Shown here: positions 1 through 64,000 of the stretch, one piece after another
Layout: every line of letters starts with the position of its first letter
Position numbering within the stretch: position 1 is the first letter of the stretch
Origin: Terrimonas sp.
GTDB taxonomy: Bacteria; Bacteroidota; Bacteroidia; Chitinophagales; Chitinophagaceae
Direction: 5' to 3'
DNA length: 64,000 bases
NCBI GenBank assembly: GCA_016125075.1
Contig: WGMO01000010.1
Span: 1-64,000 of the forward strand
Translations under genes and position numbers: made by a program
Notes under the pieces: model-generated
The model's database searches: none
Told to the model about the DNA's origin: nothing
Seen by the model: the letters and a program-made list of their open reading frames with translations, nothing else

Positions 1-106
1 AAAAACGCGGTGGTTCGGCAAATAAGCTTCCTATAACATCCATATAACTACAGTACCAAAACTCATTTTTTTAAATGGTCAAAAACCAAATACTGCCCTT
101 TTAATG

Positions 107-133
107 AAAAAAGGCCATCCTTTTTGGACAGCC
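107..133 (-). terminator. Rho-independent terminator of the first gene
   Basis: On the reverse strand GGCTGTCC and GGATGGCC form an 8-bp stem with two G-U pairs around an AAAAA loop, followed by six T. It lies just past the stop codon of the reverse gene. Nothing else is visible in the first 138 bases. Confidence 0.7.
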
Positions 134-138
134 TCTTT

Positions 139-963
139 TCATTGAGGTTTTTCATACACAAATTTGACCATCGCATTTTTTTGTTCTGTGGAAGTGAGGT
201 ATAGCTGGTACCTTTTCTTACCGGCGGTAACAATCATCAATGCGGTATTGGGAGGGATTTCTCCAAGATTTTCCGCGACCATCACCACCTCGTGTTCTCT
301 ATTGACCAAATCGATGATGATATTCAAAATAATGGGTTGGGTCGTTAACCGCTGTTGCGAAAGAACGATCTGTTTGTCCAGGAATACGGAAATACTGTCT
401 CCGTCTATGGTGGCATTATCATAAAAGGCCAGTTTAATGGTTCCCGTATCGACTTTTATTTCCCTGACCAGTTCGTTTTTCCGGGCAGTCAGCGGTACTG
501 ACTGATCTACATCTTTAAAAGCGGATTGCAGGGTCCTGTTGAGCCCAATCTTTCCCGGCGGGCATACATTGCTGTTATTCATGGTGACTCCGCCCCAATC
601 ACCCCCCAGTAATTCCTTGTCACCGTTCTTGGAATAGGTAAGGGTATATTTCTTGATACAGGGAACACAATCGGAGGGCACATGAAAGGTGATCACTTTT
701 ACTTCGTTGATGACAAGGGTCTGGGTCAGCGAATCGTAGGAGCCTACAAATTCTTCCTTGACGTAATTGGACAGGTCAGAATAATGATAAGAGGCCCCCG
801 TGACTTTCGAACCATCCACCTGGATCTGTAATTCGATATTGTATACAGCAAAACAACCCCCGGGACCCTGTGTCAGCGTCCCTTTCCAGATGCCATTGAG
901 TTCCTGGGCCTGTGAGGGTAAAATAAATATGCAAACCCATATGCTGCTTAGAAGCCTTTTCAT
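139..963 (-). CDS. Secreted protein of unknown function, paralogue of the next gene
   Basis: No named family was recognised. An N-terminal signal peptide (MKRLLSSIWVCIFILPSQAQ) predicts export. Residues about 20-150 hold a beta-rich region starting ELNGIWKGTL. Residues about 160-274 form a second domain (NELVREIKVDTGTIKLAFYDN, then SVFLDKQIVLSQQRLTT and IPPNTALMIV) that is strongly similar to the C-terminus of the neighbouring reverse gene. The spacing of 42 bp and the shared architecture indicate a tandem duplication, probably one transcript with the neighbour first. Four cysteines in the N-terminal half could form disulfides. Whether it is periplasmic or surface-exposed cannot be decided from sequence. 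Confidence 0.8.
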   Translation of the reverse strand: MKRLLSSIWVCIFILPSQAQELNGIWKGTLTQGPGGCFAVYNIELQIQVDGSKVTGASYHYSDLSNYVKEEFVGSYDSLTQTLVINEVKVITFHVPSDCVPCIKKYTLTYSKNGDKELLGGDWGGVTMNNSNVCPPGKIGLNRTLQSAFKDVDQSVPLTARKNELVREIKVDTGTIKLAFYDNATIDGDSISVFLDKQIVLSQQRLTTQPIILNIIIDLVNREHEVVMVAENLGEIPPNTALMIVTAGKKRYQLYLTSTEQKNAMVKFVYEKPQ

Positions 964-1005
964 TGCTTGAAAGATATTGAGAAATCTTTTCCGTTGATAA
1001 AAAAA

Positions 1006-2154
1006 TTACGGGAGCGGCAAGGGGGGCCGGGGATCTTCATACTTAAACCTTACCACTGCATTTTTCTGGTCAGTAGAGGTGATCCTGACTTCATAGCGGT
1101 CTTTTCCGGCATCTACGATCATCAGGGATGTATTGGGTGGGATTCTTCCCATGTTGTCGGCAACCATGACCAGTTCATGATCGGGATCAGATTCGTCCAG
1201 TTTTATTTTCACGATCAGGGGTGCTGTGGTCAGCCGTTGATGGGAAAGCACATTTTTCTTATCCAGGTACACACTGATCGTGTCATCATCAATTTCTCCG
1301 TTATCATAAATTTTGACCGTAATTTCCTTCGTATTGACAATAATGGTTCTGACCAGTTCATTGGTCCTTTTTTTAAGTTCCGGTGGGGTAGGGACCACTG
1401 GTTTTTCAATGATTTTTGTTTCCGGCTTTTTGGCCACCTCATTCTTTTCTTCAGGGATAACAGGGCTGATTTCAGGTTTAGGCTTTTGCGTTGTCCTGGT
1501 CAGGTTAGTAGCGTTGTTTTTATTGTTGCTGTTGGATTTCGTATTGTTTTGGGAAGTATTATTCCTTACTGCAGGTTTTTTGGCCACCGTCTTGTTTGGC
1601 GGGGGATTGTTGTTCTTGACAACCGGGGGGTTGTCTTTCTGCTCTATTTTGGCCCTAAGGGAGGGTTCAATATAGAAATCAGAAGTCTTGACTTTTCGAA
1701 GGTAAACCCTTCCGCCTCCGGCTGAATCACCCTTGGCATGACCGTAACCTGTATATTCATAAGCGGAGGAGAAAACACCTTCCAGGAATTGCTCGTTACC
1801 CGATTTTACCAGTTTCAACTGGCATTTCATGATACAGACGCTCGACTGGTCGGCACCTTTAACTTCCACGGTTCGCATTTCCTGTACAAGGGTATTCCCG
1901 GAACGGCTTAAAAAGTTGCCGGTAAATTCCGCTTTCCCGTAAAAATCCTTTTGGCTGTAGGAATAGGTTACTCCGTTCAGGATCCCTGAATTGGATTGAT
2001 TGATCTGGACCTCGAAACGGTATTGTTGGGGAGCATAACCACTGGTATCGACAAAATATCCACGCCAGATCCCTGTAATATCCTGGCCCTGAAGAGCGGT
2101 TACGGATAAGAATAAAACTGCAATTACAGATAATCGTAGTAAAAGTCTTTTCAT
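1006..2154 (-). CDS. Secreted protein of unknown function with low-complexity linker
   Basis: This is the larger paralogue of the preceding reverse gene. It has a signal peptide (residues 1-23, ending ALQGQ), then a beta-rich N-terminal domain beginning DITGIWRGYF that matches ELNGIWKGTL in the paralogue. Residues about 180-260 are a Lys/Pro/Asn-rich low-complexity linker (QNNTKSNSNNKNNATN). The C-terminal domain of about 115 residues carries the same NELVR, DNGEIDDDTISVYLDKK and IPPNTSLMIV motifs as the paralogue. The linker is absent in the shorter copy. The start codon gives a normal signal peptide. Function is unknown; the repeated C-terminal domain may bind a ligand or the envelope. Confidence 0.8.
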   Translation of the reverse strand: MKRLLLRLSVIAVLFLSVTALQGQDITGIWRGYFVDTSGYAPQQYRFEVQINQSNSGILNGVTYSYSQKDFYGKAEFTGNFLSRSGNTLVQEMRTVEVKGADQSSVCIMKCQLKLVKSGNEQFLEGVFSSAYEYTGYGHAKGDSAGGGRVYLRKVKTSDFYIEPSLRAKIEQKDNPPVVKNNNPPPNKTVAKKPAVRNNTSQNNTKSNSNNKNNATNLTRTTQKPKPEISPVIPEEKNEVAKKPETKIIEKPVVPTPPELKKRTNELVRTIIVNTKEITVKIYDNGEIDDDTISVYLDKKNVLSHQRLTTAPLIVKIKLDESDPDHELVMVADNMGRIPPNTSLMIVDAGKDRYEVRITSTDQKNAVVRFKYEDPRPPLPLP

Positions 2155-2281
2155 TGCGCTGTAAAACTAACGAATATGTTCGTATCCGTCCTGCCGGGCC
2201 CCGTTCAACAATGTTAATTTCTTTTAAAAAATAGCAAATATCCTGGATGCCAAAGACCGCTCACCCCGTTATTTTAAACAT

Positions 2282-2299
2282 AAACTCTGAACAGAGTTT
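2282..2299. promoter_or_regulatory. Perfect 8-bp dyad just upstream of the thrS -7 box
   Basis: AAACTCTG-AA-CAGAGTTT is a perfect inverted repeat ending 2 bp before the TACCTTTG -7 element. Its position between the expected -33 and -7 elements suits an operator. No cognate regulator is identified. Confidence 0.35.
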
Positions 2300-2301
2300 G
2301 T

Positions 2302-2309
2302 TACCTTTG
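2302..2309 (+). promoter_or_regulatory. -7 promoter box of thrS (TACCTTTG)
   Basis: Matches the Bacteroidota -7 consensus TAnnTTTG, 25 bp before the thrS start codon. No clear TTTG -33 element is seen. Confidence 0.5.
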
Positions 2310-2333
2310 CAGCCTTAAATTTTAGAACCAGGA

Positions 2334-4268
2334 ATGATCAATATTACTTTTCCGGACGGGGCTGTTCGATCCTATGAAGCAGGGGTAACAGCCATTGATA
2401 TTGCCAAATCCATATCAGAAGGACTGGCAAGAAAAGTTTTGGCTGCGAATATCAACGGGCAGGTATGGGACGCAACCCGACCTATTCAGGAAGATGCTAC
2501 ATTAAGCCTCTTGACATGGGACAGCAAAGACGGGCAAAGCACTTTCTGGCATTCCACCGCGCACCTGATGGCAGAAGCAGTAGAAGACATGTATCCGGGT
2601 GTTAAATTCTGGGTAGGGCCACCGGTAGAGGGTGGATTTTATTATGACATGGATCTTGGAGACCGGAAGATGACAGAGGAAGACCTGCAGAAACTGGAAA
2701 AAAAGATGAACGAACTGGCCCGGCAAAACAATAACTATATACGAAAAGAAATCTCCAAAAAAGATGCTGTAGCTTATTTTACTGAAAAAGGAGATGAATA
2801 CAAACTGGACCTGCTCGAAAACCTGAACGACGGGGAGATCACTTTTTATACACAGGGAAGTTTTACGGATCTCTGCCGGGGGCCGCATATTCCCAATACC
2901 GGTTTGATCAAGGCTGTGAAACTGACAAATATAGCCGGAGCCTATTGGAAGGGGGATGAAAAGAACAAACAGCTCACCCGTCTGTATGGCGTGAGTTTCC
3001 CCTCTCAAAAGCAACTGGACGAGCACCTGCAGATGCTGGAAGAAGCCAAAAAAAGGGACCACCGGAAACTGGGCAGGGAACTCGGTATCTATACCATGGA
3101 TGAGGATGTGGGCCCCGGGTTGATCATGTGGATGCCCAACGGCACCGTGATCATCGAAGAATTGGAAAAACTGGCCAAAGAAACTGAAAATGCAGCCGGA
3201 TACAAAAGGGTGGTGACCCCGCATATTGCCAAAGAGAGCATGTACCTGACCAGCGGACACCTTCCCTACTATGCAGACAGTATGTACCCGCCCATGGAAA
3301 TGGAAGGGGAGAAATATTACCTGAAATCCATGAACTGTCCGCACCACCATAAGATATTTGCGGCAGAATCAAAAAGCTATCGTGATCTTCCGTACAGGAT
3401 AGCCGAATACGGTACCGTTTACCGTTATGAACAAAGCGGTGAATTGTTTGGGCTCATGCGGGTCCGATGCCTGCACATGAACGATGCCCATATTTACTGT
3501 ACGAAAGAGCAGTTTAATGATGAATTCCGTGCAGTGAATGACATGTATCTCAAGTATTTTAAGATTTTCGGTATCGACAAATATGTGATGCGGCTATCAT
3601 TGCATGCTCCCGAAAAACTGGGGGTTAAATATGTCAATGAACCTGTTCTGTGGACAGAAACCGAAGAAATGGTGCGCAATGTGCTCAAGGAATCAAATAT
3701 TCCTTATGTGGAAGTACAGGATGAAGCCGCGTTTTATGGCCCCAAGATCGATGTTCAGATCTATAGTGTTATTGGCAGGGAGTTTACCCTGGCTACCAAC
3801 CAGGTTGATTTTTCCCAGGGAAGGAGTTTTAAACTTGAGTATACTACCCAGGATAACAGTACCGATACGCCCCTCATCATTCACAGGGCACCGCTGGGTA
3901 CACATGAAAGATTTATCGGGTTCCTCTTAGAACATTATGCCGGGAAACTGCCCGTTTGGCTTTCACCGGTACAGGTGAAAATTTTGCCGATCAGCGATAA
4001 ATTTACAGAGTATGGCAAAACAGTTTTGCAGGAATTAAAAAAAGCTGATATTCGTGCAGAGATTGATGACAGGAATGAAAAGATCGGAAAAAAGATCAGG
4101 GATACCGAAATGATGAAAGTACCCTATATGCTGGTGATCGGGGAAAAGGAAATGAACGAAGGAAAGGTATCCGTCAGAAGACAGGGAAAAGGGGACTTGG
4201 GAGCGGTATCCATAGCCGAATTTTTGAACACTGTTTCAACGGAAATAAAAAACAGAAGTTCTTTATAA
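2334..4268 (+). CDS. thrS: Threonine--tRNA ligase
   Basis: Class II aminoacyl-tRNA synthetase charging tRNA-Thr in the cytoplasm. The 644 residues are typical for bacterial ThrRS. The order is an N-terminal TGS domain (residues 1-61), a second editing/SAD domain with HxxxH (HSTAHLMAEAV) and CxxxH (LCRGPH) metal motifs, the catalytic core, and the C-terminal anticodon-binding domain from about residue 540 (PVQVKILPIS). Zinc ligands of the core are visible as the Cys of MNCPHHH, the His of MNDAHIYC and the His of IHRAPLGTHERF. It is followed by infC at 87 bp, the common thrS-infC-rpmI-rplT order, and probably starts that operon from the TACCTTTG promoter. Confidence 0.97.
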   Translation: MINITFPDGAVRSYEAGVTAIDIAKSISEGLARKVLAANINGQVWDATRPIQEDATLSLLTWDSKDGQSTFWHSTAHLMAEAVEDMYPGVKFWVGPPVEGGFYYDMDLGDRKMTEEDLQKLEKKMNELARQNNNYIRKEISKKDAVAYFTEKGDEYKLDLLENLNDGEITFYTQGSFTDLCRGPHIPNTGLIKAVKLTNIAGAYWKGDEKNKQLTRLYGVSFPSQKQLDEHLQMLEEAKKRDHRKLGRELGIYTMDEDVGPGLIMWMPNGTVIIEELEKLAKETENAAGYKRVVTPHIAKESMYLTSGHLPYYADSMYPPMEMEGEKYYLKSMNCPHHHKIFAAESKSYRDLPYRIAEYGTVYRYEQSGELFGLMRVRCLHMNDAHIYCTKEQFNDEFRAVNDMYLKYFKIFGIDKYVMRLSLHAPEKLGVKYVNEPVLWTETEEMVRNVLKESNIPYVEVQDEAAFYGPKIDVQIYSVIGREFTLATNQVDFSQGRSFKLEYTTQDNSTDTPLIIHRAPLGTHERFIGFLLEHYAGKLPVWLSPVQVKILPISDKFTEYGKTVLQELKKADIRAEIDDRNEKIGKKIRDTEMMKVPYMLVIGEKEMNEGKVSVRRQGKGDLGAVSIAEFLNTVSTEIKNRSSL

Positions 4269-4325
4269 TCATTTATCTTTCACTTCTTACCCTGGAAGAG
4301 GCATTTAACAATTAAAACAGGATTA

Positions 4326-4345
4326 CTCCCAAGCAGGGATGGGAG
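4326..4345 (+). promoter_or_regulatory. Stem-loop just before infC
   Basis: CTCCCA and TGGGAG form a 6-bp stem with an 8-nt loop, 10 nt before the infC start. It could influence infC translation or be incidental; no T-run follows, so it is not a terminator. Confidence 0.25.
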
Positions 4346-4355
4346 CTTAAAATTT

Positions 4356-4961
4356 ATGGCAGTATCAAAAGGAGGATTTAAACCATCTGGTGGCGGTTTT
4401 AAAAAACCTGGTGGCGGTTTTGGAAGGGGCAGGTTTATGCCCCGCAAAGAAGCGGAACACCGGATCAACAACTTTATCAGGGTTCCTGAGGTTCGCCTCG
4501 TAGGCGAAAATATTGAAATTGGCGTGTACAGCACACAAGAGGCCCTTCGCATAGCGCAGGATCAGGGTCTTGACCTTGTGGAGATTTCACCGACAGCTAA
4601 TCCACCTGTCTGCAAAGTGATCGACTACAACAAGTTCCTCTACGATAAGAAGAAGAAAGAAAAGGAGATGAAGGCAAAAAGCAAAACCTCCGAAGTCAAG
4701 GAGATACGCTTTACACCCAATACGGATGAACATGATTTTGAGTTTAAATCAAAGCACGCAGAGAAATTTTTAAAGGATGGGAATAAGGTGAAGGCCTACG
4801 TACAGTTTAAAGGAAGAGCGATCCAGTTTAAAGACAGGGGAGAGCTTTTGCTATTAAAATTTGCTGAACGACTGGCAGAAGTGGGTGCCCTTGAACATAT
4901 GCCCCAGATGGAAGGAAGGCGAATGCATGCGATTTTTGTACCCAAGGGTAAGAAGAAATAA
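4356..4961 (+). CDS. infC: Translation initiation factor IF-3
   Basis: IF-3 binds the 30S subunit, prevents premature 50S joining and checks initiator tRNA pairing. Both domains are present: the N-terminal domain from RINNFIRVPEVRLVGEN (residue about 37) and the C-terminal domain from about residue 110 (KEIRFTPNTDEHDFEFK), joined by a lysine-rich helix. A Gly/Phe/Lys-rich N-terminal extension of about 30 residues (GGGFKKPGGGFGRGRF) precedes the conserved part. The start is an ordinary ATG. It shares the thrS transcript; a strong terminator follows, so rpmI-rplT has its own promoter. Confidence 0.96.
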   Translation: MAVSKGGFKPSGGGFKKPGGGFGRGRFMPRKEAEHRINNFIRVPEVRLVGENIEIGVYSTQEALRIAQDQGLDLVEISPTANPPVCKVIDYNKFLYDKKKKEKEMKAKSKTSEVKEIRFTPNTDEHDFEFKSKHAEKFLKDGNKVKAYVQFKGRAIQFKDRGELLLLKFAERLAEVGALEHMPQMEGRRMHAIFVPKGKKK

Positions 4962-4980
4962 CACTACGATCTTTACTTTC

Positions 4981-5005
4981 AACCCCGGACTCCCCGGGGT
5001 TTTTT
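4981..5005 (+). terminator. Rho-independent terminator after infC
   Basis: A perfect 8-bp stem AACCCCGG/CCGGGGTT with a 5-nt loop is followed by a T-run, 20 bp past the infC stop. It separates thrS-infC from rpmI-rplT. Confidence 0.85.
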
Positions 5006-5103
5006 ATTATTCCAGTCTTAATTACTGGTTTTTAATGTGTTATGATACCGTTAGGCTGTAATTTTCAAGGATAGAATTGTTTCATGATTAGATTTTCTTG
5101 CCT

Positions 5104-5111
5104 TATCTTTG
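5104..5111 (+). promoter_or_regulatory. -7 promoter box of rpmI-rplT (TATCTTTG)
   Basis: Perfect match to TAnnTTTG, downstream of the infC terminator and about 106 bp before rpmI. The long 5' leader this implies contains the structures listed next. Confidence 0.6.
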
Positions 5112-5117
5112 CGCTCC

Positions 5118-5190
5118 GTTTTAAAAAAGGATTTTAAAACGTATTTCCTGAAGAGGTTCAACAAGGGCTCCGGCTGAACGGGGACGCCTC
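5118..5190 (+). promoter_or_regulatory. Structured mRNA leader of rpmI-rplT, possible L20/L35 autoregulatory element
   Basis: Directly behind the inferred transcription start is a perfect 9-bp hairpin, GTTTTAAAA/TTTTAAAAC. Then GAGGTTCA pairs with TGAA and CCTC in two consecutive helices, and CTCCG in the loop can pair with CGGGG in the 3' bulge to form a pseudoknot. Leaders of this operon are known targets of L20 repression in other bacteria. That this RNA does the same is an inference from position and folding by eye. Confidence 0.4.
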
Positions 5191-5217
5191 AAGGGATTCA
5201 AATTAAAGCATAAAAAA

Positions 5218-5415
5218 ATGCCCAAGGTTAAAACAAACTCCAGTGCCAAAAAACGTTTCAAAGTAACGGGCACCGGGAAGATCACCCACCAGAAAGCTTT
5301 CAAGCGTCACATCCTGACTAAAAAAAGCACCAAGCGTAAACGAGCCATGCGAATTGATGCCACTGTGCACAAATCAAATCTTGATTTTGTAAAGAGACTC
5401 CTTCGTCTGAAATAA
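5218..5415 (+). CDS. rpmI: 50S ribosomal protein L35
   Basis: A 65-residue basic protein starting [20 protein letters not shown], the conserved L35 N-terminus, and ending in the usual FVKRLL region. It is a component of the 50S subunit. The gene is followed 44 bp later by rplT, as in nearly all bacteria. It follows a structured leader and its own promoter, which suggests the pair is controlled separately from thrS-infC. Confidence 0.97.
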
Positions 5416-5459
5416 GAACGCTCATCAATCAAATTGAATAACTCCAAACTTATTATTAT

Positions 5460-5804
5460 ATGCCTCGTTCAGTAAACTCTGCTGCATCAAAAGCCCGCAG
5501 GAAAAAAATATTAAAGAAAGCAAAAGGCTTCTACGGTAAACGCAAAAATGTTTATACGGTTGCCAAAAACGTTGTTGAAAAGGGTATGACCTATAGTTAT
5601 GTAGGTCGTAAACTGAAAAAAAGGAATTACCGCCAGTTGTGGATCGCCCGTATCAATGCGGCTGTAAGGGAAGAAGGCCTTACCTATTCTGAATTCATCC
5701 ACAAATTGAGTGAGAAAGGAATTGACCTCGATCGTAAAGTACTGGCTGACCTGGCAATGAACAACCCGGAAACATTTAAAGGGTTGGTGGCACAGGTCAA
5801 ATAA
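5460..5804 (+). CDS. rplT: 50S ribosomal protein L20
   Basis: The 114 residues carry the L20 hallmarks: the lysine/arginine-rich N-terminal helix ([17 protein letters not shown]) and the globular part with [19 protein letters not shown]20 binds 23S rRNA early in 50S assembly and in several phyla represses its own operon through the mRNA leader. It ends the rpmI-rplT transcript, with a strong terminator 30 bp downstream. Confidence 0.97.
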
Positions 5805-5834
5805 GCCTGGGGTAATACCTGCATAAAGAACCGG

Positions 5835-5869
5835 ACCGGTTGCAAGTCAAAACTGCAGCCGGTTTTTTT
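5835..5869 (+). terminator. Rho-independent terminator after rplT
   Basis: A stem of about 12 bp (ACCGGTTGCAAGT against ACTGCAGCCGGT, one bulge and one G-U pair) with a CAAA loop runs directly into seven T. Confidence 0.85.
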
Positions 5870-5925
5870 ATCCCCCCTGCCCGGAATAAAATTTCGGGAT
5901 TTACTGATTGGATTCTCCAAAACTT

Positions 5926-5933
5926 TACATTTG
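5926..5933 (+). promoter_or_regulatory. -7 promoter box of the arginine decarboxylase gene (TACATTTG)
   Basis: Matches TAnnTTTG, 36 bp before the start codon and behind the rplT terminator. Confidence 0.5.
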
Positions 5934-5969
5934 TACCCATTAAAGCATTTCTTAAACTGACAGTGGTTA

Positions 5970-7370
5970 ATGAATAACACCTATAACGACCTCGTACAGC
6001 AAACATTTGATTTCCCCCAGGATGGATTTGATGTAAAAGACGGGTACCTCCAGTTCAATGGTCTTGATATAAAATCCCTGATCGATAAGTATGGAACGCC
6101 CATGAAACTTACCTATCTGCCAAAGATTGGGATGCAGATCAAGAAAGCCAAACAGATGTTTGCCGATGCCTTTAAGAAAAACAGGTATGAAGGGAAGTAT
6201 TATTATTGTTATTGCACCAAGAGCTCCCATTTCAGTTTTGTGGTGGAGGAGGCCCTGAAACATGATATCCACCTTGAGACCTCTTATGCGTACGACATAG
6301 AAATCATCAAGAAACTCTATGAAAAGAAAAAGATCACCAAGGATATCCATATCATTTGTAACGGTTATAAACAGAAGGGGTATACCCGGCGGATTGCCAA
6401 CCTGCTCAATACGGGCTTTACCAATGTCATCCCGGTATTGGACAATAAGGATGAATTAAAGGAATATGCCAAGTCGGTAAAAGTACCCTTTAAACTGGGC
6501 ATCCGGGTGGCGGCAGAAGAAGAACCTACTTTCCCTTTTTATACTTCCAGGCTGGGTATCCGCGTGAAAGATATACTGGAGTTTTATGTGGACAGGATCG
6601 AAGGTTATGAAAGTAAGTTCCAGCTCAAAATGCTGCATATTTTTTTAAATAAGGGTATCAAGGATGATATATACTATTGGAGCGAACTGAACAAAATCAT
6701 CAACCTGTATTGCCAGCTGAAGAAAATATGCCCGGAACTGGATTCAATCAATATTGGCGGAGGATTCCCCATTAAACATTCACTTGGGTTTAACTATGAT
6801 TATCAGTTCATGATCAATGAGATCGTAAGAAATATCAAGATGGCCTGCAAAAAGGCCAAAGTGCCCATGCCCAATATCTTCACGGAATTCGGAAGTTATA
6901 CCGTAGGGGAAAGCATGGCCCATATCTATAGCGTAATCGGGGAGAAGGTACAGAATGACCGGGAAAACTGGTATATGATCGATTCTTCCTTTATCACAAC
7001 ACTTCCCGATACCTGGGGTATTGGTGAACGATTCTTACTGTTGCCTATCAATAAATGGGATGTGGAATACCAGCGGGTGGTTTTGGGAGGGATCACCTGT
7101 GACAGCCATGATTATTATGATTCGGAAGAACATATCAATGAAGTCTTCCTGCCTAAGTTAAATAACGGGGAGCCGCTTTACCTTGGTTTTTTTCATACCG
7201 GGGCCTACCAGGACCAGATCAGTGGTTACGGAGGGATTAAACATTGCCTGATCCCTTCTCCCAAACATGTAATTGTTGGACAGGATAAAAACGGAAAACT
7301 GGTCGACTGGTTATACGCAAAAGAGCAGACGGCACAGAGCATGCTCAAGATACTGGGTTACGTAAAATAG
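5970..7370 (+). CDS. speA: Arginine decarboxylase, short Bacteroidota type
   Basis: A PLP enzyme of the alanine-racemase/ornithine-decarboxylase fold (fold III) that converts arginine to agmatine, the first step of polyamine synthesis. The N-terminal barrel holds the probable PLP lysine in YCYCTKSSHF; the glycine loop NIGGGFP binds the cofactor phosphate; the C-terminal beta domain contains the catalytic cysteine in GGITCDSHDYY. At 466 residues it is much shorter than the roughly 630-residue enterobacterial SpeA, as usual in Bacteroidota. It stands alone behind its own promoter; no agmatine-processing gene is adjacent. Confidence 0.85.
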   Translation: MNNTYNDLVQQTFDFPQDGFDVKDGYLQFNGLDIKSLIDKYGTPMKLTYLPKIGMQIKKAKQMFADAFKKNRYEGKYYYCYCTKSSHFSFVVEEALKHDIHLETSYAYDIEIIKKLYEKKKITKDIHIICNGYKQKGYTRRIANLLNTGFTNVIPVLDNKDELKEYAKSVKVPFKLGIRVAAEEEPTFPFYTSRLGIRVKDILEFYVDRIEGYESKFQLKMLHIFLNKGIKDDIYYWSELNKIINLYCQLKKICPELDSINIGGGFPIKHSLGFNYDYQFMINEIVRNIKMACKKAKVPMPNIFTEFGSYTVGESMAHIYSVIGEKVQNDRENWYMIDSSFITTLPDTWGIGERFLLLPINKWDVEYQRVVLGGITCDSHDYYDSEEHINEVFLPKLNNGEPLYLGFFHTGAYQDQISGYGGIKHCLIPSPKHVIVGQDKNGKLVDWLYAKEQTAQSMLKILGYVK

Positions 7371-7385
7371 TTTTGCAGGCAATCT

Positions 7386-7454
7386 TTAGCATCCCGCTGC
7401 CATCACAAAGATGACCATGAGCGCAACCGCTTGTAAAATTTTTTCAGGCTTCAT
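7386..7454 (-). CDS. Possible 22-residue hydrophobic peptide
   Basis: Between the arginine decarboxylase and the next gene, the reverse strand encodes MKPEKILQAVALMVIFVMAAGC. A short charged start is followed by one hydrophobic segment, and a single Cys at the end resembles a lipobox (MAAGC). No recognisable ribosome-binding site or promoter is seen, and chance occurrence is possible. Confidence 0.2.
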   Translation of the reverse strand: MKPEKILQAVALMVIFVMAAGC

Positions 7455-7516
7455 GGCTGTAGGTTATATATTTATCCTCACAATTCATTGGCCACAAAAA
7501 CCTAAATCACATTAAC

Positions 7517-7972
7517 ATGAGGCAGTTTTATGTTTTGTTAACAGTAACCCTGCTCTGGTCGGCTGAAGGAAAATCTCAGCAGGCAAGCGATTCGGTAAAA
7601 GCAGTCATCAATCAGTTGTTTGAAGGGATGAAACTTGCCGATCCGGATATGATCCGGAGTGTTTTTGCCGACAGTGCTATCCTGCAGACCACTGTGGCAA
7701 CCCCGGGCAACCAGTTTGTGGTCAAAAACGAGCAGGTCGCGGCTTTTGCCAGTTCTATTGCGAAACTGAATAAAGGGGATGCAGACGAAAGAATTGAATG
7801 GGAGACCCTGAAAATCGATGGCCCGCTGGCCATAGCCTGGACACCTTACAGGTTTTATTATAAAGGTAGTTTTAGTCATTGCGGGGTGAACTCCTTCCAA
7901 TTGGTCCGTATCAATGGCGCCTGGAAGATCCAATACCTGATCGATACCCGGAGAAGAACGGGTTGTGAATGA
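7517..7972 (+). CDS. Secreted NTF2-like (SnoaL/DUF4440-type) protein
   Basis: A signal peptide (residues 1-20, ending EGKSQ) is followed by a single NTF2-like cone fold of about 130 residues. The opening helix SDSVKAVINQLFEGMKLADPDMI, the stretch RSVFADSAILQT and the closing strand GAWKIQYLIDTRR are typical of this superfamily. Members bind small ligands or have diverse catalytic roles, so the substrate cannot be assigned. It converges with the reverse gene behind it with no spacing. A second, lipidated NTF2-like protein lies further right in the window. Confidence 0.75.
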   Translation: MRQFYVLLTVTLLWSAEGKSQQASDSVKAVINQLFEGMKLADPDMIRSVFADSAILQTTVATPGNQFVVKNEQVAAFASSIAKLNKGDADERIEWETLKIDGPLAIAWTPYRFYYKGSFSHCGVNSFQLVRINGAWKIQYLIDTRRRTGCE

Positions 7973-9238
7973 TCATTTGCCCTTAAGCCTGTACTTTTTA
8001 TTCACTTTGGGATTTGTAAAATATTCGTTCAGCTCTTTCGCCGACATGTCATTGGTGATATCAATCGGGAGATCGATCAACTGAATCTGAATCTGTTTTA
8101 ACTCCTCTTTCAGTTTATTGGTCTTTTTTAAGATATCCGGATCCTTATCACCGATCCTCATATTGTCATTCACCATATATTCCAGTCTTTTGATCGATGT
8201 GCGGACCAGCGAAGCCTGGTTTTGTTCCACCACCCTGTTGGGAGCAGCCGCTTCTTTGACGGGTACCAGGGCAACCCCTACGCTGGGCATCACCTTACCG
8301 GTATTCTTGATCTTATCTTCAGATGAAGTGCTCATAATGGTGCCCGTCAGCGCAGTAGCCCCGGAAGTGAGATCAAAAGCGGTTCGGGTGCTCTTCGTTT
8401 TTTTAAGCCGCTTGTCCAACTGAAGAAAGGCAAATTTCAGTTTCAGGACATAGTTTTGAATATTGTCTTTCACCTGGTCAAACTCCTTGTTGGCGATCGG
8501 GTAATTCAGGGCATTTTTGACAATTACTTTCACAGATGCCGTATCCCTTGCCTGGAATTTGGTGGAACCGATAAAATTTAATACAATCGATCTTTGCCTG
8601 CCATCCTCATTGTCTTTCACAAAATCATAACCGGGGGTCCAGGAAAATTCATCATTACAATGTTGCACAAGTTTGAAATCCGAAATGGGTTCGCTGGACT
8701 TGAAGAGTATGTTCTCGATCGGGAAACTTCCGGTTTCACAGAGGATCCTGAATGATACCGTTTCTCCTTCTTCAATTACTAAATTATCGCTGACTGTCGG
8801 TTTGATCCTGGAGGGGATGATTTCGGTATTATAAAAAATAATGGTAATGGATGTATCGACAAATTCGTGGGCATCATGCAGGTTTTGCACTCCCAGGTTG
8901 ACTTTGTATTCCGTATCGTATTTCAGCTTCCCGGTCAGGAAAAATGATTTTTCGGCCTTGAAGGTCATTAATCCATCATCCTTATTGATCTTAAGCCCCA
9001 GGGGAGAGTTTTTCAGGTACCAGTAATAATCTGCTTCGTCTTTATTGATCTGGAATTTATAGAGCAGCGTTGAATCTACGTGCAGGGTAAAAAAGGGGTT
9101 CAGGTTTATGATCCTCAGTAAAGAATCTGTATTGACCGGAACCGGGGGTTGGGGCAGGGTATCGGTTAAGGTGGGTACCTGGGAATAGGTCTTTGCCAAG
9201 AAAAATAGAAATAATAAAGCCAGTGCTGTATTCTTCAT
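7973..9238 (-). CDS. Secreted protein of unknown function with Ig-like beta domains
   Basis: The family was not recognised. A signal peptide (residues 1-19, ending KTYSQ) predicts export. Residues about 40-250 are beta-rich and read like two Ig/cadherin-type domains (GLMTFKAEKSFFLTG; NEFSWTP-like segment DEFSWTPGYDFV). Residues about 265-421 are mostly helical and charged, with possible coiled coil (LKLKFAFLQLDKRLKKTK; KTNKLKEELKQIQIQLIDL). The C-terminus is very basic (NKKYRLKGK). No catalytic motif is visible. A surface or periplasmic structural role is a guess from composition only. It is transcribed singly, next to the hsp20 gene. Confidence 0.75.
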   Translation of the reverse strand: MKNTALALLFLFFLAKTYSQVPTLTDTLPQPPVPVNTDSLLRIINLNPFFTLHVDSTLLYKFQINKDEADYYWYLKNSPLGLKINKDDGLMTFKAEKSFFLTGKLKYDTEYKVNLGVQNLHDAHEFVDTSITIIFYNTEIIPSRIKPTVSDNLVIEEGETVSFRILCETGSFPIENILFKSSEPISDFKLVQHCNDEFSWTPGYDFVKDNEDGRQRSIVLNFIGSTKFQARDTASVKVIVKNALNYPIANKEFDQVKDNIQNYVLKLKFAFLQLDKRLKKTKSTRTAFDLTSGATALTGTIMSTSSEDKIKNTGKVMPSVGVALVPVKEAAAPNRVVEQNQASLVRTSIKRLEYMVNDNMRIGDKDPDILKKTNKLKEELKQIQIQLIDLPIDITNDMSAKELNEYFTNPKVNKKYRLKGK

Positions 9239-9329
9239 CCTGAATCTGTTTTAATGGGGTAATTCTGTGCAAAGTAAATTTATTTGCAAATAACGACCGT
9301 AAGTTTAATATAAGAAAACCCGGCTAAAT

Positions 9330-9359
9330 AAAAAACCCATCCCGAAGAATCGGGACGGG
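9330..9359 (-). terminator. Rho-independent terminator after the hsp20 gene
   Basis: On the reverse strand CCCGTCCCGA/TCGGGATGGG forms a 10-bp stem (one G-U pair) with a TTCT tetraloop, followed by six T, about 60 bp past the hsp20 stop. Confidence 0.85.
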
Positions 9360-9420
9360 ATGTAAACCAAAACCAACTGCTTATGAGAAACTTTTATAAT
9401 GATAACGTTTTAAAACTCTT

Positions 9421-9867
9421 TTAGTTGATGACGATCTCTTTACTGGTAGCTTTGACTTCCGCTTTCTTGGGAAGGTTTAATACCAATACTCCATTGACGT
9501 AAGAAGCTTCAATATGGGTTGCTTCAATTTTCTCGTCAATTGTGAAAGAACGCTTAAAATTGCGGAAGCTGAACTCTTTCCTGATCGTTTTCAGGTTTTC
9601 CTGCTTGTTTGCTGTATTTTTTTCACCCGTTATGGTGAGCAGGTTCCCTTCCAGCGACACCTTAAAATCTGATTTTTCGAATCCTGGTGCGATGATTTCC
9701 ACCCTGTAGGCATCGTTGGATTCCTGGATGTTTACCGGCACAAAATTCCGGGTACCCAGTTTATCCAATCCTTCGTTAAAGAATACGGGCAGACCATTGA
9801 TGATTTCATCAAAAATGCCGTCTACGGTCTTATCGAATGGCCGGCTGTTGAATTTTACCTGTGTCAT
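9421..9867 (-). CDS. Small heat shock protein, Hsp20/alpha-crystallin family
   Basis: An ATP-independent cytoplasmic chaperone that holds unfolding proteins for refolding. The 148 residues contain a full alpha-crystallin domain (about residues 45-140): DAYRVEIIAPGFEKSDFKV, the GNLLTITGEK strand, and the closing ASYVNGVLVLNLPKK with a GVL motif. The C-terminal tail ends KEIVIN and contains the I-x-I type motif used in oligomer assembly. The gene is monocistronic with its own terminator. No CIRCE element was found upstream. Confidence 0.93.
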   Translation of the reverse strand: MTQVKFNSRPFDKTVDGIFDEIINGLPVFFNEGLDKLGTRNFVPVNIQESNDAYRVEIIAPGFEKSDFKVSLEGNLLTITGEKNTANKQENLKTIRKEFSFRNFKRSFTIDEKIEATHIEASYVNGVLVLNLPKKAEVKATSKEIVIN

Positions 9868-10059
9868 AGTTTTCTTATTGAGGTTAATAATTTTTTTTAG
9901 AAATCGTCAAACAGCATACCAGTGGCTTAAATGCTCTTTTCTCCTGACAATTCTAATCAATTCAAAACCGTGATAAGCCATAATTTCCGAAATCCGGAAT
10001 AATTCCTGACAGAATTACTGATATTGTAAACTAAGAAAACAGAACACAACTTTTTACTT

Positions 10060-10067
10060 TAATTTTG
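10060..10067 (+). promoter_or_regulatory. -7 promoter box of the bacilliredoxin gene (TAATTTTG)
   Basis: Matches TAnnTTTG, 22 bp before the ATG of the bacilliredoxin gene. Confidence 0.5.
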
Positions 10068-10089
10068 TGTTCTTTAAATTAAAATAAAC

Positions 10090-10506
10090 ATGTATCCAGA
10101 AGAAATTGTAATTCCCATGAAGGAGGAACTCACTGAAAATGGGTTTACAGAGTTACTGACTGCCTCCGAAGTTGACGCCCAGCTTTCAAAGAAAGGCACC
10201 ACACTGGTAATGATAAATTCCGTTTGTGGTTGTTCCGCCGGTACGGCTCGTCCGGGAGTGGTCATGGCAGTCATTAACAGCACCAAAAAACCCGATTTCC
10301 TAACCACCGCTTTTGCCGGCTTTGATATTGAAGCCATCAACAAGGTGAGGGAACATCTACTACCGTATCCCCCTTCTTCTCCGGCCATTGCCCTATTCAA
10401 GGATGGTCAATTGGTTCATTTTATTGAGCGACACCAGATTGAGGGAAGACCGGCCCAGGTAATAGCCAATAACCTGATCGGGGCATTTGAAGAGCATTGT
10501 AATTAA
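10090..10506 (+). CDS. BrxA/BrxB family bacilliredoxin
   Basis: A thioredoxin-fold protein of the YphP/YqiW family. In Firmicutes such proteins remove bacillithiol from oxidised protein thiols. The unusual CXC active site is visible as SVCGCSAGTARPGV at about residues 45-58, and the family motif YPPSSPAIALF-like segment follows. Length (138) is normal for the family. Whether this organism makes bacillithiol cannot be judged here, as no bsh gene is in the window. The gene is monocistronic, with a -7 box before and a strong terminator behind. Confidence 0.92.
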   Translation: MYPEEIVIPMKEELTENGFTELLTASEVDAQLSKKGTTLVMINSVCGCSAGTARPGVVMAVINSTKKPDFLTTAFAGFDIEAINKVREHLLPYPPSSPAIALFKDGQLVHFIERHQIEGRPAQVIANNLIGAFEEHCN

Positions 10507-10526
10507 TTTGTAAAAATGGCAGCTAT

Positions 10527-10555
10527 AACCTTCCCACGGGAAGGTTTTATTTTTT
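10527..10555 (+). terminator. Rho-independent terminator after the bacilliredoxin gene
   Basis: A perfect stem AACCTTCC/GGAAGGTT with a short loop is followed by TTATTTTTT, 20 bp past the stop codon. Confidence 0.85.
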
Positions 10556-10625
10556 AATGGACCATCAATCCATTTGATTTGTATATTCGCTTCCACTCAA
10601 TTTTTATCAAAATCAAAAAGCGATA

Positions 10626-11921
10626 ATGTATCCTAATCTTTATTATGCTTTCAGGGACCTTTTTGGTGTGGAATTGCCATTTCTGCGGTTTGTAAACAGT
10701 TTCGGGTTTTTTGTGGCGCTTTCCTTTATCCTGGCGGCTTTTGTACTTACGCTTGAATTAAAAAGAAAAAGTAAACAGGGTTTTTTTAAACCAACCGAAA
10801 TAGATGTCATGGTCGGCAAACCGGCCACCCAATCGGAATTGCTCCTGAATTTTGTCCTTGGTTTTATTTTAGGATATAAGATATTAGGATTATTCATCAT
10901 GAGTAAAGCCGCAACCAATGATCCCCAGGCATTTATTTTTTCCGGCATCGGCAGCTGGCCGGCCGGGATCATCCTCGGGTTCCTATTTGCCGGATTGAAA
11001 TGGTGGGAAAAGAACAAGCAAAAACTTCCCAAACCCGAACAAAGAAAGATCAGGATTTGGCCACAGGACAGGGTGGGGGAAATCACCATTATTGCCCTCG
11101 TTTTTGGCTTATTGGGTGCCAAGTTATTCGACATTTTTGAAAATTGGTCTGATTTTTTAAAACATCCCTCTTCCTATATTTTTTCCCCGGCCGGACTCAC
11201 ATTTTACGGTGGGCTGATCTGCGCCACAATCGCCATCTGGTGGTATGCCAGGAAAAACAATATTGGAATCCTTCACCTCAGCGATGCAGCTGCTCCCGCA
11301 CTTATGCTTTCATACAGTACAGGAAGGATTGGTTGCCAGGTAGCCGGTGACGGGGATTGGGGGATCCATAATTCTGCTTATGGCGTGGATGCCGCGGGAA
11401 CCATTTTCAAGGCCAGTCCCGAACAGTTTACGCAGGCCATCCAAGAAAATGCCCAGTACTTCACGGGCCAGTTTGGTGGCCTTGACAAAGTACCCCACCT
11501 CAGTGTTGCCAAGCCGCACCTGCTGAACTTCCTGCCCGATTGGATGTTTGCCTTCGACTTTCCCCATAATGTAAATGAAGAGGGCGTGAAACTGGCCAAT
11601 TGCCTCGACGATAAGTATTGTGCTCACTTACCCATTCCGGTATTCCCAACCCCTTTTTATGAAACCCTCATGTGCCTGGCACTCTTTGGGATACTATGGG
11701 CCATCCGTAAAAAACTGAAAGTGCCTGGAACTATTTTTTCTATTTATTTGATAATGAACGGCATAGAGAGATTTTTTATTGAAAAAATAAGGGTCAATAA
11801 CCGTTTGGATATTTTTGGCTTTCAACCCACACAGGCTGAAGTCATTTCCTCGCTGCTGGTGCTCACCGGTTTATTGCTTTTCTATTTCCTGACCAAAAGG
11901 AGTCAAAAAAGCCCGGCCTGA
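10626..11921 (+). CDS. lgt: Phosphatidylglycerol--prolipoprotein diacylglyceryl transferase
   Basis: An inner-membrane enzyme that transfers diacylglycerol from phosphatidylglycerol to the lipobox cysteine of prolipoproteins, the first step of lipoprotein maturation. Several membrane helices are visible. The Lgt signature appears as GRIGCQVAGDGDWG, a variant of GRxGNFxNGE, and the conserved ends FPTPFYETLMC and ERFFIEKIRVNNR are present. At 431 residues it is longer than E. coli Lgt (291), mainly through an insertion between the signature and the C-terminal helices, as seen in other Bacteroidota. Its substrates in this window would include the DUF4249, LptE and NTF2-like lipoproteins. Confidence 0.92.
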   Translation: MYPNLYYAFRDLFGVELPFLRFVNSFGFFVALSFILAAFVLTLELKRKSKQGFFKPTEIDVMVGKPATQSELLLNFVLGFILGYKILGLFIMSKAATNDPQAFIFSGIGSWPAGIILGFLFAGLKWWEKNKQKLPKPEQRKIRIWPQDRVGEITIIALVFGLLGAKLFDIFENWSDFLKHPSSYIFSPAGLTFYGGLICATIAIWWYARKNNIGILHLSDAAAPALMLSYSTGRIGCQVAGDGDWGIHNSAYGVDAAGTIFKASPEQFTQAIQENAQYFTGQFGGLDKVPHLSVAKPHLLNFLPDWMFAFDFPHNVNEEGVKLANCLDDKYCAHLPIPVFPTPFYETLMCLALFGILWAIRKKLKVPGTIFSIYLIMNGIERFFIEKIRVNNRLDIFGFQPTQAEVISSLLVLTGLLLFYFLTKRSQKSPA

Positions 11922-11955
11922 TAAATTATCCAGATAATTCATGAGAAAAAATCGC

Positions 11956-12010
11956 AGGATTCAAAAAGCTGAAAGGGTTATTCCTGCTGCATTTCAGGCG
12001 AATCCTTTTT
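11956..12010 (+). terminator. Long two-helix terminator after lgt
   Basis: AGGATTC pairs with GAATCCT and, inside it, CTGAAA pairs with TTTCAG; TTTTT follows immediately. The inner loop is 17 nt. Confidence 0.6.
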
Positions 12011-12072
12011 GATATTACCTTTTTCGGGTAAAGTTTTTTCCACAACAGCTATGAGAAACGGGATTTGCGGCG

Positions 12073-12080
12073 TATTTTTG
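12073..12080 (+). promoter_or_regulatory. -7 promoter box of the sigma factor gene (TATTTTTG)
   Basis: Matches TAnnTTTG, 92 bp before the start of the sigma factor gene. Confidence 0.45.
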
Positions 12081-12172
12081 CAGACGGTCTTGGACGGTAA
12101 ATTAACTTACCCTTTGCAACTTCCTTAGAACAAACCAGGTCAACATTCGTTTTTATTAAGTAATTATTTAGT

Positions 12173-13030
12173 ATGAGGCAACTTAAAATTGCTACACAGA
12201 TCACGAACAGGGATTCGCAGGCAGTAGAGAAGTATTTACAGGAAATTTCAAAGATTCCAATGATTACTCCTGAAGAGGAGACTACTCTCGCCCAGCGAAT
12301 CAAAATGGGTGATCAGAAAGCATTAGACAAATTAGTACAAGCCAACCTGCGTTTTGTGGTATCCGTTGCAAAGCAATATCAACACCAGGGGCTTTCTCTT
12401 AGCGACTTGATCAATGAGGGTAACCTGGGTTTGATAAAAGCAGCTCAACGTTTCGATGAAACGAAGGGTTTCAAATTCATTTCTTATGCGGTTTGGTGGA
12501 TCCGCCAGTCAATTTTACAGGCTCTTGCCGAACAGGGAAGACTGGTACGTCTGCCCCAGAATAAAATTGGCACTTATAACAAAGCGAATAAGGCGTATAT
12601 GGCCTTTGAACAGGAATTTGAAAGAGAGCCCAGCACAGAAGAACTGGCCGACATTCTTGAAATGAGTGAAACAGAGATCAATAATATTTTCCAGAGTAAT
12701 ACCCGGCACACTTCATTGGACGCTCCCGTTCATGAGGCTGAAGACGTTGCAATGGGTGATCTGCTGGAAGGTAGTGATGATACCGATGAAGATGTGATGA
12801 AGGATTCTTTGAGAAACGAAATCAGGAGAATACTTAAATCATTAAGCCCCAGGGAAGCTGAAATAGTTAACGCGTATTTTGGTTTAGATGGCGAAAATGG
12901 TGTCACCATCGAACAGATCGGGCAGAAATACGATCTAACCAAAGAGCGTATCCGCCAGATCAAGGAAAGAGCAATCAAACGTTTGCAAAAAGCCCGTTAC
13001 AGTAATGCTTTAAAAGCATACCTGGGCTAA
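12173..13030 (+). CDS. rpoD: RNA polymerase primary sigma factor (RpoD/SigA family)
   Basis: Directs RNA polymerase to housekeeping promoters. Regions 1.2 to 4.2 are all present: region 1.2 (AVEKYLQEISKIPMITPEEE), region 2 (RFVVSVAKQYQHQGLSLSDL and the helix FKFISYAVWWIRQSILQAL), region 3, and the region 4.2 helix-turn-helix (LTKERIRQIKERAIKRLQ). At 285 residues it lacks region 1.1 and the large non-conserved insert, as is normal for the Bacteroidota primary factor, which recognises TTTG/TAnnTTTG rather than TTGACA/TATAAT. Such -7 boxes occur before many genes here. Monocistronic with its own terminator. Confidence 0.93.
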   Translation: MRQLKIATQITNRDSQAVEKYLQEISKIPMITPEEETTLAQRIKMGDQKALDKLVQANLRFVVSVAKQYQHQGLSLSDLINEGNLGLIKAAQRFDETKGFKFISYAVWWIRQSILQALAEQGRLVRLPQNKIGTYNKANKAYMAFEQEFEREPSTEELADILEMSETEINNIFQSNTRHTSLDAPVHEAEDVAMGDLLEGSDDTDEDVMKDSLRNEIRRILKSLSPREAEIVNAYFGLDGENGVTIEQIGQKYDLTKERIRQIKERAIKRLQKARYSNALKAYLG

Positions 13031-13091
13031 AATCATATAATTGTTTTTCTGAATATTGCAGGAATCCTAAAACTTAATTGATGGGTTATTT

Positions 13092-13122
13092 GCGGCCCCG
13101 GATTTCCGGGGCTGCTTTTTTT
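13092..13122 (+). terminator. Rho-independent terminator after the sigma factor gene
   Basis: A 10-bp stem GCGGCCCCGG/CCGGGGCTGC with an ATTT loop and seven T, 61 bp past the stop. Confidence 0.88.
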
Positions 13123-13156
13123 AGGCATCTTTTGAACAAAAAACTGGAAAGCAGGT

Positions 13157-13164
13157 TATTTTTG
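13157..13164 (+). promoter_or_regulatory. -7 promoter box of the DUF4249 gene (TATTTTTG)
   Basis: Matches TAnnTTTG only 12 bp before the ATG, so the transcript would have a very short leader. Confidence 0.5.
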
Positions 13165-13175
13165 TACAATTCTTT

Positions 13176-14063
13176 ATGAAAATTTATTCCTCCCTTTTTG
13201 TAGTAGTCGCTTGTTCCATTTTTTTTTCCTGTGAAAAAGCGGTTTCTATCGACTTAAAAGATGCTTCCGGCAAACTGGTGGTTGATGCGACAATCGAGAA
13301 TGGTATGGCACCGGTGGTCATTTTATCAAAGAGCCTGGGCTATTTTTCCGAAATCAATCCAACTATCCTGGCGAATAGCTTTGTCAGGGATGCTGAGGTG
13401 TTCATATCAAACGGGGTGAAAACACATCAGTTAAAAGAATATGCGGTCCCTTTGGGCGGAGGCAATACCTTTTATTACTATTCCATTGACTCGACCGATA
13501 TTGGTTCTGCCTTTACCGGGGAACTTGCACATCGTTATGACCTGCGGATCATATGGCAGGGAACAGAATACAAGGCGACTACCACGATCCCCCAAACCAC
13601 CCGGCATATCGATTCATTGTTCTGGCGGGATGCTCCTCCCGGCAATGACTCGGGCAAAGTGGCCCTGGTAGTGAGGGCAACCGATCAGCCCGGGTATGGT
13701 GATTATATCCGCTATTTCACCAAAAGAAACAGCGAGCCTTTTTATCCCGGTATCAATTCGGTGTATGATGACCAGATCATCGACGGTATCACCTACGAAA
13801 TCGAGGTGGAAAGGGGTGTGAATAAGAATGAAGAAAGAACGGATGGCTATACCTTTTTTGATAAAGGGGATACGGTAACCCTTAAACTCTGCAATATCGA
13901 TAAAGCCACATACGATTTCTGGAGAACTGTCGAATTCAGCTATGCAAATATTGGCAACCCATTTTCCACCCCTACTAAAATAACCGGCAATATCAGCAAT
14001 AATGCACTGGGTTATTTTGGAGGGTATGCAGCTCAATACAGAACGATCATCATTCCCCGTTAA
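13176..14063 (+). CDS. DUF4249 family lipoprotein
   Basis: A signal peptide with lipobox (IFFSC, Cys19) predicts a lipid-anchored envelope protein. The start of the mature part, EKAVSIDLKDASGKLVVDATIENG, and the segments SLFWRDAPPG and GYGDYIRYFTKRNSEPF fit the DUF4249 family of Bacteroidota. Members are usually encoded beside a TonB-dependent receptor and are thought to assist it at the surface. Here no receptor gene is near, so it is an orphan. It has its own promoter with a very short leader; trxB follows behind a separate promoter. Confidence 0.85.
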   Translation: MKIYSSLFVVVACSIFFSCEKAVSIDLKDASGKLVVDATIENGMAPVVILSKSLGYFSEINPTILANSFVRDAEVFISNGVKTHQLKEYAVPLGGGNTFYYYSIDSTDIGSAFTGELAHRYDLRIIWQGTEYKATTTIPQTTRHIDSLFWRDAPPGNDSGKVALVVRATDQPGYGDYIRYFTKRNSEPFYPGINSVYDDQIIDGITYEIEVERGVNKNEERTDGYTFFDKGDTVTLKLCNIDKATYDFWRTVEFSYANIGNPFSTPTKITGNISNNALGYFGGYAAQYRTIIIPR

Positions 14064-14117
14064 CCTCCTATTTCCCCTTTGTCATTTAAGTCACCAACAA
14101 TCTTGGTTGAATTGGCT

Positions 14118-14125
14118 TAATTTTG
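14118..14125 (+). promoter_or_regulatory. -7 promoter box of trxB (TAATTTTG)
   Basis: Matches TAnnTTTG, 22 bp before the trxB ATG. Confidence 0.5.
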
Positions 14126-14147
14126 TGCACTTTTAAAAATTTAAAGG

Positions 14148-15095
14148 ATGGATAATAATAACAGCGAAAGGATTCATTGCCTGATCATCGGTTCAGGACC
14201 CGCCGGCTATACTGCCGCCATTTATGCTGCGAGGGCCAATATGAAACCCGTCTTATACCAGGGTATCCAACCGGGTGGTCAGCTTACCATCACCACAGAA
14301 GTTGAAAATTATCCGGGATATGCGGATGGAGTGCAGGGACCTGAAATGATGATCCATTTTGAAAAACAGGCCACCCGAATGGGTGCTGATATCCGTTATG
14401 GTCTGGCCACCAAAGTTGATTTTTCTGCACAACCCTATAAGGTCTGGATCGATGATGAAAAAATACTGGAAGCCGATGCGGTAATTATTGCCACGGGAGC
14501 TTCAGCCAAATGGCTGGGTCTGGAAAGTGAAGAACGTTTCAATGGATTTGGGGTCAGTGCCTGTGCGGTCTGTGATGGCTTCTTTTTCAGGGGTAAGGAT
14601 GTGGCGATAGTAGGCGCCGGAGATACTGCAGCGGAAGAAGCCTTATATTTAAGCAAGCTTTGCACGACGGTTCACATGTTTATCCGCAGGGATGAAATGA
14701 GGGCCAGCAAAGTCATGCAGGACCGGGTCAAGGCTACCCCGAACATCAAGATATACTGGAATACGGATACGGAAGAAATCCTGGGCGATAAAAAAGTTGA
14801 ATCGGTACGGATCAAAAATAATAAAACCGGTGAATCACAGGTCATCCCTGTTAATGGGTTTTTTGTGGCCATCGGACACCAGCCCAATTCCGATATCTTC
14901 AAGGGGTGGATTGACATGGATGAAGCCGGGTATATCAAAACGATCCCGGGTTCCGCCCGGACAAATATTGAAGGTGTGTTTGCTGCCGGTGATGTACAGG
15001 ACAAGATTTACCGGCAGGCCGTTACGGCAGCGGGTACCGGCTGTATGGCGGCACTGGATGCTGAAAGGTATTTAAGCGCCAGGGCCATACTGTAG
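14148..15095 (+). CDS. trxB: Thioredoxin-disulfide reductase
   Basis: A flavoenzyme that passes electrons from NADPH through FAD and a redox disulfide to thioredoxin in the cytoplasm. Visible motifs are the FAD-binding GSGPAGYTAAIYAARA at the N-terminus, the redox pair in SACAVCDGFF (CxxC, about residue 140), the NADPH-binding GAGDTAAEEALYLS, and the C-terminal FAD motif GVFAAGDVQDKIYRQ. Length (315) is normal. It probably shares a transcript with folB 37 bp downstream. Two thioredoxin-fold genes occur later in the window, but both look exported. Confidence 0.96.
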   Translation: MDNNNSERIHCLIIGSGPAGYTAAIYAARANMKPVLYQGIQPGGQLTITTEVENYPGYADGVQGPEMMIHFEKQATRMGADIRYGLATKVDFSAQPYKVWIDDEKILEADAVIIATGASAKWLGLESEERFNGFGVSACAVCDGFFFRGKDVAIVGAGDTAAEEALYLSKLCTTVHMFIRRDEMRASKVMQDRVKATPNIKIYWNTDTEEILGDKKVESVRIKNNKTGESQVIPVNGFFVAIGHQPNSDIFKGWIDMDEAGYIKTIPGSARTNIEGVFAAGDVQDKIYRQAVTAAGTGCMAALDAERYLSARAIL

Positions 15096-15132
15096 CCTAT
15101 TTAAAAAACAGGAACCTACAATTTACCAGGCA

Positions 15133-15504
15133 ATGAAAGATGAGCAGCAAATAACGGTCAGGCTTCAGGACCTTCGTTTTTTTTCCTACCATGGTCTTTA
15201 CCCGGAAGAAAGAAAAAACGGGAATGAATTTATCGCTGACCTGGCGATTTTTTTTGAGACGGGAAATCCTCATCCAATCACGAAAATCGAAGAAACGGTA
15301 GATTATGCCAGGTTATTTGAAATTGTGCAATCAGAAATGGACAACCCCCGGGATCTGCTGGAGACGGTTGCAACGGTAATCGGGGAAAGGATATCGGAGG
15401 AATTTTCCCTTGTCAATGAAATTGTAGTTTCCGTTACCAAGCTAAACGCTCCCATTCCTGGCTTCTCTGGCAAGGTTTCTGTTACGTACCATAAGAAGAA
15501 ATAA
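15133..15504 (+). CDS. folB: Dihydroneopterin aldolase
   Basis: Catalyses cleavage of 7,8-dihydroneopterin to 6-hydroxymethyl-dihydropterin and glycolaldehyde in folate synthesis. The 123 residues match the family: the N-terminal RLQDLRFFSYHGLYPEER with the conserved Tyr/His/Gly and Glu, DYARLFEIV in the middle, and the C-terminal KLNAPIPGFSGKVSV with the catalytic lysine region. The next gene begins 9 bp after its stop, so trxB, folB and the TPR gene are probably co-transcribed. A folate-cycle gene, 5-formyl-THF cyclo-ligase, lies 4 kb further right. Confidence 0.92.
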   Translation: MKDEQQITVRLQDLRFFSYHGLYPEERKNGNEFIADLAIFFETGNPHPITKIEETVDYARLFEIVQSEMDNPRDLLETVATVIGERISEEFSLVNEIVVSVTKLNAPIPGFSGKVSVTYHKKK

Positions 15505-15513
15505 CCATACACT

Positions 15514-16269
15514 ATGAAGCAATTCTTGCTCCTCTTTTATTTTTTTCAAAGCGGTACTTCGCTTTTTGGGCAGGATGTCAGCCTGATCATCAGGGAAGCT
15601 GACCGTTTGGAATCCTCCTTAAATGAATCTGCTGCGTATGAAAAATTCAAACTGGCATTAAAGACTGACCACCGAAATTATTATGCATTGTGGAAATGCA
15701 GTGAGCTTTGCAGCCGCATTGGAAGGAGGCAGGCCACCCGGGGGAAGCAAATGGATTTTTATAAGGCCGGCAGGATCTATGCCGAATCTGCCATCAGGGT
15801 GGACCCGGCACAGGCTGATGGGTATTATGCATTATCAGTTGCCATGGGCCGACTTGCGATGATGGAAAGTGGTAATGACAGAATTAAGGCTGTAAAAGCC
15901 ATCAAAGAAAATGCTGATAAGGCCCTGGCTATTAATCCTACCCATGGAAGGGCCTGGCATGTATTGGGAAAATGGCATTATGAAGTCAGTAACCTGAATG
16001 CAGTGGAAAAGGCTGCATTAAAGATCTTTTACGGGGGTCTGCCAAAATCATCATTGAAGGAATCTATCAAAGCATATGAGAAAGCTATGCAGTACGAACC
16101 TGCTTTTGCCCTGAACAACCTGGAACTGGCCAAGGCCTATCACCGGAATAACCAGGATGATAAAGCGATTGCATTACTCAGGTTGTTACCCACCATTGCG
16201 GATAGAACGGAAGATGATAAGGGGATCAAGGAGGAAGGGAAAAAATTGTACGAAAAGCTTTCCCGCTGA
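15514..16269 (+). CDS. Secreted tetratricopeptide-repeat protein
   Basis: A signal peptide (residues 1-19, ending SLFGQ) is followed by helical repeats over the rest of the 251 residues. TPR-like units can be seen at SAAYEKFKLALKTDHRNYYALW, YYALSVAMGRLAMMES..., ALAINPTHGRAWHVLGKWHYE and KAYEKAMQYEPAFALNNLELAKAYH-like segments. TPR arrays mediate protein contacts; no enzymatic motif is seen. The gene is tightly coupled to folB. It probably acts in the periplasm, and its partner is unknown. Similar Bacteroidota proteins resemble regulators of microtubule-dynamics-like TPR proteins by name only. Confidence 0.75.
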   Translation: MKQFLLLFYFFQSGTSLFGQDVSLIIREADRLESSLNESAAYEKFKLALKTDHRNYYALWKCSELCSRIGRRQATRGKQMDFYKAGRIYAESAIRVDPAQADGYYALSVAMGRLAMMESGNDRIKAVKAIKENADKALAINPTHGRAWHVLGKWHYEVSNLNAVEKAALKIFYGGLPKSSLKESIKAYEKAMQYEPAFALNNLELAKAYHRNNQDDKAIALLRLLPTIADRTEDDKGIKEEGKKLYEKLSR

Positions 16270-16271
16270 GG

Positions 16272-17627
16272 CTATATCTTTTTATTTTTCCAACGGCCAC
16301 TACGAATATAGAAGAAAGACAATGAAAACAGGGTTGTCCAGTATATCCATTCACTCATCCATCCGATCGTGAGCGGCAAATGAAATTTTTCCATGACCAG
16401 GAAAACATATACGCAATAAAGGGTGATTGCTGCCAGTTCAATGATAAATGTCACTTTGCTGTTACCGGTTGCTGTTACGGCATTCAGCCAAACAGTACTG
16501 AACGACATCAACAGCATGGCCAGGGATACCACCCGAATAACGGGAATAGCATCGTGCATGAAAACTTCACCCTGTCCAAAAAGAGCAATAAACAGGGATG
16601 GAAAAAGATTCAGAAAGAAAAAAATGAATAAACCAATCCCACTGCTGAGGTGGATGATCCGGTTGATGACAGGGATCACCATTTCGTTTTTCCCCTGCCC
16701 GATAATATTGCTGACCATCGCGTTACTGGTTGCAGCAAATGACCAGCTCAATACACCCAGTAAACCGAACAGGTTACGCATCGTATTCGAAATCCCTAAA
16801 CCTTCCTGTCCTGTATTTCGTTCAATCAGGAGGTAAAAGAACCACCAGCTCATAATGCTAATCGCATGCTGAAAGATGATGGGACCCGACATTGACATCA
16901 CCTGTCGGACCCTGACTTTATCCCATCTAAAATGTGTAAAGAGTGAAAAACGCCGGCTGATCCCCTTTTTTCTGATGACCAGGTATATGACAAACATCCC
17001 CACGAATTCTGCGATAAGGGAGGCATAGGCTGCACCGTTAAATCCCAGTGCCGGAAAACCCAGTTTTCCGAAAATTAGCACATAATCCAGCCCGATATTT
17101 GTCAGGGCCTCGGCTAGGGTTCCTGCAATCAGGTAACGACTTTGATTGGTCCCTACCAATAAGGCGTTTCGCAGCTGGTATACATAAAGAAATGGAAGTC
17201 CCCAGATCCTGATGCGCAGGAACCGGGTATAAAAGGGCACGGTACCCGGCTCCCGGATGACCAGGTTCAGTACAAGCGGGGTAATAAACCAGGTGATCAG
17301 TATTCCTGCTGCGGCAATCAGCAGGGCAAGGATAATACCCTGGTTAAAAATCCTGCCAATTTCATCTTCACGATTTTCTCCTGCCCTGCGGGCAATTAAA
17401 GCCTGTAAGCCATTGTTCAGACCATACCCGATTGCAGCAAAAATGAGGTAATAAACACCGGTGATAGCCGCAAATGCCAGGGAGGAAGAACTTTGATGAC
17501 CCAGAAAAATATTATTGGTAATAAAATTGAGTTGGGGGACCAGCATGGCAAGGCTGATCGGCAGGGCTATCCTGATAATCTGCCGGTAACTGGTTTCGAC
17601 CTGTAAGGAAACTTGTTTTTTGGACAT
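16272..17627 (-). CDS. MATE family efflux transporter
   Basis: A multidrug/toxin extrusion antiporter of the inner membrane with about twelve hydrophobic segments in two bundles. It begins SYRQIIRIALPISLAMLVPQ, and ITNNIFLGHQSSSSLAFAAITG is the conserved MatE opening helix. The second half repeats it at VMSMSGPIIFQHAISIMSWWF. I chose the ATG at MSKKQVSLQ; the track start is a TTG six codons earlier that intrudes on the divergent gene. Substrates cannot be predicted. It is monocistronic, between two forward operons. Confidence 0.9.
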   Translation of the reverse strand: MSKKQVSLQVETSYRQIIRIALPISLAMLVPQLNFITNNIFLGHQSSSSLAFAAITGVYYLIFAAIGYGLNNGLQALIARRAGENREDEIGRIFNQGIILALLIAAAGILITWFITPLVLNLVIREPGTVPFYTRFLRIRIWGLPFLYVYQLRNALLVGTNQSRYLIAGTLAEALTNIGLDYVLIFGKLGFPALGFNGAAYASLIAEFVGMFVIYLVIRKKGISRRFSLFTHFRWDKVRVRQVMSMSGPIIFQHAISIMSWWFFYLLIERNTGQEGLGISNTMRNLFGLLGVLSWSFAATSNAMVSNIIGQGKNEMVIPVINRIIHLSSGIGLFIFFFLNLFPSLFIALFGQGEVFMHDAIPVIRVVSLAMLLMSFSTVWLNAVTATGNSKVTFIIELAAITLYCVYVFLVMEKFHLPLTIGWMSEWIYWTTLFSLSFFYIRSGRWKNKKI

Positions 17628-17692
17628 GAGAAAAAAGTGGTGCAAACTAAGCTAAAGCTTGCTTATACACAACACCTGGAAAAGCAATGTTG

Positions 17693-17700
17693 TATTTTTG
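17693..17700 (+). promoter_or_regulatory. -7 promoter box of the DUF3822-rsmD operon (TATTTTTG)
   Basis: Matches TAnnTTTG, 23 bp before the chosen ATG of the DUF3822 gene. It lies inside the longer track ORF, which argues against the longer start. Confidence 0.55.
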
Positions 17701-17723
17701 TTCTATTATTGCAGGCAGGTAAA

Positions 17724-18554
17724 ATGGATGCTTTGAAAAATATGTTAGACATCGGGGGAAGTAACAGTTTTGAGGGTCACCAAAGTGTTTTGTTGATAGA
17801 AATTGCTGATCAATTCACGGCTTTTGCCGTATTGAACAGCCCCGACAAAACCCTGATCCGTTATTGTTGTTATTCAGCAGAGGAGGGGGAGGAAGCACTT
17901 TTTCCCCTGGTTTTTAGCCGGCATCCGGAATTGCACCAGCCATTTTCACAGGTGGCGATTGCCTATTACTTTGACGAGGCCGTGATGGTGCCCGCCCGTG
18001 TGCACCATTCGGATATGGATAATCTTTATTTAAAAATGACAATAGCACCCAAAACGGACGCTGTTGTTCACTCTGATTTTCTTGCCGATCTGGGTATTTA
18101 TTGCCTGTATTATGTACCCGTTTCGATCAACAATATTGTGAGCCGTACCTTCCTGACCGGTAAATACTGGCATATGGGATCACTTCATCTCAAAAACAGG
18201 GAAACAGGATATCCTTTTACCATGCTGGTTGATTTCAAAGCAAATACTTTTTCTGTAATCCTTTTAAAGGATGGCCAGTTACAGCTTTGCCAATTGTATC
18301 ATTATTCCACGCCTGAAGACATACTCTATATCCTGTTAAAGATCTGCAGGCAGTTTACCATTTCTCAAAACGATTTGAAAATCACCCTCAGTGGTTTTCT
18401 GGAAAAAGATTCAATGTTGTACCGTGAAATATTTAAATATTTTCGGCATATTGAATTTGCAGATACCATAGCGATGTTGAAATGCGCTGATGATTTTTCT
18501 TCCCTGCCAGGCTATTATTTTGATTCGATGGCTAAACTGGCTGCATGCGTATAA
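17724..18554 (+). CDS. DUF3822 family protein
   Basis: A 276-residue protein of a Bacteroidota family found next to rsmD. The fold resembles the actin/ASKHA type in other descriptions of the family, but no ATP motif is evident by eye here. Visible segments include SVLLIEIADQFTAFAVL near the N-terminus and TMLVDFKANTFSVILLKDGQLQL in the middle. The track begins 37 codons earlier, but that extension crosses the -7 box and has no typical protein character, so I start at MDALKNMLDIGG. Its end overlaps the rsmD start by 10 bp, so the two are translationally linked. Function unknown. Confidence 0.8.
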   Translation: MDALKNMLDIGGSNSFEGHQSVLLIEIADQFTAFAVLNSPDKTLIRYCCYSAEEGEEALFPLVFSRHPELHQPFSQVAIAYYFDEAVMVPARVHHSDMDNLYLKMTIAPKTDAVVHSDFLADLGIYCLYYVPVSINNIVSRTFLTGKYWHMGSLHLKNRETGYPFTMLVDFKANTFSVILLKDGQLQLCQLYHYSTPEDILYILLKICRQFTISQNDLKITLSGFLEKDSMLYREIFKYFRHIEFADTIAMLKCADDFSSLPGYYFDSMAKLAACV

Positions 18555-19090
18555 TTTCCGGATCCCTGGGTGGCAGGAAATTAAATCCTCCTGCAAAAAT
18601 GCCTCATACAAGGCCCACAACAGATATTGCCAAAGAAGGACTTTTCAACATCCTTCAGAACAATCTCGATTTTGAAGAATTAAAAACACTTGATCTCTTT
18701 GGAGGCACAGGCAGTATTAGTTATGAATTGGCCAGCCGGGGAGTCTCCGATTTGACCATTGTGGAAAAGGACAACCAGATGTTTGAATTTATCAGGAAAA
18801 CCTCCTCTGCACTGGGTTTAAATGACATCAAAGTGGTCAAGACCGATGTTTTCAGGTTTTTGGACCAATGTGCTGAAAAATTTAATTTTATTTTTGCCGG
18901 CCCTCCATACGCCCTTTCTGAAATTGACGAGATACCCCGACTGATTTTTGAAAACCGGCTGCTCGAGAATAAAGGGTGGCTGGTACTCGAACACACTCCC
19001 CGGAATGATTACAAACTGTATCCCTATTATAAGACTGAAAGAAACTACGGCACCACCGTTTTTTCCATTTTTATTGAAGACAGGGATTAA
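18545..19090 (+). CDS. rsmD: 16S rRNA (guanine966-N2)-methyltransferase
   Basis: Methylates a guanine of the 30S head during ribosome assembly, using S-adenosylmethionine. The N-terminus MRIISGSLGGRKLNPP and RPTTDIAKEGLFNIL are family hallmarks; DLFGGTGSISYELASRG is the SAM-binding motif I. The catalytic motif IV, normally (D/N)PPY, reads AGPPYA because a GGC codon replaces the acidic or amide residue. Length (181) is normal. Either the family tolerates Gly here in Bacteroidota or the enzyme is altered. It overlaps DUF3822 by 10 bp. Confidence 0.92.
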   Translation: MRIISGSLGGRKLNPPAKMPHTRPTTDIAKEGLFNILQNNLDFEELKTLDLFGGTGSISYELASRGVSDLTIVEKDNQMFEFIRKTSSALGLNDIKVVKTDVFRFLDQCAEKFNFIFAGPPYALSEIDEIPRLIFENRLLENKGWLVLEHTPRNDYKLYPYYKTERNYGTTVFSIFIEDRD

Positions 19091-19125
19091 GTTTTACGGC
19101 GTATCTTTATGGTATAAATAACGCT

Positions 19126-19767
19126 TTGAAAAACAGTTATTTTATCACCGGTACGGGGACTGGAATCGGTAAAACGTTTGTTTCCGCCATCCTTACAGAA
19201 GCCCTGGAAGCCGACTACTGGAAACCTGTACAGGCCGGATATGAAAATGGAACCGATTCGGATTGGGTCCGGGCAATGGTCTCTCATCAACAAACTGTCA
19301 TTCACCCGGAAACCTATAAACTGAAACTGGCTGCCTCCCCGCATATTGCTGCCCGTGAAGAAGGGGTTGACATTTCACTGGAAAAAATATTTGCTGCTTA
19401 TTCCACAATGGCATTTGGTGAAAAGAACCTGGTCATAGAAGGGGCAGGCGGTTTAATGGTACCCCTGAACGACCATGAATTTGTACTGGATCTTATCATA
19501 AAATTAAACTGCCGGGTCATCCTGGTAAGTAAGAATTATCTGGGAAGTATCAATCATTCCTTACTGACCGCGCATCTTTGCCGACAGAAAAGACTCCGGG
19601 TTGCGGGCTGGATATTCAATGATCATTTTATGGATTATGAAGATGAAATTGTAAAATGGAGCGGTTATCCTGCGCTCGGTTCCATTCCCCGCCTGGAGAA
19701 CCCGGGAAAGGAGCAGGTCCGTGAATGGGCAAACCATATTAAAGAAGACTTAAAGACTTTATTGTAA
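19126..19767 (+). CDS. bioD: Dethiobiotin synthetase
   Basis: ATP-dependent ring closure of 7,8-diaminononanoate with CO2 to dethiobiotin, the penultimate step of biotin synthesis. The P-loop GTGTGIGKTFVSA sits at the very N-terminus, followed by WKPVQAGYENGTDSDW (substrate and ATP contacts) and VIEGAGGLMVPL (the E-G-A-G-G motif). The start must be TTG, since the P-loop follows within 8 residues and no ATG is available. The other biotin genes are absent from the window. It is followed 1 bp later by the 5-formyl-THF cyclo-ligase gene, so the two are probably coupled. Confidence 0.93.
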   Translation: MKNSYFITGTGTGIGKTFVSAILTEALEADYWKPVQAGYENGTDSDWVRAMVSHQQTVIHPETYKLKLAASPHIAAREEGVDISLEKIFAAYSTMAFGEKNLVIEGAGGLMVPLNDHEFVLDLIIKLNCRVILVSKNYLGSINHSLLTAHLCRQKRLRVAGWIFNDHFMDYEDEIVKWSGYPALGSIPRLENPGKEQVREWANHIKEDLKTLL

Positions 19768-19768
19768 A

Positions 19769-20338
19769 ATGACAAAATCAGCAGCCAGGAAGATACTCAG
19801 GCAAAAACGCGCTGAACTTTCCATACGCGAAAAATCAAAACTCGATGATCTTCTGCTTATCCAGTTTCAACGGTCTTCATTACCCCATATTCATTACCTG
19901 CTTTCCTACTGGCCGATTGAGGATTACAATGAACCGAATACCCATCTTTTTACAGACTATATTGAGTTCATGAATCCCAAACTGAGCGTATGTTATCCCA
20001 GAACGGACTTCAGTCATCATGCCATGCAGGCCATATTGGCGAAGGAAGGAACCAGTTTTGCCAAAAATAAATTTCATATCCCCGAACCCCGAGAAGGAGA
20101 GGAGATATCGCCAGAAAAACTGGATATGGTATTTGTGCCCTTGCTGGCCTTTGATACAATGGGATTCAGGGCGGGCTATGGAAAAGGATTTTACGACCGG
20201 TATCTTTCAGGTTGCCGGGAAGACTGCCTGAAGGTCGGGTTTTCGTTCTTTGAACCCGTCGATAAACTTGAAGATACGGACGAATTTGACATACCTTTAG
20301 ACCTTTGTGTAACGCCGACAGCCACTTATGTTTTCTAA
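19769..20338 (+). CDS. 5-formyltetrahydrofolate cyclo-ligase
   Basis: Converts 5-formyl-THF to 5,10-methenyl-THF with ATP hydrolysis, recovering folate from a storage form. The family pattern is complete: the basic N-terminus KILRQKRAELS, HYLLSYWPIEDYNEPNT near residue 50, and the signature MGFRAGYGKGFYDRYL (phosphate and Mg binding) near residue 130. Length (189) is typical. It starts directly after bioD and overlaps lpxK by 11 bp, so bioD, this gene, lpxK and rnr form one tight operon. Confidence 0.93.
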   Translation: MTKSAARKILRQKRAELSIREKSKLDDLLLIQFQRSSLPHIHYLLSYWPIEDYNEPNTHLFTDYIEFMNPKLSVCYPRTDFSHHAMQAILAKEGTSFAKNKFHIPEPREGEEISPEKLDMVFVPLLAFDTMGFRAGYGKGFYDRYLSGCREDCLKVGFSFFEPVDKLEDTDEFDIPLDLCVTPTATYVF

Positions 20339-21413
20339 CCTTTTTCTGAAATCATTTCGGATTCTGCTGCTGCCCTTTGCTCTAATGTATTGGTTGATCA
20401 TCAGCCTGCGTAACTGGATGTATAACAAAAAGATCCTGCCATCTGTTTCTTTTGGCCTTCCGGTCATCTGTGTTGGTAATTTGTCTGTGGGCGGAACCGG
20501 TAAGTCGCCCATGGTAGAATACCTGATCCGGCTGTTACAGGCAGAATTTAAAATCGCTACCTTAAGCCGCGGCTATAAAAGAAGAACAAGAGGCTATGTA
20601 CTGGCAGACAATAATAGTACGGCACTGGATATAGGCGATGAGCCTCAGCAGTTTCATGAAAAATTTCCATCGGTCCCGGTTACAGTGGGTGAGAAAAGGG
20701 TGGAGGCTATTCCGCAGTTATTACATGACCACCCGGAAACTGAATGTATTATCCTGGACGACGCCTTTCAACACCGCGCTGTAGTAGCAGGGCTGAATAT
20801 CCTTTTAACGGATTATAATAACCTTTTTACCCGAGACTTTTACCTGCCAACGGGTGACCTTCGGGACCTTAAATCCGGCTATAAAATGGCCGACCTGATC
20901 GTGGTTACCAAGTGTGATCCCAAAATCAGTGAACAGGAAAAATTGACAATTACTGAAGAAATAAGCCCTTTGCCGCAACAGCATGTTTTTTTTACTGCAA
21001 ACAGCTATTCACACCCGTATCATATCCTGGATAAGCATGACCGGGTGCGGTTGTCCACGCCCCAGGATATTTTACTGATTACGGGTATTGCCAATCCCGC
21101 ACCTTTGAAACACCTGCTCGAGCTTCATGCGGCTTCATACAACATGATGCACTTCCCCGATCATCATATTTTCACCATTGATGACTGGAGAGATATCCAG
21201 AAAAAATTTGCTCAGCTGCAAGGAGCCCATAAAATCATATTAACAACTGAAAAAGATGCCGTCAGGCTGAGTAAATTCAGCAACGAAATGAAGGGCTTAC
21301 CGTTATATGTAATACCACTCGAGCATTTTTTCCTTTTTGAAGAGGAAAACAAATTTCAGCAGTTGGTATTAAATTTCATTAAAAATTTCAAAAAACCGGT
21401 TAACTTGAAGTGA
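20328..21413 (+). CDS. lpxK: Tetraacyldisaccharide 4'-kinase
   Basis: Phosphorylates the 4' position of the lipid A precursor at the inner face of the cytoplasmic membrane, giving lipid IVA. An N-terminal hydrophobic helix (SFRILLLPFALMYWLII) anchors it. The P-loop VGNLSVGGTGKSPMVEYL, the LSRGYKRRTRGY segment and the DDAFQHRAVVAGLNILLTDY motif are all present. Length (361) is slightly above E. coli LpxK (328). It indicates an organism with lipopolysaccharide. Its stop overlaps the rnr start as TGATG. Confidence 0.94.
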   Translation: MFSNLFLKSFRILLLPFALMYWLIISLRNWMYNKKILPSVSFGLPVICVGNLSVGGTGKSPMVEYLIRLLQAEFKIATLSRGYKRRTRGYVLADNNSTALDIGDEPQQFHEKFPSVPVTVGEKRVEAIPQLLHDHPETECIILDDAFQHRAVVAGLNILLTDYNNLFTRDFYLPTGDLRDLKSGYKMADLIVVTKCDPKISEQEKLTITEEISPLPQQHVFFTANSYSHPYHILDKHDRVRLSTPQDILLITGIANPAPLKHLLELHAASYNMMHFPDHHIFTIDDWRDIQKKFAQLQGAHKIILTTEKDAVRLSKFSNEMKGLPLYVIPLEHFFLFEEENKFQQLVLNFIKNFKKPVNLK

Positions 21414-23425
21414 TGGGAAGAAAAAATTCAAAAAATACTAAAAAGACAAAAAAGGAAAAAGGAAAAAAGAAGTCATCCGCGCCGGAGGAAAAAACGCTGA
21501 AAGGCAGGTTGGATATCAGCCGGTCAGGTATGGGGTTTGTGATTGTTGAAAATCTTCCGGTGGACATTATGGTCCGTCCCGGTGATTTCAACACCGCATT
21601 ACACGGTGATACGGTCAGGGTGGCTGTCAAATCAGCACATAAAGACAAACGTGCACAGGGTGTGATCCGGGAAGTAATTACCCGGAAACAAACAGAGTTT
21701 ATCGGCCGGCTGGAAATGAATAAAAACTTTGCATTTTTCATTGCCGACACAGGCAAGAAAATGCCGGATATTTTTATTCCCTTCTCCAACCTGGGCATGG
21801 CCAAAGACAGGGACCGGGTGGTGGTGAAGATAAAAGAATGGGAGAAAGGAGGAAAAAGGCCTGTCGGGGAAGTGGTCGCGATACTTGATGAGGAGGATGA
21901 AAATGATATCGCAATGAAAGAAATTTTGCTGGATGCAGGTTTTTCAATTGGCTTTTCTGATGATGTGATGGAGGAAGCTGCCAGGTTGCCTGACACGATT
22001 GATCCCCAGGAGATCCAGCAAAGAAAGGATATCAGGGGATTGCTGACATTTACGATCGACCCCGTTGATGCTAAAGACTTTGATGATGCAATTTCTTTCC
22101 GGGTCCTGAAGAACGGTAATTATGAAATCGGGGTGCATATAGCAGATGTCAGCCATTATGTTGCGGAGGGTACGGAACTGGACAAGGCTGCCTATGAAAA
22201 AGCCACCTCCGTTTACCTGCCCGACCGGGTAAACCCCATGCTACCCGAACATATCTCCAATGTACTTTGTTCCTTACGGCCCCATGAAGACAAACTGACT
22301 TTTTCGGCCATCTTCCAGGTTACCCCAAATGCTGAAATAAAACAATACTGGCTGGGGAAGACGGTCATACACTCAGATCATCGTTTCACCTATGAGGAAG
22401 TCCAGGAAATCATTGAATCGGAAGACGGTTTATACAAAGACGAGATTATCACGTTGAATAAGATTGCAAAAACCTTAAGAGCAGAACGGTTCAGAAAAGG
22501 AGCGATTGGGTTTTCGTCACAGGAAGTAAGATTCAAACTGGATGAAAAAGGGAGACCTATCGGCATCATGATCAAAGAAAGTAAGGAATCTCATCAACTG
22601 ATCGAAGAATATATGTTGCTGGCCAACAGGTTTGTAGCCGAAAATATTGCAAAGATTCGGCACAACAACCAACCGATACCGGTACCCTACAGGATACATG
22701 ACACCCCGGACGAGGAAAAACTCTTGCCATTTATTGCCTTTGCTAAAAAATTCGGTCACAAATTTGACATGTCGACACCGGATGCCATTGCCATGTCTTT
22801 TAATAAATTACTGAAGGATGCACAGGGAAAACCAGAACAACATGTGTTGGAACAATTGGGCATCAGAACCATGGCAAAAGCGAAGTATACCACTGATAAT
22901 GTAGGACACTATGGATTGGGTTTTGAACATTATTGTCATTTCACTTCACCCATCCGGCGTTACCCCGATGTGCTTGTGCACCGTGTGTTACAGGAAATCC
23001 TGCAAAAGGAGATCAGGATTGATAAGAAAATGGAAGAGAAATGCAGGCATTGCAGTGAACGGGAACGGGCTGCCATGGAATCAGAACGGGCCGCCAATAA
23101 ATATAAGCAGGTGGAATACATGAAGAATTTCCTGGGCGATGAGTTTGAAGGGGTGATCAGCGGGGTCGCTTCTTTTGGATTTTGGGTGGAGACGGTAGAA
23201 CATAAATGCGAGGGGCTTGTCAGTATCAGCAGCCTGTCGGAATATGATGATTTCAGGCATGTGGAAACCGATTATTGCCTGGTAGGGCAACGGAGTGGCA
23301 GGCAATTCAGGATGGGGGATAAGGTTTGGATAAAAGTGGTGGCCGCCAGCCTGGATAAAAGGCAGCTGGATTACGAATGGGTGATTGCCAGTGGCCTGCG
23401 GGATGAAAAAAATAAAAAAAAATGA
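21413..23425 (+). CDS. rnr: Ribonuclease R
   Basis: A processive 3'-5' exoribonuclease of the RNB family that degrades structured RNA and takes part in rRNA quality control. The order is a lysine-rich start, cold-shock/OB domains (residues about 30-190), the RNB catalytic domain with the acidic motif TIDPVDAKDFDDAISF, and the S1 domain near the C-terminus (FEGVISGVASFGFWVE). The short basic tail ends NKKK. At 670 residues it lacks the long N- and C-terminal extensions of the 813-residue E. coli enzyme. I start at the ATG that overlaps the lpxK stop (TGATG); the track uses the GTG one codon before. Confidence 0.95.
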   Translation: MGRKNSKNTKKTKKEKGKKKSSAPEEKTLKGRLDISRSGMGFVIVENLPVDIMVRPGDFNTALHGDTVRVAVKSAHKDKRAQGVIREVITRKQTEFIGRLEMNKNFAFFIADTGKKMPDIFIPFSNLGMAKDRDRVVVKIKEWEKGGKRPVGEVVAILDEEDENDIAMKEILLDAGFSIGFSDDVMEEAARLPDTIDPQEIQQRKDIRGLLTFTIDPVDAKDFDDAISFRVLKNGNYEIGVHIADVSHYVAEGTELDKAAYEKATSVYLPDRVNPMLPEHISNVLCSLRPHEDKLTFSAIFQVTPNAEIKQYWLGKTVIHSDHRFTYEEVQEIIESEDGLYKDEIITLNKIAKTLRAERFRKGAIGFSSQEVRFKLDEKGRPIGIMIKESKESHQLIEEYMLLANRFVAENIAKIRHNNQPIPVPYRIHDTPDEEKLLPFIAFAKKFGHKFDMSTPDAIAMSFNKLLKDAQGKPEQHVLEQLGIRTMAKAKYTTDNVGHYGLGFEHYCHFTSPIRRYPDVLVHRVLQEILQKEIRIDKKMEEKCRHCSERERAAMESERAANKYKQVEYMKNFLGDEFEGVISGVASFGFWVETVEHKCEGLVSISSLSEYDDFRHVETDYCLVGQRSGRQFRMGDKVWIKVVAASLDKRQLDYEWVIASGLRDEKNKKK

Positions 23426-23484
23426 TCCCCCGGAACCCGTAAAAAGAAAATCCAGGGATCCTGTTTAACTGAATTGAATGACGC

Positions 23485-24450
23485 ATGCAATCTTTTGAAT
23501 CATTAGCCAGACAATTTATCAGCCAGTTTGCGGTAAGGCATTTTCCGGAACAACCTTCCACCCTCTATGAACCCAATGAGTATTTTTTAAACCTGGGTGG
23601 TAAAAGGGTGAGACCGGTGGCTTGCCTGATGGGAAATGAGTTATTCGAAAACATCCTTCCGGACGCATGGCAGGTAGCCAATGCCATTGAGCTGTTTCAT
23701 AATTTTACGCTGATCCATGATGATATTATGGATAAATCGCCGGTAAGAAGGGGTAAGCCTACCCTCCATGAAAAATATGATCAGAGTACGGCTATCCTCG
23801 CCGGGGATGTGATGCTTGTTTTTGCCTATGAATACCTGAACAAGATCGGTAAGGAATTTTTGCATAAGATCCTTCATCTTTTTAATAAAACGGCAAGGGA
23901 AGTCTGCGAAGGACAGCAGCTGGATATGGATTATGAAAAACGAAAGGCGGTTACCCTGGAAGAATATATCCGGATGATCGAATTGAAAACCTCAGTTTTA
24001 CTGGCAGCCAGTCTTCAAATGGGGGCCATTTTAGGAGGAGCCGGTGAGCGGAATCAACAGTTATTATATGAGTTTGGCCGAAAACTCGGCATTGCTTTCC
24101 AGATCAGGGATGATTACCTGGATGCATTTGGTGACCCCGCCAAATTTGGAAAACAGGTGGGGGGTGATATCAAAAAAAACAAAAAAACATTTCTCCTCAT
24201 ACATGCCTACTCGGTCTCTTCTGCTGCGCAAAGAAATGAGTTGGATATGCTCCTGCAACAGGATTCACCCGATAAAGTGGAAAAAACACTTGAGATTTTC
24301 ACGGCTTGTCACGTTGATGAATGGGCGCTCGAACTCAAAAACAAATATTTCAGGGAAGCCCTGGAACACCTGGATGATATAGCGGTGTTATCATCAAGAA
24401 AATCTCCGCTAAAGGAACTGGCAGCCTTCCTCATTGAAAGAGATCACTGA
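23485..24450 (+). CDS. Polyprenyl (geranylgeranyl/farnesyl-type) diphosphate synthase
   Basis: A trans-isoprenyl diphosphate synthase that condenses isopentenyl units onto an allylic diphosphate. The first aspartate-rich motif is LIHDDIMDKSPVRRGKPT (DDxxD) and the second is IRDDYLDAFGD; the entry motif GGKRVRPVACLMGNE is present. The chain-length region before the first motif (AIELFHNFTLIHDD) has no bulky aromatic pair right next to DDxxD apart from a Phe, so product length (C15, C20 or longer) is undecided. It follows rnr by 59 bp and may share its transcript. The products feed quinone and lipid-carrier pathways. Confidence 0.9.
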   Translation: MQSFESLARQFISQFAVRHFPEQPSTLYEPNEYFLNLGGKRVRPVACLMGNELFENILPDAWQVANAIELFHNFTLIHDDIMDKSPVRRGKPTLHEKYDQSTAILAGDVMLVFAYEYLNKIGKEFLHKILHLFNKTAREVCEGQQLDMDYEKRKAVTLEEYIRMIELKTSVLLAASLQMGAILGGAGERNQQLLYEFGRKLGIAFQIRDDYLDAFGDPAKFGKQVGGDIKKNKKTFLLIHAYSVSSAAQRNELDMLLQQDSPDKVEKTLEIFTACHVDEWALELKNKYFREALEHLDDIAVLSSRKSPLKELAAFLIERDH

Positions 24451-24503
24451 TTTGCGGCCCGTTTCATTTTTTTTCTCTATTTTGAAGTGAAAACCAACTG
24501 TAT

Positions 24504-26216
24504 ATGGCTAACACCCTTTTCAGGAAGAAAACAATTGAAAATATCAAGGCTGAATATGATAAATCTGAAGAAGATCATAAGGTTTCCGGGGGGTTGAGGA
24601 AGGTACTGGGTGTACGGGACCTGACATTTTTGGGGATTGCTGCGATTGTGGGTGCCGGTATTTTTTCCACCATTGGGTCAGCGGCCTACAACGGCGGTCC
24701 CGGGATCTCACTCCTCTTTATCATTACAGCTGTTACCTGTGGCTTTTCGGCCTTATGTTATGCAGAATTTGCAAGCCGTGTTCCGGTGTCCGGCAGTGCT
24801 TATACCTATTCATATGTGACCTTTGGAGAATTGATAGCCTGGATCATCGGGTGGGCCCTGATCCTGGAATATGCCATCGGGAATATTGTCGTTGCTATCT
24901 CCTGGAGTGGCTATTTCAACAACCTGTTGGTCAATGTTTTTCATATTCATTTGCCCGACTGGATGCTGGTAGATCCTCAAACGGCACATACAGCATTCAC
25001 AGAAGCTTCGAATGCAATGGCGGCAGGTACGGTTACAGAAGCCGCTAAAATCGAATCTTACCAGTTTGCCATCAACGCCTGGAACAACGCTCCAATGCTT
25101 GGCGGTGCACATATCTTTTTTAACCTGCCTGCCTTTATCATTGTGGTTTTGATCACCTGGCTGGCCTATATTGGAATTAAGGAAAGTAAACATACCGCCA
25201 ATTTCATGGTGATCTTTAAGGTACTGGTGATCATCTTTGTCATCATTGCCGGTGCCTTTTTTGTCGATACCAATAACTGGACCCCTTTTTTACCCAACCG
25301 TTTTGAAGGGGTTTTAAAAGGGGTATCTGCTGTCTTTTATGCTTATATCGGATTCGATGCTATATCTACCACGGCGGAGGAGTGTAAGAACCCGCAAAGG
25401 GATATGCCAAAAGCCATGATCAATTCCCTGATCATCTGTACCGTGCTGTATATTCTTATTGCACTGGTGCTGACGGGTATGGAAAATTATTCCAATTTCA
25501 AGGATGTACACGACCCCCTGGCTTTTGTATTTGCCAAAAGGGCCCCCTGGATTGAAACTATTGTTTCAATCAGTGCCGTTGTGGCAACAACCAGTGTTTT
25601 ACTGGTATTCCAGTTAGGACAGCCCCGGATTTGGATGAGTATGAGCCGGGACGGTCTTTTACCCAAACAATTCAAAAAGATCCATCCCAAATACCATACG
25701 CCTTCATTTGCTACCATCGTTACCGGAATCCTAGTAGCAGTTCCATCCCTATTTATTGAAGAGGGAATTGTTACCGACCTTACGAGTATCGGGACCCTTT
25801 TTGCGTTTGTACTGGTGTCAGGGGGAGTACTGGTGCTGCCCAGGATACAGAAGGTGCCGGGCAAATTCAGCTTGCCCTATATCAACGGTAAATGGATCGT
25901 TCCCTTTATGATGGCCTTCTTTATTTACCTGTTCCGCCATCGGGTAACCGATGCTGTTCAAAATATTACAACCGTCGATCACCAGGAGATATTTTTCCTG
26001 ATCTTCCTGATCATCGCCACTATTTTAACGATCATGACCGTTATCCGGAATTTTTCACTGATCCCGATACTGGGGGTACTGTTTTGCCTCTACCTGATGA
26101 TCGAAATCCCCACCAAAAGCTGGTACCTCTTTATTGCCTGGATGACACTGGGGCTTATCATCTATTTTCTGTATGGGTTCCGAAACAGTAAACTGGCCGG
26201 GAAACCGAATGGGTAA
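24504..26216 (+). CDS. APC superfamily amino-acid permease
   Basis: An inner-membrane amino-acid transporter of 570 residues with 12-14 hydrophobic helices. The N-terminal cytoplasmic segment (VSGGLRKVLGVRDLTFLGI) leads into AAIVGAGIFSTIGSAAYNGGPG, the unwound helix-1 substrate site of the APC family. TTAEECKNPQRDMPKAM is the conserved loop after helix 6 in cationic-amino-acid-type permeases. The long extracellular insert after helix 4 (about residues 160-200) is a little unusual. The substrate is probably a cationic or neutral amino acid, but this is family inference. Stands alone between the isoprenoid gene and DUF2027/Smr. Confidence 0.9.
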   Translation: MANTLFRKKTIENIKAEYDKSEEDHKVSGGLRKVLGVRDLTFLGIAAIVGAGIFSTIGSAAYNGGPGISLLFIITAVTCGFSALCYAEFASRVPVSGSAYTYSYVTFGELIAWIIGWALILEYAIGNIVVAISWSGYFNNLLVNVFHIHLPDWMLVDPQTAHTAFTEASNAMAAGTVTEAAKIESYQFAINAWNNAPMLGGAHIFFNLPAFIIVVLITWLAYIGIKESKHTANFMVIFKVLVIIFVIIAGAFFVDTNNWTPFLPNRFEGVLKGVSAVFYAYIGFDAISTTAEECKNPQRDMPKAMINSLIICTVLYILIALVLTGMENYSNFKDVHDPLAFVFAKRAPWIETIVSISAVVATTSVLLVFQLGQPRIWMSMSRDGLLPKQFKKIHPKYHTPSFATIVTGILVAVPSLFIEEGIVTDLTSIGTLFAFVLVSGGVLVLPRIQKVPGKFSLPYINGKWIVPFMMAFFIYLFRHRVTDAVQNITTVDHQEIFFLIFLIIATILTIMTVIRNFSLIPILGVLFCLYLMIEIPTKSWYLFIAWMTLGLIIYFLYGFRNSKLAGKPNG

Positions 26217-26268
26217 CAGGTATCGTTACGGTCAGACAGACCCTTTGTTTTTCAGACCTGTTCTTTTG

Positions 26269-26276
26269 TAACTTTG
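26269..26276 (+). promoter_or_regulatory. Promoter of the DUF2027/Smr gene (TTTG-N21-TAACTTTG)
   Basis: TAACTTTG fits TAnnTTTG, and a TTTG element stands 21 bp upstream, the spacing expected for a Bacteroidota promoter. The -7 box lies 12 bp before the chosen ATG. Confidence 0.6.
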
Positions 26277-26287
26277 TGCGGATTTTT

Positions 26288-27304
26288 ATGAAATACCAGG
26301 TCGGCGATATCGTATTACTGCTGCATTCCAACGAGGAAGGTGAAATTATTGATATCATCAATGATAAAATGGTGATGATTGATATCAAGGGGGTGAAGTT
26401 TCCTGCCTATATGGACCAGATCGATTTTCCCTATTATAAACGTTTTACAGAAAAGAAGTTGTTTGAGCAGAAAAAGGAAAAGAAATTCATCGATGATATC
26501 AAAAAAGAAAAAGGCAAGCATTCCCAAAAAGTGATTGATGGGGTTTGGCTGACCTTCCTGCCCGTTATCGATGTGGATGAATTTGGCGATGATGTGGTAG
26601 AAGACCTTAAACTCCACCTCGTGAACAGGACAGAGCGGGCCTATCATTTCGATTATAAACAGGCTTTTTTTGGCAAGCCTGAATTTGAGTTGAAGAACAC
26701 CTTACATCCCTTTGAGGACTTTTACCTGCATGACGTGCCTTTTGAGGACATGAACGATAGCCCGATTTTCGAATTTGAGTTTTCGTTGGTTACCCCCGAA
26801 AAAAACAAGGCCGATATCTGTACCGCCTCCCTAAAACTGAAACCCCGGCAATTATTTGAAAGGATCGAGGATATCCGGAGTAAAAATGAAGCGACTTTTT
26901 CGTACCGTTTGTTTGACCAGTATCCCGAGAAAATTGAAGAGGAGAAAATCGATCTTGGAGTACTGTCCAACCGGTATAAGATTTACGACGCTGTACAGGT
27001 CCGGGAACATCTTGAAGCACCCCGTTCGGTGGTCGACCTGCACATCGAAAAAATTACTGACAATTGGAGAGGGATGAGCAACCTCCATATCATTGGTCTG
27101 CAGTTAAAGACCTTTGAGAAATATTATGAACTGGCCCTGGCGCACCTGCAACCCTCTTTAATCGTAATACATGGTGTTGGTAGCGGCCGTCTCCGGGATG
27201 AGATTCATGACCTCCTGAAACACCGGAAAGAAGTGAAAAGTTTTGTCAACCAATATGACCCCCGTTTCGGCTATGGGGCCACCGAGATTTTTTTCCAGTA
27301 CTAA
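26288..27304 (+). CDS. DUF2027 domain protein with C-terminal Smr domain
   Basis: A Bacteroidota protein combining an N-terminal SH3-like/KOW-type stretch (KYQVGDIVLLLHSNEEGEII), a charged helix, a central DUF2027 beta domain, and a C-terminal Smr domain (about residues 250-338) with DLHIEKITDN and HGVGSGRLRDEIHDLL, the MutS2-type nuclease fold. Smr domains cleave nucleic acids, including RNA on collided ribosomes in some proteins. The role here is unproven. I start at MKYQVGD, four codons into the track ORF, because the promoter lies directly in front and the earlier GTG overlaps the -7 box. It converges with the SulP gene with 4 bp overlap. Confidence 0.85.
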   Translation: MKYQVGDIVLLLHSNEEGEIIDIINDKMVMIDIKGVKFPAYMDQIDFPYYKRFTEKKLFEQKKEKKFIDDIKKEKGKHSQKVIDGVWLTFLPVIDVDEFGDDVVEDLKLHLVNRTERAYHFDYKQAFFGKPEFELKNTLHPFEDFYLHDVPFEDMNDSPIFEFEFSLVTPEKNKADICTASLKLKPRQLFERIEDIRSKNEATFSYRLFDQYPEKIEEEKIDLGVLSNRYKIYDAVQVREHLEAPRSVVDLHIEKITDNWRGMSNLHIIGLQLKTFEKYYELALAHLQPSLIVIHGVGSGRLRDEIHDLLKHRKEVKSFVNQYDPRFGYGATEIFFQY

Positions 27305-28863
27305 TGCAGACCAATCGTTTCTACCTCCGGTATATCTTTCAGGATGAGCTGTATATGTTTGTTGTGCGCTTTGGATTTAAAATCATGAAAGATCTCCAGG
27401 ATATCATTATCAATATAGACACTGTCCGTACCGGTTATTTCCACCACTGCATATTCGGGAATTTTATCAAGCGCCTCCAATATCCGTTTTTTGTTCAGGA
27501 AGCTGACATTCATGGCCAGTTCGATGGTGTAATGTTTTAGATGTCCCTCGTTTCTTTCTTTTAAGGTATAGCCCGCCCGGTAAGTATGTTTGACCAGGAA
27601 ATAAATACTGTAGCCGATGCCGATCAGCACACCGATCAGCAGGTCGGTAAAGAGAATGGCCACTACGGTAATTACGAATGGCAAAAACTGCTCTTTACCC
27701 TGTCTGTAAACGGCCAGGATCATCCGGGGCTTGGCCAGGTTATATCCGGTGCGGATCAGGATAACGGCCAACACACAATAAGGAATCAGGTTTACGACCT
27801 TCACGGCGAAAAGAATTACCATCAGCAACCAAAAACCATGAAAAAAAGCAGAAAGCTTTGTTCTGGCACCCGCCTCTGCATTTGCCGAACTCCTAACAAT
27901 AACGGCTGTAATGGGGAGTCCTCCCAACAATCCACTCAGGAAATTGCCTGCACCCTGGGCCATTAATTCCCGGTTTTGGGGGGTGATCCGGTTATAAGGG
28001 TCCAGTTTGTCAATGGCTTCAATGCTCAACAGGGTTTCAAGACTGGCTACAAAACAGATCACAACTGCATTTTGCCAGATAAAGGCATTGTGAAATAATG
28101 CACCGAAATCCGGCAGCCTGATCTGTGAAATTGTATCCGCAGGAATATTGACAAACTGTGTTGGTTTGAGATGGATCCCGGGAAGGAATTCCCTGAACCC
28201 GAGGGCCAGCAAAACTCCAAATAAAACGGTGATGAAAGAGGTGGGAAGAAATCCTATTTTTTTGGCCATGTATTTTTTCCAAAGGACCAGCATGAGCAGG
28301 GATAAAACCGCAATCAGGATCACCCCGAACGAAGTATGCTTATACAAGCTGGTTACATTTGTAAAAACATGATCAAAAGTGAGGATATTGAACAACTCAT
28401 TCGACCAGAATTCCGGCTGATCATATCCAACCAGGGCAGGGATCTGTTTTGAGATCAGGATGATGCCAATGGCAGCCAGCATTCCCTTGATCACAGCCGA
28501 TGGAATAAAATGAGTAAACCCTCCCAGTTTAAAAATGCCCAACAGGAACTGAAGTAAACCGGCTATCGAAACGGAAAGAAAAAATATTTCCAGGGCCCCC
28601 AATTTTGTAATGGCAGCAGCGCAAATGGCGGTTAATCCTGCTGCAGGACCACTTACACTGAGTTGGGAAGAAGAGAGTAGGGAAATCACCAGTCCTCCGA
28701 TGATACCGGCCATCAACCCGGAATAGATCGGTGCCCCGGAAGCCAGAGAAATTCCCAGGCATAGCGGCAGGGCTACAAAAAAAACAGAAATACTGGCCTT
28801 AAAATCATGTTTGAAAAAAGAAAGAGTATAAAACCTGAACTTCCTTTTTGAAAGACTGATCAT
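27301..28863 (-). CDS. SulP family anion transporter with STAS domain
   Basis: An inner-membrane anion transporter of the SLC26/SulP family (520 residues). It starts with the conserved DFKASISVFFVALPLCLGISLASGAPIYSG opening, contains the SSQLSVSGPAAGLTA segment of the binding site, and ends with a STAS domain from about residue 430 (ALDKIPEYAVVEITGTDSVYID). Bacteroidota members often act as bicarbonate or sulfate transporters. No carbonic anhydrase gene adjoins it, so the substrate is open. The conserved GGLPITAVIVRSSANAEAGARTK supports the family strongly. Monocistronic by spacing. Confidence 0.93.
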   Translation of the reverse strand: MISLSKRKFRFYTLSFFKHDFKASISVFFVALPLCLGISLASGAPIYSGLMAGIIGGLVISLLSSSQLSVSGPAAGLTAICAAAITKLGALEIFFLSVSIAGLLQFLLGIFKLGGFTHFIPSAVIKGMLAAIGIILISKQIPALVGYDQPEFWSNELFNILTFDHVFTNVTSLYKHTSFGVILIAVLSLLMLVLWKKYMAKKIGFLPTSFITVLFGVLLALGFREFLPGIHLKPTQFVNIPADTISQIRLPDFGALFHNAFIWQNAVVICFVASLETLLSIEAIDKLDPYNRITPQNRELMAQGAGNFLSGLLGGLPITAVIVRSSANAEAGARTKLSAFFHGFWLLMVILFAVKVVNLIPYCVLAVILIRTGYNLAKPRMILAVYRQGKEQFLPFVITVVAILFTDLLIGVLIGIGYSIYFLVKHTYRAGYTLKERNEGHLKHYTIELAMNVSFLNKKRILEALDKIPEYAVVEITGTDSVYIDNDILEIFHDFKSKAHNKHIQLILKDIPEVETIGLH

Positions 28864-28918
28864 GGCCGCAAATGTCAGGAAAAAAAATCAGCTTTCATAT
28901 GATCCTGCTTGGAAGTCC

Positions 28919-29428
28919 CTAGTGCAGGCTGATAACCCTCGACAGTTTCCATTGTCCATCCTTATAATGCCAGGTATGAACAAATTTACCGGGCCGGGAA
29001 GTTGAATGTTCAACCAGGTTATGAAATCGGTGCTGACCCATTTCAATGGCACCATAATCATGAATGGGATAGACTTCAATACTGCCGGGAACCAGTTCCC
29101 GCTGCACCTTGTTACAGATATTGTTTTTTATTGCTTCCACGATCTCATCTTTGGAAGTACTGAGCCCCCCTTTATCATGATAGAATTCAATATCTTCATC
29201 AATAAGCGCCGCAAATTGATTCAAGTCACAATTATTATAGGCTGCAAATAAAAGGCTGTCCAGACGGACGATCGTATCATAAAGTTCCCTCGACTCGGAC
29301 ACATATTTCTCCATGCCGAAATTTTCAGGTTCTTTTTTGGTGGCACAGGCCAGTATCAATAAAATAAGGAGGAGGGGAATGATTTGAACGAGATACCCTG
29401 AAACAGGTTTGTTACTATTATGCTGCAT
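28919..29428 (-). CDS. NTF2-like (DUF4440-type) lipoprotein
   Basis: A lipobox at LLILACATKK (Cys28) predicts a lipoprotein. The mature part is one NTF2-like domain: LDSLLFAAYNNCDLNQFAALIDEDIEFYHDKGG, SKDEIVEAIKN and the last strand WHYKDGQWKLSRVISLH, the DUF4440 pattern. The function of such domains ranges from ligand binding to ketosteroid-isomerase-like catalysis, so none is assigned. It lies 55 bp upstream of the SulP gene on the same strand and could share its transcript. It is a distant relative of the secreted NTF2-like protein near 7.5 kb. Confidence 0.8.
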   Translation of the reverse strand: MQHNSNKPVSGYLVQIIPLLLILLILACATKKEPENFGMEKYVSESRELYDTIVRLDSLLFAAYNNCDLNQFAALIDEDIEFYHDKGGLSTSKDEIVEAIKNNICNKVQRELVPGSIEVYPIHDYGAIEMGQHRFHNLVEHSTSRPGKFVHTWHYKDGQWKLSRVISLH

Positions 29429-29636
29429 GAGAAAATTTTAATAAATATGATTGGCGAAATGAAAAAAAAGTACAGTCCCGAAACTTCGGGCCCGGATATC
29501 CAACCCGACAAGGATAAATATAAGGAATGATTGAGGAATCCTGTAAAAACTGAACCTATTCAATGAATTTCAGTAATTCCCTTTGTAGCAGACAGAAGCA
29601 TAAAATCATGGTTCTGACTATGCCTCCAAAATTGAT

Positions 29637-29644
29637 TATCTTTG
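29637..29644 (+). promoter_or_regulatory. -7 promoter box of rnpB (TATCTTTG)
   Basis: Matches TAnnTTTG and ends 6 bp before the first base of the P1 helix, the spacing expected for a stable RNA. Confidence 0.65.
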
Positions 29645-29650
29645 TATTTG

Positions 29651-30023
29651 CTGCAAACCGGGCTATCGCTCCATCCAGCGCTTGTCGAAGGTGGGGAGGA
29701 AAGTCCGGACAGCGCAGAGCAGTGCACCGGTGAAGAGCCGGGCCCCGGTTTCCGGGGACAGAAAGTGCCACAGAAAATAACTGTCCCGCCCAGGCGGGAT
29801 GAGGGTGAAAACGTGAGGTAAGAGCTCACGGCAGGTACTGGTAACAATATCTGCGGGTAAACCTTGCATGCTGAAATGCCACGTATAGTATCGTTTGAGG
29901 GCTGCTCGTCCAAGATACAGGGTAGGCAGATGGATCCCGGATGGCAACTTCCGGGACAGATAAATGATAGCGCCCGGGGTGCCTGGCACCACGAATCACA
30001 GAATCCGGCTTACAGGTTTGCAG
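29651..30023 (+). ncRNA. rnpB: RNase P RNA, class A
   Basis: The catalytic RNA of RNase P, which removes 5' leaders from tRNA precursors. Universal core elements are readable in order: GAGGAAAGTCCGG (CR-I), CACAGAAA, GGTAAGAGCTCACGG, AAACCTTGCATG with GAAATGCCACG, and near the 3' end AGATAAATGATAGC (CR-V) and ACAGAATCCGGCTTACAG. The ends are set by the P1 helix CTGCAAACC/GGTTTGCAG. A -7 box ends just before the 5' end and a terminator follows the 3' end. The track ORFs on the reverse strand across this region are artefacts. Confidence 0.96.
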
Positions 30024-30034
30024 TAAATGAACGG

Positions 30035-30064
30035 ATCCCGCAGCAATGCGGGATTTTTGTTTTA
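30035..30064 (+). terminator. Rho-independent terminator of rnpB
   Basis: ATCCCGC/GCGGGAT forms a perfect 7-bp stem with an AGCAAT loop, then TTTTTGTTTT, 12 bp after the P1 helix. Confidence 0.88.
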
Positions 30065-30082
30065 ATTCCTTTATTTTGAACT

Positions 30083-30673
30083 ATGACGCCCGAACGCCTC
30101 CATAAACTTGTGGCTGTATTAGAAAAACGTCAGCCGGATATAACATTAATCCTGGAAAATGTATTTGACCCGCATAATATATCAGCTGTAATGCGAACCT
30201 GTGACGCGGTAGGTGTTCAGGAAATATTTGTACTCAATACCAAAATCCCTCCGCATAAAAAATGGGGACCCCGGAGTTCCTCCAGTGCGGCAAAATGGAT
30301 AACGGTTCATCAGTTTGAAGATACGGATGCCTGTATCCGGGAGGTGCGGAGCCGTTACCAGCGTATCCTTACAACACATTTGAGCCGGGAGGCCATCAGT
30401 TTATATGATATCGACTTTACCGGGTCCATTGCACTTGTTTTTGGTAATGAACATGCGGGTGTAACTGAAACAATCAGCAAACTGTGCGATGGGAATTTTG
30501 TAATACCCCAGGTAGGTATTATCCGGTCGCTGAATATCAGTGTTGCCTGTGCCGTTACTTTGTATGAAGCCTATCGCCAAAAAAAGTTAGCCGGTCATTA
30601 TGAACGGCAAAGGCTGAGGCCAGAACAGCACAAACGCTTGCTGGATGAATGGGGGATGGGTGAAACAAACTGA
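30083..30673 (+). CDS. trmH: TrmH-like tRNA 2'-O-methyltransferase
   Basis: A SpoU-class (SPOUT) methyltransferase, probably forming Gm18 in the tRNA D-loop. The three family motifs are present: motif 1 ENVFDPHNISAVMRTCDAVGV with the catalytic Asn/Arg, motif 2 IALVFGNEHAGV, and motif 3 IPQVGIIRSLNISVACAVTLYEA that forms the SAM-binding knot. The N-terminal RHxxL-type segment (ERLHKLVAVLEKRQPD) resembles TrmH rather than RlmB. Length (196) fits. It starts 20 bp after the rnpB terminator, so it probably has a weak promoter of its own or depends on readthrough. Confidence 0.88.
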   Translation: MTPERLHKLVAVLEKRQPDITLILENVFDPHNISAVMRTCDAVGVQEIFVLNTKIPPHKKWGPRSSSSAAKWITVHQFEDTDACIREVRSRYQRILTTHLSREAISLYDIDFTGSIALVFGNEHAGVTETISKLCDGNFVIPQVGIIRSLNISVACAVTLYEAYRQKKLAGHYERQRLRPEQHKRLLDEWGMGETN

Positions 30674-30688
30674 TAAGGTTACAAAAAT

Positions 30689-31180
30689 ATGATGATGAAA
30701 AAAATTCTAATTCTTCTATCTTTTTTGATGGTTTGTATTTTCCTTCAGGCCCAGGAAGTACAGAAAGTAAAAATGAGTGAGTTGCTAACCCTGATCCGGG
30801 AAAGCAATCACCCCTTGATTGTCAATTTCTGGGCTACATTCTGTGGTCCCTGTGTGGAAGAAATCCCCTATTTCCAGGAAGCGGTAAAAAAATATGAAAA
30901 TTCGGGCACTGAGCTTTTGCTGGTCAGTCTTGATTTACCAGGTTTTTTCCCGGATAAGATCAGGACCTTTGCCCGTAAAAGAAATTTTAATGCCAGTTTA
31001 TATTGGCTGGATGAAACGGATGCTGATTACTTTTGCCCGATGATCGATTCGGCATGGTCGGGGGTGATGCCTGCAACTTTACTGATCGATAACAAGACCG
31101 GGTACCGGCGGTTTTTCGAAGAACAAATTCCCCGGGATACAATTGAAGCCGAGATCAGGCGACTGGCGGTTCATCACTGA
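30689..31180 (+). CDS. TlpA/ResA-like exported thioredoxin-fold protein
   Basis: A signal peptide (residues 1-22, ending IFLQAQ) and a thioredoxin fold with the redox CxxC in VNFWATFCGPCVEEIPYFQ predict a periplasmic thiol-disulfide oxidoreductase. Further family features are LLVSLDLPGF and the cis-proline region SGVMPATLLIDNKTG. Relatives act in cytochrome c maturation or general disulfide reduction; no partner gene adjoins. It follows trmH by 15 bp and is probably cotranscribed. Its stop overlaps the end of the convergent small membrane-protein gene by 7 bp. Confidence 0.88.
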   Translation: MMMKKILILLSFLMVCIFLQAQEVQKVKMSELLTLIRESNHPLIVNFWATFCGPCVEEIPYFQEAVKKYENSGTELLLVSLDLPGFFPDKIRTFARKRNFNASLYWLDETDADYFCPMIDSAWSGVMPATLLIDNKTGYRRFFEEQIPRDTIEAEIRRLAVHH

Positions 31181-31383
31181 TCATGTAGCACTTCTTCCAT
31201 TTCTTTGTCTTTATCCTGTAGGGCAGTAAGCCGGTACAGAAAATTAGACCAGGCTGCAATGGCAATGATCGCACAAATGATCCCAATTACACTTTGATAG
31301 TAGATACTTCTTGCCAATAAGAACCCAGCCAGCACAAATACGGAAAGTATGATGCATTTGTTGAGGATGCTACGGGTAGTCAT
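31174..31383 (-). CDS. Small two-helix membrane protein of unknown function
   Basis: The sequence from MTTRSILNKCIILSVFVLAG holds two hydrophobic helices (residues about 9-25 and 30-46), then a charged tail with LTALQDKDKEMEEV. The track starts 59 codons earlier, but that extension has poor protein character and overlaps the neighbouring thioredoxin gene, so I prefer the internal ATG. No homologue was recognised. Topology would place the acidic tail in the cytoplasm or periplasm with equal likelihood. Confidence 0.5.
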   Translation of the reverse strand: MTTRSILNKCIILSVFVLAGFLLARSIYYQSVIGIICAIIAIAAWSNFLYRLTALQDKDKEMEEVLHDQ

Positions 31384-31535
31384 AAGCTGGTTTTGTGCCA
31401 GGTTTCCGGAGGAACCTAACTGGTTAATGTATGGTGATGAGGCAGGTGCGGATACCCCTAAGATGCAAAAAAGCACAATCTCCATAGGGTGCCGGCAAAA
31501 AAAATGAAAAAAACGGAAAATGGTAAACTTGCAAA

Positions 31536-32144
31536 CTATTCCACCCTGCTGATGCCGCAACCTACTGACCTCGTTTCTTTGACGGATACTTCCTGGCCGG
31601 ATATCATTTCCTCGATGGCAATCTTCAGGTGTTTTCTTGAAACATTCGAAGGGTCGGCGGGATTATTATCAATGGCTCCATGGTAAGCCAGCTTTTTATC
31701 ATTATTGAAAAGAAAACATTCAGGTGTCCTGTTTGCATCAAATTCATTGGCTAATACGGACATTTTGTCTACGGCATAATACCAGTCAAATCCCTGATTT
31801 TGGGCATAGGCCTGCATGGCCGTCAATGACTCTTTCCCGTTTCTGCTACCTTCGTTGGCATTGAGGAGGATCACCCCAAGATCATTTTTCAGGGCATACC
31901 TGCAAATCTCATTCGTACGGGACTGGTTTTTGATAACGTAAGGACAGGTATTACAGCTGAACATGACCAGTAAACCGTTTGTACCAAATGCCTTGTTCAG
32001 TGAAACCTCCTTCCCGGATACATCCTGCAGTGGCCTGTCCGGTTGTGGAATGCCACTTCCAATTGCCAAAGAGGGCTGTTGCGTGGTAAATGATACGACA
32101 AATATGGCTGCGATGGGGATAATCGTCGCAAATAGCTTCTTCAT
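31536..32144 (-). CDS. Exported thioredoxin-like redoxin with C-terminal Cys motif
   Basis: After a signal peptide (MKKLFATIIPIAAIFVVSF) comes a redoxin/AhpC-TSA type fold. The redox motif is CNTCPYV in LLVMFSCNTCPYVIKNQ, and FDANRTPECFLFNNDKKL forms the cis-proline/substrate region. The C-terminus ends in a separate cysteine motif, RSVGCGISRVE. Similar Bacteroidota proteins are called thioredoxin family proteins. The start at MKKLF gives a proper signal peptide; the track includes nine more codons. A periplasmic peroxide- or disulfide-related role is inferred from the fold only. Confidence 0.8.
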   Translation of the reverse strand: MKKLFATIIPIAAIFVVSFTTQQPSLAIGSGIPQPDRPLQDVSGKEVSLNKAFGTNGLLVMFSCNTCPYVIKNQSRTNEICRYALKNDLGVILLNANEGSRNGKESLTAMQAYAQNQGFDWYYAVDKMSVLANEFDANRTPECFLFNNDKKLAYHGAIDNNPADPSNVSRKHLKIAIEEMISGQEVSVKETRSVGCGISRVE

Positions 32145-32242
32145 ATCAATTTTATGAAATGCACGTATCATAGGGCCAAAATATAAGACAGTAAATTAAC
32201 ATAAAAATTTAACAGATTATTGTACTGAATGTTTAATATCTG

Positions 32243-33187
32243 TTAAGTTTTTTTCCGGTCATCAGACAGTTTACGCAAGGATGAAATGCTGACATTGAGT
32301 TCAAATCCAATCAATAACACAATAGAATTAAAGTATATAAGTACCATCAGCATCATGATGGTACCAATGGAGCCGTATAATTTATTATAATTCGAGAAAT
32401 GATTGACCCAATAGGTAAAAACGATTGTAAAGACCAGCATCAGGAAAGTGGCAAGGATGGAGCCGGGATTCATAAGGCCCCATTTTTTTTGAACGGCCGG
32501 CGCATAACGGTAGATGAAGGAAATGATAAAAAAGAATAATAAAATGATAGCAACCCATCTTCCATTGATAAGCAATGCCCTGATATCTTTATTCTCAATA
32601 CCCAGCCAATCCAGCACGTAGCCCTGCATCACGAGAAGGAGGACGCACAATATGACCAGCAAAAACAGGATAACAGTCAGTTTTACGGCCACCCAGCGGT
32701 TATGGAAATTTTTCCTTTTCGTAAATCCGATATAGTCCCTGTTAAAGGAATGACTGATGCCCATCATGGTATTGGTCGAAAAATAAAGCGCCAGCAGGAG
32801 TCCAAACGACAAAAGACCAGTCTTGGGTTTATAGATGAAATCATCGATAAAGGCAATGATTGCCGTATTATTTTTCTCCCCCGGTATGATATCCCTGATC
32901 AATTGATGCAACTGTTCCGTGAACTGGTGTGATATGGGAAAAAAGGGAATAAGTGTGCTGAAAAAGATGATGGCGGGGGGGATGGCCATGATCAGGTTAA
33001 AAGCGATGGACGATGCCCTTTCTGTGAGGTTGGTACTGGTGATCTGACGGTAAAAAAATAAGGTTACATCATACAGGGCAATCTTTTGAAAACCAGGCAG
33101 TACGATCTGTTTGCTTTTTGCAATCAGGAAATCAATGGGAGCAGAGCTCAACACCTTATTTTTCCACCTTTTCAGCAGCTGCCGCAT
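32243..33187 (-). CDS. YihY/BrkB family inner-membrane protein
   Basis: A polytopic membrane protein of 314 residues with six hydrophobic segments. It matches the YihY/virulence-factor-BrkB family: RASSIAFNLIMAIPPAIIFFSTLIPFF near the N-terminus, the LFRDIIPGE-like RDIIPGEKNNTAI, and the end TYWVNHFSNYNKLYGSIGTIMMLMVLIYF. The biochemical function of the family is not established. Its start overlaps the end of mltG by 32 bp, so the pair is cotranscribed and probably translationally coupled. Confidence 0.9.
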   Translation of the reverse strand: MRQLLKRWKNKVLSSAPIDFLIAKSKQIVLPGFQKIALYDVTLFFYRQITSTNLTERASSIAFNLIMAIPPAIIFFSTLIPFFPISHQFTEQLHQLIRDIIPGEKNNTAIIAFIDDFIYKPKTGLLSFGLLLALYFSTNTMMGISHSFNRDYIGFTKRKNFHNRWVAVKLTVILFLLVILCVLLLVMQGYVLDWLGIENKDIRALLINGRWVAIILLFFFIISFIYRYAPAVQKKWGLMNPGSILATFLMLVFTIVFTYWVNHFSNYNKLYGSIGTIMMLMVLIYFNSIVLLIGFELNVSISSLRKLSDDRKKT

Positions 33188-34214
33188 CTTTATCCTTTTG
33201 TTTGGCTTTTAAAAGTGAATCAATAGCTTTTTGGTATAAACGGGCATATTTCAAATGATCGTCATAATCAGATGTAAAAATATGACTACCCGAAAAATCA
33301 CTTTTTGCAACAAAATAAATATAATCAGTTTTCGGGGCATCCAGCACAGCATCAATGGTTTGTTTTTGTACAGTACAAATAGGCCCCGGCGGAAGGCCTT
33401 TATTGAGATAAGTATTGTAGGGTGAAACAGTACGAAGGTGACTGTTCAGAATCCTTCTCAGCGAAAAATCTTTCATCGCGAATTTAATGGTAGGGTCTGC
33501 CTGTAATGGTATTCCACGGGCAATCCGGTTGAGGTAAACACTGGCAATCTCGGGCTTTTCGGGAGCATAATTTGATTCCTCTTCAACAATGGATGCCAGG
33601 GTATATACCTGTAAGGGGGTAAGCCCAATAGCCGCCGCTTTTATTTTACGTTCTTCCGTCCAGAACTTTTGAGAGGCTTCAAAAAGCTTTGTCATTATTT
33701 TATCGGGGGTGCTGTTCCAGAAAAAAGTATAAGTATCAGGAAAAATGGCCGAAACAAATGAAGTAGAGTCTAATCCAAATTTCCGTAGACTGTCGTTATT
33801 TTCCAGGTAATGATACATATCGGCAGCATCAAACTCAAACCTGTTTCCGGTGATTTTTGCCAGGTCTTCCTTTATCCTGATCTTCCGGCTGATCACCAGG
33901 TTAACAGGCGCCTGGTCACCACTTCTCAGTTTCCGGATAAGATGGATGATGCTCGTTCCCTCAGGAATGAAATAGCGTCCCGGTTTTACATGTTGGGGGT
34001 AATCCAGCTTTTTGGCTATTTGTTCAAAGACCATCTTATTTTCAATGATCTGGCTATCCAGTAAAGCCTGCCGAACCTGTGCATAGCCCTCTCCGGTTTG
34101 AATATAGAAATATTTCCCTTTTGGCTGGTGTACAGAAGGACCAAATATTTTCCAGGCAAAATAGCCTCCTGTAACCAGTATAATCAAAAATAAAACGATA
34201 AGTATCTTCTTCAT
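33156..34214 (-). CDS. mltG: Endolytic murein transglycosylase MltG
   Basis: An inner-membrane lytic transglycosylase (YceG family) that cuts nascent glycan strands and is thought to set their length. A single N-terminal membrane helix (KILIVLFLIILVTGGYFAWK) is followed by a LysM-like part and the catalytic domain with ASIVEEESNYAPEKPEIASVYLNRI, which contains the catalytic glutamate, and LQADPTIKFAM. The C-terminus is low-complexity and charged. Length (352) is normal. It follows secG behind a terminator and is coupled to the BrkB-like gene. Confidence 0.94.
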   Translation of the reverse strand: MKKILIVLFLIILVTGGYFAWKIFGPSVHQPKGKYFYIQTGEGYAQVRQALLDSQIIENKMVFEQIAKKLDYPQHVKPGRYFIPEGTSIIHLIRKLRSGDQAPVNLVISRKIRIKEDLAKITGNRFEFDAADMYHYLENNDSLRKFGLDSTSFVSAIFPDTYTFFWNSTPDKIMTKLFEASQKFWTEERKIKAAAIGLTPLQVYTLASIVEEESNYAPEKPEIASVYLNRIARGIPLQADPTIKFAMKDFSLRRILNSHLRTVSPYNTYLNKGLPPGPICTVQKQTIDAVLDAPKTDYIYFVAKSDFSGSHIFTSDYDDHLKYARLYQKAIDSLLKAKQKDKDAAAAEKVEK

Positions 34215-34243
34215 AGGTCTTGCTTACAGGCTTTAAAATAAAC

Positions 34244-34269
34244 AAAAAACCCCGTCAAAAACGACAGGG
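34244..34269 (-). terminator. Rho-independent terminator after secG
   Basis: On the reverse strand CCCTGTC/GACGGGG forms a 7-bp stem (one G-U pair) with a GTTTTT loop followed by six T. It closes the miaB-secG transcript ahead of mltG. Confidence 0.8.
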
Positions 34270-34292
34270 TCTGTGAAAATATATTGTGTAAA

Positions 34293-34658
34293 TTATTTTG
34301 TAGAATCTGCAGTGGAAGCCGAATTGGATGCAGGGTTACCGCTTTGATTGAAAGGCACGGTATTTCCTGCAGGCTGATTGGCAGGTGCAGGTGCACCGAT
34401 TTCATTGGCCCTGGAATCAATAGTAGTGCCGGAAGAGGGGATCAGCACGGTCGATAACAGGCAAAGAATTCCTACAATGGCGGCAAAAATCCAGGTACCT
34501 CTTTCCAAAACGTCATTGGTTTGTTTAACACCCATGAACTGGCTGCTGAATCCGGCAATATTTCCGGCGAGACCGCCCCCTTTTGGGTTTTGGACCAGCA
34601 CGATAAAACCCAGTGCCACACTGGCAACGATGATCAGGATGATAAATAATAAAGTCAT
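34293..34658 (-). CDS. secG: Protein translocase subunit SecG
   Basis: An accessory subunit of the SecYEG channel. The two membrane helices and the conserved loop between them are clear: LLFIILIIVASVALGFIVLVQNPKGGGLAGNIAG, then WIFAAIVGILCLLSTVLI. A Ser/Asn/Pro-rich tail of about 45 residues follows, typical for Bacteroidota SecG. The gene starts 5 bp after the upstream unknown gene and ends the operon at a terminator. Confidence 0.93.
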   Translation of the reverse strand: MTLLFIILIIVASVALGFIVLVQNPKGGGLAGNIAGFSSQFMGVKQTNDVLERGTWIFAAIVGILCLLSTVLIPSSGTTIDSRANEIGAPAPANQPAGNTVPFNQSGNPASNSASTADSTK

Positions 34659-34663
34659 TTTTC

Positions 34664-35497
34664 TTAATCTTTTATTTTTTCTATCAGGGATGCAAAGTAA
34701 GCGCTTTTAGCGGGATTCAGCAAACTTAATTTGCTGTATATTTCACGGGCTTTTTCATGGTTTCCCTGTTTTAACCATACGGCTGCCATAGCCTCAGTAA
34801 CGATGTCTTTTTCCTGTAAGGAAGCTCCCGCAAGCGCCGTCACTTTTTCCTCTCCGCTGTTATCGGCCAGTTCGGGAATCTTATCAGGAGGGATTGTTTT
34901 GAGCGTTTTCAGCCACTCTGTAAAACTTCTTAACTGGGTACTGAAGCGGTCAGGAATAAGCTCTTCTGTTTTTGTTTTGATGCCCTGCGATTCAAAATAA
35001 TCAACGGTATGAAAAGGCCCGAATAAGATCTCTTCCATCTTTTCGGACGACTGCACTTCTTTTTGCAAGAGGTTTCTGATCCCGATATTTTCATCATCCG
35101 CATGCCCGGGTCCAGTCTCGTTTTCAGCATCATCTGCAGCAGCTGCATCAGGTACACCCGGGTCTTCTATTCCGTGTTGTTCAACAGCCGGGTCCGAAAA
35201 TCCGGGTTCATCAACCGATGCTTCCGCCACTAATGTTTCATTGTGGACTAACCTGTATTCCTGGTTGTCGAGGTAATAATTCAGAAGCAAAGGGTTATTG
35301 ACAAACAGGGAAACCGTATTCAGCTGTTCTTCAAATTCCGGGTCGGAAATGGTCTGTAATTTTTTGGCAAGCAGTAACTGAGCGCCGGAAAAAAAAGGAT
35401 AAGTTGCAGTGAATGCCTTTATTTCTTCCACCGAACATGCTGACAAAGATGATTTATCAAATAATGTTTGGATGATCTTTTCAGATGCGGTATTCAT
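34664..35497 (-). CDS. Conserved protein of unknown function in the lptE-secG operon
   Basis: A 277-residue soluble protein with no signal peptide. The N-terminal 75 residues are helical (IQTLFDKSSLSACSVEEIKAF, YPFFSGAQLLLAKKL), the middle (about 90-135) is acidic and low-complexity (AAADDAENETGPGHADDEN), and the C-terminus resembles one TPR hairpin (AAVWLKQGNHEKAREIYSKLSLLNPAKSAYFASLI). I recall the same type of protein between lptE and secG in other Bacteroidota, but it has no established function. Operon position hints at an envelope-related scaffolding role; that is inference. Confidence 0.7.
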   Translation of the reverse strand: MNTASEKIIQTLFDKSSLSACSVEEIKAFTATYPFFSGAQLLLAKKLQTISDPEFEEQLNTVSLFVNNPLLLNYYLDNQEYRLVHNETLVAEASVDEPGFSDPAVEQHGIEDPGVPDAAAADDAENETGPGHADDENIGIRNLLQKEVQSSEKMEEILFGPFHTVDYFESQGIKTKTEELIPDRFSTQLRSFTEWLKTLKTIPPDKIPELADNSGEEKVTALAGASLQEKDIVTEAMAAVWLKQGNHEKAREIYSKLSLLNPAKSAYFASLIEKIKD

Positions 35498-35517
35498 AAT
35501 TGCAAATTAAAGTTATC

Positions 35518-36096
35518 TTACCAGTCGGAGAAAATGTTATTGAAAATCTCGTCGACAAGGTTACTGATAATCTTATCTGTTAGTTCAGCTTCAGCCTGTG
35601 CGAGGCTATAACGGGCATCAAAATCAAAATTCCTGCTAACATTGATATCCCGGGGATTTTTTCCGGAAACCAAAGGCTCCAGATGATTGATCAGGGTGAT
35701 CTTAGCCCCTACGGTCAACCGGTTGGTCGCTGTCTGTTGATTTGAAATACCCGCTGTTGTAACCGTATAGGATGTTATGGAGCCACTGATCTCGTAATGA
35801 GCATCACTGGTATTGTTAGTCTGGGTGAGTCTGGTCTGGTTCAGGATTTTTTGACGCAGCCTGTCTGTCAATTGCGGACTCAGCTGCGGGTTTACATATT
35901 GTGCCTTATTTTCAATGTAATTGATCTTGATGGTTTTGATACTATCGGGAATCCTGCCCTGGTTGAAAGAGTATATTTTGCAACTGCTCAAAGTAAGGGA
36001 GAAAAACAATACACCTGTTACCAATACCAGGGAAGCGATTTTTAACAGGACCCTGTTTCTACGATGCGAATCGGTATGGCTTTTCAATTTATTCAT
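35518..36096 (-). CDS. lptE: LptE family LPS-assembly lipoprotein
   Basis: A lipoprotein of the outer membrane that plugs LptD and helps insert lipopolysaccharide. The signal peptide has a lipobox LTLSSCKIYSF (Cys39) behind a long positive N-region. The mature part begins YSFNQGRIPDSIKTIKINYIENKA, the LptE pattern of Bacteroidota, followed by LTDRLRQKILNQTRL and a C-terminal helix. lpxK, elsewhere in the window, serves the same pathway. It overlaps the upstream sigma-54 activator gene by 8 bp, so the two are co-translated. Confidence 0.87.
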   Translation of the reverse strand: MNKLKSHTDSHRRNRVLLKIASLVLVTGVLFFSLTLSSCKIYSFNQGRIPDSIKTIKINYIENKAQYVNPQLSPQLTDRLRQKILNQTRLTQTNNTSDAHYEISGSITSYTVTTAGISNQQTATNRLTVGAKITLINHLEPLVSGKNPRDINVSRNFDFDARYSLAQAEAELTDKIISNLVDEIFNNIFSDW

Positions 36097-37342
36097 TGAT
36101 ATCGTACTCTTTCAGTTTTCGGTATAAGGTCCTTTCGCTGATCCCTAAATCTGAGGCCGCGTCTTTCCTTTTACCCCTGTGCTTTTTAAGTGCTTTTATG
36201 ATCAGTTCTTTTTCCTTGTCCATGATATTCAGGCTTTCTTCCACTTCCACATGATCATCTACATCCTGCATCACCAGGGGTTGTGAAACCTGCCCGGTTG
36301 ATGGAATTCCCAAGGCAACTGTTGGAGTGGGCAAACCATCATGGGGATGCAATTCCTTCAGTTCATTCATAAACGCCGCATGTTGTGTATTGACATTGGG
36401 ATTTTGCAGTACATCAAAAAACATTCTTTTTAATTCTGTTACATCTTTTTTCATGTCAAAGAAGAGCTTGTATAATATCTCTCTTTCATTGGCAAAACTC
36501 TGGCCTTCGCTCCCCCCGGAAGGGTGGGTCAGGACCGGTAACCTGTTGTTTGAATAAGGTTGAAGGTATTTGCCCAGTTCTTTTGCCGTAACCAGTTTGT
36601 CTTCCGATAACACAGAGATCTGTTCTGCAATATTCTTCAATTCCCGCACATTACCCGGCCAGGGATAGTTAATTAACAGGTTTTTTGCTTCTTCATCTAG
36701 TTGCACAGAACCTGTTTTGTATTTGTCGGCAAAATCGGCTGCAAATTTTCTGAACAGAAGATGGATATCTTCTTTCCGGTCATGCAGTGCCGGCACCCTG
36801 ATGGGAACCGTACTTAGCCGGTAATACAGGTCTTCCCGGAACCTGCCGGCCTGTACCAGTTGCAGCAGTTCTTTGTTAGTGGCAGCAATCACCCTGACGT
36901 CGGTTTTCTGCACTTTCGAGGAGCCCACCCTGATATATTCTCCCGCTTCCAGCACCCGCAGCAATCTTGCCTGTGTACCCAGGGGTAATTCGCCGATCTC
37001 ATCCAGGAAAATAGTACCGCCATTCACGGTTTCAAAATACCCCTTTCTGCTGTCGACGGCCCCGGTAAATGAGCCTTTTTCATGCCCGAATAATTCTGAG
37101 TCAATAGTGCCTTCAGGTATGGCGCCACAGTTCACGGCAATAAAAGGGTTATGTTTCCGTGCACTCAGCGTATGAATGATCTGGGAGAAAACTTCCTTAC
37201 CCACGCCGCTTTCACCATTGATCAGCACAGTAAGATCTGTATTGGCTACCTGCACTGCCACCTGCAGGGCATAGTTGAGGGCAGGGGCATTGCCAATGAT
37301 TCCAAACCTGTTTTTAATTGATAGTAAATCCATTTTATCCAT
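36089..37342 (-). CDS. Sigma-54-dependent transcriptional activator without receiver domain
   Basis: An AAA+ enhancer-binding protein that opens sigma-54 promoters. The AAA+ domain begins almost at the N-terminus: Walker A GESGVGKEVFSQ, the sigma-54 contact loop GSFTGA (instead of the usual GAFTGA), Walker B GGTIFLDEIGEL, and the arginine region GRFREDLYYRLSTVPI. There is no receiver, GAF or PAS domain. A linker of about 120 residues leads to a C-terminal Fis-type helix-turn-helix (KRKDAASDLGISERTLYRKLKEY). It lies between miaB and lptE, an arrangement I know from other Bacteroidota. What signal controls it is unknown. Confidence 0.9.
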   Translation of the reverse strand: MDKMDLLSIKNRFGIIGNAPALNYALQVAVQVANTDLTVLINGESGVGKEVFSQIIHTLSARKHNPFIAVNCGAIPEGTIDSELFGHEKGSFTGAVDSRKGYFETVNGGTIFLDEIGELPLGTQARLLRVLEAGEYIRVGSSKVQKTDVRVIAATNKELLQLVQAGRFREDLYYRLSTVPIRVPALHDRKEDIHLLFRKFAADFADKYKTGSVQLDEEAKNLLINYPWPGNVRELKNIAEQISVLSEDKLVTAKELGKYLQPYSNNRLPVLTHPSGGSEGQSFANEREILYKLFFDMKKDVTELKRMFFDVLQNPNVNTQHAAFMNELKELHPHDGLPTPTVALGIPSTGQVSQPLVMQDVDDHVEVEESLNIMDKEKELIIKALKKHRGKRKDAASDLGISERTLYRKLKEYDINE

Positions 37343-37368
37343 AATCCTGACGAAAAATTTATTCCGGC

Positions 37369-38808
37369 TTATAATATTATTTTACCCAGTAAGGTGGCCT
37401 GTGTACAATCATCCACCCGGACCTGCACATAATCCCCTTTTTGATAAGGGTGATTTTCTTTTGGAAAGACAATTACCTTATTCTGTGAATTCCTTCCCAT
37501 CCAGTCTTTTTCACTTTTCTTGCTATCTCCTTCAATCAGCACCCTGAAAGATTTTCCAAGGTCCCGCTGGTTGCTTTCCAGGGATAGACGATTCTGAAGG
37601 GCCACTATTTCAGCCAACCTTCTTTTTTTTATTTCTTCCGGTACATCATCGCGATACCGCCGGTGCGCCAGGGTTCCGGGTCTTTCACTGTAAAAGAACA
37701 TATAGCTCATGTCATAGCGGCTTAATTCCATTACCTGAAGGGTTTCCTGGTGGTCCTCCTCTGTCTCGGTACAAAATCCGGCAATGATATCCGATGAAAT
37801 GCCGCAATCGGGAATGATCTGACGGATGCGTTTCACTTTTCCCAAATACCATTCGTGGGTATAGGTACGGTTCATCAATTGCAGGATCCTGGAAGAGCCG
37901 CTTTGAACCGGCAGGTGAATATAATTGCAGATATTTTCATGCCGGGCCATCGTATGCAGCACTTCATCTGTAATGTCTTTTGGATGAGAAGTGGAAAACC
38001 GGACCCGGAGCAGGGGAGAGATCGCAGCCACTTTTTCAAGGAGCATGGCAAAGGTGACCGGGATGGTATTTTCTTCCTCTGCGGAGGGTAAATAATAATA
38101 ACTGTCCACATTCTGACCCAATAAGGTTACTTCCCTGTAACCCTGATTAAAAAGATCGGTACACTCCTGAACGATTGAACCCGCATCCCGGCTTCTTTCT
38201 CTTCCCCGGGTAAATGGAACCACGCAAAAAGAACACATATTGTTACAGCCCCTCATAATGCTGACGTATGCTGTAATCCCGTTACTGTTCAACCTCACGG
38301 GTGAAATATCCGCATAGGTTTCATCCCGGCTGAGCAATACGTTTACGGCTTTCTGGCCTGATTCAGCTTCTTCTACCAGAGAGGGCAAATTGCGATAAGC
38401 GTCGGGGCCCACAACGATATCCACCAGTTTCTCTTCTTCCAGGAATTTTGCCTTCAACCTTTCAGCCATACATCCCAAAACCCCTATCAGCAAGGCCGGT
38501 TTCCTGCTCTTGATCTTTTTAAAATCGGTAAGTCTTTTTCGAACGGTTTGTTCCGCCTTTTCACGAATCGAACAGGTATTGATAAAGATCAGGTCTGCCT
38601 CTTCCAGATTCCGCGTAGCCCCAAAACCCTCCCCATTCAATACGGATGCTACAATCTCGCTATCTGCAAAATTCATCTGGCAGCCATAGCTTTCAATGTA
38701 GAACCTTCTTTTATAGGCGTTAGGATCATTTTCAAATGGGGCAAAAGCCTCACCCTGGCGTCCCTCGTCCTGTAATTTTTCTGTCGCAAATTCCAGCATC
38801 TTTTTCAA
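37369..38808 (-). CDS. miaB: tRNA-2-methylthio-N6-dimethylallyladenosine synthase
   Basis: A radical-SAM methylthiotransferase that converts i6A37 to ms2i6A37 in tRNAs reading UNN codons. The N-terminal UPF0004 domain ([17 protein letters not shown], with two further cysteines in NTCSIREKA and [11 protein letters not shown]) holds the auxiliary cluster. The radical-SAM motif is [17 protein letters not shown], and the C-terminal TRAM domain (about residues 410-479) binds tRNA. Length (479) is normal. It is probably the first gene of the operon leading through the activator to secG. Confidence 0.95.
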
Positions 38809-38878
38809 AATTAGCGTGGCAAAGATACTAAAACAGGGTTATTTTGTGACAGTATGGCAGTATAATTTAAAAAGAGAA

Positions 38879-39388
38879 TTAGTTGTTAATCAATAGCTTT
38901 TTAGCCAGCCAGCTGTTTTTGACCGGAATGATCCAGTTTTGTTCCAGTTCTTGTTTGGTTTGAACAAGGTTATTGAAATAAAGGGTGTTTCCATCAATAA
39001 AATGATGCTGGATAGCATATTCCAATTGGTTCATAGGCAACAGTTGCACCTTATTCCCGATGATAAACGCCAGGTTGGTTCGCTCAAAGAGGTTGACCCC
39101 GAATCGTGTTTCAATGTCTTTGACCATCCGCACTGAACTATCTGTACTGCAACCGCTAACACCCGTAGCGGATTCATCGGCCAACAGCACAAGAAATTGA
39201 CCAAAAAAGAGATATCCGGCGCCTTTTACGGGAATCCCATGACTCTTCCATTGTCCCGTAAAATCATTCAGAATATCCTCTATTTCCAGGGACTCAGACA
39301 AAGTGAAAAGCCTGTTTGACTGGTAAACCCAAACCCTTGAATCCGGGTTAAAATTACCCTCAACGTGGTATATGAAGTCATTATTCAT
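38879..39388 (-). CDS. Conserved protein of unknown function (often mislabelled ABC transporter ATPase)
   Basis: The 169 residues begin NDFIYHVEGNFNPDSRVWVYQSNRLFT and include ILNDFTGQWKSHGIPVKGAGYLFFGQFLVLLADES and SGCSTDSSVRMVKDIETRFGVNLFERT. I recognise this family from Bacteroidota genomes, where it often sits beside Fe-S oxidoreductase genes and is misnamed an ABC-transporter ATPase. There is no Walker A or B motif, so that name is not justified. The CSTDSS segment with its cysteine is highly characteristic. It is soluble and lies near the CCG-domain Fe-S gene on the same strand. Confidence 0.75.
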   Translation of the reverse strand: MNNDFIYHVEGNFNPDSRVWVYQSNRLFTLSESLEIEDILNDFTGQWKSHGIPVKGAGYLFFGQFLVLLADESATGVSGCSTDSSVRMVKDIETRFGVNLFERTNLAFIIGNKVQLLPMNQLEYAIQHHFIDGNTLYFNNLVQTKQELEQNWIIPVKNSWLAKKLLINN

Positions 39389-39417
39389 GCTGCTAAATTA
39401 CACCCGAAATTTAACTC

Positions 39418-39825
39418 ATGAATGAAACACAGGATAATTCCGTTTTAGCCCATTGGTATTATGCAGCAGAAGAATGGAAAGCCTTTATGAAAGGGGAAAA
39501 AAAGGTAAGAGGAACAGATATTCTAGTCGAATGCTTTTTTATCATCCTGCTGGGGGGGGCATTGATTCATTTTTTAAGGGGGGCAGCCTGGTCCGTTGCT
39601 TTTTTAGTCGGTGTCGCATTTGCCTGTATTTATGGCTTGACCAAATTTACCCTAAGGATGTCGTCCCTGAAATGGAATATTCATGCACTTCCACAGGTGA
39701 TGATCACAAAAAATGAGGTCATTGTGAACGGGAAAATAACCGAATTCCATAACGGGTCAAAATGGCTGAGAAGAGTCACCCTGCACGAAAAGGGGGGGGG
39801 TGCATATCATGGAAATCATATATGA
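39418..39825 (+). CDS. Two-helix membrane protein, 3' end frameshifted
   Basis: No family was recognised. An N-terminal soluble segment (residues 1-33) is followed by two adjacent membrane helices (FFIILLGGALIHFLRGAAWSVAFLVGVAFACIY), then a beta-rich domain (IHALPQVMITKNEVIVNGKITEF). The reading frame stops soon after a run of nine G, ending KGGGAYHGNHI. If the run were eight G, translation would continue for about 45 more residues to a stop that abuts the next gene. The present ORF is therefore probably a truncated version of a roughly 170-residue protein, by mutation or by sequencing error. Confidence 0.65.
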   Translation: MNETQDNSVLAHWYYAAEEWKAFMKGEKKVRGTDILVECFFIILLGGALIHFLRGAAWSVAFLVGVAFACIYGLTKFTLRMSSLKWNIHALPQVMITKNEVIVNGKITEFHNGSKWLRRVTLHEKGGGAYHGNHI

Positions 39826-39931
39826 ATGGCAAACGAGAAGGGGAATAGCTTTTGATGAAATCAGGATACCGGTACCGAAAGGCAGGTTAAAGGAGGCCAT
39901 CAGCCTCCAGGATGTTTTAAATGAAAAATAA
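39801..39931 (+). pseudogene. Out-of-frame C-terminus of the preceding membrane protein
   Basis: In the frame reached by losing one G from the G9 run, the reading is VHIMEIIYEWQTRRGIAFDEIR, then IPVPKGRLKEAISLQDVLNEK and stop. This has normal protein character, continues the beta-rich domain and ends one base before the convergent Fe-S gene. Confidence 0.55.
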
Positions 39932-40714
39932 TCAATCTTCCATACTGGCTGCTACCAGTTCAGCTACATCCAGTACTGTTATCCCATCTTCCTTTTCTGC
40001 ATGCTTGATGCCATCGGTGAGCATGGTATTGCAAAAAGGACAGGCTGCCGCGATGATGGAGGAGCCGGTTGCGAGGGCTTCATCCGTTCTTTCGAAATTG
40101 ACCCTCTGACTTCCTTTCTCTTCCTCCTTGAACATCTGGGCGCCACCTGCACCGCAGCATAATCCATTACTCCTGCATCTTTTCATTTCTACCAATTCTG
40201 CGTCCAGTGCCTGAAGCACTTTCCGGGGTGCCTCATAGATTTGATTGGCCCTGCCAAGGTAACAACTATCGTGATAGGTGATCTTTTTCCCCTGAAAGGA
40301 ACCCTTTTCCTTCATCCTGATCCTGCCCTCATCAATGAGTTGCTGTAAAAAAACAGTATGATGAATAACTTCGTAGGTACCGCCCAATGCCGGGTATTCA
40401 TTTTTTAGGGTATTAAAACAATGCGGACAGGCGGTAACGATCTTCTTAATACCATAATTATTGAGTACCTGGATATTCTGGTAGGCCATCATCTGGAAAA
40501 GAAATTCATTGCCTGCCCTGCGGGCGGGATCACCTGTACACATTTCTTCCTGGCCAAGAATGGCAAAACGAATGCCGACCTTTTGAAGAATTACAGCAAA
40601 AGCCCGGGAAATTTTTTGGGCCCGCTGATCAAAACTACCTGCACAGCCTACCCAAAAAAGCACTTCCGGGCTCTCACCTTTTGTGGTCATTTCTGCTACT
40701 GTTGGTATTTGCAT
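39932..40714 (-). CDS. CCG-domain Fe-S oxidoreductase subunit
   Basis: A soluble protein with two cysteine-rich CCG domains of the heterodisulfide reductase HdrB/LutA type. The first holds FWVGCAGSFDQRAQ ... EEMCTGDPARRAG ... VTACPHCFNTLKNEYP; the second holds YHDSCYLGRANQIYEAPR ... SNGLCCGAGGAQMF ... AACPFCNTMLTDG. Such domains bind non-cubane or [4Fe-4S] clusters and shuttle electrons or reduce disulfides. The probable partner is the membrane 4Fe-4S protein 6.7 kb to the right on the same strand, which in related genomes I would expect directly beside it. Confidence 0.88.
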   Translation of the reverse strand: MQIPTVAEMTTKGESPEVLFWVGCAGSFDQRAQKISRAFAVILQKVGIRFAILGQEEMCTGDPARRAGNEFLFQMMAYQNIQVLNNYGIKKIVTACPHCFNTLKNEYPALGGTYEVIHHTVFLQQLIDEGRIRMKEKGSFQGKKITYHDSCYLGRANQIYEAPRKVLQALDAELVEMKRCRSNGLCCGAGGAQMFKEEEKGSQRVNFERTDEALATGSSIIAAACPFCNTMLTDGIKHAEKEDGITVLDVAELVAASMED

Positions 40715-40789
40715 CCGGGATATCTTTTTTCAAATCTAAGGCATAAAATTCTTTTTTTTCAAATTGGTTGAGGTTTATAGGAACTACTT

Positions 40790-40797
40790 TATTTTTG
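40790..40797 (+). promoter_or_regulatory. -7 promoter box of the first ATP-grasp gene (TATTTTTG)
   Basis: Matches TAnnTTTG and ends 8 bp before the chosen ATG, so the mRNA would be leaderless or nearly so. Confidence 0.5.
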
Positions 40798-40805
40798 GAA
40801 AATTC

Positions 40806-41849
40806 ATGAAGCAAAAAAAAATATTTGAACGGCTCACCAATTGGGAATTATGGAATTTCTATGTATTGTACCTGCCCATCAGCTTCATGTGGATCTGGTA
40901 CTGCCTGAAGAGCCGTTCCTTTTGGTTCTTCAGCGCTTCCAACCCCACGATTACTTTTGGTGGTTTTGAAGGGGAAGGTAAAAAAGAAATGTATGACCAA
41001 CTACCTCCCGAACATGTACCCCGCACGATATATATATTGCATGATATGCCGTTTGAAGAAGTCGTCAGCAGGATCAGCGGGGCGGGATTTGATTATCCTT
41101 TTATTGTAAAACCGGATGTCGGCATGAAGGGTATCCTGTTTCGGAAAATTGAAAACCAGGACCAGCTTAAAAAATACCACGAGCGGATTCCTGTGGAATA
41201 TATTGTTCAGGACCTTGTTGAACTACCTGTAGAACTGAGTGTTTTTTATTACCGGATGCCCCACAAACAAAAGGGTACGGTCAGTGGATTTATCTACAAA
41301 GAATTATTACAGGTTACCGGAAATGGCCGATCCACTTTACAGCAACTTGTACAGGAACATCCAAGGGCAAAATTCAGGATGGAGGAAATGGAGCATAAAC
41401 ACGGGCACCGGTTTGACAGGATCATACCGGAAGGAGAGATCTTCTATCTTTCTTATGCCGGCAATCATAACCGCGGGGCCCATTTTACCAACCTGCACAA
41501 AGAAATCGATGAAGACCTTCACCGGGTATTTGATACCCTGAGTCACTATTCCAGGCATTTCTATTATGGTCGTTATGATATCAAAACAAGCTCCATCGAA
41601 GCTTTGAAAAAAGGTGAGGATTTCTATATCCTGGAATTTAACGGTTGTGGGGCAGAACCCAACCATATCTATGACTGCGGGATGAGCATCTGGCAGGCTT
41701 ACCGTGAAATTCTGAAACACTGGAAGGCTTTGTACCAGATCAGCCGTTATAACCATAAAAACGGCACACCGTACTGGCCTTTTTTAAAAGGGTACCGATT
41801 CTTAAATGCTTCCAAAAAGCATTTCCGTTTACTGGAACAATATGACTAA
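40806..41849 (+). CDS. Membrane-anchored ATP-grasp protein, copy 1
   Basis: A 347-residue protein of the ATP-grasp superfamily (carboxylate-amine ligases such as D-Ala-D-Ala ligase, RimK, GshF). A hydrophobic N-terminal segment (LYLPISFMWIWYCLKS) suggests membrane association. ATP-grasp features include YPFIVKPDVGMKGILFRKI (ATP-binding lysine and glycine loop), VEYIVQDLVELPVELSVFY, the turn VTGNGRSTLQQLV resembling GDGxHTI of GshF and cyanophycin synthetase, and the metal-binding end YILEFNGCGAEPNHIYD. I start at MKQKKIFERL because the -7 box directly precedes it. A paralogue lies 3 kb downstream. The substrate is unknown. Confidence 0.75.
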   Translation: MKQKKIFERLTNWELWNFYVLYLPISFMWIWYCLKSRSFWFFSASNPTITFGGFEGEGKKEMYDQLPPEHVPRTIYILHDMPFEEVVSRISGAGFDYPFIVKPDVGMKGILFRKIENQDQLKKYHERIPVEYIVQDLVELPVELSVFYYRMPHKQKGTVSGFIYKELLQVTGNGRSTLQQLVQEHPRAKFRMEEMEHKHGHRFDRIIPEGEIFYLSYAGNHNRGAHFTNLHKEIDEDLHRVFDTLSHYSRHFYYGRYDIKTSSIEALKKGEDFYILEFNGCGAEPNHIYDCGMSIWQAYREILKHWKALYQISRYNHKNGTPYWPFLKGYRFLNASKKHFRLLEQYD

Positions 41850-41905
41850 ACAGTAGGGGACAATCTGGTTTTTTATCTTTAAATTGCTTGCATACTTTTT
41901 CTTTT

Positions 41906-42607
41906 ATGCCTGCTGACGATCAATTCCTGCTGATCCGTAATTATGATCTATGGTCACAGATCACCGACGAAGAATATGAAGAACTGAACCTGGTCCATCA
42001 TTTTACAGAAGCCCGAAAAGGCGAATACATTTATTTTGACTCGCATCACCATAATAAACTTTATTTTATCAAGGGGGGCTATGTAAAAATCGGATTCATT
42101 GATGCTGAAGGAAATGAGATCATCAAGGAGATCATCCAGGAAGGGGAAATTTTTGGCCAGTTCAGTCTGGAAAAAAATAACCTGAACGGTGAGTTTGCCC
42201 GGGCGCATAAAGGAGATGTGAGCCTATGCGCTTTTAACATCGAGGATTTTGAAAAACTATTAAAGAAAAAACCGGATATCGCCATCAAATACAGCAAGCA
42301 GGTAGGACAAAAACTCCGGAACGCAGAGTTCCGGCTTGTCAATATGCTGAATAAGGATGTCCGTTCAAGATTACTGGGCTTTTTTTATCATCTTACCGTC
42401 ATGAATGGTTATGATGGAACGAAGTCCTCCTTTGCGATTGAAAATTTTCTTACCCACGAAGATATCGCCCGACTGATCGGATCTGCCCGGCAGACGGTTA
42501 CCACCTTCATCAACCAACTGGAAGATGAAGGGTTAATCAGGATCAGCAGGCAGGAGATCCTGATACCGGATGTTAAAAAAATTCAAAAGATGGTAATTGT
42601 CACCTGA
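41906..42607 (+). CDS. Crp/Fnr family transcriptional regulator
   Basis: A DNA-binding regulator with an N-terminal cyclic-nucleotide-binding fold (about residues 10-125: KLYFIKGGYVKIGFIDAEGNEII, EGEIFGQFSL) and a C-terminal winged helix (THEDIARLIGSARQTVTTFINQLEDEGLI). The usual cAMP-contact residues (RxAS in the phosphate cassette) are not evident, and there is no N-terminal cysteine cluster as in Fnr, so the ligand is open. The start at MPADDQFLL is an ATG; the track adds six codons from a TTG. It lies between the ATP-grasp and YHS-DoxX genes and may control one or both. Confidence 0.88.
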   Translation: MPADDQFLLIRNYDLWSQITDEEYEELNLVHHFTEARKGEYIYFDSHHHNKLYFIKGGYVKIGFIDAEGNEIIKEIIQEGEIFGQFSLEKNNLNGEFARAHKGDVSLCAFNIEDFEKLLKKKPDIAIKYSKQVGQKLRNAEFRLVNMLNKDVRSRLLGFFYHLTVMNGYDGTKSSFAIENFLTHEDIARLIGSARQTVTTFINQLEDEGLIRISRQEILIPDVKKIQKMVIVT

Positions 42608-42634
42608 CCGACAGGAAGGGGGGGAGCCCAACTA

Positions 42635-42642
42635 TAAATTTG
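42635..42642 (+). promoter_or_regulatory. -7 promoter box of the YHS-DoxX genes (TAAATTTG)
   Basis: Matches TAnnTTTG, 19 bp before the TTG start of the YHS gene. Confidence 0.5.
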
Positions 42643-42661
42643 CCTTCTAAAATTTAAGCTT

Positions 42662-43159
42662 TTGAAATTGGCATTCCCCGATAATAGACACATTTTGCTG
42701 AAACCCGGATTCGTTTTATGTTTGATGCTGGGAGTTTATCTGAGCCCGGCACAGGATAAAACTGTTTTGCGTAAGCAGCAATTTAACCTGGAGGATGGCC
42801 TGGCAATACAGGGATATGACCCTGTAGCTTATTTTACATTTCACAAAGCCATAAAAGGCAGTAAGGACAAAGCGGTTTTCCACCAGGGCGTCATCTATTA
42901 CTTCTCGACAGATGCCAATAAGGAGCTCTTTAAAAAGGATCCCATGAAATATGAACCCGCCTACGGAGGATGGTGTGCCTACGCAATGGGCAATAGCGGG
43001 GAAAAGGTCAGCATCGACCCCAAAACATTCAAGATCATAGACGGAAAGCTTTACCTTTTTTATAACCGGTTCTTTCAAAATACGCTAACCAGCTGGAACA
43101 AAGATGAACCCCATCTGAAAGAATCGGCCGATCAAAACTGGACAAAATTTTATCAATAA
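42662..43159 (+). CDS. Exported YHS-domain protein
   Basis: A signal peptide (about residues 1-31, FVLCLMLGVYLSPAQ) is followed by a YHS-type domain: LAIQGYDPVAYFTFHKAIKGSKDKAVFHQGVIYYFSTDANKELFKKDPMKYEPAYGGWCAYAMG. YHS domains are small metal-linked modules found in metal transporters and oxidoreductases, and the GYDPVAY and YGGWCAYA motifs are characteristic of this exported subfamily. The start is TTG: no ATG lies between the -7 box and the signal peptide. The DoxX-like gene follows 9 bp later, so they are cotranscribed. A role in metal or redox homeostasis is inferred. Confidence 0.82.
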   Translation: MKLAFPDNRHILLKPGFVLCLMLGVYLSPAQDKTVLRKQQFNLEDGLAIQGYDPVAYFTFHKAIKGSKDKAVFHQGVIYYFSTDANKELFKKDPMKYEPAYGGWCAYAMGNSGEKVSIDPKTFKIIDGKLYLFYNRFFQNTLTSWNKDEPHLKESADQNWTKFYQ

Positions 43160-43168
43160 ACCAAAACA

Positions 43169-43579
43169 ATGAAAACAGCCAACATCATTACCTGGATCGC
43201 CAGGCTCCTGGCAGCCCTGATCTTATTACAAACCCTCTATTTTAAATTTTCGGGTGCCCCGGAATCGGTATACATTTTTGAACGATTACATGCTGAACCC
43301 TGGGGCCGGATCGGGAGTGGGATAGTAGAGTTGATCGCTGCCGTGCTGATACTCATCCCTGCCACCACCCGATGGGGTGCTTTGTTGGGAATGGGGGTAA
43401 TCAGTGGTGCAATCATTTCTCATCTCACCGTACTGGGCATTTCTGTAAAAAATTCGGATGGTACTGAAGATGGGGGCCTGTTGTTCATTTATGCTATCAT
43501 CGTATTCATTTGCTGTTTTTACCTGGTATGGATCAACAGGAAAAGAATACCGGTCATCCAGTCATTTTTTCACAAATAA
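43169..43579 (+). CDS. DoxX-like family membrane protein
   Basis: A 136-residue protein with four hydrophobic helices: ITWIARLLAALILLQTLYFKFSGAPES, the second at SGIVELIAAVLILIPATTRWG, the third at MGVISGAIISHLTVLG and the fourth at LFIYAIIVFICCFYLVW. The KFSGAPES and GIVELIAAVLILIP segments fit the DoxX/DoxX-like family. Members occur in quinone-linked thiosulfate oxidation and other redox systems, but many have no known role. It is cotranscribed with the YHS gene, which suggests the pair works together at the membrane. Confidence 0.83.
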   Translation: MKTANIITWIARLLAALILLQTLYFKFSGAPESVYIFERLHAEPWGRIGSGIVELIAAVLILIPATTRWGALLGMGVISGAIISHLTVLGISVKNSDGTEDGGLLFIYAIIVFICCFYLVWINRKRIPVIQSFFHK

Positions 43580-43651
43580 TCGGGCCGGCTTAGCATCCAA
43601 TGACATTCCATTTTCGTAAGTGGAACCTGTAGACCTGGATTTTTCAGTTGA

Positions 43652-43659
43652 TAAATTTG
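43652..43659 (+). promoter_or_regulatory. -7 promoter box of the DinB gene (TAAATTTG)
   Basis: Matches TAnnTTTG, 28 bp before the chosen DinB start; it lies inside the longer track ORF and argues against that start. Confidence 0.45.
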
Positions 43660-43686
43660 TATTTTTTTACATATTTTTTATTTTCA

Positions 43687-44208
43687 ATGCCATCAGCAAA
43701 TTTGCCATCCATGCTTCAACAAACCCTGCAACAAGTTTTTACACAACTGTCCGGTACCCTCAGTATGATCAGCCAGGACCAATATATCCACCCGTCCCGT
43801 GTTTTGTCCAATGCAACCATCGGACAACATGTACGCCATATCATCGAATTGTTTCAGTGCCTGGAAACAGGATATGAAAGCGGGATTGTGAACTATGAAA
43901 AAAGAAAGCGGGACAGCCAGATCGAACAGCAGAAGGCAATGGCTGAACAACTGATTGCAGGCATCTATAATCAACTTGGACGCCCGAATAAGGATTTGAT
44001 CCTCGAAGGTTGTTATGATGGCCCTGTTTCGGAGACCCTACATATTCATACCAATTATGACAGGGAACTGGCCTATAACCTGGAACATACCATCCACCAT
44101 ATGGCCCTGATCCGGATCGGTATTGAAGAAGTAGCCCAGCTTGCTTTGCCGGAAGCATTCGGCGTAGCGCCCTCGACCATCAAACACAGAAAAGAATGTG
44201 CACAGTAA
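43687..44208 (+). CDS. DinB family protein
   Basis: A four-helix-bundle protein of the DinB/YfiT superfamily with a metal site formed by three histidines. They are seen in ATIGQHVRHIIELFQCLE (first His) and LEHTIHHMALIRIGIEEV (the HxxxH pair). Members include thiol S-transferases that use bacillithiol or mycothiol, which would fit the BrxA/B protein in this window, but the reaction here is unknown. I start at MPSANLPSM; the track adds thirteen codons from a TTG in front of the promoter. It overlaps the NRDE gene by 13 bp. Confidence 0.82.
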   Translation: MPSANLPSMLQQTLQQVFTQLSGTLSMISQDQYIHPSRVLSNATIGQHVRHIIELFQCLETGYESGIVNYEKRKRDSQIEQQKAMAEQLIAGIYNQLGRPNKDLILEGCYDGPVSETLHIHTNYDRELAYNLEHTIHHMALIRIGIEEVAQLALPEAFGVAPSTIKHRKECAQ

Positions 44209-44927
44209 CCTATATACCTGTTGGTGATAAAACTTATCTCACTTCTAACCGGGATGAAAAAAAGTGGCGGGAAACGGCCCTGCCTCCCGCCTTGTATGCA
44301 CACAATACGGGTCAAATCCTTTATCCCAGGGATGGCCAAGCAGGTGGAACCTGGATGGCGGTTCATGAAAACGGAAACGCAATTGTATTATTGAATGGAG
44401 GATTCGAGAACCATCATCCAACACCCCCTTATCTCAAAAGCAGGGGGCTTGTAATACTGGAGCTATTACAAACATCAGACCCTTACCAATATTTCAGGTC
44501 CTGCAACCTCGAAAACATTGAGCCTTTCACCATCATCATTTTATCGGCCGGTTCGTTATTTGAATGCCGCTGGAATGCAGAAAGAAAATTTGCCAAACCC
44601 CTGGATAAGCATATACCCCATATCTGGTCATCGGTTACCCTGTATTCACCCGATATCATCCGAAAAAGAGAAAACTGGTTCCGCCAATGGCTGAATACAC
44701 AAGAGGAATTCAATCTGGATACAATTTTGGATTTTCACCGGTTTTATGGTGATGGGGATCCTTATAATGATTTTTTAATGAACCGGGATGGAGAAATCTT
44801 TACGGTCAGTATCGCAGCAGCGGAAATAACATCTGTTTCCGCCCGCATGTTTTACCTGGACCTGATATCCAACCAGGCCAGTGTCCAAGCTATCAGATTT
44901 TCGAAAGAACCTGTTACCGGCTTATGA
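44196..44927 (+). CDS. NRDE/TANGO2 family protein
   Basis: A 243-residue protein beginning MCTVTYIP...YLTSNRDEKKWRE, the Asn-Arg-Asp-Glu signature of the NRDE (TANGO2) family. The fold is Ntn-hydrolase-like, and the second residue, Cys, could be an N-terminal nucleophile after Met removal. GQILYPRDGQAGGTWMAVHENG and IVLLNGGF are further family motifs. In animals TANGO2 affects lipid and haem metabolism; bacterial members are uncharacterised. It overlaps DinB by 13 bp and the second ATP-grasp gene by 4 bp (ATGA), forming a tight three-gene unit. Confidence 0.87.
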   Translation: MCTVTYIPVGDKTYLTSNRDEKKWRETALPPALYAHNTGQILYPRDGQAGGTWMAVHENGNAIVLLNGGFENHHPTPPYLKSRGLVILELLQTSDPYQYFRSCNLENIEPFTIIILSAGSLFECRWNAERKFAKPLDKHIPHIWSSVTLYSPDIIRKRENWFRQWLNTQEEFNLDTILDFHRFYGDGDPYNDFLMNRDGEIFTVSIAAAEITSVSARMFYLDLISNQASVQAIRFSKEPVTGL

Positions 44928-46003
44928 ATGCAGTAAAACGGATTCTTCACAAACCCATTTTCATTCAGCTATTGCATTGGGAATACTGGAGTATGCCTTT
45001 TGTATATTTCCCAACCTATTTCTATTTTCTATGGCTTTGTATCAGGAGTGGCTGGAAATATTTTTTTACTGCCGCAGACCCCCTGATCACTTACGGTGGT
45101 TTCCTGATGGAGTCGAAAAAAGAGATCTACGATTCCTTACCCACCGGTTATTACCCTAAAACACTTTTTTTTAAGGCAGGAACAGATCCCGGGGCAGTGA
45201 ACAGCGACGTCCAAAGATTTGGATTACAATACCCGCTGATTGTAAAGCCCGATATCGGAATGCGGGGGCTCGCGGCTAAAAAAGTGGAACAAGTTGAAGA
45301 CCTGATGAAATTTATACCGGTCTTCACCATTGATTTCCTGATCCAGGAATTTGTGCCTTATAAAAAGGAAGCCGGTTTTTTTTATTACCGCTATCCCGGT
45401 GAACAGGAGGGACGACTCAGCGGTATCGTATCCAAGGAATTCCTTGAATTAGTGGGGGACGGGAAAAGCACCCTGCTGGAATTACTGCAATCCGACAAAA
45501 GGTTTATTCTGCAGATACCCTCCCTGAAAAAAGAATATAAGGATGAATTAGATCATGTGTTGAAGATGGGCGAATCCAGGGAACTGGTGCCCTATGGTAA
45601 TCATGCAAGAGGTGCCAAATTCATTGATGATAGTCATCTGATTGACGCAGAACTGACCGCTATGATTCATTCCTTTTGTCTGCAGGTGCCCGAATTTTAT
45701 TATGGCCGCCTGGATATCCGATACGATAACTGGGAAGACCTGCGGAAAGGTGAAAAATTTTCTGTCATTGAATTAAACGGTGCGGGAAGTGAGCCGACGC
45801 ATATGTATGACCCCCGTCATTCCCTTTTTTTTGCATGGAAGGAGATAATCAGGCACTTTAAAATACTCCATACCATTTCGCAACGCAACCATAAACGGGG
45901 CTTTAACTATATGAATTGGTCAGAAGGATCCAGGATGTTCCGGGCAAGCCGCAGGTATTCAAAACGGTTACGGGCTGTTCACGAGTCGTTACTGCACTTA
46001 TGA
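44924..46003 (+). CDS. Membrane-anchored ATP-grasp protein, copy 2
   Basis: A paralogue of the ATP-grasp protein 3 kb upstream, with the same order of motifs: hydrophobic N-terminus (MPFVYFPTYFYFLWLCI), TYGGFLMESKKEIYDSLP (compare TFGGFEGEGKKEMYDQLP), YPLIVKPDIGMRGLAAKKV, FLIQEFVPYKKEAGFFYYRYPGE, the turn VGDGKSTLLELLQ, and the metal site FSVIELNGAGSEPTHMYDPRH. The conserved Lys, Gly loop, Glu and Asn suggest an active enzyme. The substrate is probably not D-Ala, as the Ddl-specific motifs are missing. It is translationally coupled to the NRDE gene and followed by a LysE-type exporter. Confidence 0.75.
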   Translation: MNAVKRILHKPIFIQLLHWEYWSMPFVYFPTYFYFLWLCIRSGWKYFFTAADPLITYGGFLMESKKEIYDSLPTGYYPKTLFFKAGTDPGAVNSDVQRFGLQYPLIVKPDIGMRGLAAKKVEQVEDLMKFIPVFTIDFLIQEFVPYKKEAGFFYYRYPGEQEGRLSGIVSKEFLELVGDGKSTLLELLQSDKRFILQIPSLKKEYKDELDHVLKMGESRELVPYGNHARGAKFIDDSHLIDAELTAMIHSFCLQVPEFYYGRLDIRYDNWEDLRKGEKFSVIELNGAGSEPTHMYDPRHSLFFAWKEIIRHFKILHTISQRNHKRGFNYMNWSEGSRMFRASRRYSKRLRAVHESLLHL

Positions 46004-46029
46004 CATTTTCAATTACCTGATTCATTCCC

Positions 46030-46037
46030 TATTTTTG
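46030..46037 (+). promoter_or_regulatory. -7 promoter box of the LysE-type gene (TATTTTTG)
   Basis: Matches TAnnTTTG and ends only 4 bp before the ATG, so the mRNA would be leaderless. Confidence 0.45.
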
Positions 46038-46041
46038 ATCC

Positions 46042-46734
46042 ATGCATCCCCTGGTCAAAGTTTTTTTTGTCGGCATGCTGGTCAGCTTTCTTGGGTCACT
46101 CCCCCTGGGGACACTCAATGTGGCGGCTATGCAGATATCCGTGTCCGATGGTATTTCACCCGCACTTTGGTTTTCCCTGGGTTCCCTTACAGCTGAAATC
46201 GTTTATGTGCGTTTATCCCTGGTGGCGATGGACTGGGTAAGAAAACAGGAAAAGATTTTCCGGGCACTGGAATGGATCACGGTCCTGATTGTTACGGCGC
46301 TCGCCATATCCAGTTTTTATGCGGCCTTACACCCCTCGGTGGGTCAAAATGTGATCCTGAGCAGTACCCTGCACCGGTTCTGGCTGGGTCTGACTATGAG
46401 TGCCCTGAATCCCGTACAGATCCCGTTCTGGTTTGGATGGAGCACGGTTTTGTTCACGAAAAATATATTGCAACCCAAAAACAGTCATTACAATATTTAT
46501 ATCATGGGGATAGGCCTGGGAACCCTACTGGGAAATTCTGTATTTATTTTTGGAGGGCAGGTCATTGCCGACCGTCTGAAAAACAACCAGCATATTTTAA
46601 ATTGGGTAATCGGGGGTATCTTTTCTGTTACGGCCCTGATCCAGCTATGGAGAATTTTCATAAAAAAAACTACGATGCACCAGATTGAACATCCCGAAGA
46701 AATCACCCATGGGATTGAGAAAAATATCCATTAA
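46042..46734 (+). CDS. LysE family exporter
   Basis: An inner-membrane protein of 230 residues with six hydrophobic helices. The opening VSFLGSLPLGTLNVAAMQISVSDGISPALWFSLGSL and the middle GLTMSALNPVQIPFWFGWSTV are LysE/RhtB family motifs (the two conserved N-P turns). Members export amino acids or small related metabolites. It lies 38 bp after the second ATP-grasp gene but also has a -7 box right at its ATG. If coupled to the ATP-grasp gene, it could export its product; this is inference. Confidence 0.87.
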   Translation: MHPLVKVFFVGMLVSFLGSLPLGTLNVAAMQISVSDGISPALWFSLGSLTAEIVYVRLSLVAMDWVRKQEKIFRALEWITVLIVTALAISSFYAALHPSVGQNVILSSTLHRFWLGLTMSALNPVQIPFWFGWSTVLFTKNILQPKNSHYNIYIMGIGLGTLLGNSVFIFGGQVIADRLKNNQHILNWVIGGIFSVTALIQLWRIFIKKTTMHQIEHPEEITHGIEKNIH

Positions 46735-46748
46735 AACAAGTCGGAAAA

Positions 46749-47276
46749 TCAAAAACGGTACCCGGCAGAAATGCCTGGAATAAAGCGGCCACCGGCATCC
46801 TCATCCAAAGAATTATAATCAGGGATCACCCGGAGGGTAAAACCATAACCTACGGCCGGTGCCGCAAATAATCGCTGTTTAGCAAAAGTCAGGTGATAGC
46901 CGGCCTCTGCGATCGGGGTTATCAGCGGGCTGAATAGACTTGATTTACCTTCCCAGCTGAGCAGGTTAAATAAAATTTTAGCCCCTACAAACAGGTTATT
47001 GCCATTGGTATTACTACCGAAAGCATAGCGGTAACCGCCAAAAATACCAAACCCCTTCGCAGTGGAATATGAACTTTTCGACGAAAACTGGTAAGTGATC
47101 CCTACATTGAAACTGCTTTTATTGCTGAATGTTTCGCCCCGCACACCTGCAATATTGTCCTTGAACCCTTTTCCCATGGAACGCATATACTCCCCACCGA
47201 TTTCAAAAGGATGCTGTGAATGGCCTGCAAGATCAAAGGCAGCAAGGAACACAGATATTGTTATAAAATATCGCAT
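46749..47276 (-). CDS. Small outer-membrane beta-barrel-like protein
   Basis: A signal peptide (MRYFITISVFLAAFDLAGHSQ) is followed by alternating hydrophobic strands (SSFNVGITYQFSS, FGIFGGYRYAFGSN, NLFVGAKILFNLL, FTPIAEAGYHL-like segment). The last residue is Phe (GISAGYRF), as in outer-membrane barrels recognised by BamA. At about 155 mature residues an eight-strand barrel is possible. The track begins two codons earlier at a GTG; the ATG gives the better signal peptide. Function unknown; it stands alone between the exporter and the Fe-S gene. Confidence 0.65.
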   Translation of the reverse strand: MRYFITISVFLAAFDLAGHSQHPFEIGGEYMRSMGKGFKDNIAGVRGETFSNKSSFNVGITYQFSSKSSYSTAKGFGIFGGYRYAFGSNTNGNNLFVGAKILFNLLSWEGKSSLFSPLITPIAEAGYHLTFAKQRLFAAPAVGYGFTLRVIPDYNSLDEDAGGRFIPGISAGYRF

Positions 47277-47425
47277 ACCCACTCTAAACGGGATTCTGTA
47301 AAAATTATTTTATACATGAAGCTAAAGGGGCTCAAAATGATCCATGATCCTTTCAATGAAAAGGAGAAACTGCATCCCCGGTTAATTGGTGATAGTTTAC
47401 AACAACAAAAGGTGTCCGGCTTAAT

Positions 47426-48733
47426 TTATATCTCCGTCACCCACTTGTTTCTTTCATCAGGGCTGAATTTCCAGGGAGCAAAATTATTCTCAACATTACT
47501 GAACATTGCATTCCATTCCTGTGGGGCATTACTGTCTTCCATAATGAGTGAGCGTCGCATTTCAAGGATGATTTCCAGGGGTGAAATGGATACGGGGCAG
47601 GCTTCCACGCAGGCATTACAGGTAGTACAGGCCCTTAGCTCTTCTATACTGATATGATCAAAAAGTGTTTTTCCATCATCTTTGAATTGTCCGTTCCGGT
47701 CAATATTGCGGCCAACTGTTTCCATGCGGTCGCGGGTATCCATCATGATCTTTCGGGGTGACAGCAATTTTCCTGTTTGGTTGGCAGGGCAGGCTGCAGA
47801 ACAGCGGCCACATTCCGTACAGCTGTAGGCATCCATTAAACTTTTCCAGCTCAGGTCAAATATATCTTTTGCCCCAAATTTTCCAGGGGTACCGGCATCA
47901 GCGGGTGCCAGTTCCGGTTGCATAGCATATAAAACCTCATTTTGAATACTCGGCATATTCTTCATTTCACCCTGTGGCGCCAGTCTTGCATAATATGCAT
48001 TGGGGAAGGCCAGCAGTATATGCAGGTGCTTTGAATAAGGCAGGTAATTTAAAAAAGCAAAAATGCCGGCAATATGTAGCCACCAGCAGGCCCTTTCCAC
48101 ACTTACCAGCGATGAGGCGGAAAGATGCTGAAGGGAAGGTGCCCATAAACCGGAAAGTAAAAAATTACCGGTATCATGATAATGGATATGACCCTGTAAC
48201 TGAAGCGCACGGTCGGCGCTGTTCATGGTCAGAAAAAGCGCCATCAGGATGATCTCCGTGATCAGAATATAATTGGCATCACTCCGGGGCCAGCCGTCCA
48301 GGTCTTTGCTGACGAACCTTTGAATTTTAAGTACATTTCTACGGATAAGAAATAGGACACAGGCCACCAAAACAAGGGCCGCCAATATCTCAAAAGTATT
48401 GATCAGGAAAGTATAGAAACTTCCTAGCGGGGATGCAAATAGCCGGTGTTTGCCCGTCAGGCCGTCGAGGATGATCTCCAGCACTTCAATATTGATAATG
48501 ACAAATCCAGCATAAACAAAAAAGTGCATGATGGCAACGAGGGGATTTTTGAACATTTTTTTCTGACCGAAAGCCAGCAGCAGGACATTTCGCCAGCGCT
48601 GCCCGGGTTGATCATTGATGGATTCGTCCTTTCCCAGGAGGATGTTACGGCGAATTTGTCTGACCTTTTTGGCAAAAAGGAATACCGCAACAGCGGTAAG
48701 GATGAAAAATAATATTTGTTCAAGAAATTGCAT
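47426..48733 (-). CDS. Membrane 4Fe-4S dicluster oxidoreductase subunit
   Basis: A 435-residue membrane protein. The N-terminal half has about six hydrophobic segments, including a short one at the very start (FILTAVAVFLFAKKV), similar to NarI/DsrM-type quinol-interacting subunits. The C-terminal half binds two [4Fe-4S] clusters: CTECGRCSAACPANQ and CTTCNACVEACPVSI. It could pass electrons between the quinone pool and a CCG-domain subunit, as in Hdr- or GlpC-type modules. The obvious partner is the CCG protein 6.7 kb left on the same strand. The donor or acceptor is not known. Confidence 0.88.
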   Translation of the reverse strand: MQFLEQILFFILTAVAVFLFAKKVRQIRRNILLGKDESINDQPGQRWRNVLLLAFGQKKMFKNPLVAIMHFFVYAGFVIINIEVLEIILDGLTGKHRLFASPLGSFYTFLINTFEILAALVLVACVLFLIRRNVLKIQRFVSKDLDGWPRSDANYILITEIILMALFLTMNSADRALQLQGHIHYHDTGNFLLSGLWAPSLQHLSASSLVSVERACWWLHIAGIFAFLNYLPYSKHLHILLAFPNAYYARLAPQGEMKNMPSIQNEVLYAMQPELAPADAGTPGKFGAKDIFDLSWKSLMDAYSCTECGRCSAACPANQTGKLLSPRKIMMDTRDRMETVGRNIDRNGQFKDDGKTLFDHISIEELRACTTCNACVEACPVSISPLEIILEMRRSLIMEDSNAPQEWNAMFSNVENNFAPWKFSPDERNKWVTEI

Positions 48734-48812
48734 ATCACAACAATTGTTTTGCTAATTTACGGCTTGTGTCCAGATATAAATCATTAAGTTTGGTTCAACC
48801 GACAATAAAAAG

Positions 48813-49313
48813 ATGACTACCGCCAGGAACTATATTCTCGACCAGGAAACTGCTGAAAAAAAATTGTTACGAATGGCTTATGAGATTCTGGAAAACAATG
48901 CCGATGAACCGGCCATCATTTTTGCGGGTATCCGGGAGAGAGGGAAATCCATAGCCCGGAGGATCCAGCAACTGTTTTCTACCATATCTACCATTCCAAC
49001 ATCCGTGATTTCAGTACAACTGGATAAAGATATGCCGGACGAGGTCAAACTGAGCGAAGAAATGAATTTTGACGATAAGGTAATCATCCTTATTGATGAT
49101 GTGGCCAGCAGTGGCAAGACCCTGGTCTATGCACTCAAACCCTTTATCCACGATCATCCCCGCAAGATCCAAACGCTGGTTTTGGTAGAACGCAGTCACA
49201 AAACCTTTCCGGTGCATCCCGACTATGTAGGGTTATCATTAGCTACCACCTTACAGGATCATATATTTGTGGAGGTGGAAGGGGATACAGTAAAGGGCGC
49301 TTATCTGGAGTAG
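48813..49313 (+). CDS. PyrR-like phosphoribosyltransferase
   Basis: A type I phosphoribosyltransferase fold protein of 166 residues. The PRPP-binding motif is VIILIDDVASSGKTLVYALKP, and IIFAGIRERGKSIARRIQQL matches the PyrR region GIxTRGxxLA. PyrR proteins couple uracil phosphoribosyltransferase activity to pyrimidine operon regulation in Firmicutes; in Bacteroidota the relatives have unclear roles. No pyrimidine gene adjoins. It is divergent from the Fe-S gene, with 79 bp between starts, and convergent with DUF2279. Confidence 0.85.
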   Translation: MTTARNYILDQETAEKKLLRMAYEILENNADEPAIIFAGIRERGKSIARRIQQLFSTISTIPTSVISVQLDKDMPDEVKLSEEMNFDDKVIILIDDVASSGKTLVYALKPFIHDHPRKIQTLVLVERSHKTFPVHPDYVGLSLATTLQDHIFVEVEGDTVKGAYLE

Positions 49314-50309
49314 TTAGAAATAAAAGGCATAAGCCTTTAGCTTTCCTTTTGTATCCACCATCAATGCGGGTGCCGGGAACTTGAAGGCATTCAGTCCGCT
49401 TAACAGTGTCTTTACAAACTTACTGTTGGTTTTGATTTTAGTGAAGTCAATATCGGGTGCTATATAGAATTGTCTTTTCCTGCTGATATCAGTTCTGTCA
49501 AAAACAATATTATTGTTTTGATCTTTGTCAACATTCTCAAATCCTCCAAACATACCATCTGCTCCATAGCCCACTGCGATATTGAGCCAGGGGGGGAAGC
49601 TGCTATTCCTGAAAAATGATTTCAGGTTGGTGCTGAGCCAATAGGTTTGACCGTTATAATCCTTTAGCATTCTTTCATACCAACTGCTGCCAAAAAGTTC
49701 ATCGGCACGGTTACCCAACTCACTATCCCGATAGCGCATCCTGTGAAAGGAAAACTTATACTGAATCCGCTGTCCCTCCCAGGCAAGTTGCTGGGCAATA
49801 AAGAGACCTGACCCCATCAGGTTAGCACCCATATCGGCCCAGCTCCAACCCCATTCGGCAGAATGCGCATCCAGAAATTCGATAACGGTCAAATAGGCTG
49901 TGCCGCTGAGTCCGCCGATCCAGGTTGCTTTTTTATTGGAAAGACCGGCCCATTTCCACATCGCAGCAGAGGCCTTACCTGTATTGTACGCGGTCCAGGC
50001 ATGTCCAAATTTATCCACCTGCAACCATTCCCGGCTGTCGTTAAAGGTGTGAAAGGAAGTTCTGGGATAATCTTTATACCAGGCATTGTTCAAAATGATG
50101 AGGGAACCGCCATAGCCAGCCAGGTTAATGGCTCCGATTAACCGAACCCTGGTTTTGACCGGGCGGGGAGTGGAAATAGAATCCCTGGTTATTACCTGGG
50201 CTGATACTGGCAGAAAGTAAACTGCAAAACAAAGGATGGCGAGACAGGAACGGAACCCTGAAAGGAGCGTCGCAACAAATGTTGAGTTTTGCACAGGTGC
50301 TGGCTTCAT
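49314..50309 (-). CDS. DUF2279 family exported protein
   Basis: A Bacteroidota protein of 331 residues. A hydrophobic signal region (residues 16-37, CLAILCFAVYFLPVSAQV) precedes the DUF2279 core: QVDKFGHAWTAYNTGKASAAMWKWAGLSNKKATWIG and FLDAHSAEWGWSWADMGANLMG. This core is related to the YfiM lipoprotein type, with two to three membrane-interacting helices. The C-terminal part (WLNIAVGYGADGMFGGFENV) looks like beta strands of an outer-membrane protein. The role is not known. It converges tail-to-tail with the phosphoribosyltransferase gene without spacing. Confidence 0.8.
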   Translation of the reverse strand: MKPAPVQNSTFVATLLSGFRSCLAILCFAVYFLPVSAQVITRDSISTPRPVKTRVRLIGAINLAGYGGSLIILNNAWYKDYPRTSFHTFNDSREWLQVDKFGHAWTAYNTGKASAAMWKWAGLSNKKATWIGGLSGTAYLTVIEFLDAHSAEWGWSWADMGANLMGSGLFIAQQLAWEGQRIQYKFSFHRMRYRDSELGNRADELFGSSWYERMLKDYNGQTYWLSTNLKSFFRNSSFPPWLNIAVGYGADGMFGGFENVDKDQNNNIVFDRTDISRKRQFYIAPDIDFTKIKTNSKFVKTLLSGLNAFKFPAPALMVDTKGKLKAYAFYF

Positions 50310-50398
50310 AAAACAAAAATACGTTTCCTGGTGGTTTTCAGTTTTTAAAGGTAAAATTCAATAACTTTCAAGCCTGAACCTTAAAAAATATATGCAAT

Positions 50399-52123
50399 AT
50401 GGATGCAGCAATTCAGGCAAAAATAGAAGCTTGGCTGAGCAATGGTTTTGACCAGTCAACAAAGGACGAGATCAAAAAATTACAGTCTGAAAATCCAAAT
50501 GAACTTACGGACGCATTTTATAAAAATCTTGAATTCGGTACGGGGGGATTGCGGGGACTGATGGGTGTGGGTACCAACCGGATGAATAAGTATACGGTGG
50601 GAATGGCCACCCAGGGATATGCCAATTACCTGAAACAAAGTTTTCCGGGTAAGGAGATCAAAGTGGCCATTGCACATGATAACCGTAATAACAGCCGTTT
50701 TTTTGCAGAAACCGTGGCCAATGTGTTCGGCGCAAACGGCATCAAGGTTTTTCTGTTTGAAAGTTTAAGACCGACACCTGAATTGAGTTTTGCGATCCGT
50801 AACCTGGGTTGCAAAGGGGGTGTGGTGTGTACCGCTTCGCATAACCCGAAAGAATATAACGGGTATAAAGCCTATTGGACAGATGGCGGTCAACTGGTAC
50901 CGCCCCATGATAAAAATGTGATCAGGGAAGTAGATAAAATTGCATCAGTAGAAGATGTGAAATGGCAGGGCGGAGAAGCCAATATCAGTTTGATAGGGAA
51001 GGAAATGGATGATGCCTATATAAAAATGGTCAAAAGCCTGAGTGTATACCCTGATGTGATTGCCCGGCAACAGGACCTGAAAATTGTGTATACCCCGATT
51101 CATGGAACCGGCATCAAACTGGTTCCGGAGGTATTGAAACAGTTTGGGTTCACGAATGTGCATATCGTGGAAGAGCAGATGGTACCGGATGGTAATTTCC
51201 CCACCGTGGTGTATCCAAATCCCGAAGAGAGCGAGGCAATGAGCATCGGTTTGAAAAAAGCCGGGGAACTGGATGCCGACATCTTATTGGGTACAGACCC
51301 TGATGCCGACAGGGTGGGAATCGGTGTAAAAGACAATAATGGGAACTGGGTACTGATGAATGGCAACCAGACCGCTGTGCTGGCGTTCAATTATATGATC
51401 GAAGCCCGGAAAGCAAAAGGGATCGCCCGTCCCAACGATATGGTTATCAAAACGATCGTTACCACCGATATGATCCATCATATTGCCCGTAAGAACAATG
51501 TTGCCTGTTATGATGTACTGACCGGTTTCAAATGGATTGCCGAACTGATCAAATCGAAAGAAGGAAAAGAGCATTATATTATTGGCGGAGAGGAAAGTTT
51601 TGGCCTGATGATCGGCGACCAGTTAAGGGATAAGGATGCCGTGAGTGCTGTGGCCTTCCTTTGCGAGATGGCCGCTTATGAAAAAGAAAAGGGGAGGACC
51701 CTGTTCCAGAAAATGATCGACCTCTATGTGGAATATGGTTTTTATAAGGAACACCTGGTCTCCATCACCAAGAAAGGGATGGACGGGCAACAGCAGATTG
51801 CCACCATGATCCAGGGATACCGGGATAACCCACCCACCATGATCGCCGGTCATGATGTGATGCAGTTTCTTGACTATGAAATGCAAAAAGGCAAAAACCT
51901 GAAGACCGGAGAGGTCTGGGATATCAGTTTGCCTAAATCAAATGTCTTGCAATTCATATTAAGTGATGAAACAAAAATTTCAGCCAGGCCTTCCGGAACG
52001 GAACCTAAGATCAAATTTTATTTCAGTGTCAATGACAAGTTATTCAGTCCTGCCGATTATGAAAAGGTCAATGCCAAACTGGATCAAAAGATAAAGAGTG
52101 TTATCAATGACCTTAAACTATAA
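50399..52123 (+). CDS. Phosphohexomutase (phosphoglucomutase/phosphomannomutase type)
   Basis: Interconverts hexose 1- and 6-phosphates through a phosphoserine enzyme. The active-site serine is in VCTASHNPKEYNGYKAYW, the Mg-binding loop is LLGTDPDADRVGIGV, the sugar-specificity loop is GGEESFGLMIGDQLRDKD, and the C-terminal phosphate-binding loop is ARPSGTEPKIKFYF. At 574 residues it is the long phospho-sugar mutase form related to PgcA, with four domains. It supplies precursors for glycogen, cell wall or LPS sugars. The cupin gene starts 9 bp later and may be cotranscribed. Confidence 0.95.
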   Translation: MDAAIQAKIEAWLSNGFDQSTKDEIKKLQSENPNELTDAFYKNLEFGTGGLRGLMGVGTNRMNKYTVGMATQGYANYLKQSFPGKEIKVAIAHDNRNNSRFFAETVANVFGANGIKVFLFESLRPTPELSFAIRNLGCKGGVVCTASHNPKEYNGYKAYWTDGGQLVPPHDKNVIREVDKIASVEDVKWQGGEANISLIGKEMDDAYIKMVKSLSVYPDVIARQQDLKIVYTPIHGTGIKLVPEVLKQFGFTNVHIVEEQMVPDGNFPTVVYPNPEESEAMSIGLKKAGELDADILLGTDPDADRVGIGVKDNNGNWVLMNGNQTAVLAFNYMIEARKAKGIARPNDMVIKTIVTTDMIHHIARKNNVACYDVLTGFKWIAELIKSKEGKEHYIIGGEESFGLMIGDQLRDKDAVSAVAFLCEMAAYEKEKGRTLFQKMIDLYVEYGFYKEHLVSITKKGMDGQQQIATMIQGYRDNPPTMIAGHDVMQFLDYEMQKGKNLKTGEVWDISLPKSNVLQFILSDETKISARPSGTEPKIKFYFSVNDKLFSPADYEKVNAKLDQKIKSVINDLKL

Positions 52124-52132
52124 AAAAAATCT

Positions 52133-52483
52133 ATGAACCCTATCAGCCTGAGCAGTATTCCGGAAATTGAAAGGATACCCGGATATTTTGGCAGATTTAT
52201 CCATTCCCGTAACATGACCATGGCCTTTTGGGAAGTTAAAGCCGGTTCGCCCATCCCGGAGCACCGGCATGTACAGGAACAGATCATGACCGTAACAGAT
52301 GGCCTCTTTGAACTGGTGGTAGAGGGTCAGCGGCACATGATGAAAGCAGGTGATGTCTGTATTATTCCTTCCAATGTACTGCATGGGGGAAAGGCCATCA
52401 GCAACTGCAGGATCGTAGATGTCTTTAACCCGGTACGGGAAGATTATGTTGAAAAAGATTATTCGTACATCTCCAACAATTAA
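52133..52483 (+). CDS. Single-domain cupin protein
   Basis: A 116-residue beta-barrel protein with the two cupin motifs: AFWEVKAGSPIPEHRHVQEQIMTV (metal-binding His-His-Glu) and GDVCIIPSNVLHGGKAI (closing His). Such proteins bind a divalent metal and act as isomerases, dioxygenases or sensors; nothing more specific can be said. It is closely spaced behind the phosphohexomutase and convergent with the Gfo/Idh gene, so a role in sugar metabolism is possible. Confidence 0.88.
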   Translation: MNPISLSSIPEIERIPGYFGRFIHSRNMTMAFWEVKAGSPIPEHRHVQEQIMTVTDGLFELVVEGQRHMMKAGDVCIIPSNVLHGGKAISNCRIVDVFNPVREDYVEKDYSYISNN

Positions 52484-52496
52484 CCGGGGTCTTTAG

Positions 52497-53690
52497 CTAT
52501 TCAAGAATTTGTTCAGAGATTTTTCCTGTTTTTTTATTTTTAAGGATCAGCTTTTTCGCTCCATAATGTGTGATTTCTTCTTTTACAAGGTAATGATTTT
52601 CATCAAAGGAAGTTAGATGGCTGTCGCGGGTCACTCCCACACGGCCTCTCCAGTGATCGAGTTGAACCGGCTCCCATAATTTGCTTTTGGATGAACGGTA
52701 TGCAGCATCAAGGATACAATTCACAACATACCCGTCGTAAAAAGTTTCTTTGGGGGGTTGCCCGGATTCAAGTGCATTCAGCATGTCCATGAACATATGG
52801 TTATATCCCAGTTCGTTCAGTTCATCACCTACCGGGAACAGCCAGCCGGTATTACTTTCTGCTTTTTCAGCCACATAATCGGCCCCCTTCCCGGTGGTGA
52901 ACATTTCAAAACCCGTTCTCAGGAAACTATTGATCCAGATGGTGCCTTCGCTGCCCATGACCTCGTCGCGCAGGTCGAGACCACCCCGGAAAGTCCAGCT
53001 CACTTCAAACTGACCTATGGCGCCGTTCTCGTACCTGACCAACCCGATGGCATGGTCCTCTGCCTCGATCGGTTTTACCTGTGTATCGGCCCAGCACATC
53101 ACTTCAACAGGTTTAATATCTTTCCCGATATAACTGCGGGCAATCTCCACGCAATGACAACCCAGGTCAAGGATACAGCCGCCGCCGGCCTGTTCCATAT
53201 CCCAAAACCAGTCACTATGGGGGCCGGGATGTGTTTCCCGGGATTTAGCCCAAAGGATCCTGCCCAACGCACCGGACTTTACACTTTCAAGGGCCTTGAT
53301 GAATTTAGGGGTATAGACCAGGTCCTCAAGATACCCGTTAAAAATCCCGGCCTTTTCAACGGCTTCCAGCATCCGCCTGGCCTCATCGGCGTTTCTGCCA
53401 AGGGGCTTGGTAGTCATAACCGCCTTTTTATGCTTACAGCAAAGCATCACCGCAGTTTCATGAAGATTGTTGGGGAGTGCAATACAGACAATATCGACAT
53501 CCGGATGGGCAATTGCCTCTTCCATATGGGTGGTCCAGTGAACCAAATGATAGTCTTCGGCAAATTGCCTGGCACTTTCTTCCCGGCGGGAATAGATACT
53601 GACAATCTTATCCTGGCTCCTGTAGCCTTGTAAAGAATCTGCATAAAAACGCCCGATAAAACCGGAGCCCAGCATAGCAATACGTTGCAT
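52497..53690 (-). CDS. Gfo/Idh/MocA family oxidoreductase
   Basis: An NAD(P)-dependent oxidoreductase of 397 residues. The Rossmann motif MLGSGFIGRFYADSL is at the N-terminus. The catalytic lysine motif is MTTKPLGRNADEARRML (usual EKP, here TKP), and GGGCILDLGCHCVEIA is the substrate-site histidine region. Substrates are typically sugars or inositols. The upstream reverse gene encodes a nucleoside/sugar-type permease, so the pair probably imports and oxidises a carbohydrate. The track ORF of the permease overlaps this gene because of the frameshift described there. Confidence 0.92.
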   Translation of the reverse strand: MQRIAMLGSGFIGRFYADSLQGYRSQDKIVSIYSRREESARQFAEDYHLVHWTTHMEEAIAHPDVDIVCIALPNNLHETAVMLCCKHKKAVMTTKPLGRNADEARRMLEAVEKAGIFNGYLEDLVYTPKFIKALESVKSGALGRILWAKSRETHPGPHSDWFWDMEQAGGGCILDLGCHCVEIARSYIGKDIKPVEVMCWADTQVKPIEAEDHAIGLVRYENGAIGQFEVSWTFRGGLDLRDEVMGSEGTIWINSFLRTGFEMFTTGKGADYVAEKAESNTGWLFPVGDELNELGYNHMFMDMLNALESGQPPKETFYDGYVVNCILDAAYRSSKSKLWEPVQLDHWRGRVGVTRDSHLTSFDENHYLVKEEITHYGAKKLILKNKKTGKISEQILE

Positions 53691-54916
53691 ATAATTAATT
53701 TATCGTTTACAAAATTATAATGTAGAACTGATTTCTTTTTTCTCCCTGAAAAAGATGATAAAATAGAGTAAACACCGGCAGCAATAAAGGCAGGCACCCA
53801 CCAGATATTGGTCCATTGGTGGCGGCCCCCTTCGATCTTATACTGATCGACAACGATGCCGGAAAACCATGTCCCGATAAACATCCCTACACCATAGGTG
53901 GCAAAAGTGAAAAGACCCTGGGCCGCATTCTTGATTTTTTCACCGGCTTTCTTTTCCGTATACATATAACCTGTAACAAAAAAGAAATCATAACAGATGC
54001 CATGCAGGATGATACCGGCATATAACATCCACAGATGGGCATCATTATCTCCATATGCAAAACATATGTATCGCAGTATCCAGGCAGTCATACCCATCAG
54101 CAGCATTCTTTTGACGCCGATCCTGTTAAACAGGAAAGGGATGGCCAGTATGAATAAGGCCTCCGACATCTGTCCCATGGTCATTTTACCGGCAGCATTT
54201 TTAACGCCCAGCTCGTTTAAAAAAGGGTTGGCAAAACCATAATAAAATGAAAGGGGTATGCAGACGAGGATGGCTGCAATGATGAATACGAGGTAAGGCC
54301 GCTCTTTAAAAAGTACAAAGGCATCCGTTCCCAGCACCTTCGAAGCCGAGGCATTTGCCGGCTTCCCTTTTGGAGGCGTATTGGGTAAGACGAAACTGAT
54401 CAGCCCCAGCAATGCAGAGGCTCCTGCGGCCATATGAAAGGTAGAAGCAGATTTTTCGATGCCCAGGCGGGAGATCATCAGCCCGGCAACAATCCAACCC
54501 AGGGTGCCAAAAACCCTGATCCAGGGAAACTGCCTTCCGGGATCTGTCATTTGGTAAAAGGCTATGCTATTGGACAATGCAATTGTGGGCATATACGCCA
54601 AAGAATATAAGAGAATCACCCAATAAAAAAGACTGTTCCCATTGATGGTGGTAGCTAAAAACAAAAGAACTGCGCCGGTCAAATGCAAAATGCCCATAAT
54701 TTTTTGTGCGGAAAAAAAACGGTCTGCCACCATGCCTACAAAAAAAGGCGAAATCATCGTTGCAATGGCGAGTGCAGAATAGGCAGCACCGACCTGGACG
54801 CCGGTTGCCTGTAAATGTTCGCCCATATAGGTACCCATTGTAACATACCAGGAACCCCAGATAAAATATTGGATCAGCATCATGATGGCAAGCAATATAC
54901 CGGTCGACATTTTCAT
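53447..54916 (-). CDS. MFS nucleoside/sugar permease, apparently frameshifted near its end
   Basis: A major-facilitator transporter of the NupG/nucleoside:H+ symporter type with twelve hydrophobic segments: MMLIQYFIWGSWYVTMGTYM opens it, and the last helix begins WWVPAFIAAGVY. Immediately after that, the given frame runs through polar, non-family sequence that overlaps the whole 5' part of the Gfo/Idh gene. In another frame the same bases read LYFIIFFREKKEISSTL and stop at about 53715, a sensible end of helix 12, 24 bp before the Gfo/Idh start. The natural protein is therefore probably about 400 residues, and one base is missing (or two extra) near 53770. Confidence 0.8.
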   Translation of the reverse strand: MKMSTGILLAIMMLIQYFIWGSWYVTMGTYMGEHLQATGVQVGAAYSALAIATMISPFFVGMVADRFFSAQKIMGILHLTGAVLLFLATTINGNSLFYWVILLYSLAYMPTIALSNSIAFYQMTDPGRQFPWIRVFGTLGWIVAGLMISRLGIEKSASTFHMAAGASALLGLISFVLPNTPPKGKPANASASKVLGTDAFVLFKERPYLVFIIAAILVCIPLSFYYGFANPFLNELGVKNAAGKMTMGQMSEALFILAIPFLFNRIGVKRMLLMGMTAWILRYICFAYGDNDAHLWMLYAGIILHGICYDFFFVTGYMYTEKKAGEKIKNAAQGLFTFATYGVGMFIGTWFSGIVVDQYKIEGGRHQWTNIWWVPAFIAAGVYSILSSFSGRKKKSVLHYNFVNDKLIICNVLLCWAPVLSGVFMQILYKATGARIRLSVSIPAGKKVPGNLPKTIIWFTGPPIWKRQLPIRMSILSVLHSPTIFMKLR

Positions 54917-55004
54917 ACAGCAGCTGTTTAAGAATGAAATTGAAATTTACGAAAGAAAATTATCTGTCATTATATTTTTCAAAGCAATTATCTTGCAAGT
55001 GCTT

Positions 55005-55661
55005 ATGAGACCCATTGAAGATACATACCGCCACAAAGGATTAAGAAACAAACTGGTCGATACGATACGGGAAAAAGGCATTACCGATCAAAAAGTGCTA
55101 CAGGCCATCAGTGGTATTCCCCGGCATTTTTTCCTGGATTCAGCATTCGATGAACTGGCTTATGAAGACAGGGCCTTTCCGATCGGAGAAGAACAGACCA
55201 TTTCACAACCCTATACAGTGGCCTATCAATCGCAGTTGCTGGAAGTAAAACCCTTTGAAAAGATCCTGGAAGTAGGTACCGGAAGTGCCTACCAGGCCTG
55301 TGTGCTGGCAACAATGGGGGCCCAGGTCTTTACCATCGAAAGACAAAGAAAATTATTTGATAACAACAAGCAATTCCAGCATCTTCAAAAATATCCTTCG
55401 ATCAAATTCTTTTATGGAGACGGGTATGAAGGCCTGCCTACTTTTGCGCCTTTTGACAAAGTGATCATAACTGCCGCCGCGCCAACCATTCCCTCAAAAC
55501 TGATCGACCAGTTGAAAACGGGCGGGATGATGGTCATTCCGCTGGGGGCAGGGGAGGTGCAGCAGATGATGCGGATCACCAAACTGGAAAATGGAACGGT
55601 GCAAGAGGAGGTCTTTGACCATTTCTCATTCGTGCCCATGGTGGTTGGAAAGAAAAACTAA
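55005..55661 (+). CDS. pcm: Protein-L-isoaspartate O-methyltransferase
   Basis: Methylates isoaspartyl residues in damaged proteins so they can return to normal aspartate. The SAM-binding motif ILEVGTGSAYQACVLATMGA, the family segment ISQPYTVAYQSQLLEV and DKVIITAAAPTIPSKLIDQLKTGG (motif with the substrate-lid residues) are present. The track starts 41 codons earlier, inside the divergent permease gene; I prefer MRPIEDTYRHKGLR, which matches the normal N-terminus and a length of 218. It converges with the M48 protease gene by 4 bp. Confidence 0.93.
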   Translation: MRPIEDTYRHKGLRNKLVDTIREKGITDQKVLQAISGIPRHFFLDSAFDELAYEDRAFPIGEEQTISQPYTVAYQSQLLEVKPFEKILEVGTGSAYQACVLATMGAQVFTIERQRKLFDNNKQFQHLQKYPSIKFFYGDGYEGLPTFAPFDKVIITAAAPTIPSKLIDQLKTGGMMVIPLGAGEVQQMMRITKLENGTVQEEVFDHFSFVPMVVGKKN

Positions 55662-56608
55662 ACAAACTGTTCCAGTAATTCGATCCTTTTCTGAATGGGC
55701 GGATGGGTGGCAAAAAGATTATCCCAGCTAAAATCGTGATGAGATGGTTTTGGATTGTCAATGAAGAGCTGTGCCACATCGCGGTTCTGCACGGCTTCAA
55801 TCAGGGGGTCCTCATCAATTTTCCGCAGGGCACTGGCCAGGGCATAGGGTTTTTTTGTCATTTCAGCAGATCCTGCATCTGCGAGGTATTCCCTCGATCT
55901 TGAAATACCAAACCGGAGAAGGATCGATAAAAGGTAACATACCGCGGTCACAACGATCGCCACTAAAATGATCAAGCCGGTACCGCCTTTCCCGTCCCGG
56001 CTTTTCCTTCCCCTGCCGGCAAAACGAAGGCTGCGGAAAGCGAGTTCTGCCAGGAAGGAGAATATCCCCACAAATATGATTGAAATGATCAGCAATCGCA
56101 CATCCCTGTTCCTGATATGAGTGAGTTCATGTGCCATTACGGATTCCAGTTCTTCATCATTGAGTTTATGGATGATCCCCCTCGACAGGGAAATACTGTA
56201 TGTCCTATTATTAATTCCACTGGCAAATGCATTGAGCGAGTCGTCTTCGATGATGTTTATCGTCGGGGTTTGCATACCCTGTGAAATGCAAAGATTTTCT
56301 ACAAGATTATAAACCCGCTTATTTTCCTTTCTTTCAAGGGGACGGGCACCTGTGGCCATCCTGATCATCGTACTATGCCCTGTCCAGGCAATCAGGAACC
56401 ATAATGCAACCCCGATCAGGAGGATGGGGGCTACCGAAAGAAATACAAGATTTGAATCCTGGCTATTACCAGGAGCGGGGTTGCGCTGTACGGTAAACCA
56501 GACAATGATGTATAACATCCCCAATAACAAAACAGGAAAGGCGATAAGCAGCAGAACTGAATTGAGATTATTTTTTCTGATCTGGCTGGTTAACCCAACA
56601 TATTTCAT
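55658..56608 (-). CDS. M48 family zinc metalloprotease (HtpX-like)
   Basis: An integral inner-membrane protease with the active site VMAHELTHIRNRDVRLL (HExxH). The third ligand is a Glu further on, in SREYLADAGSAEM. Four membrane helices are visible: two before the catalytic part (LLIAFPVLLLGMLYIIVWF, FLSVAPILLIGVALWFLIAW) and two after it (LLIISIIFVGIFSFLAELAF, LIILVAIVVTAVCYLLSIL). HtpX-type proteases remove damaged membrane proteins. It lies 11 bp behind the LemA gene, a combination common in bacteria, which suggests joint envelope quality control. Confidence 0.92.
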   Translation of the reverse strand: MKYVGLTSQIRKNNLNSVLLLIAFPVLLLGMLYIIVWFTVQRNPAPGNSQDSNLVFLSVAPILLIGVALWFLIAWTGHSTMIRMATGARPLERKENKRVYNLVENLCISQGMQTPTINIIEDDSLNAFASGINNRTYSISLSRGIIHKLNDEELESVMAHELTHIRNRDVRLLIISIIFVGIFSFLAELAFRSLRFAGRGRKSRDGKGGTGLIILVAIVVTAVCYLLSILLRFGISRSREYLADAGSAEMTKKPYALASALRKIDEDPLIEAVQNRDVAQLFIDNPKPSHHDFSWDNLFATHPPIQKRIELLEQFV

Positions 56609-56619
56609 CAGCCTTTCTT

Positions 56620-57180
56620 TTAAAATTTAATGGAAGGGGGTTCTTCCATGTTTTTTCTGCCTTCATCTCCCAGGTCAAACAGGATTTCCCGTTTGAAACC
56701 GAAATTATTAGCGATGAGGTTGGAAGGAAATGTTTCAACGGCATTGTTATACTCGGTTGTGGCGCCGTTGAAAAACCGCCTGGCGGCTGCCAGCTTGTTT
56801 TCGATATCGCTCAGTTCCTCCTGCAGCTGCATGAAGTTCTGGTTAGCCTTCAGGTCGGGATAGGCTTCAACCTGGACCTTCAAACCTGCCAATGCAGAAC
56901 TCAGCTGCTGTTCGGCAACAATTTTATCGTCAATACCCTTTGCCTGCAGGGCTGCGCTTCTTGCTTCCGTGATCCTTGTCAGGACCTCTCTTTCATGACC
57001 GGCATAACCTTTTACCGTTTCCACCAGTTGCGGAACGAGGTCGTGACGCTGGCGCAATTGTACATCGATATCTGCAAAGGCATTCTGCCGCCGGTTTCGC
57101 AAGCTTACAAGCCGGTTAAATAAACTGATCATCCAGAAGATGATGATGACGATAACGACAATAAAAATGATAAATCCCAT
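56620..57180 (-). CDS. lemA: LemA family protein
   Basis: A 186-residue protein with one N-terminal membrane helix (IIFIVVIVIIIFWMISLFNRLV), then a helical bundle beginning RRQNAFADIDVQLRQRHDLVPQLVETVKGYAGHEREVL, which is the LemA signature. The NxFETFPSNLIANNFGF-like end (ETFPSNLIANNFGFKRE) is also typical. The function of the family is not settled. Cotranscription with the M48 protease supports a link to envelope quality control. Confidence 0.93.
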   Translation of the reverse strand: MGFIIFIVVIVIIIFWMISLFNRLVSLRNRRQNAFADIDVQLRQRHDLVPQLVETVKGYAGHEREVLTRITEARSAALQAKGIDDKIVAEQQLSSALAGLKVQVEAYPDLKANQNFMQLQEELSDIENKLAAARRFFNGATTEYNNAVETFPSNLIANNFGFKREILFDLGDEGRKNMEEPPSIKF

Positions 57181-57279
57181 GCTCTGAATTTTAATGAAAG
57201 TTAACCAAAAAACTAATTCTTAATTATGACTAAAAATTCTTTTATCTTTCTGTATCTTTTACCTAAGCTTTTTTTTGAT

Positions 57280-59718
57280 ATGCGAGTAGTACCATTTATC
57301 ATTTCTACAGCGGTTACTGCAGGAATGGTCCTGGCCCTGAACAGACCCTGGGGCACGGTGCCCCCCATGGGAAAATTCCTAAGCCCCCAGCATGGTTTCT
57401 GGCAAAATGCAGAACCGGTTGACGCCAGTTTCAATGAGGATCTCAAATTGCCCGGACTACAGGGAAAGGCCTCGGTTTATTTTGATGACCGGCTGGTTCC
57501 GCACCTGTTCGCAGACAATGATCATGATGCCTATTTCCTGCAGGGATACCTCCATGCAAAATTCCGGCTTTTCCAGATGGATCTCCAGACCCTGGCCGCG
57601 GAAGGCAGGGCCAGCGAAATTGCCGGCGAAAAAGCGGTCCGGTATGACCGCGAGCAAAGAAGGCTGGGTATGCGGTTTGCAGCTGAAAATGCCCTGAAAG
57701 TGATAGAAAGTGAAAAAAATTCAAAAATCGCTTATGACGCCTATACTGCCGGCGTCAACGCTTATATCAGTTCTTTAAAAGAAAGCGAACTCCCCATTGA
57801 ATACAAACTGCTCAATTTCAAACCGGAAAAATGGACCAATCTCCGCACGGCTCTTTTATTAAAGATGATGGCGAAAATGTTATCCTCTGGTACGGAGAAT
57901 GACCTGGCCTATACCAATGCCAAATCCGTTTTCAGCAGGGAAGAAATGAATATCCTCTATCCACAGGTTCCTGATTCACTGGTTCCGATTGTACCCAAAG
58001 GCACACAGTTTCCGGCCCCCGGTATTATTCCGGTAGCGCCCGCTTCAGCCGATTCCCTTTATTTGGCAAAAAAAGAGTCTGTCCCTGAACTGGAGGTCTC
58101 AAAACCCGATAAGAATAACGGCAGTAATAACTGGGTGGTTGCCGGTACCAAGACCGCCAGCGGTGCCCCCATTCTTTGTAATGATCCGCATCTTGAACTT
58201 TCCTTACCCTCCATTTGGTACGAAATACAGATTGTTACGCCCACCTCAAACGCATACGGCGTTTCCCTTCCGGGAAGCCCCTTTGTGATCATCGGTTTTA
58301 ATGACAGCATTGCCTGGGGGGTCACCAATGCCCAACGGGATGTAAAAGATTATTACGAAATAAAATTCAGGGATGATTCAAAGAAAGAATACTGGTTTGA
58401 TGGAAAATGGGTACCGACCATATTAAGACCCGAAGAGATAAAAGTGAAAGGTGGCCAAACGATTTTTGACACGGTGGCTTATACCGTTTTTGGCCCGGTG
58501 ATGTATGACAAAAGTTTTTCCGATGCGTTTTCAAAAGAAAGGAACCTGGCGGTACGCTGGACAGCACATGACCCCAGCGACGAAGGCGAGACATTCTATA
58601 AACTGAACAGGGCAAAGAATTATGATGATTATGAAAATGCCATCAGGACTTTCCAATGCCCCGGGCAAAATTTTGTATTCGCCTCCAAAACCGGGGATAT
58701 TGCCATCTGGCAACAGGGGAAATTCCCGGCCCGTTGGGACCGGCAGGGATTATACATCATGCCCGGCAGCGATAGCAGCTACATGTGGCAGGGATTTATA
58801 CCCCAACAGGAAAACCCACACAGCAGGAACCCCGAACAACAATTCCTGATGAGTGCTAATCAACGACCGGTCGATTCCACTTATCCCTATTTTATTCCCG
58901 GCAGCTATATCACCCCGAGGGGCATTACGATCGACCACTATTTATCGGCCATGCACGATATTACACCCGAAGACATGATGCGGTTACAAAACAATTATTT
59001 CAATACGATGGCAGAAGATGTCAGACCGGTTCTATTACAAAATGTAATGGAAAACAAATTGGATGCCGACGAAAAAAAATATCTTGATATCGTACGAAAC
59101 TGGGACCTGATGGCCGGCCCGGATGCAAAAGGCCAGACGATCTACCAGTGCTGGCTCGATAGCCTGGAAGTAGAAATTTGGCAGGATGAATTATCCCGGG
59201 TACATCCCGCCGCACCTTACCCCGAGGAGGAGACTACCATGGAATTACTCAAAAAAGATCCGGCAACAAAATTTGCCGATAATATCAATACTCCTAACGT
59301 TGAAACGCTTGCTGACGACGTTACGACGGCCCTGAAAAAAGCTTCCGCCAACCTGAAGAAAGCAGAAGATTCCGGTAAACTGGAGTGGTATAAATTCAAG
59401 GATCCCACTGTCTATCACCTGATAAAAGACCTGACGCCTTTTGCCAGAAAAGGATTGCATGTAGGCGGTAATGGAAATATCATCAATGCAGTGACGCACA
59501 GCCATGGTCCGAGCTGGCGGATGATCGTCCAGATGACAAATGTTACCGAAGCATACGGTATTTATCCCGGTGGACAAAGCGGTAACCCGGGGAGTAAATA
59601 CTATGATAATTTTGTGGACCAATGGACAGCAGGCCAATATAATTTCCTTTTCTTTATGCATGAGATCGATAAGGCCAGCAATAAGATAAAATGGACCATG
59701 TCTTTTAATCAGCCATAA
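57280..59718 (+). CDS. Penicillin acylase family protein
   Basis: An exported Ntn hydrolase of 812 residues. One N-terminal hydrophobic helix (VVPFIISTAVTAGMVLAL) anchors or exports it. The alpha-subunit region is residues about 50-270; the autocleavage site is at NGSNNWVVAG, where the Ser becomes the nucleophile of the beta subunit. The family segments NDPHLELSLPSIWYEI, ITIDHY and HVGGNGNIINAVTHSHGPSWRM follow. Such enzymes hydrolyse amides such as acyl-homoserine lactones or beta-lactams; the substrate here is unknown. The track begins 18 codons earlier, but the ATG at MRVVPF gives the usual N-terminus. No quorum-sensing gene is near. Confidence 0.9.
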   Translation: MRVVPFIISTAVTAGMVLALNRPWGTVPPMGKFLSPQHGFWQNAEPVDASFNEDLKLPGLQGKASVYFDDRLVPHLFADNDHDAYFLQGYLHAKFRLFQMDLQTLAAEGRASEIAGEKAVRYDREQRRLGMRFAAENALKVIESEKNSKIAYDAYTAGVNAYISSLKESELPIEYKLLNFKPEKWTNLRTALLLKMMAKMLSSGTENDLAYTNAKSVFSREEMNILYPQVPDSLVPIVPKGTQFPAPGIIPVAPASADSLYLAKKESVPELEVSKPDKNNGSNNWVVAGTKTASGAPILCNDPHLELSLPSIWYEIQIVTPTSNAYGVSLPGSPFVIIGFNDSIAWGVTNAQRDVKDYYEIKFRDDSKKEYWFDGKWVPTILRPEEIKVKGGQTIFDTVAYTVFGPVMYDKSFSDAFSKERNLAVRWTAHDPSDEGETFYKLNRAKNYDDYENAIRTFQCPGQNFVFASKTGDIAIWQQGKFPARWDRQGLYIMPGSDSSYMWQGFIPQQENPHSRNPEQQFLMSANQRPVDSTYPYFIPGSYITPRGITIDHYLSAMHDITPEDMMRLQNNYFNTMAEDVRPVLLQNVMENKLDADEKKYLDIVRNWDLMAGPDAKGQTIYQCWLDSLEVEIWQDELSRVHPAAPYPEEETTMELLKKDPATKFADNINTPNVETLADDVTTALKKASANLKKAEDSGKLEWYKFKDPTVYHLIKDLTPFARKGLHVGGNGNIINAVTHSHGPSWRMIVQMTNVTEAYGIYPGGQSGNPGSKYYDNFVDQWTAGQYNFLFFMHEIDKASNKIKWTMSFNQP

Positions 59719-59729
59719 AACACCAACAC

Positions 59730-60074
59730 ATGAAATTCTTTGTAGCCACCCTGCTGACCGCTTTGCTAGCCTTTATCGGAGGTTTAAAATTCGACTGGTG
59801 GATCATTGCCCTTGCGGGCTTCCTGGTTGCCGTGCTGGTACACCAGAAAGCAGGAAAAGCCTTTTTATCAGGCTTTACAGGTTTATTCCTTTTACACGGT
59901 ATACTGGCATTTTGGATCAATAAAGAAAATGACGGGATTCTCGCCACAAAAGTGGCCATGCTGCTCCCCCTGGGCGGCCATCCCTATTTGCTGATCCTGG
60001 TTACAGCATTCATCGGTGGGCTCGTGGCGGGAATTGCTGCTTTGAGTGGGAGTTATTTGCGAAAATCGCATTGA
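59730..60074 (+). CDS. Small membrane protein of unknown function
   Basis: A 114-residue protein with four hydrophobic helices (FFVATLLTALLAFIGGL, WWIIALAGFLVAVLV, FLSGFTGLFLLHGILAFWI, LILVTAFIGGLVAGIAALSG). No catalytic motif is visible. It starts 11 bp after the penicillin-acylase gene and is probably cotranscribed with it, so it could be its membrane partner, but nothing supports a specific function. It ends in a basic tail (YLRKSH). Confidence 0.7.
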   Translation: MKFFVATLLTALLAFIGGLKFDWWIIALAGFLVAVLVHQKAGKAFLSGFTGLFLLHGILAFWINKENDGILATKVAMLLPLGGHPYLLILVTAFIGGLVAGIAALSGSYLRKSH

Positions 60075-60110
60075 TCTTTCGGAAAGGATACCCTTTTTCG
60101 CCAATTTCAT

Positions 60111-60118
60111 TATTTTTG
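60111..60118 (+). promoter_or_regulatory. -7 promoter box of trhO (TATTTTTG)
   Basis: Matches TAnnTTTG, 65 bp before the trhO start codon. Confidence 0.45.
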
Positions 60119-60183
60119 CAGCGCTTTAAAATTTTGCCCAACCTGCAATTGGGTCCCGGTGATCCGGGATAAAATTTATCAAC

Positions 60184-61224
60184 ATGGCGCCATTTCACAA
60201 CCGCATTTCCAGAAAGGAACTGAAGGAACGTATTCTTAAGGACCCTACCCCCAGGACCACCATTTCCTTTTATGCTTATTTTTTTATTGAAGATCCCGCT
60301 TGCTTCAGGAATGAACTTTATCAGCAACTGAACGAATTACAAGTGCTGGGCAGGATTTATGTAGCCCATGAAGGTATCAATGCCCAGGTCAATGTGCCCA
60401 CGGTGAACCTGGAGTTGTTCAGGGCTTGCCTTCATGCTTACCCTGCCTTACAAAATATCCGGTTAAATTTAGCAGTGGATGACAATGGTAAATCTTTCTT
60501 TGTCTTGGATATAAAGGTCCGGAAAAAGATCGTGGCCGATGGTATCGAAGATCCTGATTTTGACATGAACAACAAGGGACGGTATGTAAACGCCGAGGAA
60601 TTTAACCGGCTGACAGAAGACCCTGATACGATTGTGATTGACATGCGCAATCATTATGAGTATGAAGTGGGACATTTTGTAAAAGCGCTGGAAGTACCCA
60701 GTGATACTTTTCGGGAACAACTTCCGATGGCAGCGGATATGATGAAAGAACATAAGGAAAAAAATATCATCATGTATTGTACCGGGGGGATCCGATGCGA
60801 AAAGGCCAGTGCCTATATGAAACACAGGGGATTTAAGAATGTGTTTCACCTCGAGGGAGGGATCATTCATTATACCCGGCAGGCCAGGGAAAAAGGGCTT
60901 GATAATAAGTTTATCGGCAAGAATTTTGTTTTTGACGAAAGACTGGGCGAAAGAATTACTACAGACGTTATTGCCAGATGCCACCAATGCGGAAAACCCT
61001 GTGATACCCATGTCAATTGTGTAAACAGCGCCTGTCATTTACTTTTTATTCAATGCGATGAATGCAAAGCGAAAATGGATGCCTGCTGCAGCAAAGCCTG
61101 CCAGGATTTCATCCATCTGCCGGAGGCCGAACAAAAAGAAAGAAGAAAGGGAATCGATAAAGGCAGGAATATTTTCAACAAATCCAGGAAACGTATTCCC
61201 CTGCAAAAAAGAATGAGAAAGTAA
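60184..61224 (+). CDS. trhO: tRNA uridine(34) hydroxylase, rhodanese family
   Basis: A rhodanese-fold enzyme that forms 5-hydroxyuridine at tRNA position 34, the first step to cmo5U/mo5U. The N-terminal domain ([36 protein letters not shown]) is specific to the TrhO/YceA group, and the rhodanese domain has the active-site cysteine in [19 protein letters not shown] cysteine-rich C-terminal segment ([33 protein letters not shown]) is also typical. Length (346) fits. It adds to the tRNA-modification genes miaB and trmH in this window. Formerly annotated as a rhodanese-related sulfurtransferase. Confidence 0.93.
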
Positions 61225-61371
61225 TTGATTGACTTTCAATTGGTTCTTATTTGATTTCCTCGATACAATCCGGATGGTAAGGTTTCTCGTATATCCTTAA
61301 CAGTTTAGTAAAAACTGCATTCCGATCCATTTCCTGCGAAAAACTTATTCCGAACCAAAATAATTCGTACC

Positions 61372-62754
61372 ATGAATAATGTCTTCGCAAGGATGCGTTC
61401 CGCTCTGCATATCATCAAAAAAATTGGTTTTCGCCCGGGAATGGATGAATATGAAAAAAGAAAACTGGGCATCTTTAATCTCCTGAATTTTTTTGGGCTG
61501 ATCTCCGGACTCCTGGTTCCGTTTGCCGGTTTTTTTAATCAGGATCATTTACCGTTGCTGGCGTGGGTGGTTGCTTTTTCACCATTTTTTATCAGCTTTT
61601 CAGTTTTGATGGGTAACTATTATGGCAAATATGAAACCGCAAGGGTTTGCTATTTCATATTTTATCCGCTGATAACAGGTCTGGTTTATGCCACAGGGAT
61701 GGATGTGGGCATACAGCTGTTTTTTATCTTATATGGCCTCCTATCTGTTTTCTTTTTAAAGCGGATAGCACATGTACTATTTTCGTTCAGTCTTTCGATG
61801 CTGCTTTACTTCATGGTTTCGGTGGTCAATTACCGGTATACCCTATATCTTAAAGACAGCAACTATCCTTTCTATGTATTTAATAATGCCCTTGCCGTAG
61901 CTTTCATATTCTATTCGCTATACCTTATTAAACAGGAAAATGCCCGGTATCAGCAAAGCCTTCTTAGGGCCAACAGTGAATTAAACCTTAACAATATTGA
62001 GATCAATCAACAAAAGACTGAAATTGACCAGAAAGCCACTTTGCTGGAAGCACAAACCCAGCAGTTATCCGAACTGAATGCGGTGAAAAATAAATTATTT
62101 TCAGTCATCTCCCATGACCTGAAAGGCCCCCTCTATGCTTTGAGGAACCTGTTCCGTAATATGCAGCAATTCGATACCCCCGCTAATGAGATCAAGATGA
62201 TCATCCCGGATGTGGTCAACGACCTGAATTATACCACCGGGCTGATGGAGAATCTCCTGCAATGGGCTAAAAGCCAGATGCAGGCTGAAGCGATTCATAA
62301 ACAGGTCATTGATCTCCGTGAGTTAATCGAAAAAGCCACCCGGCTTTTAAAACTGCAGGCAGATTCAAAACAGGTTTACCTGGAAACCAGGACCGATAAA
62401 CCGGTCTATGTATATGCAGACATAGACATGGTTGACCTGGTGATCCGGAATATCCTTTCCAATGCAATCAAGTTTACGCCATCACGGGGAAATGTTTCCC
62501 TAAAATTGAACAAAGCTGCTTCATTTGCAGAGGTCATCATTGAAGACACCGGAATGGGTATGAATGCAGAAGCCCTGGAAAAGATTAGAAGAAAAACATA
62601 TTACACGACAAAGGGAACGGCTAACGAAAGCGGCACTGGACTGGGTTTGATGTTATGCCAGGAGTTTCTGAGTAAAAACGGGGGGAGGATGCATATCGAA
62701 AGTGAAGAAGGGAAGGGCACCACCTTTTCATTTACCCTTCCTGTTTCCAATTGA
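61372..62754 (+). CDS. Sensor histidine kinase with six membrane helices, copy 1
   Basis: A 460-residue kinase. Six hydrophobic helices fill residues about 35-195 (FGLISGLLVPFAGFF, VICYFIFYPLITGLVY-like segment, AFIFYSLYLIKQEN). A coiled-coil follows (EINQQKTEIDQKATLLEAQTQQL), then the HisKA domain with the phosphorylated His in LFSVISHDLKGPLYALRNLF and a complete ATPase domain: N box IRNILSNAIKFTP, G1 IEDTGMGM, G2 ESGTGLGLMLCQEFL. No response regulator is fused or adjacent. A paralogue follows directly downstream. The membrane sensor resembles no named input domain I can recognise, so the signal is unknown. Confidence 0.9.
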   Translation: MNNVFARMRSALHIIKKIGFRPGMDEYEKRKLGIFNLLNFFGLISGLLVPFAGFFNQDHLPLLAWVVAFSPFFISFSVLMGNYYGKYETARVCYFIFYPLITGLVYATGMDVGIQLFFILYGLLSVFFLKRIAHVLFSFSLSMLLYFMVSVVNYRYTLYLKDSNYPFYVFNNALAVAFIFYSLYLIKQENARYQQSLLRANSELNLNNIEINQQKTEIDQKATLLEAQTQQLSELNAVKNKLFSVISHDLKGPLYALRNLFRNMQQFDTPANEIKMIIPDVVNDLNYTTGLMENLLQWAKSQMQAEAIHKQVIDLRELIEKATRLLKLQADSKQVYLETRTDKPVYVYADIDMVDLVIRNILSNAIKFTPSRGNVSLKLNKAASFAEVIIEDTGMGMNAEALEKIRRKTYYTTKGTANESGTGLGLMLCQEFLSKNGGRMHIESEEGKGTTFSFTLPVSN

Positions 62755-62839
62755 TTTTGAAAGAAAAGGGCATTCTTACCGATTTTTTCATGTACAATCT
62801 TGTGAATTACAAATGATTAATATACTTTTACCCACTTGG

Positions 62840-62875
62840 TTGACATAATATATTGTACCATTTACAATTGTATTA
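62840..62875 (+). promoter_or_regulatory. Possible promoter with overlapping dyad before the second kinase
   Basis: TTGACA, a 17-bp spacer and TACAAT form a classical sigma-70 type promoter, unusual in this phylum. Overlapping it, TTGTA-CCATT-TACAA with outer arms TAATA/TATTA is a dyad able to bind a regulator or form a hairpin. In AT-rich spacer DNA chance is possible. Confidence 0.35.
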
Positions 62876-62906
62876 TGATTGATAATATCCAATTCCTGAA
62901 AGATTC

Positions 62907-64000
62907 ATGAAACCCATTGGGCAAAATACTGCAGAAACGGCTGACCAATTTGGGGTGAACGAGAGTTCAGCAGCCATGCACCCGGTAACAGACCTCCCGG
63001 TGAAATCCTTTAAAGATTTTGCCGCCATTTCCGGTTTTCTGATGTCCATTATGAACAGTGTTTCCCGGAGGCTCCTGAAAGTCATTCAATGGATCCGGTT
63101 CAACAGCACGACCTTTTTTCAGGCTATCCTGGAACTCAACAACCGGATCAAATATTTCGGTATATCTGACGATGTAACCGTTACTTACAGACGCCGGTTG
63201 GCATTGCTCAACCAGATCAATATTTTACATTTCCTTTCGAATATCATTATACCGGTTGTCGTATTTGTATCCAATGACAATTATTCGGTAACCTCGTTGT
63301 TACTGTCGCTCGCGCCCTCGCTGGTAAGTGTACTGGTGCTGACGCTGAATGCCTATCGTAAATACAATTCAGCCTTATTGGCCTACTTTATCCTGTATCC
63401 CTTTTTTACCTGTCTTATTTACCTCGGGGGTATGAACCTGGGCATGGAATTGTATTTTATCATGTATGGGATATTAGCTGTTTTTTTTCTCAACGAGATC
63501 GGGCAGATCATCTTTTCTGTAAGTTTTTCAATGATCAGTTATTTTATCCTGACCGTAGTGTTGAAAAATTATTCCTTCCAGTTGCAGACGGCCAACCCTG
63601 CTTTTTATTTTTTTAACCAGTTCGTGGCCATCATCTTTATTTTTTATGGCCTTTTGCTCATTAAAAAGGAAAATTCAGATTACCAGGAACATATCCTTGC
63701 CCAAAACAGGGATATTACCGAAAAGGCAAAATTATTGGAAGCACAAACGGCCCAGTTGTCGGCATTAAATTCCGTAAAGACCAGGTTATTTTCGATCATT
63801 TCGCATGATCTTCGTGCACCCGTATACGCCCTGCGGGACCTGTTCAGAAATGCAGAGAAGAAAAGGGTATCGCCGGAGCAGTTCACCGAACTCATTCCCG
63901 ATGTGGTGAATGATCTCAATAAGACCACTGAACTAATGGAAAGCCTCCTGCAGTGGGCAAAAAGCCAGATCAAGGCTGAAACCCTGGAAAAACGCCTGAT
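62907..64000 (+). CDS. Sensor histidine kinase, copy 2, cut by the window end
   Basis: This ORF is open to the window end and absent from the track. It begins MKPIGQNTAETADQ and has a longer N-terminal cytoplasmic region than copy 1 (about 100 residues, with VSRRLLKVIQWIRFN). Then come the same membrane helices (LYFIMYGILAVFFLNEIGQ parallels LFFILYGLLSVFFLKRIAH) and coiled-coil (EKAKLLEAQTAQLSALNSVK). The HisKA motif is LFSIISHDLRAPVYALRDLF, and the end reads MESLLQWAKSQIKAETLEKR. The ATPase domain would lie beyond the window. The similarity marks a tandem gene duplication. Confidence 0.9.
   Translation, partial: MKPIGQNTAETADQFGVNESSAAMHPVTDLPVKSFKDFAAISGFLMSIMNSVSRRLLKVIQWIRFNSTTFFQAILELNNRIKYFGISDDVTVTYRRRLALLNQINILHFLSNIIIPVVVFVSNDNYSVTSLLLSLAPSLVSVLVLTLNAYRKYNSALLAYFILYPFFTCLIYLGGMNLGMELYFIMYGILAVFFLNEIGQIIFSVSFSMISYFILTVVLKNYSFQLQTANPAFYFFNQFVAIIFIFYGLLLIKKENSDYQEHILAQNRDITEKAKLLEAQTAQLSALNSVKTRLFSIISHDLRAPVYALRDLFRNAEKKRVSPEQFTELIPDVVNDLNKTTELMESLLQWAKSQIKAETLEKRL

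Follow-up and report, generated by a model that had tools for sequence, protein, structure and literature searches.

Autogenous control by the ribosomal protein L20 is known mainly from Escherichia coli and Bacillus. The irregular hairpin of the E. coli rpmI mRNA, called site 2, reportedly goes back to work by Guillier et al. in 2002/2005. In E. coli an irregular L20-binding hairpin has been reported between infC and rpmI, together with a long-range pseudoknot (site 1) and a promoter inside infC (PMC10931766). The L20_leader of Firmicutes (Rfam RF00558) lies upstream of infC with a terminator attached; L20 binds where its first two helices meet (PMC6097659), and it acts by attenuation (PMC6097659; PMC10931766). 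According to Eckert and Weinberg 2020 (PMC7247131), L20 leaders share an AA dimer and two G-C pairs in a row, and a deltaproteobacterial motif with both features has L20 as its predicted ligand. On the ribosome, the C-terminal domain of L20 binds the H40/H41 junction (PMC6962249). Among gut Bacteroidota, a 49-bp candidate, HMP2_39, has been described directly upstream of the L20 gene, mostly in Alistipes (PMC8040213). Unlike the E. coli leader, the rpmI leader analyzed here, from Terrimonas sp. and its relatives in the Chitinophagaceae, is predicted to be one compact hairpin with an outer helix (P1) and to have its own promoter.

The rpmI leader and its locus

The features of the locus are given below in coordinates of the window, i.e. 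the whole 64,000-nt stretch of Terrimonas DNA that was analyzed.

2334-4268: thrS, upstream of infC
4356-4961: infC, after thrS and followed by a terminator-like hairpin
4981-5001, + strand: intrinsic-terminator-like hairpin 3' of infC, 8 pairs (6 GC), then TTTTATTATT
5104-5111, + strand: putative -7 promoter box TATCTTTG, TAnnTTTG type of Bacteroidota
5117-5141, + strand: optional 5' hairpin of 10 bp (5117-5126/5132-5141), sequence not conserved
5146-5149, + strand: P1 5' strand UCCU
5153-5157, + strand: P2 5' strand GAGGU, with the invariant GG at 5155-5156
5163-5165, + strand: internal-loop AAG (invariant AA and a G), the putative point of contact with L20
5168-5172, + strand: P3 5' strand CUCCG
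5173-5178, + strand: P3 loop GCUGAA
5179-5183, + strand: P3 3' strand CGGGG
5185-5190, + strand: near-invariant C (5185) and P2 3' strand GCCUC
5193-5196, + strand: P1 3' strand GGGA, ending 21 nt 5' of the rpmI start codon
5218-5415, + strand: rpmI (bL35)
5416-5459, + strand: rpmI-rplT spacer of 44 nt, lacking the module seen at this place in other Bacteroidia
5460-5804, + strand: rplT (bL20), proposed regulator, 48% identity to E. coli L20

The TAnnTTTG box has been placed at -12 to -5 (PMC9723704), and with this spacing transcription would start at about position 5116 and give a leader of about 102 nt, in agreement with the dedicated promoter and the leader of about 100 nt put forward in an earlier, sequence-only reading of this DNA. 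A box of the same type stands 5' of all 100 aligned leaders (see below). The hairpin at 4981-5001 parts infC from rpmI-rplT, and is weak on its own, with an average of 1.3 terminator-like sites per shuffled sequence. The infC leader has a hairpin as well, CTCCC/GGGAG at 4326-4345, ending 10 nt 5' of the infC start codon. Elsewhere in the window, at 29650-30028, lies an RNase P RNA of bacterial class A (RF00010, 236 bits).

The leader is predicted to fold into one irregular hairpin, consisting of the outer P1, P2 with its invariant GG/CC, an internal loop with the invariant AA, and a covarying P3, and the centroid of the single-sequence fold of the window leader is already this P1-P2-P3 hairpin. 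Across the family, the P3 loop is often a C-N-G-U tetraloop. The distance from the predicted start site to P1 ranges from 2 to 79 nt. Where the segment 5' of P1 has at least 12 nt, it folds at -4 kcal/mol or below in 61 of 73 leaders, with a mean of -8.6 vs. -3.2 kcal/mol for shuffled sequences; in the remaining leaders, where this segment is short, the RNA begins almost at P1. The 10-bp hairpin of the window is one case of this optional 5' element. A different small hairpin, TAATC...GATTA or TAACT...AGTTA, occurs with compensatory variants a few nucleotides 5' of the ATG in 45 of the 100 leaders (e.g. L034, L016, L019 and L064); a hairpin of the TAATC...GATTA type 5' of the start codon is absent in the window leader.

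Distribution and covariation of the leader

Judged by L35, the named bacteria closest to the window are Chitinophagaceae, e.g. Terrimonas, Segetibacter and Ferruginibacter. Of the relatives in which rpmI could be detected, 17 other members of the family with a close L35 have an obvious core 5' of rpmI, and more distant ones have short leaders. A covariance model (R1) built on 18 Chitinophagaceae leaders, that of the window among them, matched exactly once in 207 of the 299 Chitinophagaceae genomes, representing 75 of 104 genera; in 396 genomes sampled across the class it gave ten matches, all of them in Chitinophagaceae. On named contigs the element is present at 38 of 69 loci, and its carriers include Ferruginibacter, Segetibacter, Terrimonas, Hydrotalea, Sediminibacterium, Flavisolibacter, Flavitalea and Foetidibacter. 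The conserved fold lies directly 5' of rpmI in all 100 aligned matches, with the end of the model 9-14 nt from the start codon, which bears out the earlier view that the rpmI-rplT operon has a structured leader. No family in Rfam 15 matches the rpmI leader. The loci of 18 family genomes without an R1 match were read directly; their rpmI leaders are short, except for L276, and gave no significant match to R1 or to R2, the model of the rplT-spacer element described below. The exception, L276 (genome G082), is sister to the leader-bearing clade in the small protein tree described below; its rpmI leader is unusually long and contains other hairpins, possibly an intermediate or diverged form.

The proposed pairs hold in 91.6% of cells of the aligned leaders, and the covariation score is 0.438, vs. 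0.05-0.11 when partners are slid by 1-3 columns. Compensatory changes in homologous leaders, the check which the sequence-only reading had itself proposed, were found in abundance, with both sides changed in 206 cells vs. 56 in shuffles. We also used a tree-based null, in which the inferred substitutions are re-placed along a tree built from the same short alignment. Under it all six pairs of P3 are significant (E about 5e-7 to 0.009) and those of P1 are not (E about 0.4 for the best one, 14-71). Separate support for P1 comes from a strand-swapping test, in which 0 of 200 permutations paired as well as the true partners; P1 is paired in 86.1% of cells, with both-side changes in four of five pairs. 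The GG/CC of P2 is paired in 99 of 99 distinct sequences without any substitution in these columns on the tree, so that, being invariant, the main P2 pairs add no covariation support; the third P2 pair (CG/UG/UA) covaries. The three AAG positions have 0, 0 and 1 inferred substitutions in the 99 sequences, vs. 35-46 in flanking columns, and the C before the 3' strand of P2 changes once. The leader element is real, and its comparative signal is far above chance.

Several helices had been proposed from the window sequence before these alignments. GAGG/CCTC (5153-5156/5187-5190) is P2 of the conserved structure and CTCCG/CGGGG (5168-5172/5179-5183) is the covarying P3; both pairings are supported, in a structure that differs from the proposed one. 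The hairpin thought to be a perfect one of 9 bp at the 5' end exists, with 10 bp, as an optional feature whose sequence is not conserved. A TTCA/TGAA helix (5157-5160/5175-5178) had also been suggested; its columns pair in 47.3% of cells vs. 47.5% in shuffles, and the possible pseudoknot that depended on it is thus a coincidence of this one sequence. Pairing of the P1 5' strand with a GGTA-like sequence before the ATG, as a fold switch, was rejected likewise, since own pairs were no better than swapped ones (194 of 200 permutations as good). With these two candidates examined, a conserved pseudoknot of the site 1 type was not found, neither this pairing with the start region nor the loop helix being supported.

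A related module before rplT

Scanning other Bacteroidota for the module placed it in the rpmI-rplT spacer at 23 of 56 loci, vs. 3 of 1120 shuffles. A model of this rplT-spacer element (R2) matched 57 of 392 genomes of the class, and the 30 matches fetched all lie in the rpmI-rplT spacer, 9-15 nt 5' of rplT (for three loci ending at a contig end, placement was taken from the match start). The alignment of the 57 sequences gave a covariation score of 0.681, vs. 0.09-0.15 with slid partners, and 158 vs. 52 both-side changes, i.e. strong covariation. The element occurs in named Bacteroides, Parabacteroides, Flavobacterium and Sphingobacterium records and has the same GG/CC plus AAG core (e.g. L132:2230-2286, L240:1935-1989 and L131:2249-2299). 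It has no family in Rfam 15 and is probably an L20 leader of Bacteroidia. HMP2_39 is probably related to it: in size and place the candidate fits the element of Bacteroides and Parabacteroides, and may be the rplT form of the module, while its position before the L20 gene differs from that of the rpmI leader.

Three loci of a sister family in the same order (L291, L292 and L293) have a spacer hairpin, AGG-n-AAAG-[stem]-C-CCU, next to a long outer stem of complementary strands; this may be a third variant missed by both R1 and R2. Directly 3' of rplT, Bacteroides and Parabacteroides carry the Bacteroidales-1 RNA (RF01693), a suggested 6S RNA (L240:2520-2697 and L239:2474-2651).

In a looser scan the module was found in 1 of 166 spacers of genomes bearing the rpmI leader vs. 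56 of 84 other spacers; the latter include loci brought in by R2, and the unbiased figure is the 23 of 56 given above. R2 had no match in the genome of the window, and neither element was found in the examined family genomes without the rpmI leader. In a small tree of L35 and L20, both short proteins, the leader-bearing genomes form one clade within Chitinophagaceae, which is consistent with loss before rplT and a single gain before rpmI. The module seems to have shifted its position in the operon. With an about even chance of being right, a broader account would be that Bacteroidia possess a portable L20-binding module imitating rRNA, which ancestrally stood before rplT and let L20 control itself alone, was lost in Chitinophagaceae, and was re-established once before rpmI, where it would control L35 and L20 together; as the ribosomes are Shine-Dalgarno-independent, repression would have to block the start region in another way.

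Likeness to L20-binding sites and putative mode of control

The core of the Chitinophagaceae leader can be written GGY-n-AAG-[P3]-nC-RCC. The rpmI leaders of E. coli, two Vibrio, Aeromonas and Proteus have GGC-n4-6-AAG-[stem]-C-GCC between infC and rpmI, i.e. the elements of site 2 in the same order and likewise 5' of rpmI. The likeness is one of the core only and not of family membership, as R1 gives no match with the leader of E. coli. Since the bare pattern also occurs in 1-10% of shuffled gammaproteobacterial leaders and is thus not rare by chance, it is the combination of position, invariance and recurrence that carries the argument. RF00558 of Firmicutes also has AAG-[stem]-C-GCC paired to GGC; in contrast, its GGC is on the 3' side, a permuted arrangement. 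RF00558 has no match at the window locus and none above the gathering threshold in 198 Bacteroidota genomes (best score 38.8 vs. 58.7); the sub-threshold matches are scattered, with several in some genomes, and were taken as chance.

The Rfam 23S consensus reads ggc-U-aAGUG-[H41]-UcAA-gcc at the helices which we take to be H40/H41. The 23S rRNA of the window itself keeps UAAGU but has AGU/ACU instead of GGC/GCC at the matching H40 pairs. Both features said to be shared by L20 leaders are present in the Chitinophagaceae leader (GG/CC in 99 of 99, AA without substitution). The deltaproteobacterial motif has them too in a different lineage and scaffold (PMC7247131). The suggestion that a Bacteroidota leader might be a distinct solution therefore holds in part: what is new is the compact scaffold, the lineage and a similar module before rplT in most other Bacteroidia examined, while the binding core looks like the known kind, resembling the rRNA-mimicking module of gammaproteobacteria and, permuted, of Firmicutes.

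On these grounds it is likely that the leader mimics the H40/H41 docking site and that L20 represses its own operon. Taken by itself, L20 as the ligand is quite probable, and the presence of the module before rplT in other Bacteroidia points the same way; translational repression is the mode that we favour with somewhat less assurance. Over its first 100 nt the rpmI-rplT mRNA would fold into the irregular hairpin, whose middle part (GG/CC stem, AAG loop and P3) would imitate the bL20 docking site on 23S rRNA. L20 in excess of free rRNA could then bind the hairpin and lock P1-P2-P3, with the 3' edge about 20 nt 5' of the rpmI start codon, so that loading of the 30S subunit on rpmI would be hindered and, by way of the shared transcript, both L35 and L20 lowered. 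The ribosomes of Bacteroidia work without Shine-Dalgarno pairing (PMC9976891), and in Flavobacterium johnsoniae initiation is tuned by structure at the start site (PMC6847099).

It is improbable that the leader binds L20 and promotes premature termination of transcription, as in Bacillus subtilis. The Firmicutes leader sets a precedent, but in the window the hairpin is followed by neither a terminator nor a T-run, and the 9-14 nt between model end and ATG leave no space for a terminator in any of the 100 aligned leaders. Translational control is favoured because of this missing T-run and the short, fixed distance to the ATG. Equally improbable is a hairpin that stabilizes the mRNA or serves as a ribosome standby element with no protein ligand: its place at the 5' end of the transcript or close to it, often behind a second hairpin, would suit such a role, but an unpaired AA that never varies, and a G and a C that hardly do, are unexpected for a mere stem. 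That bL35 or another ribosomal protein is the ligand instead of L20 is slightly less probable still; although rpmI is the immediately downstream gene in Chitinophagaceae, other Bacteroidia have the module before rplT, and known L20 sites have a similar core. That an ordinary leader folds in this way by chance can practically be dismissed, for although the folding energy of the single window leader is ordinary (z -1.74; 10 of 200 shuffles fold equally well), hundreds of genomes carry the element at one locus each with strong compensatory change.

If the leader is indeed an L20 site, the two related elements, both absent from Rfam, would extend L20 control to Bacteroidia, among them Flavobacterium and Bacteroides, which are genetically tractable, and Shine-Dalgarno occlusion cannot be the mechanism there. 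The same GG/CC plus AAG core recurring in different scaffolds would be a test case for convergent mimicry of rRNA. The apparent relocation would offer a natural comparison of how moving a regulatory RNA within an operon alters which proteins are coupled.
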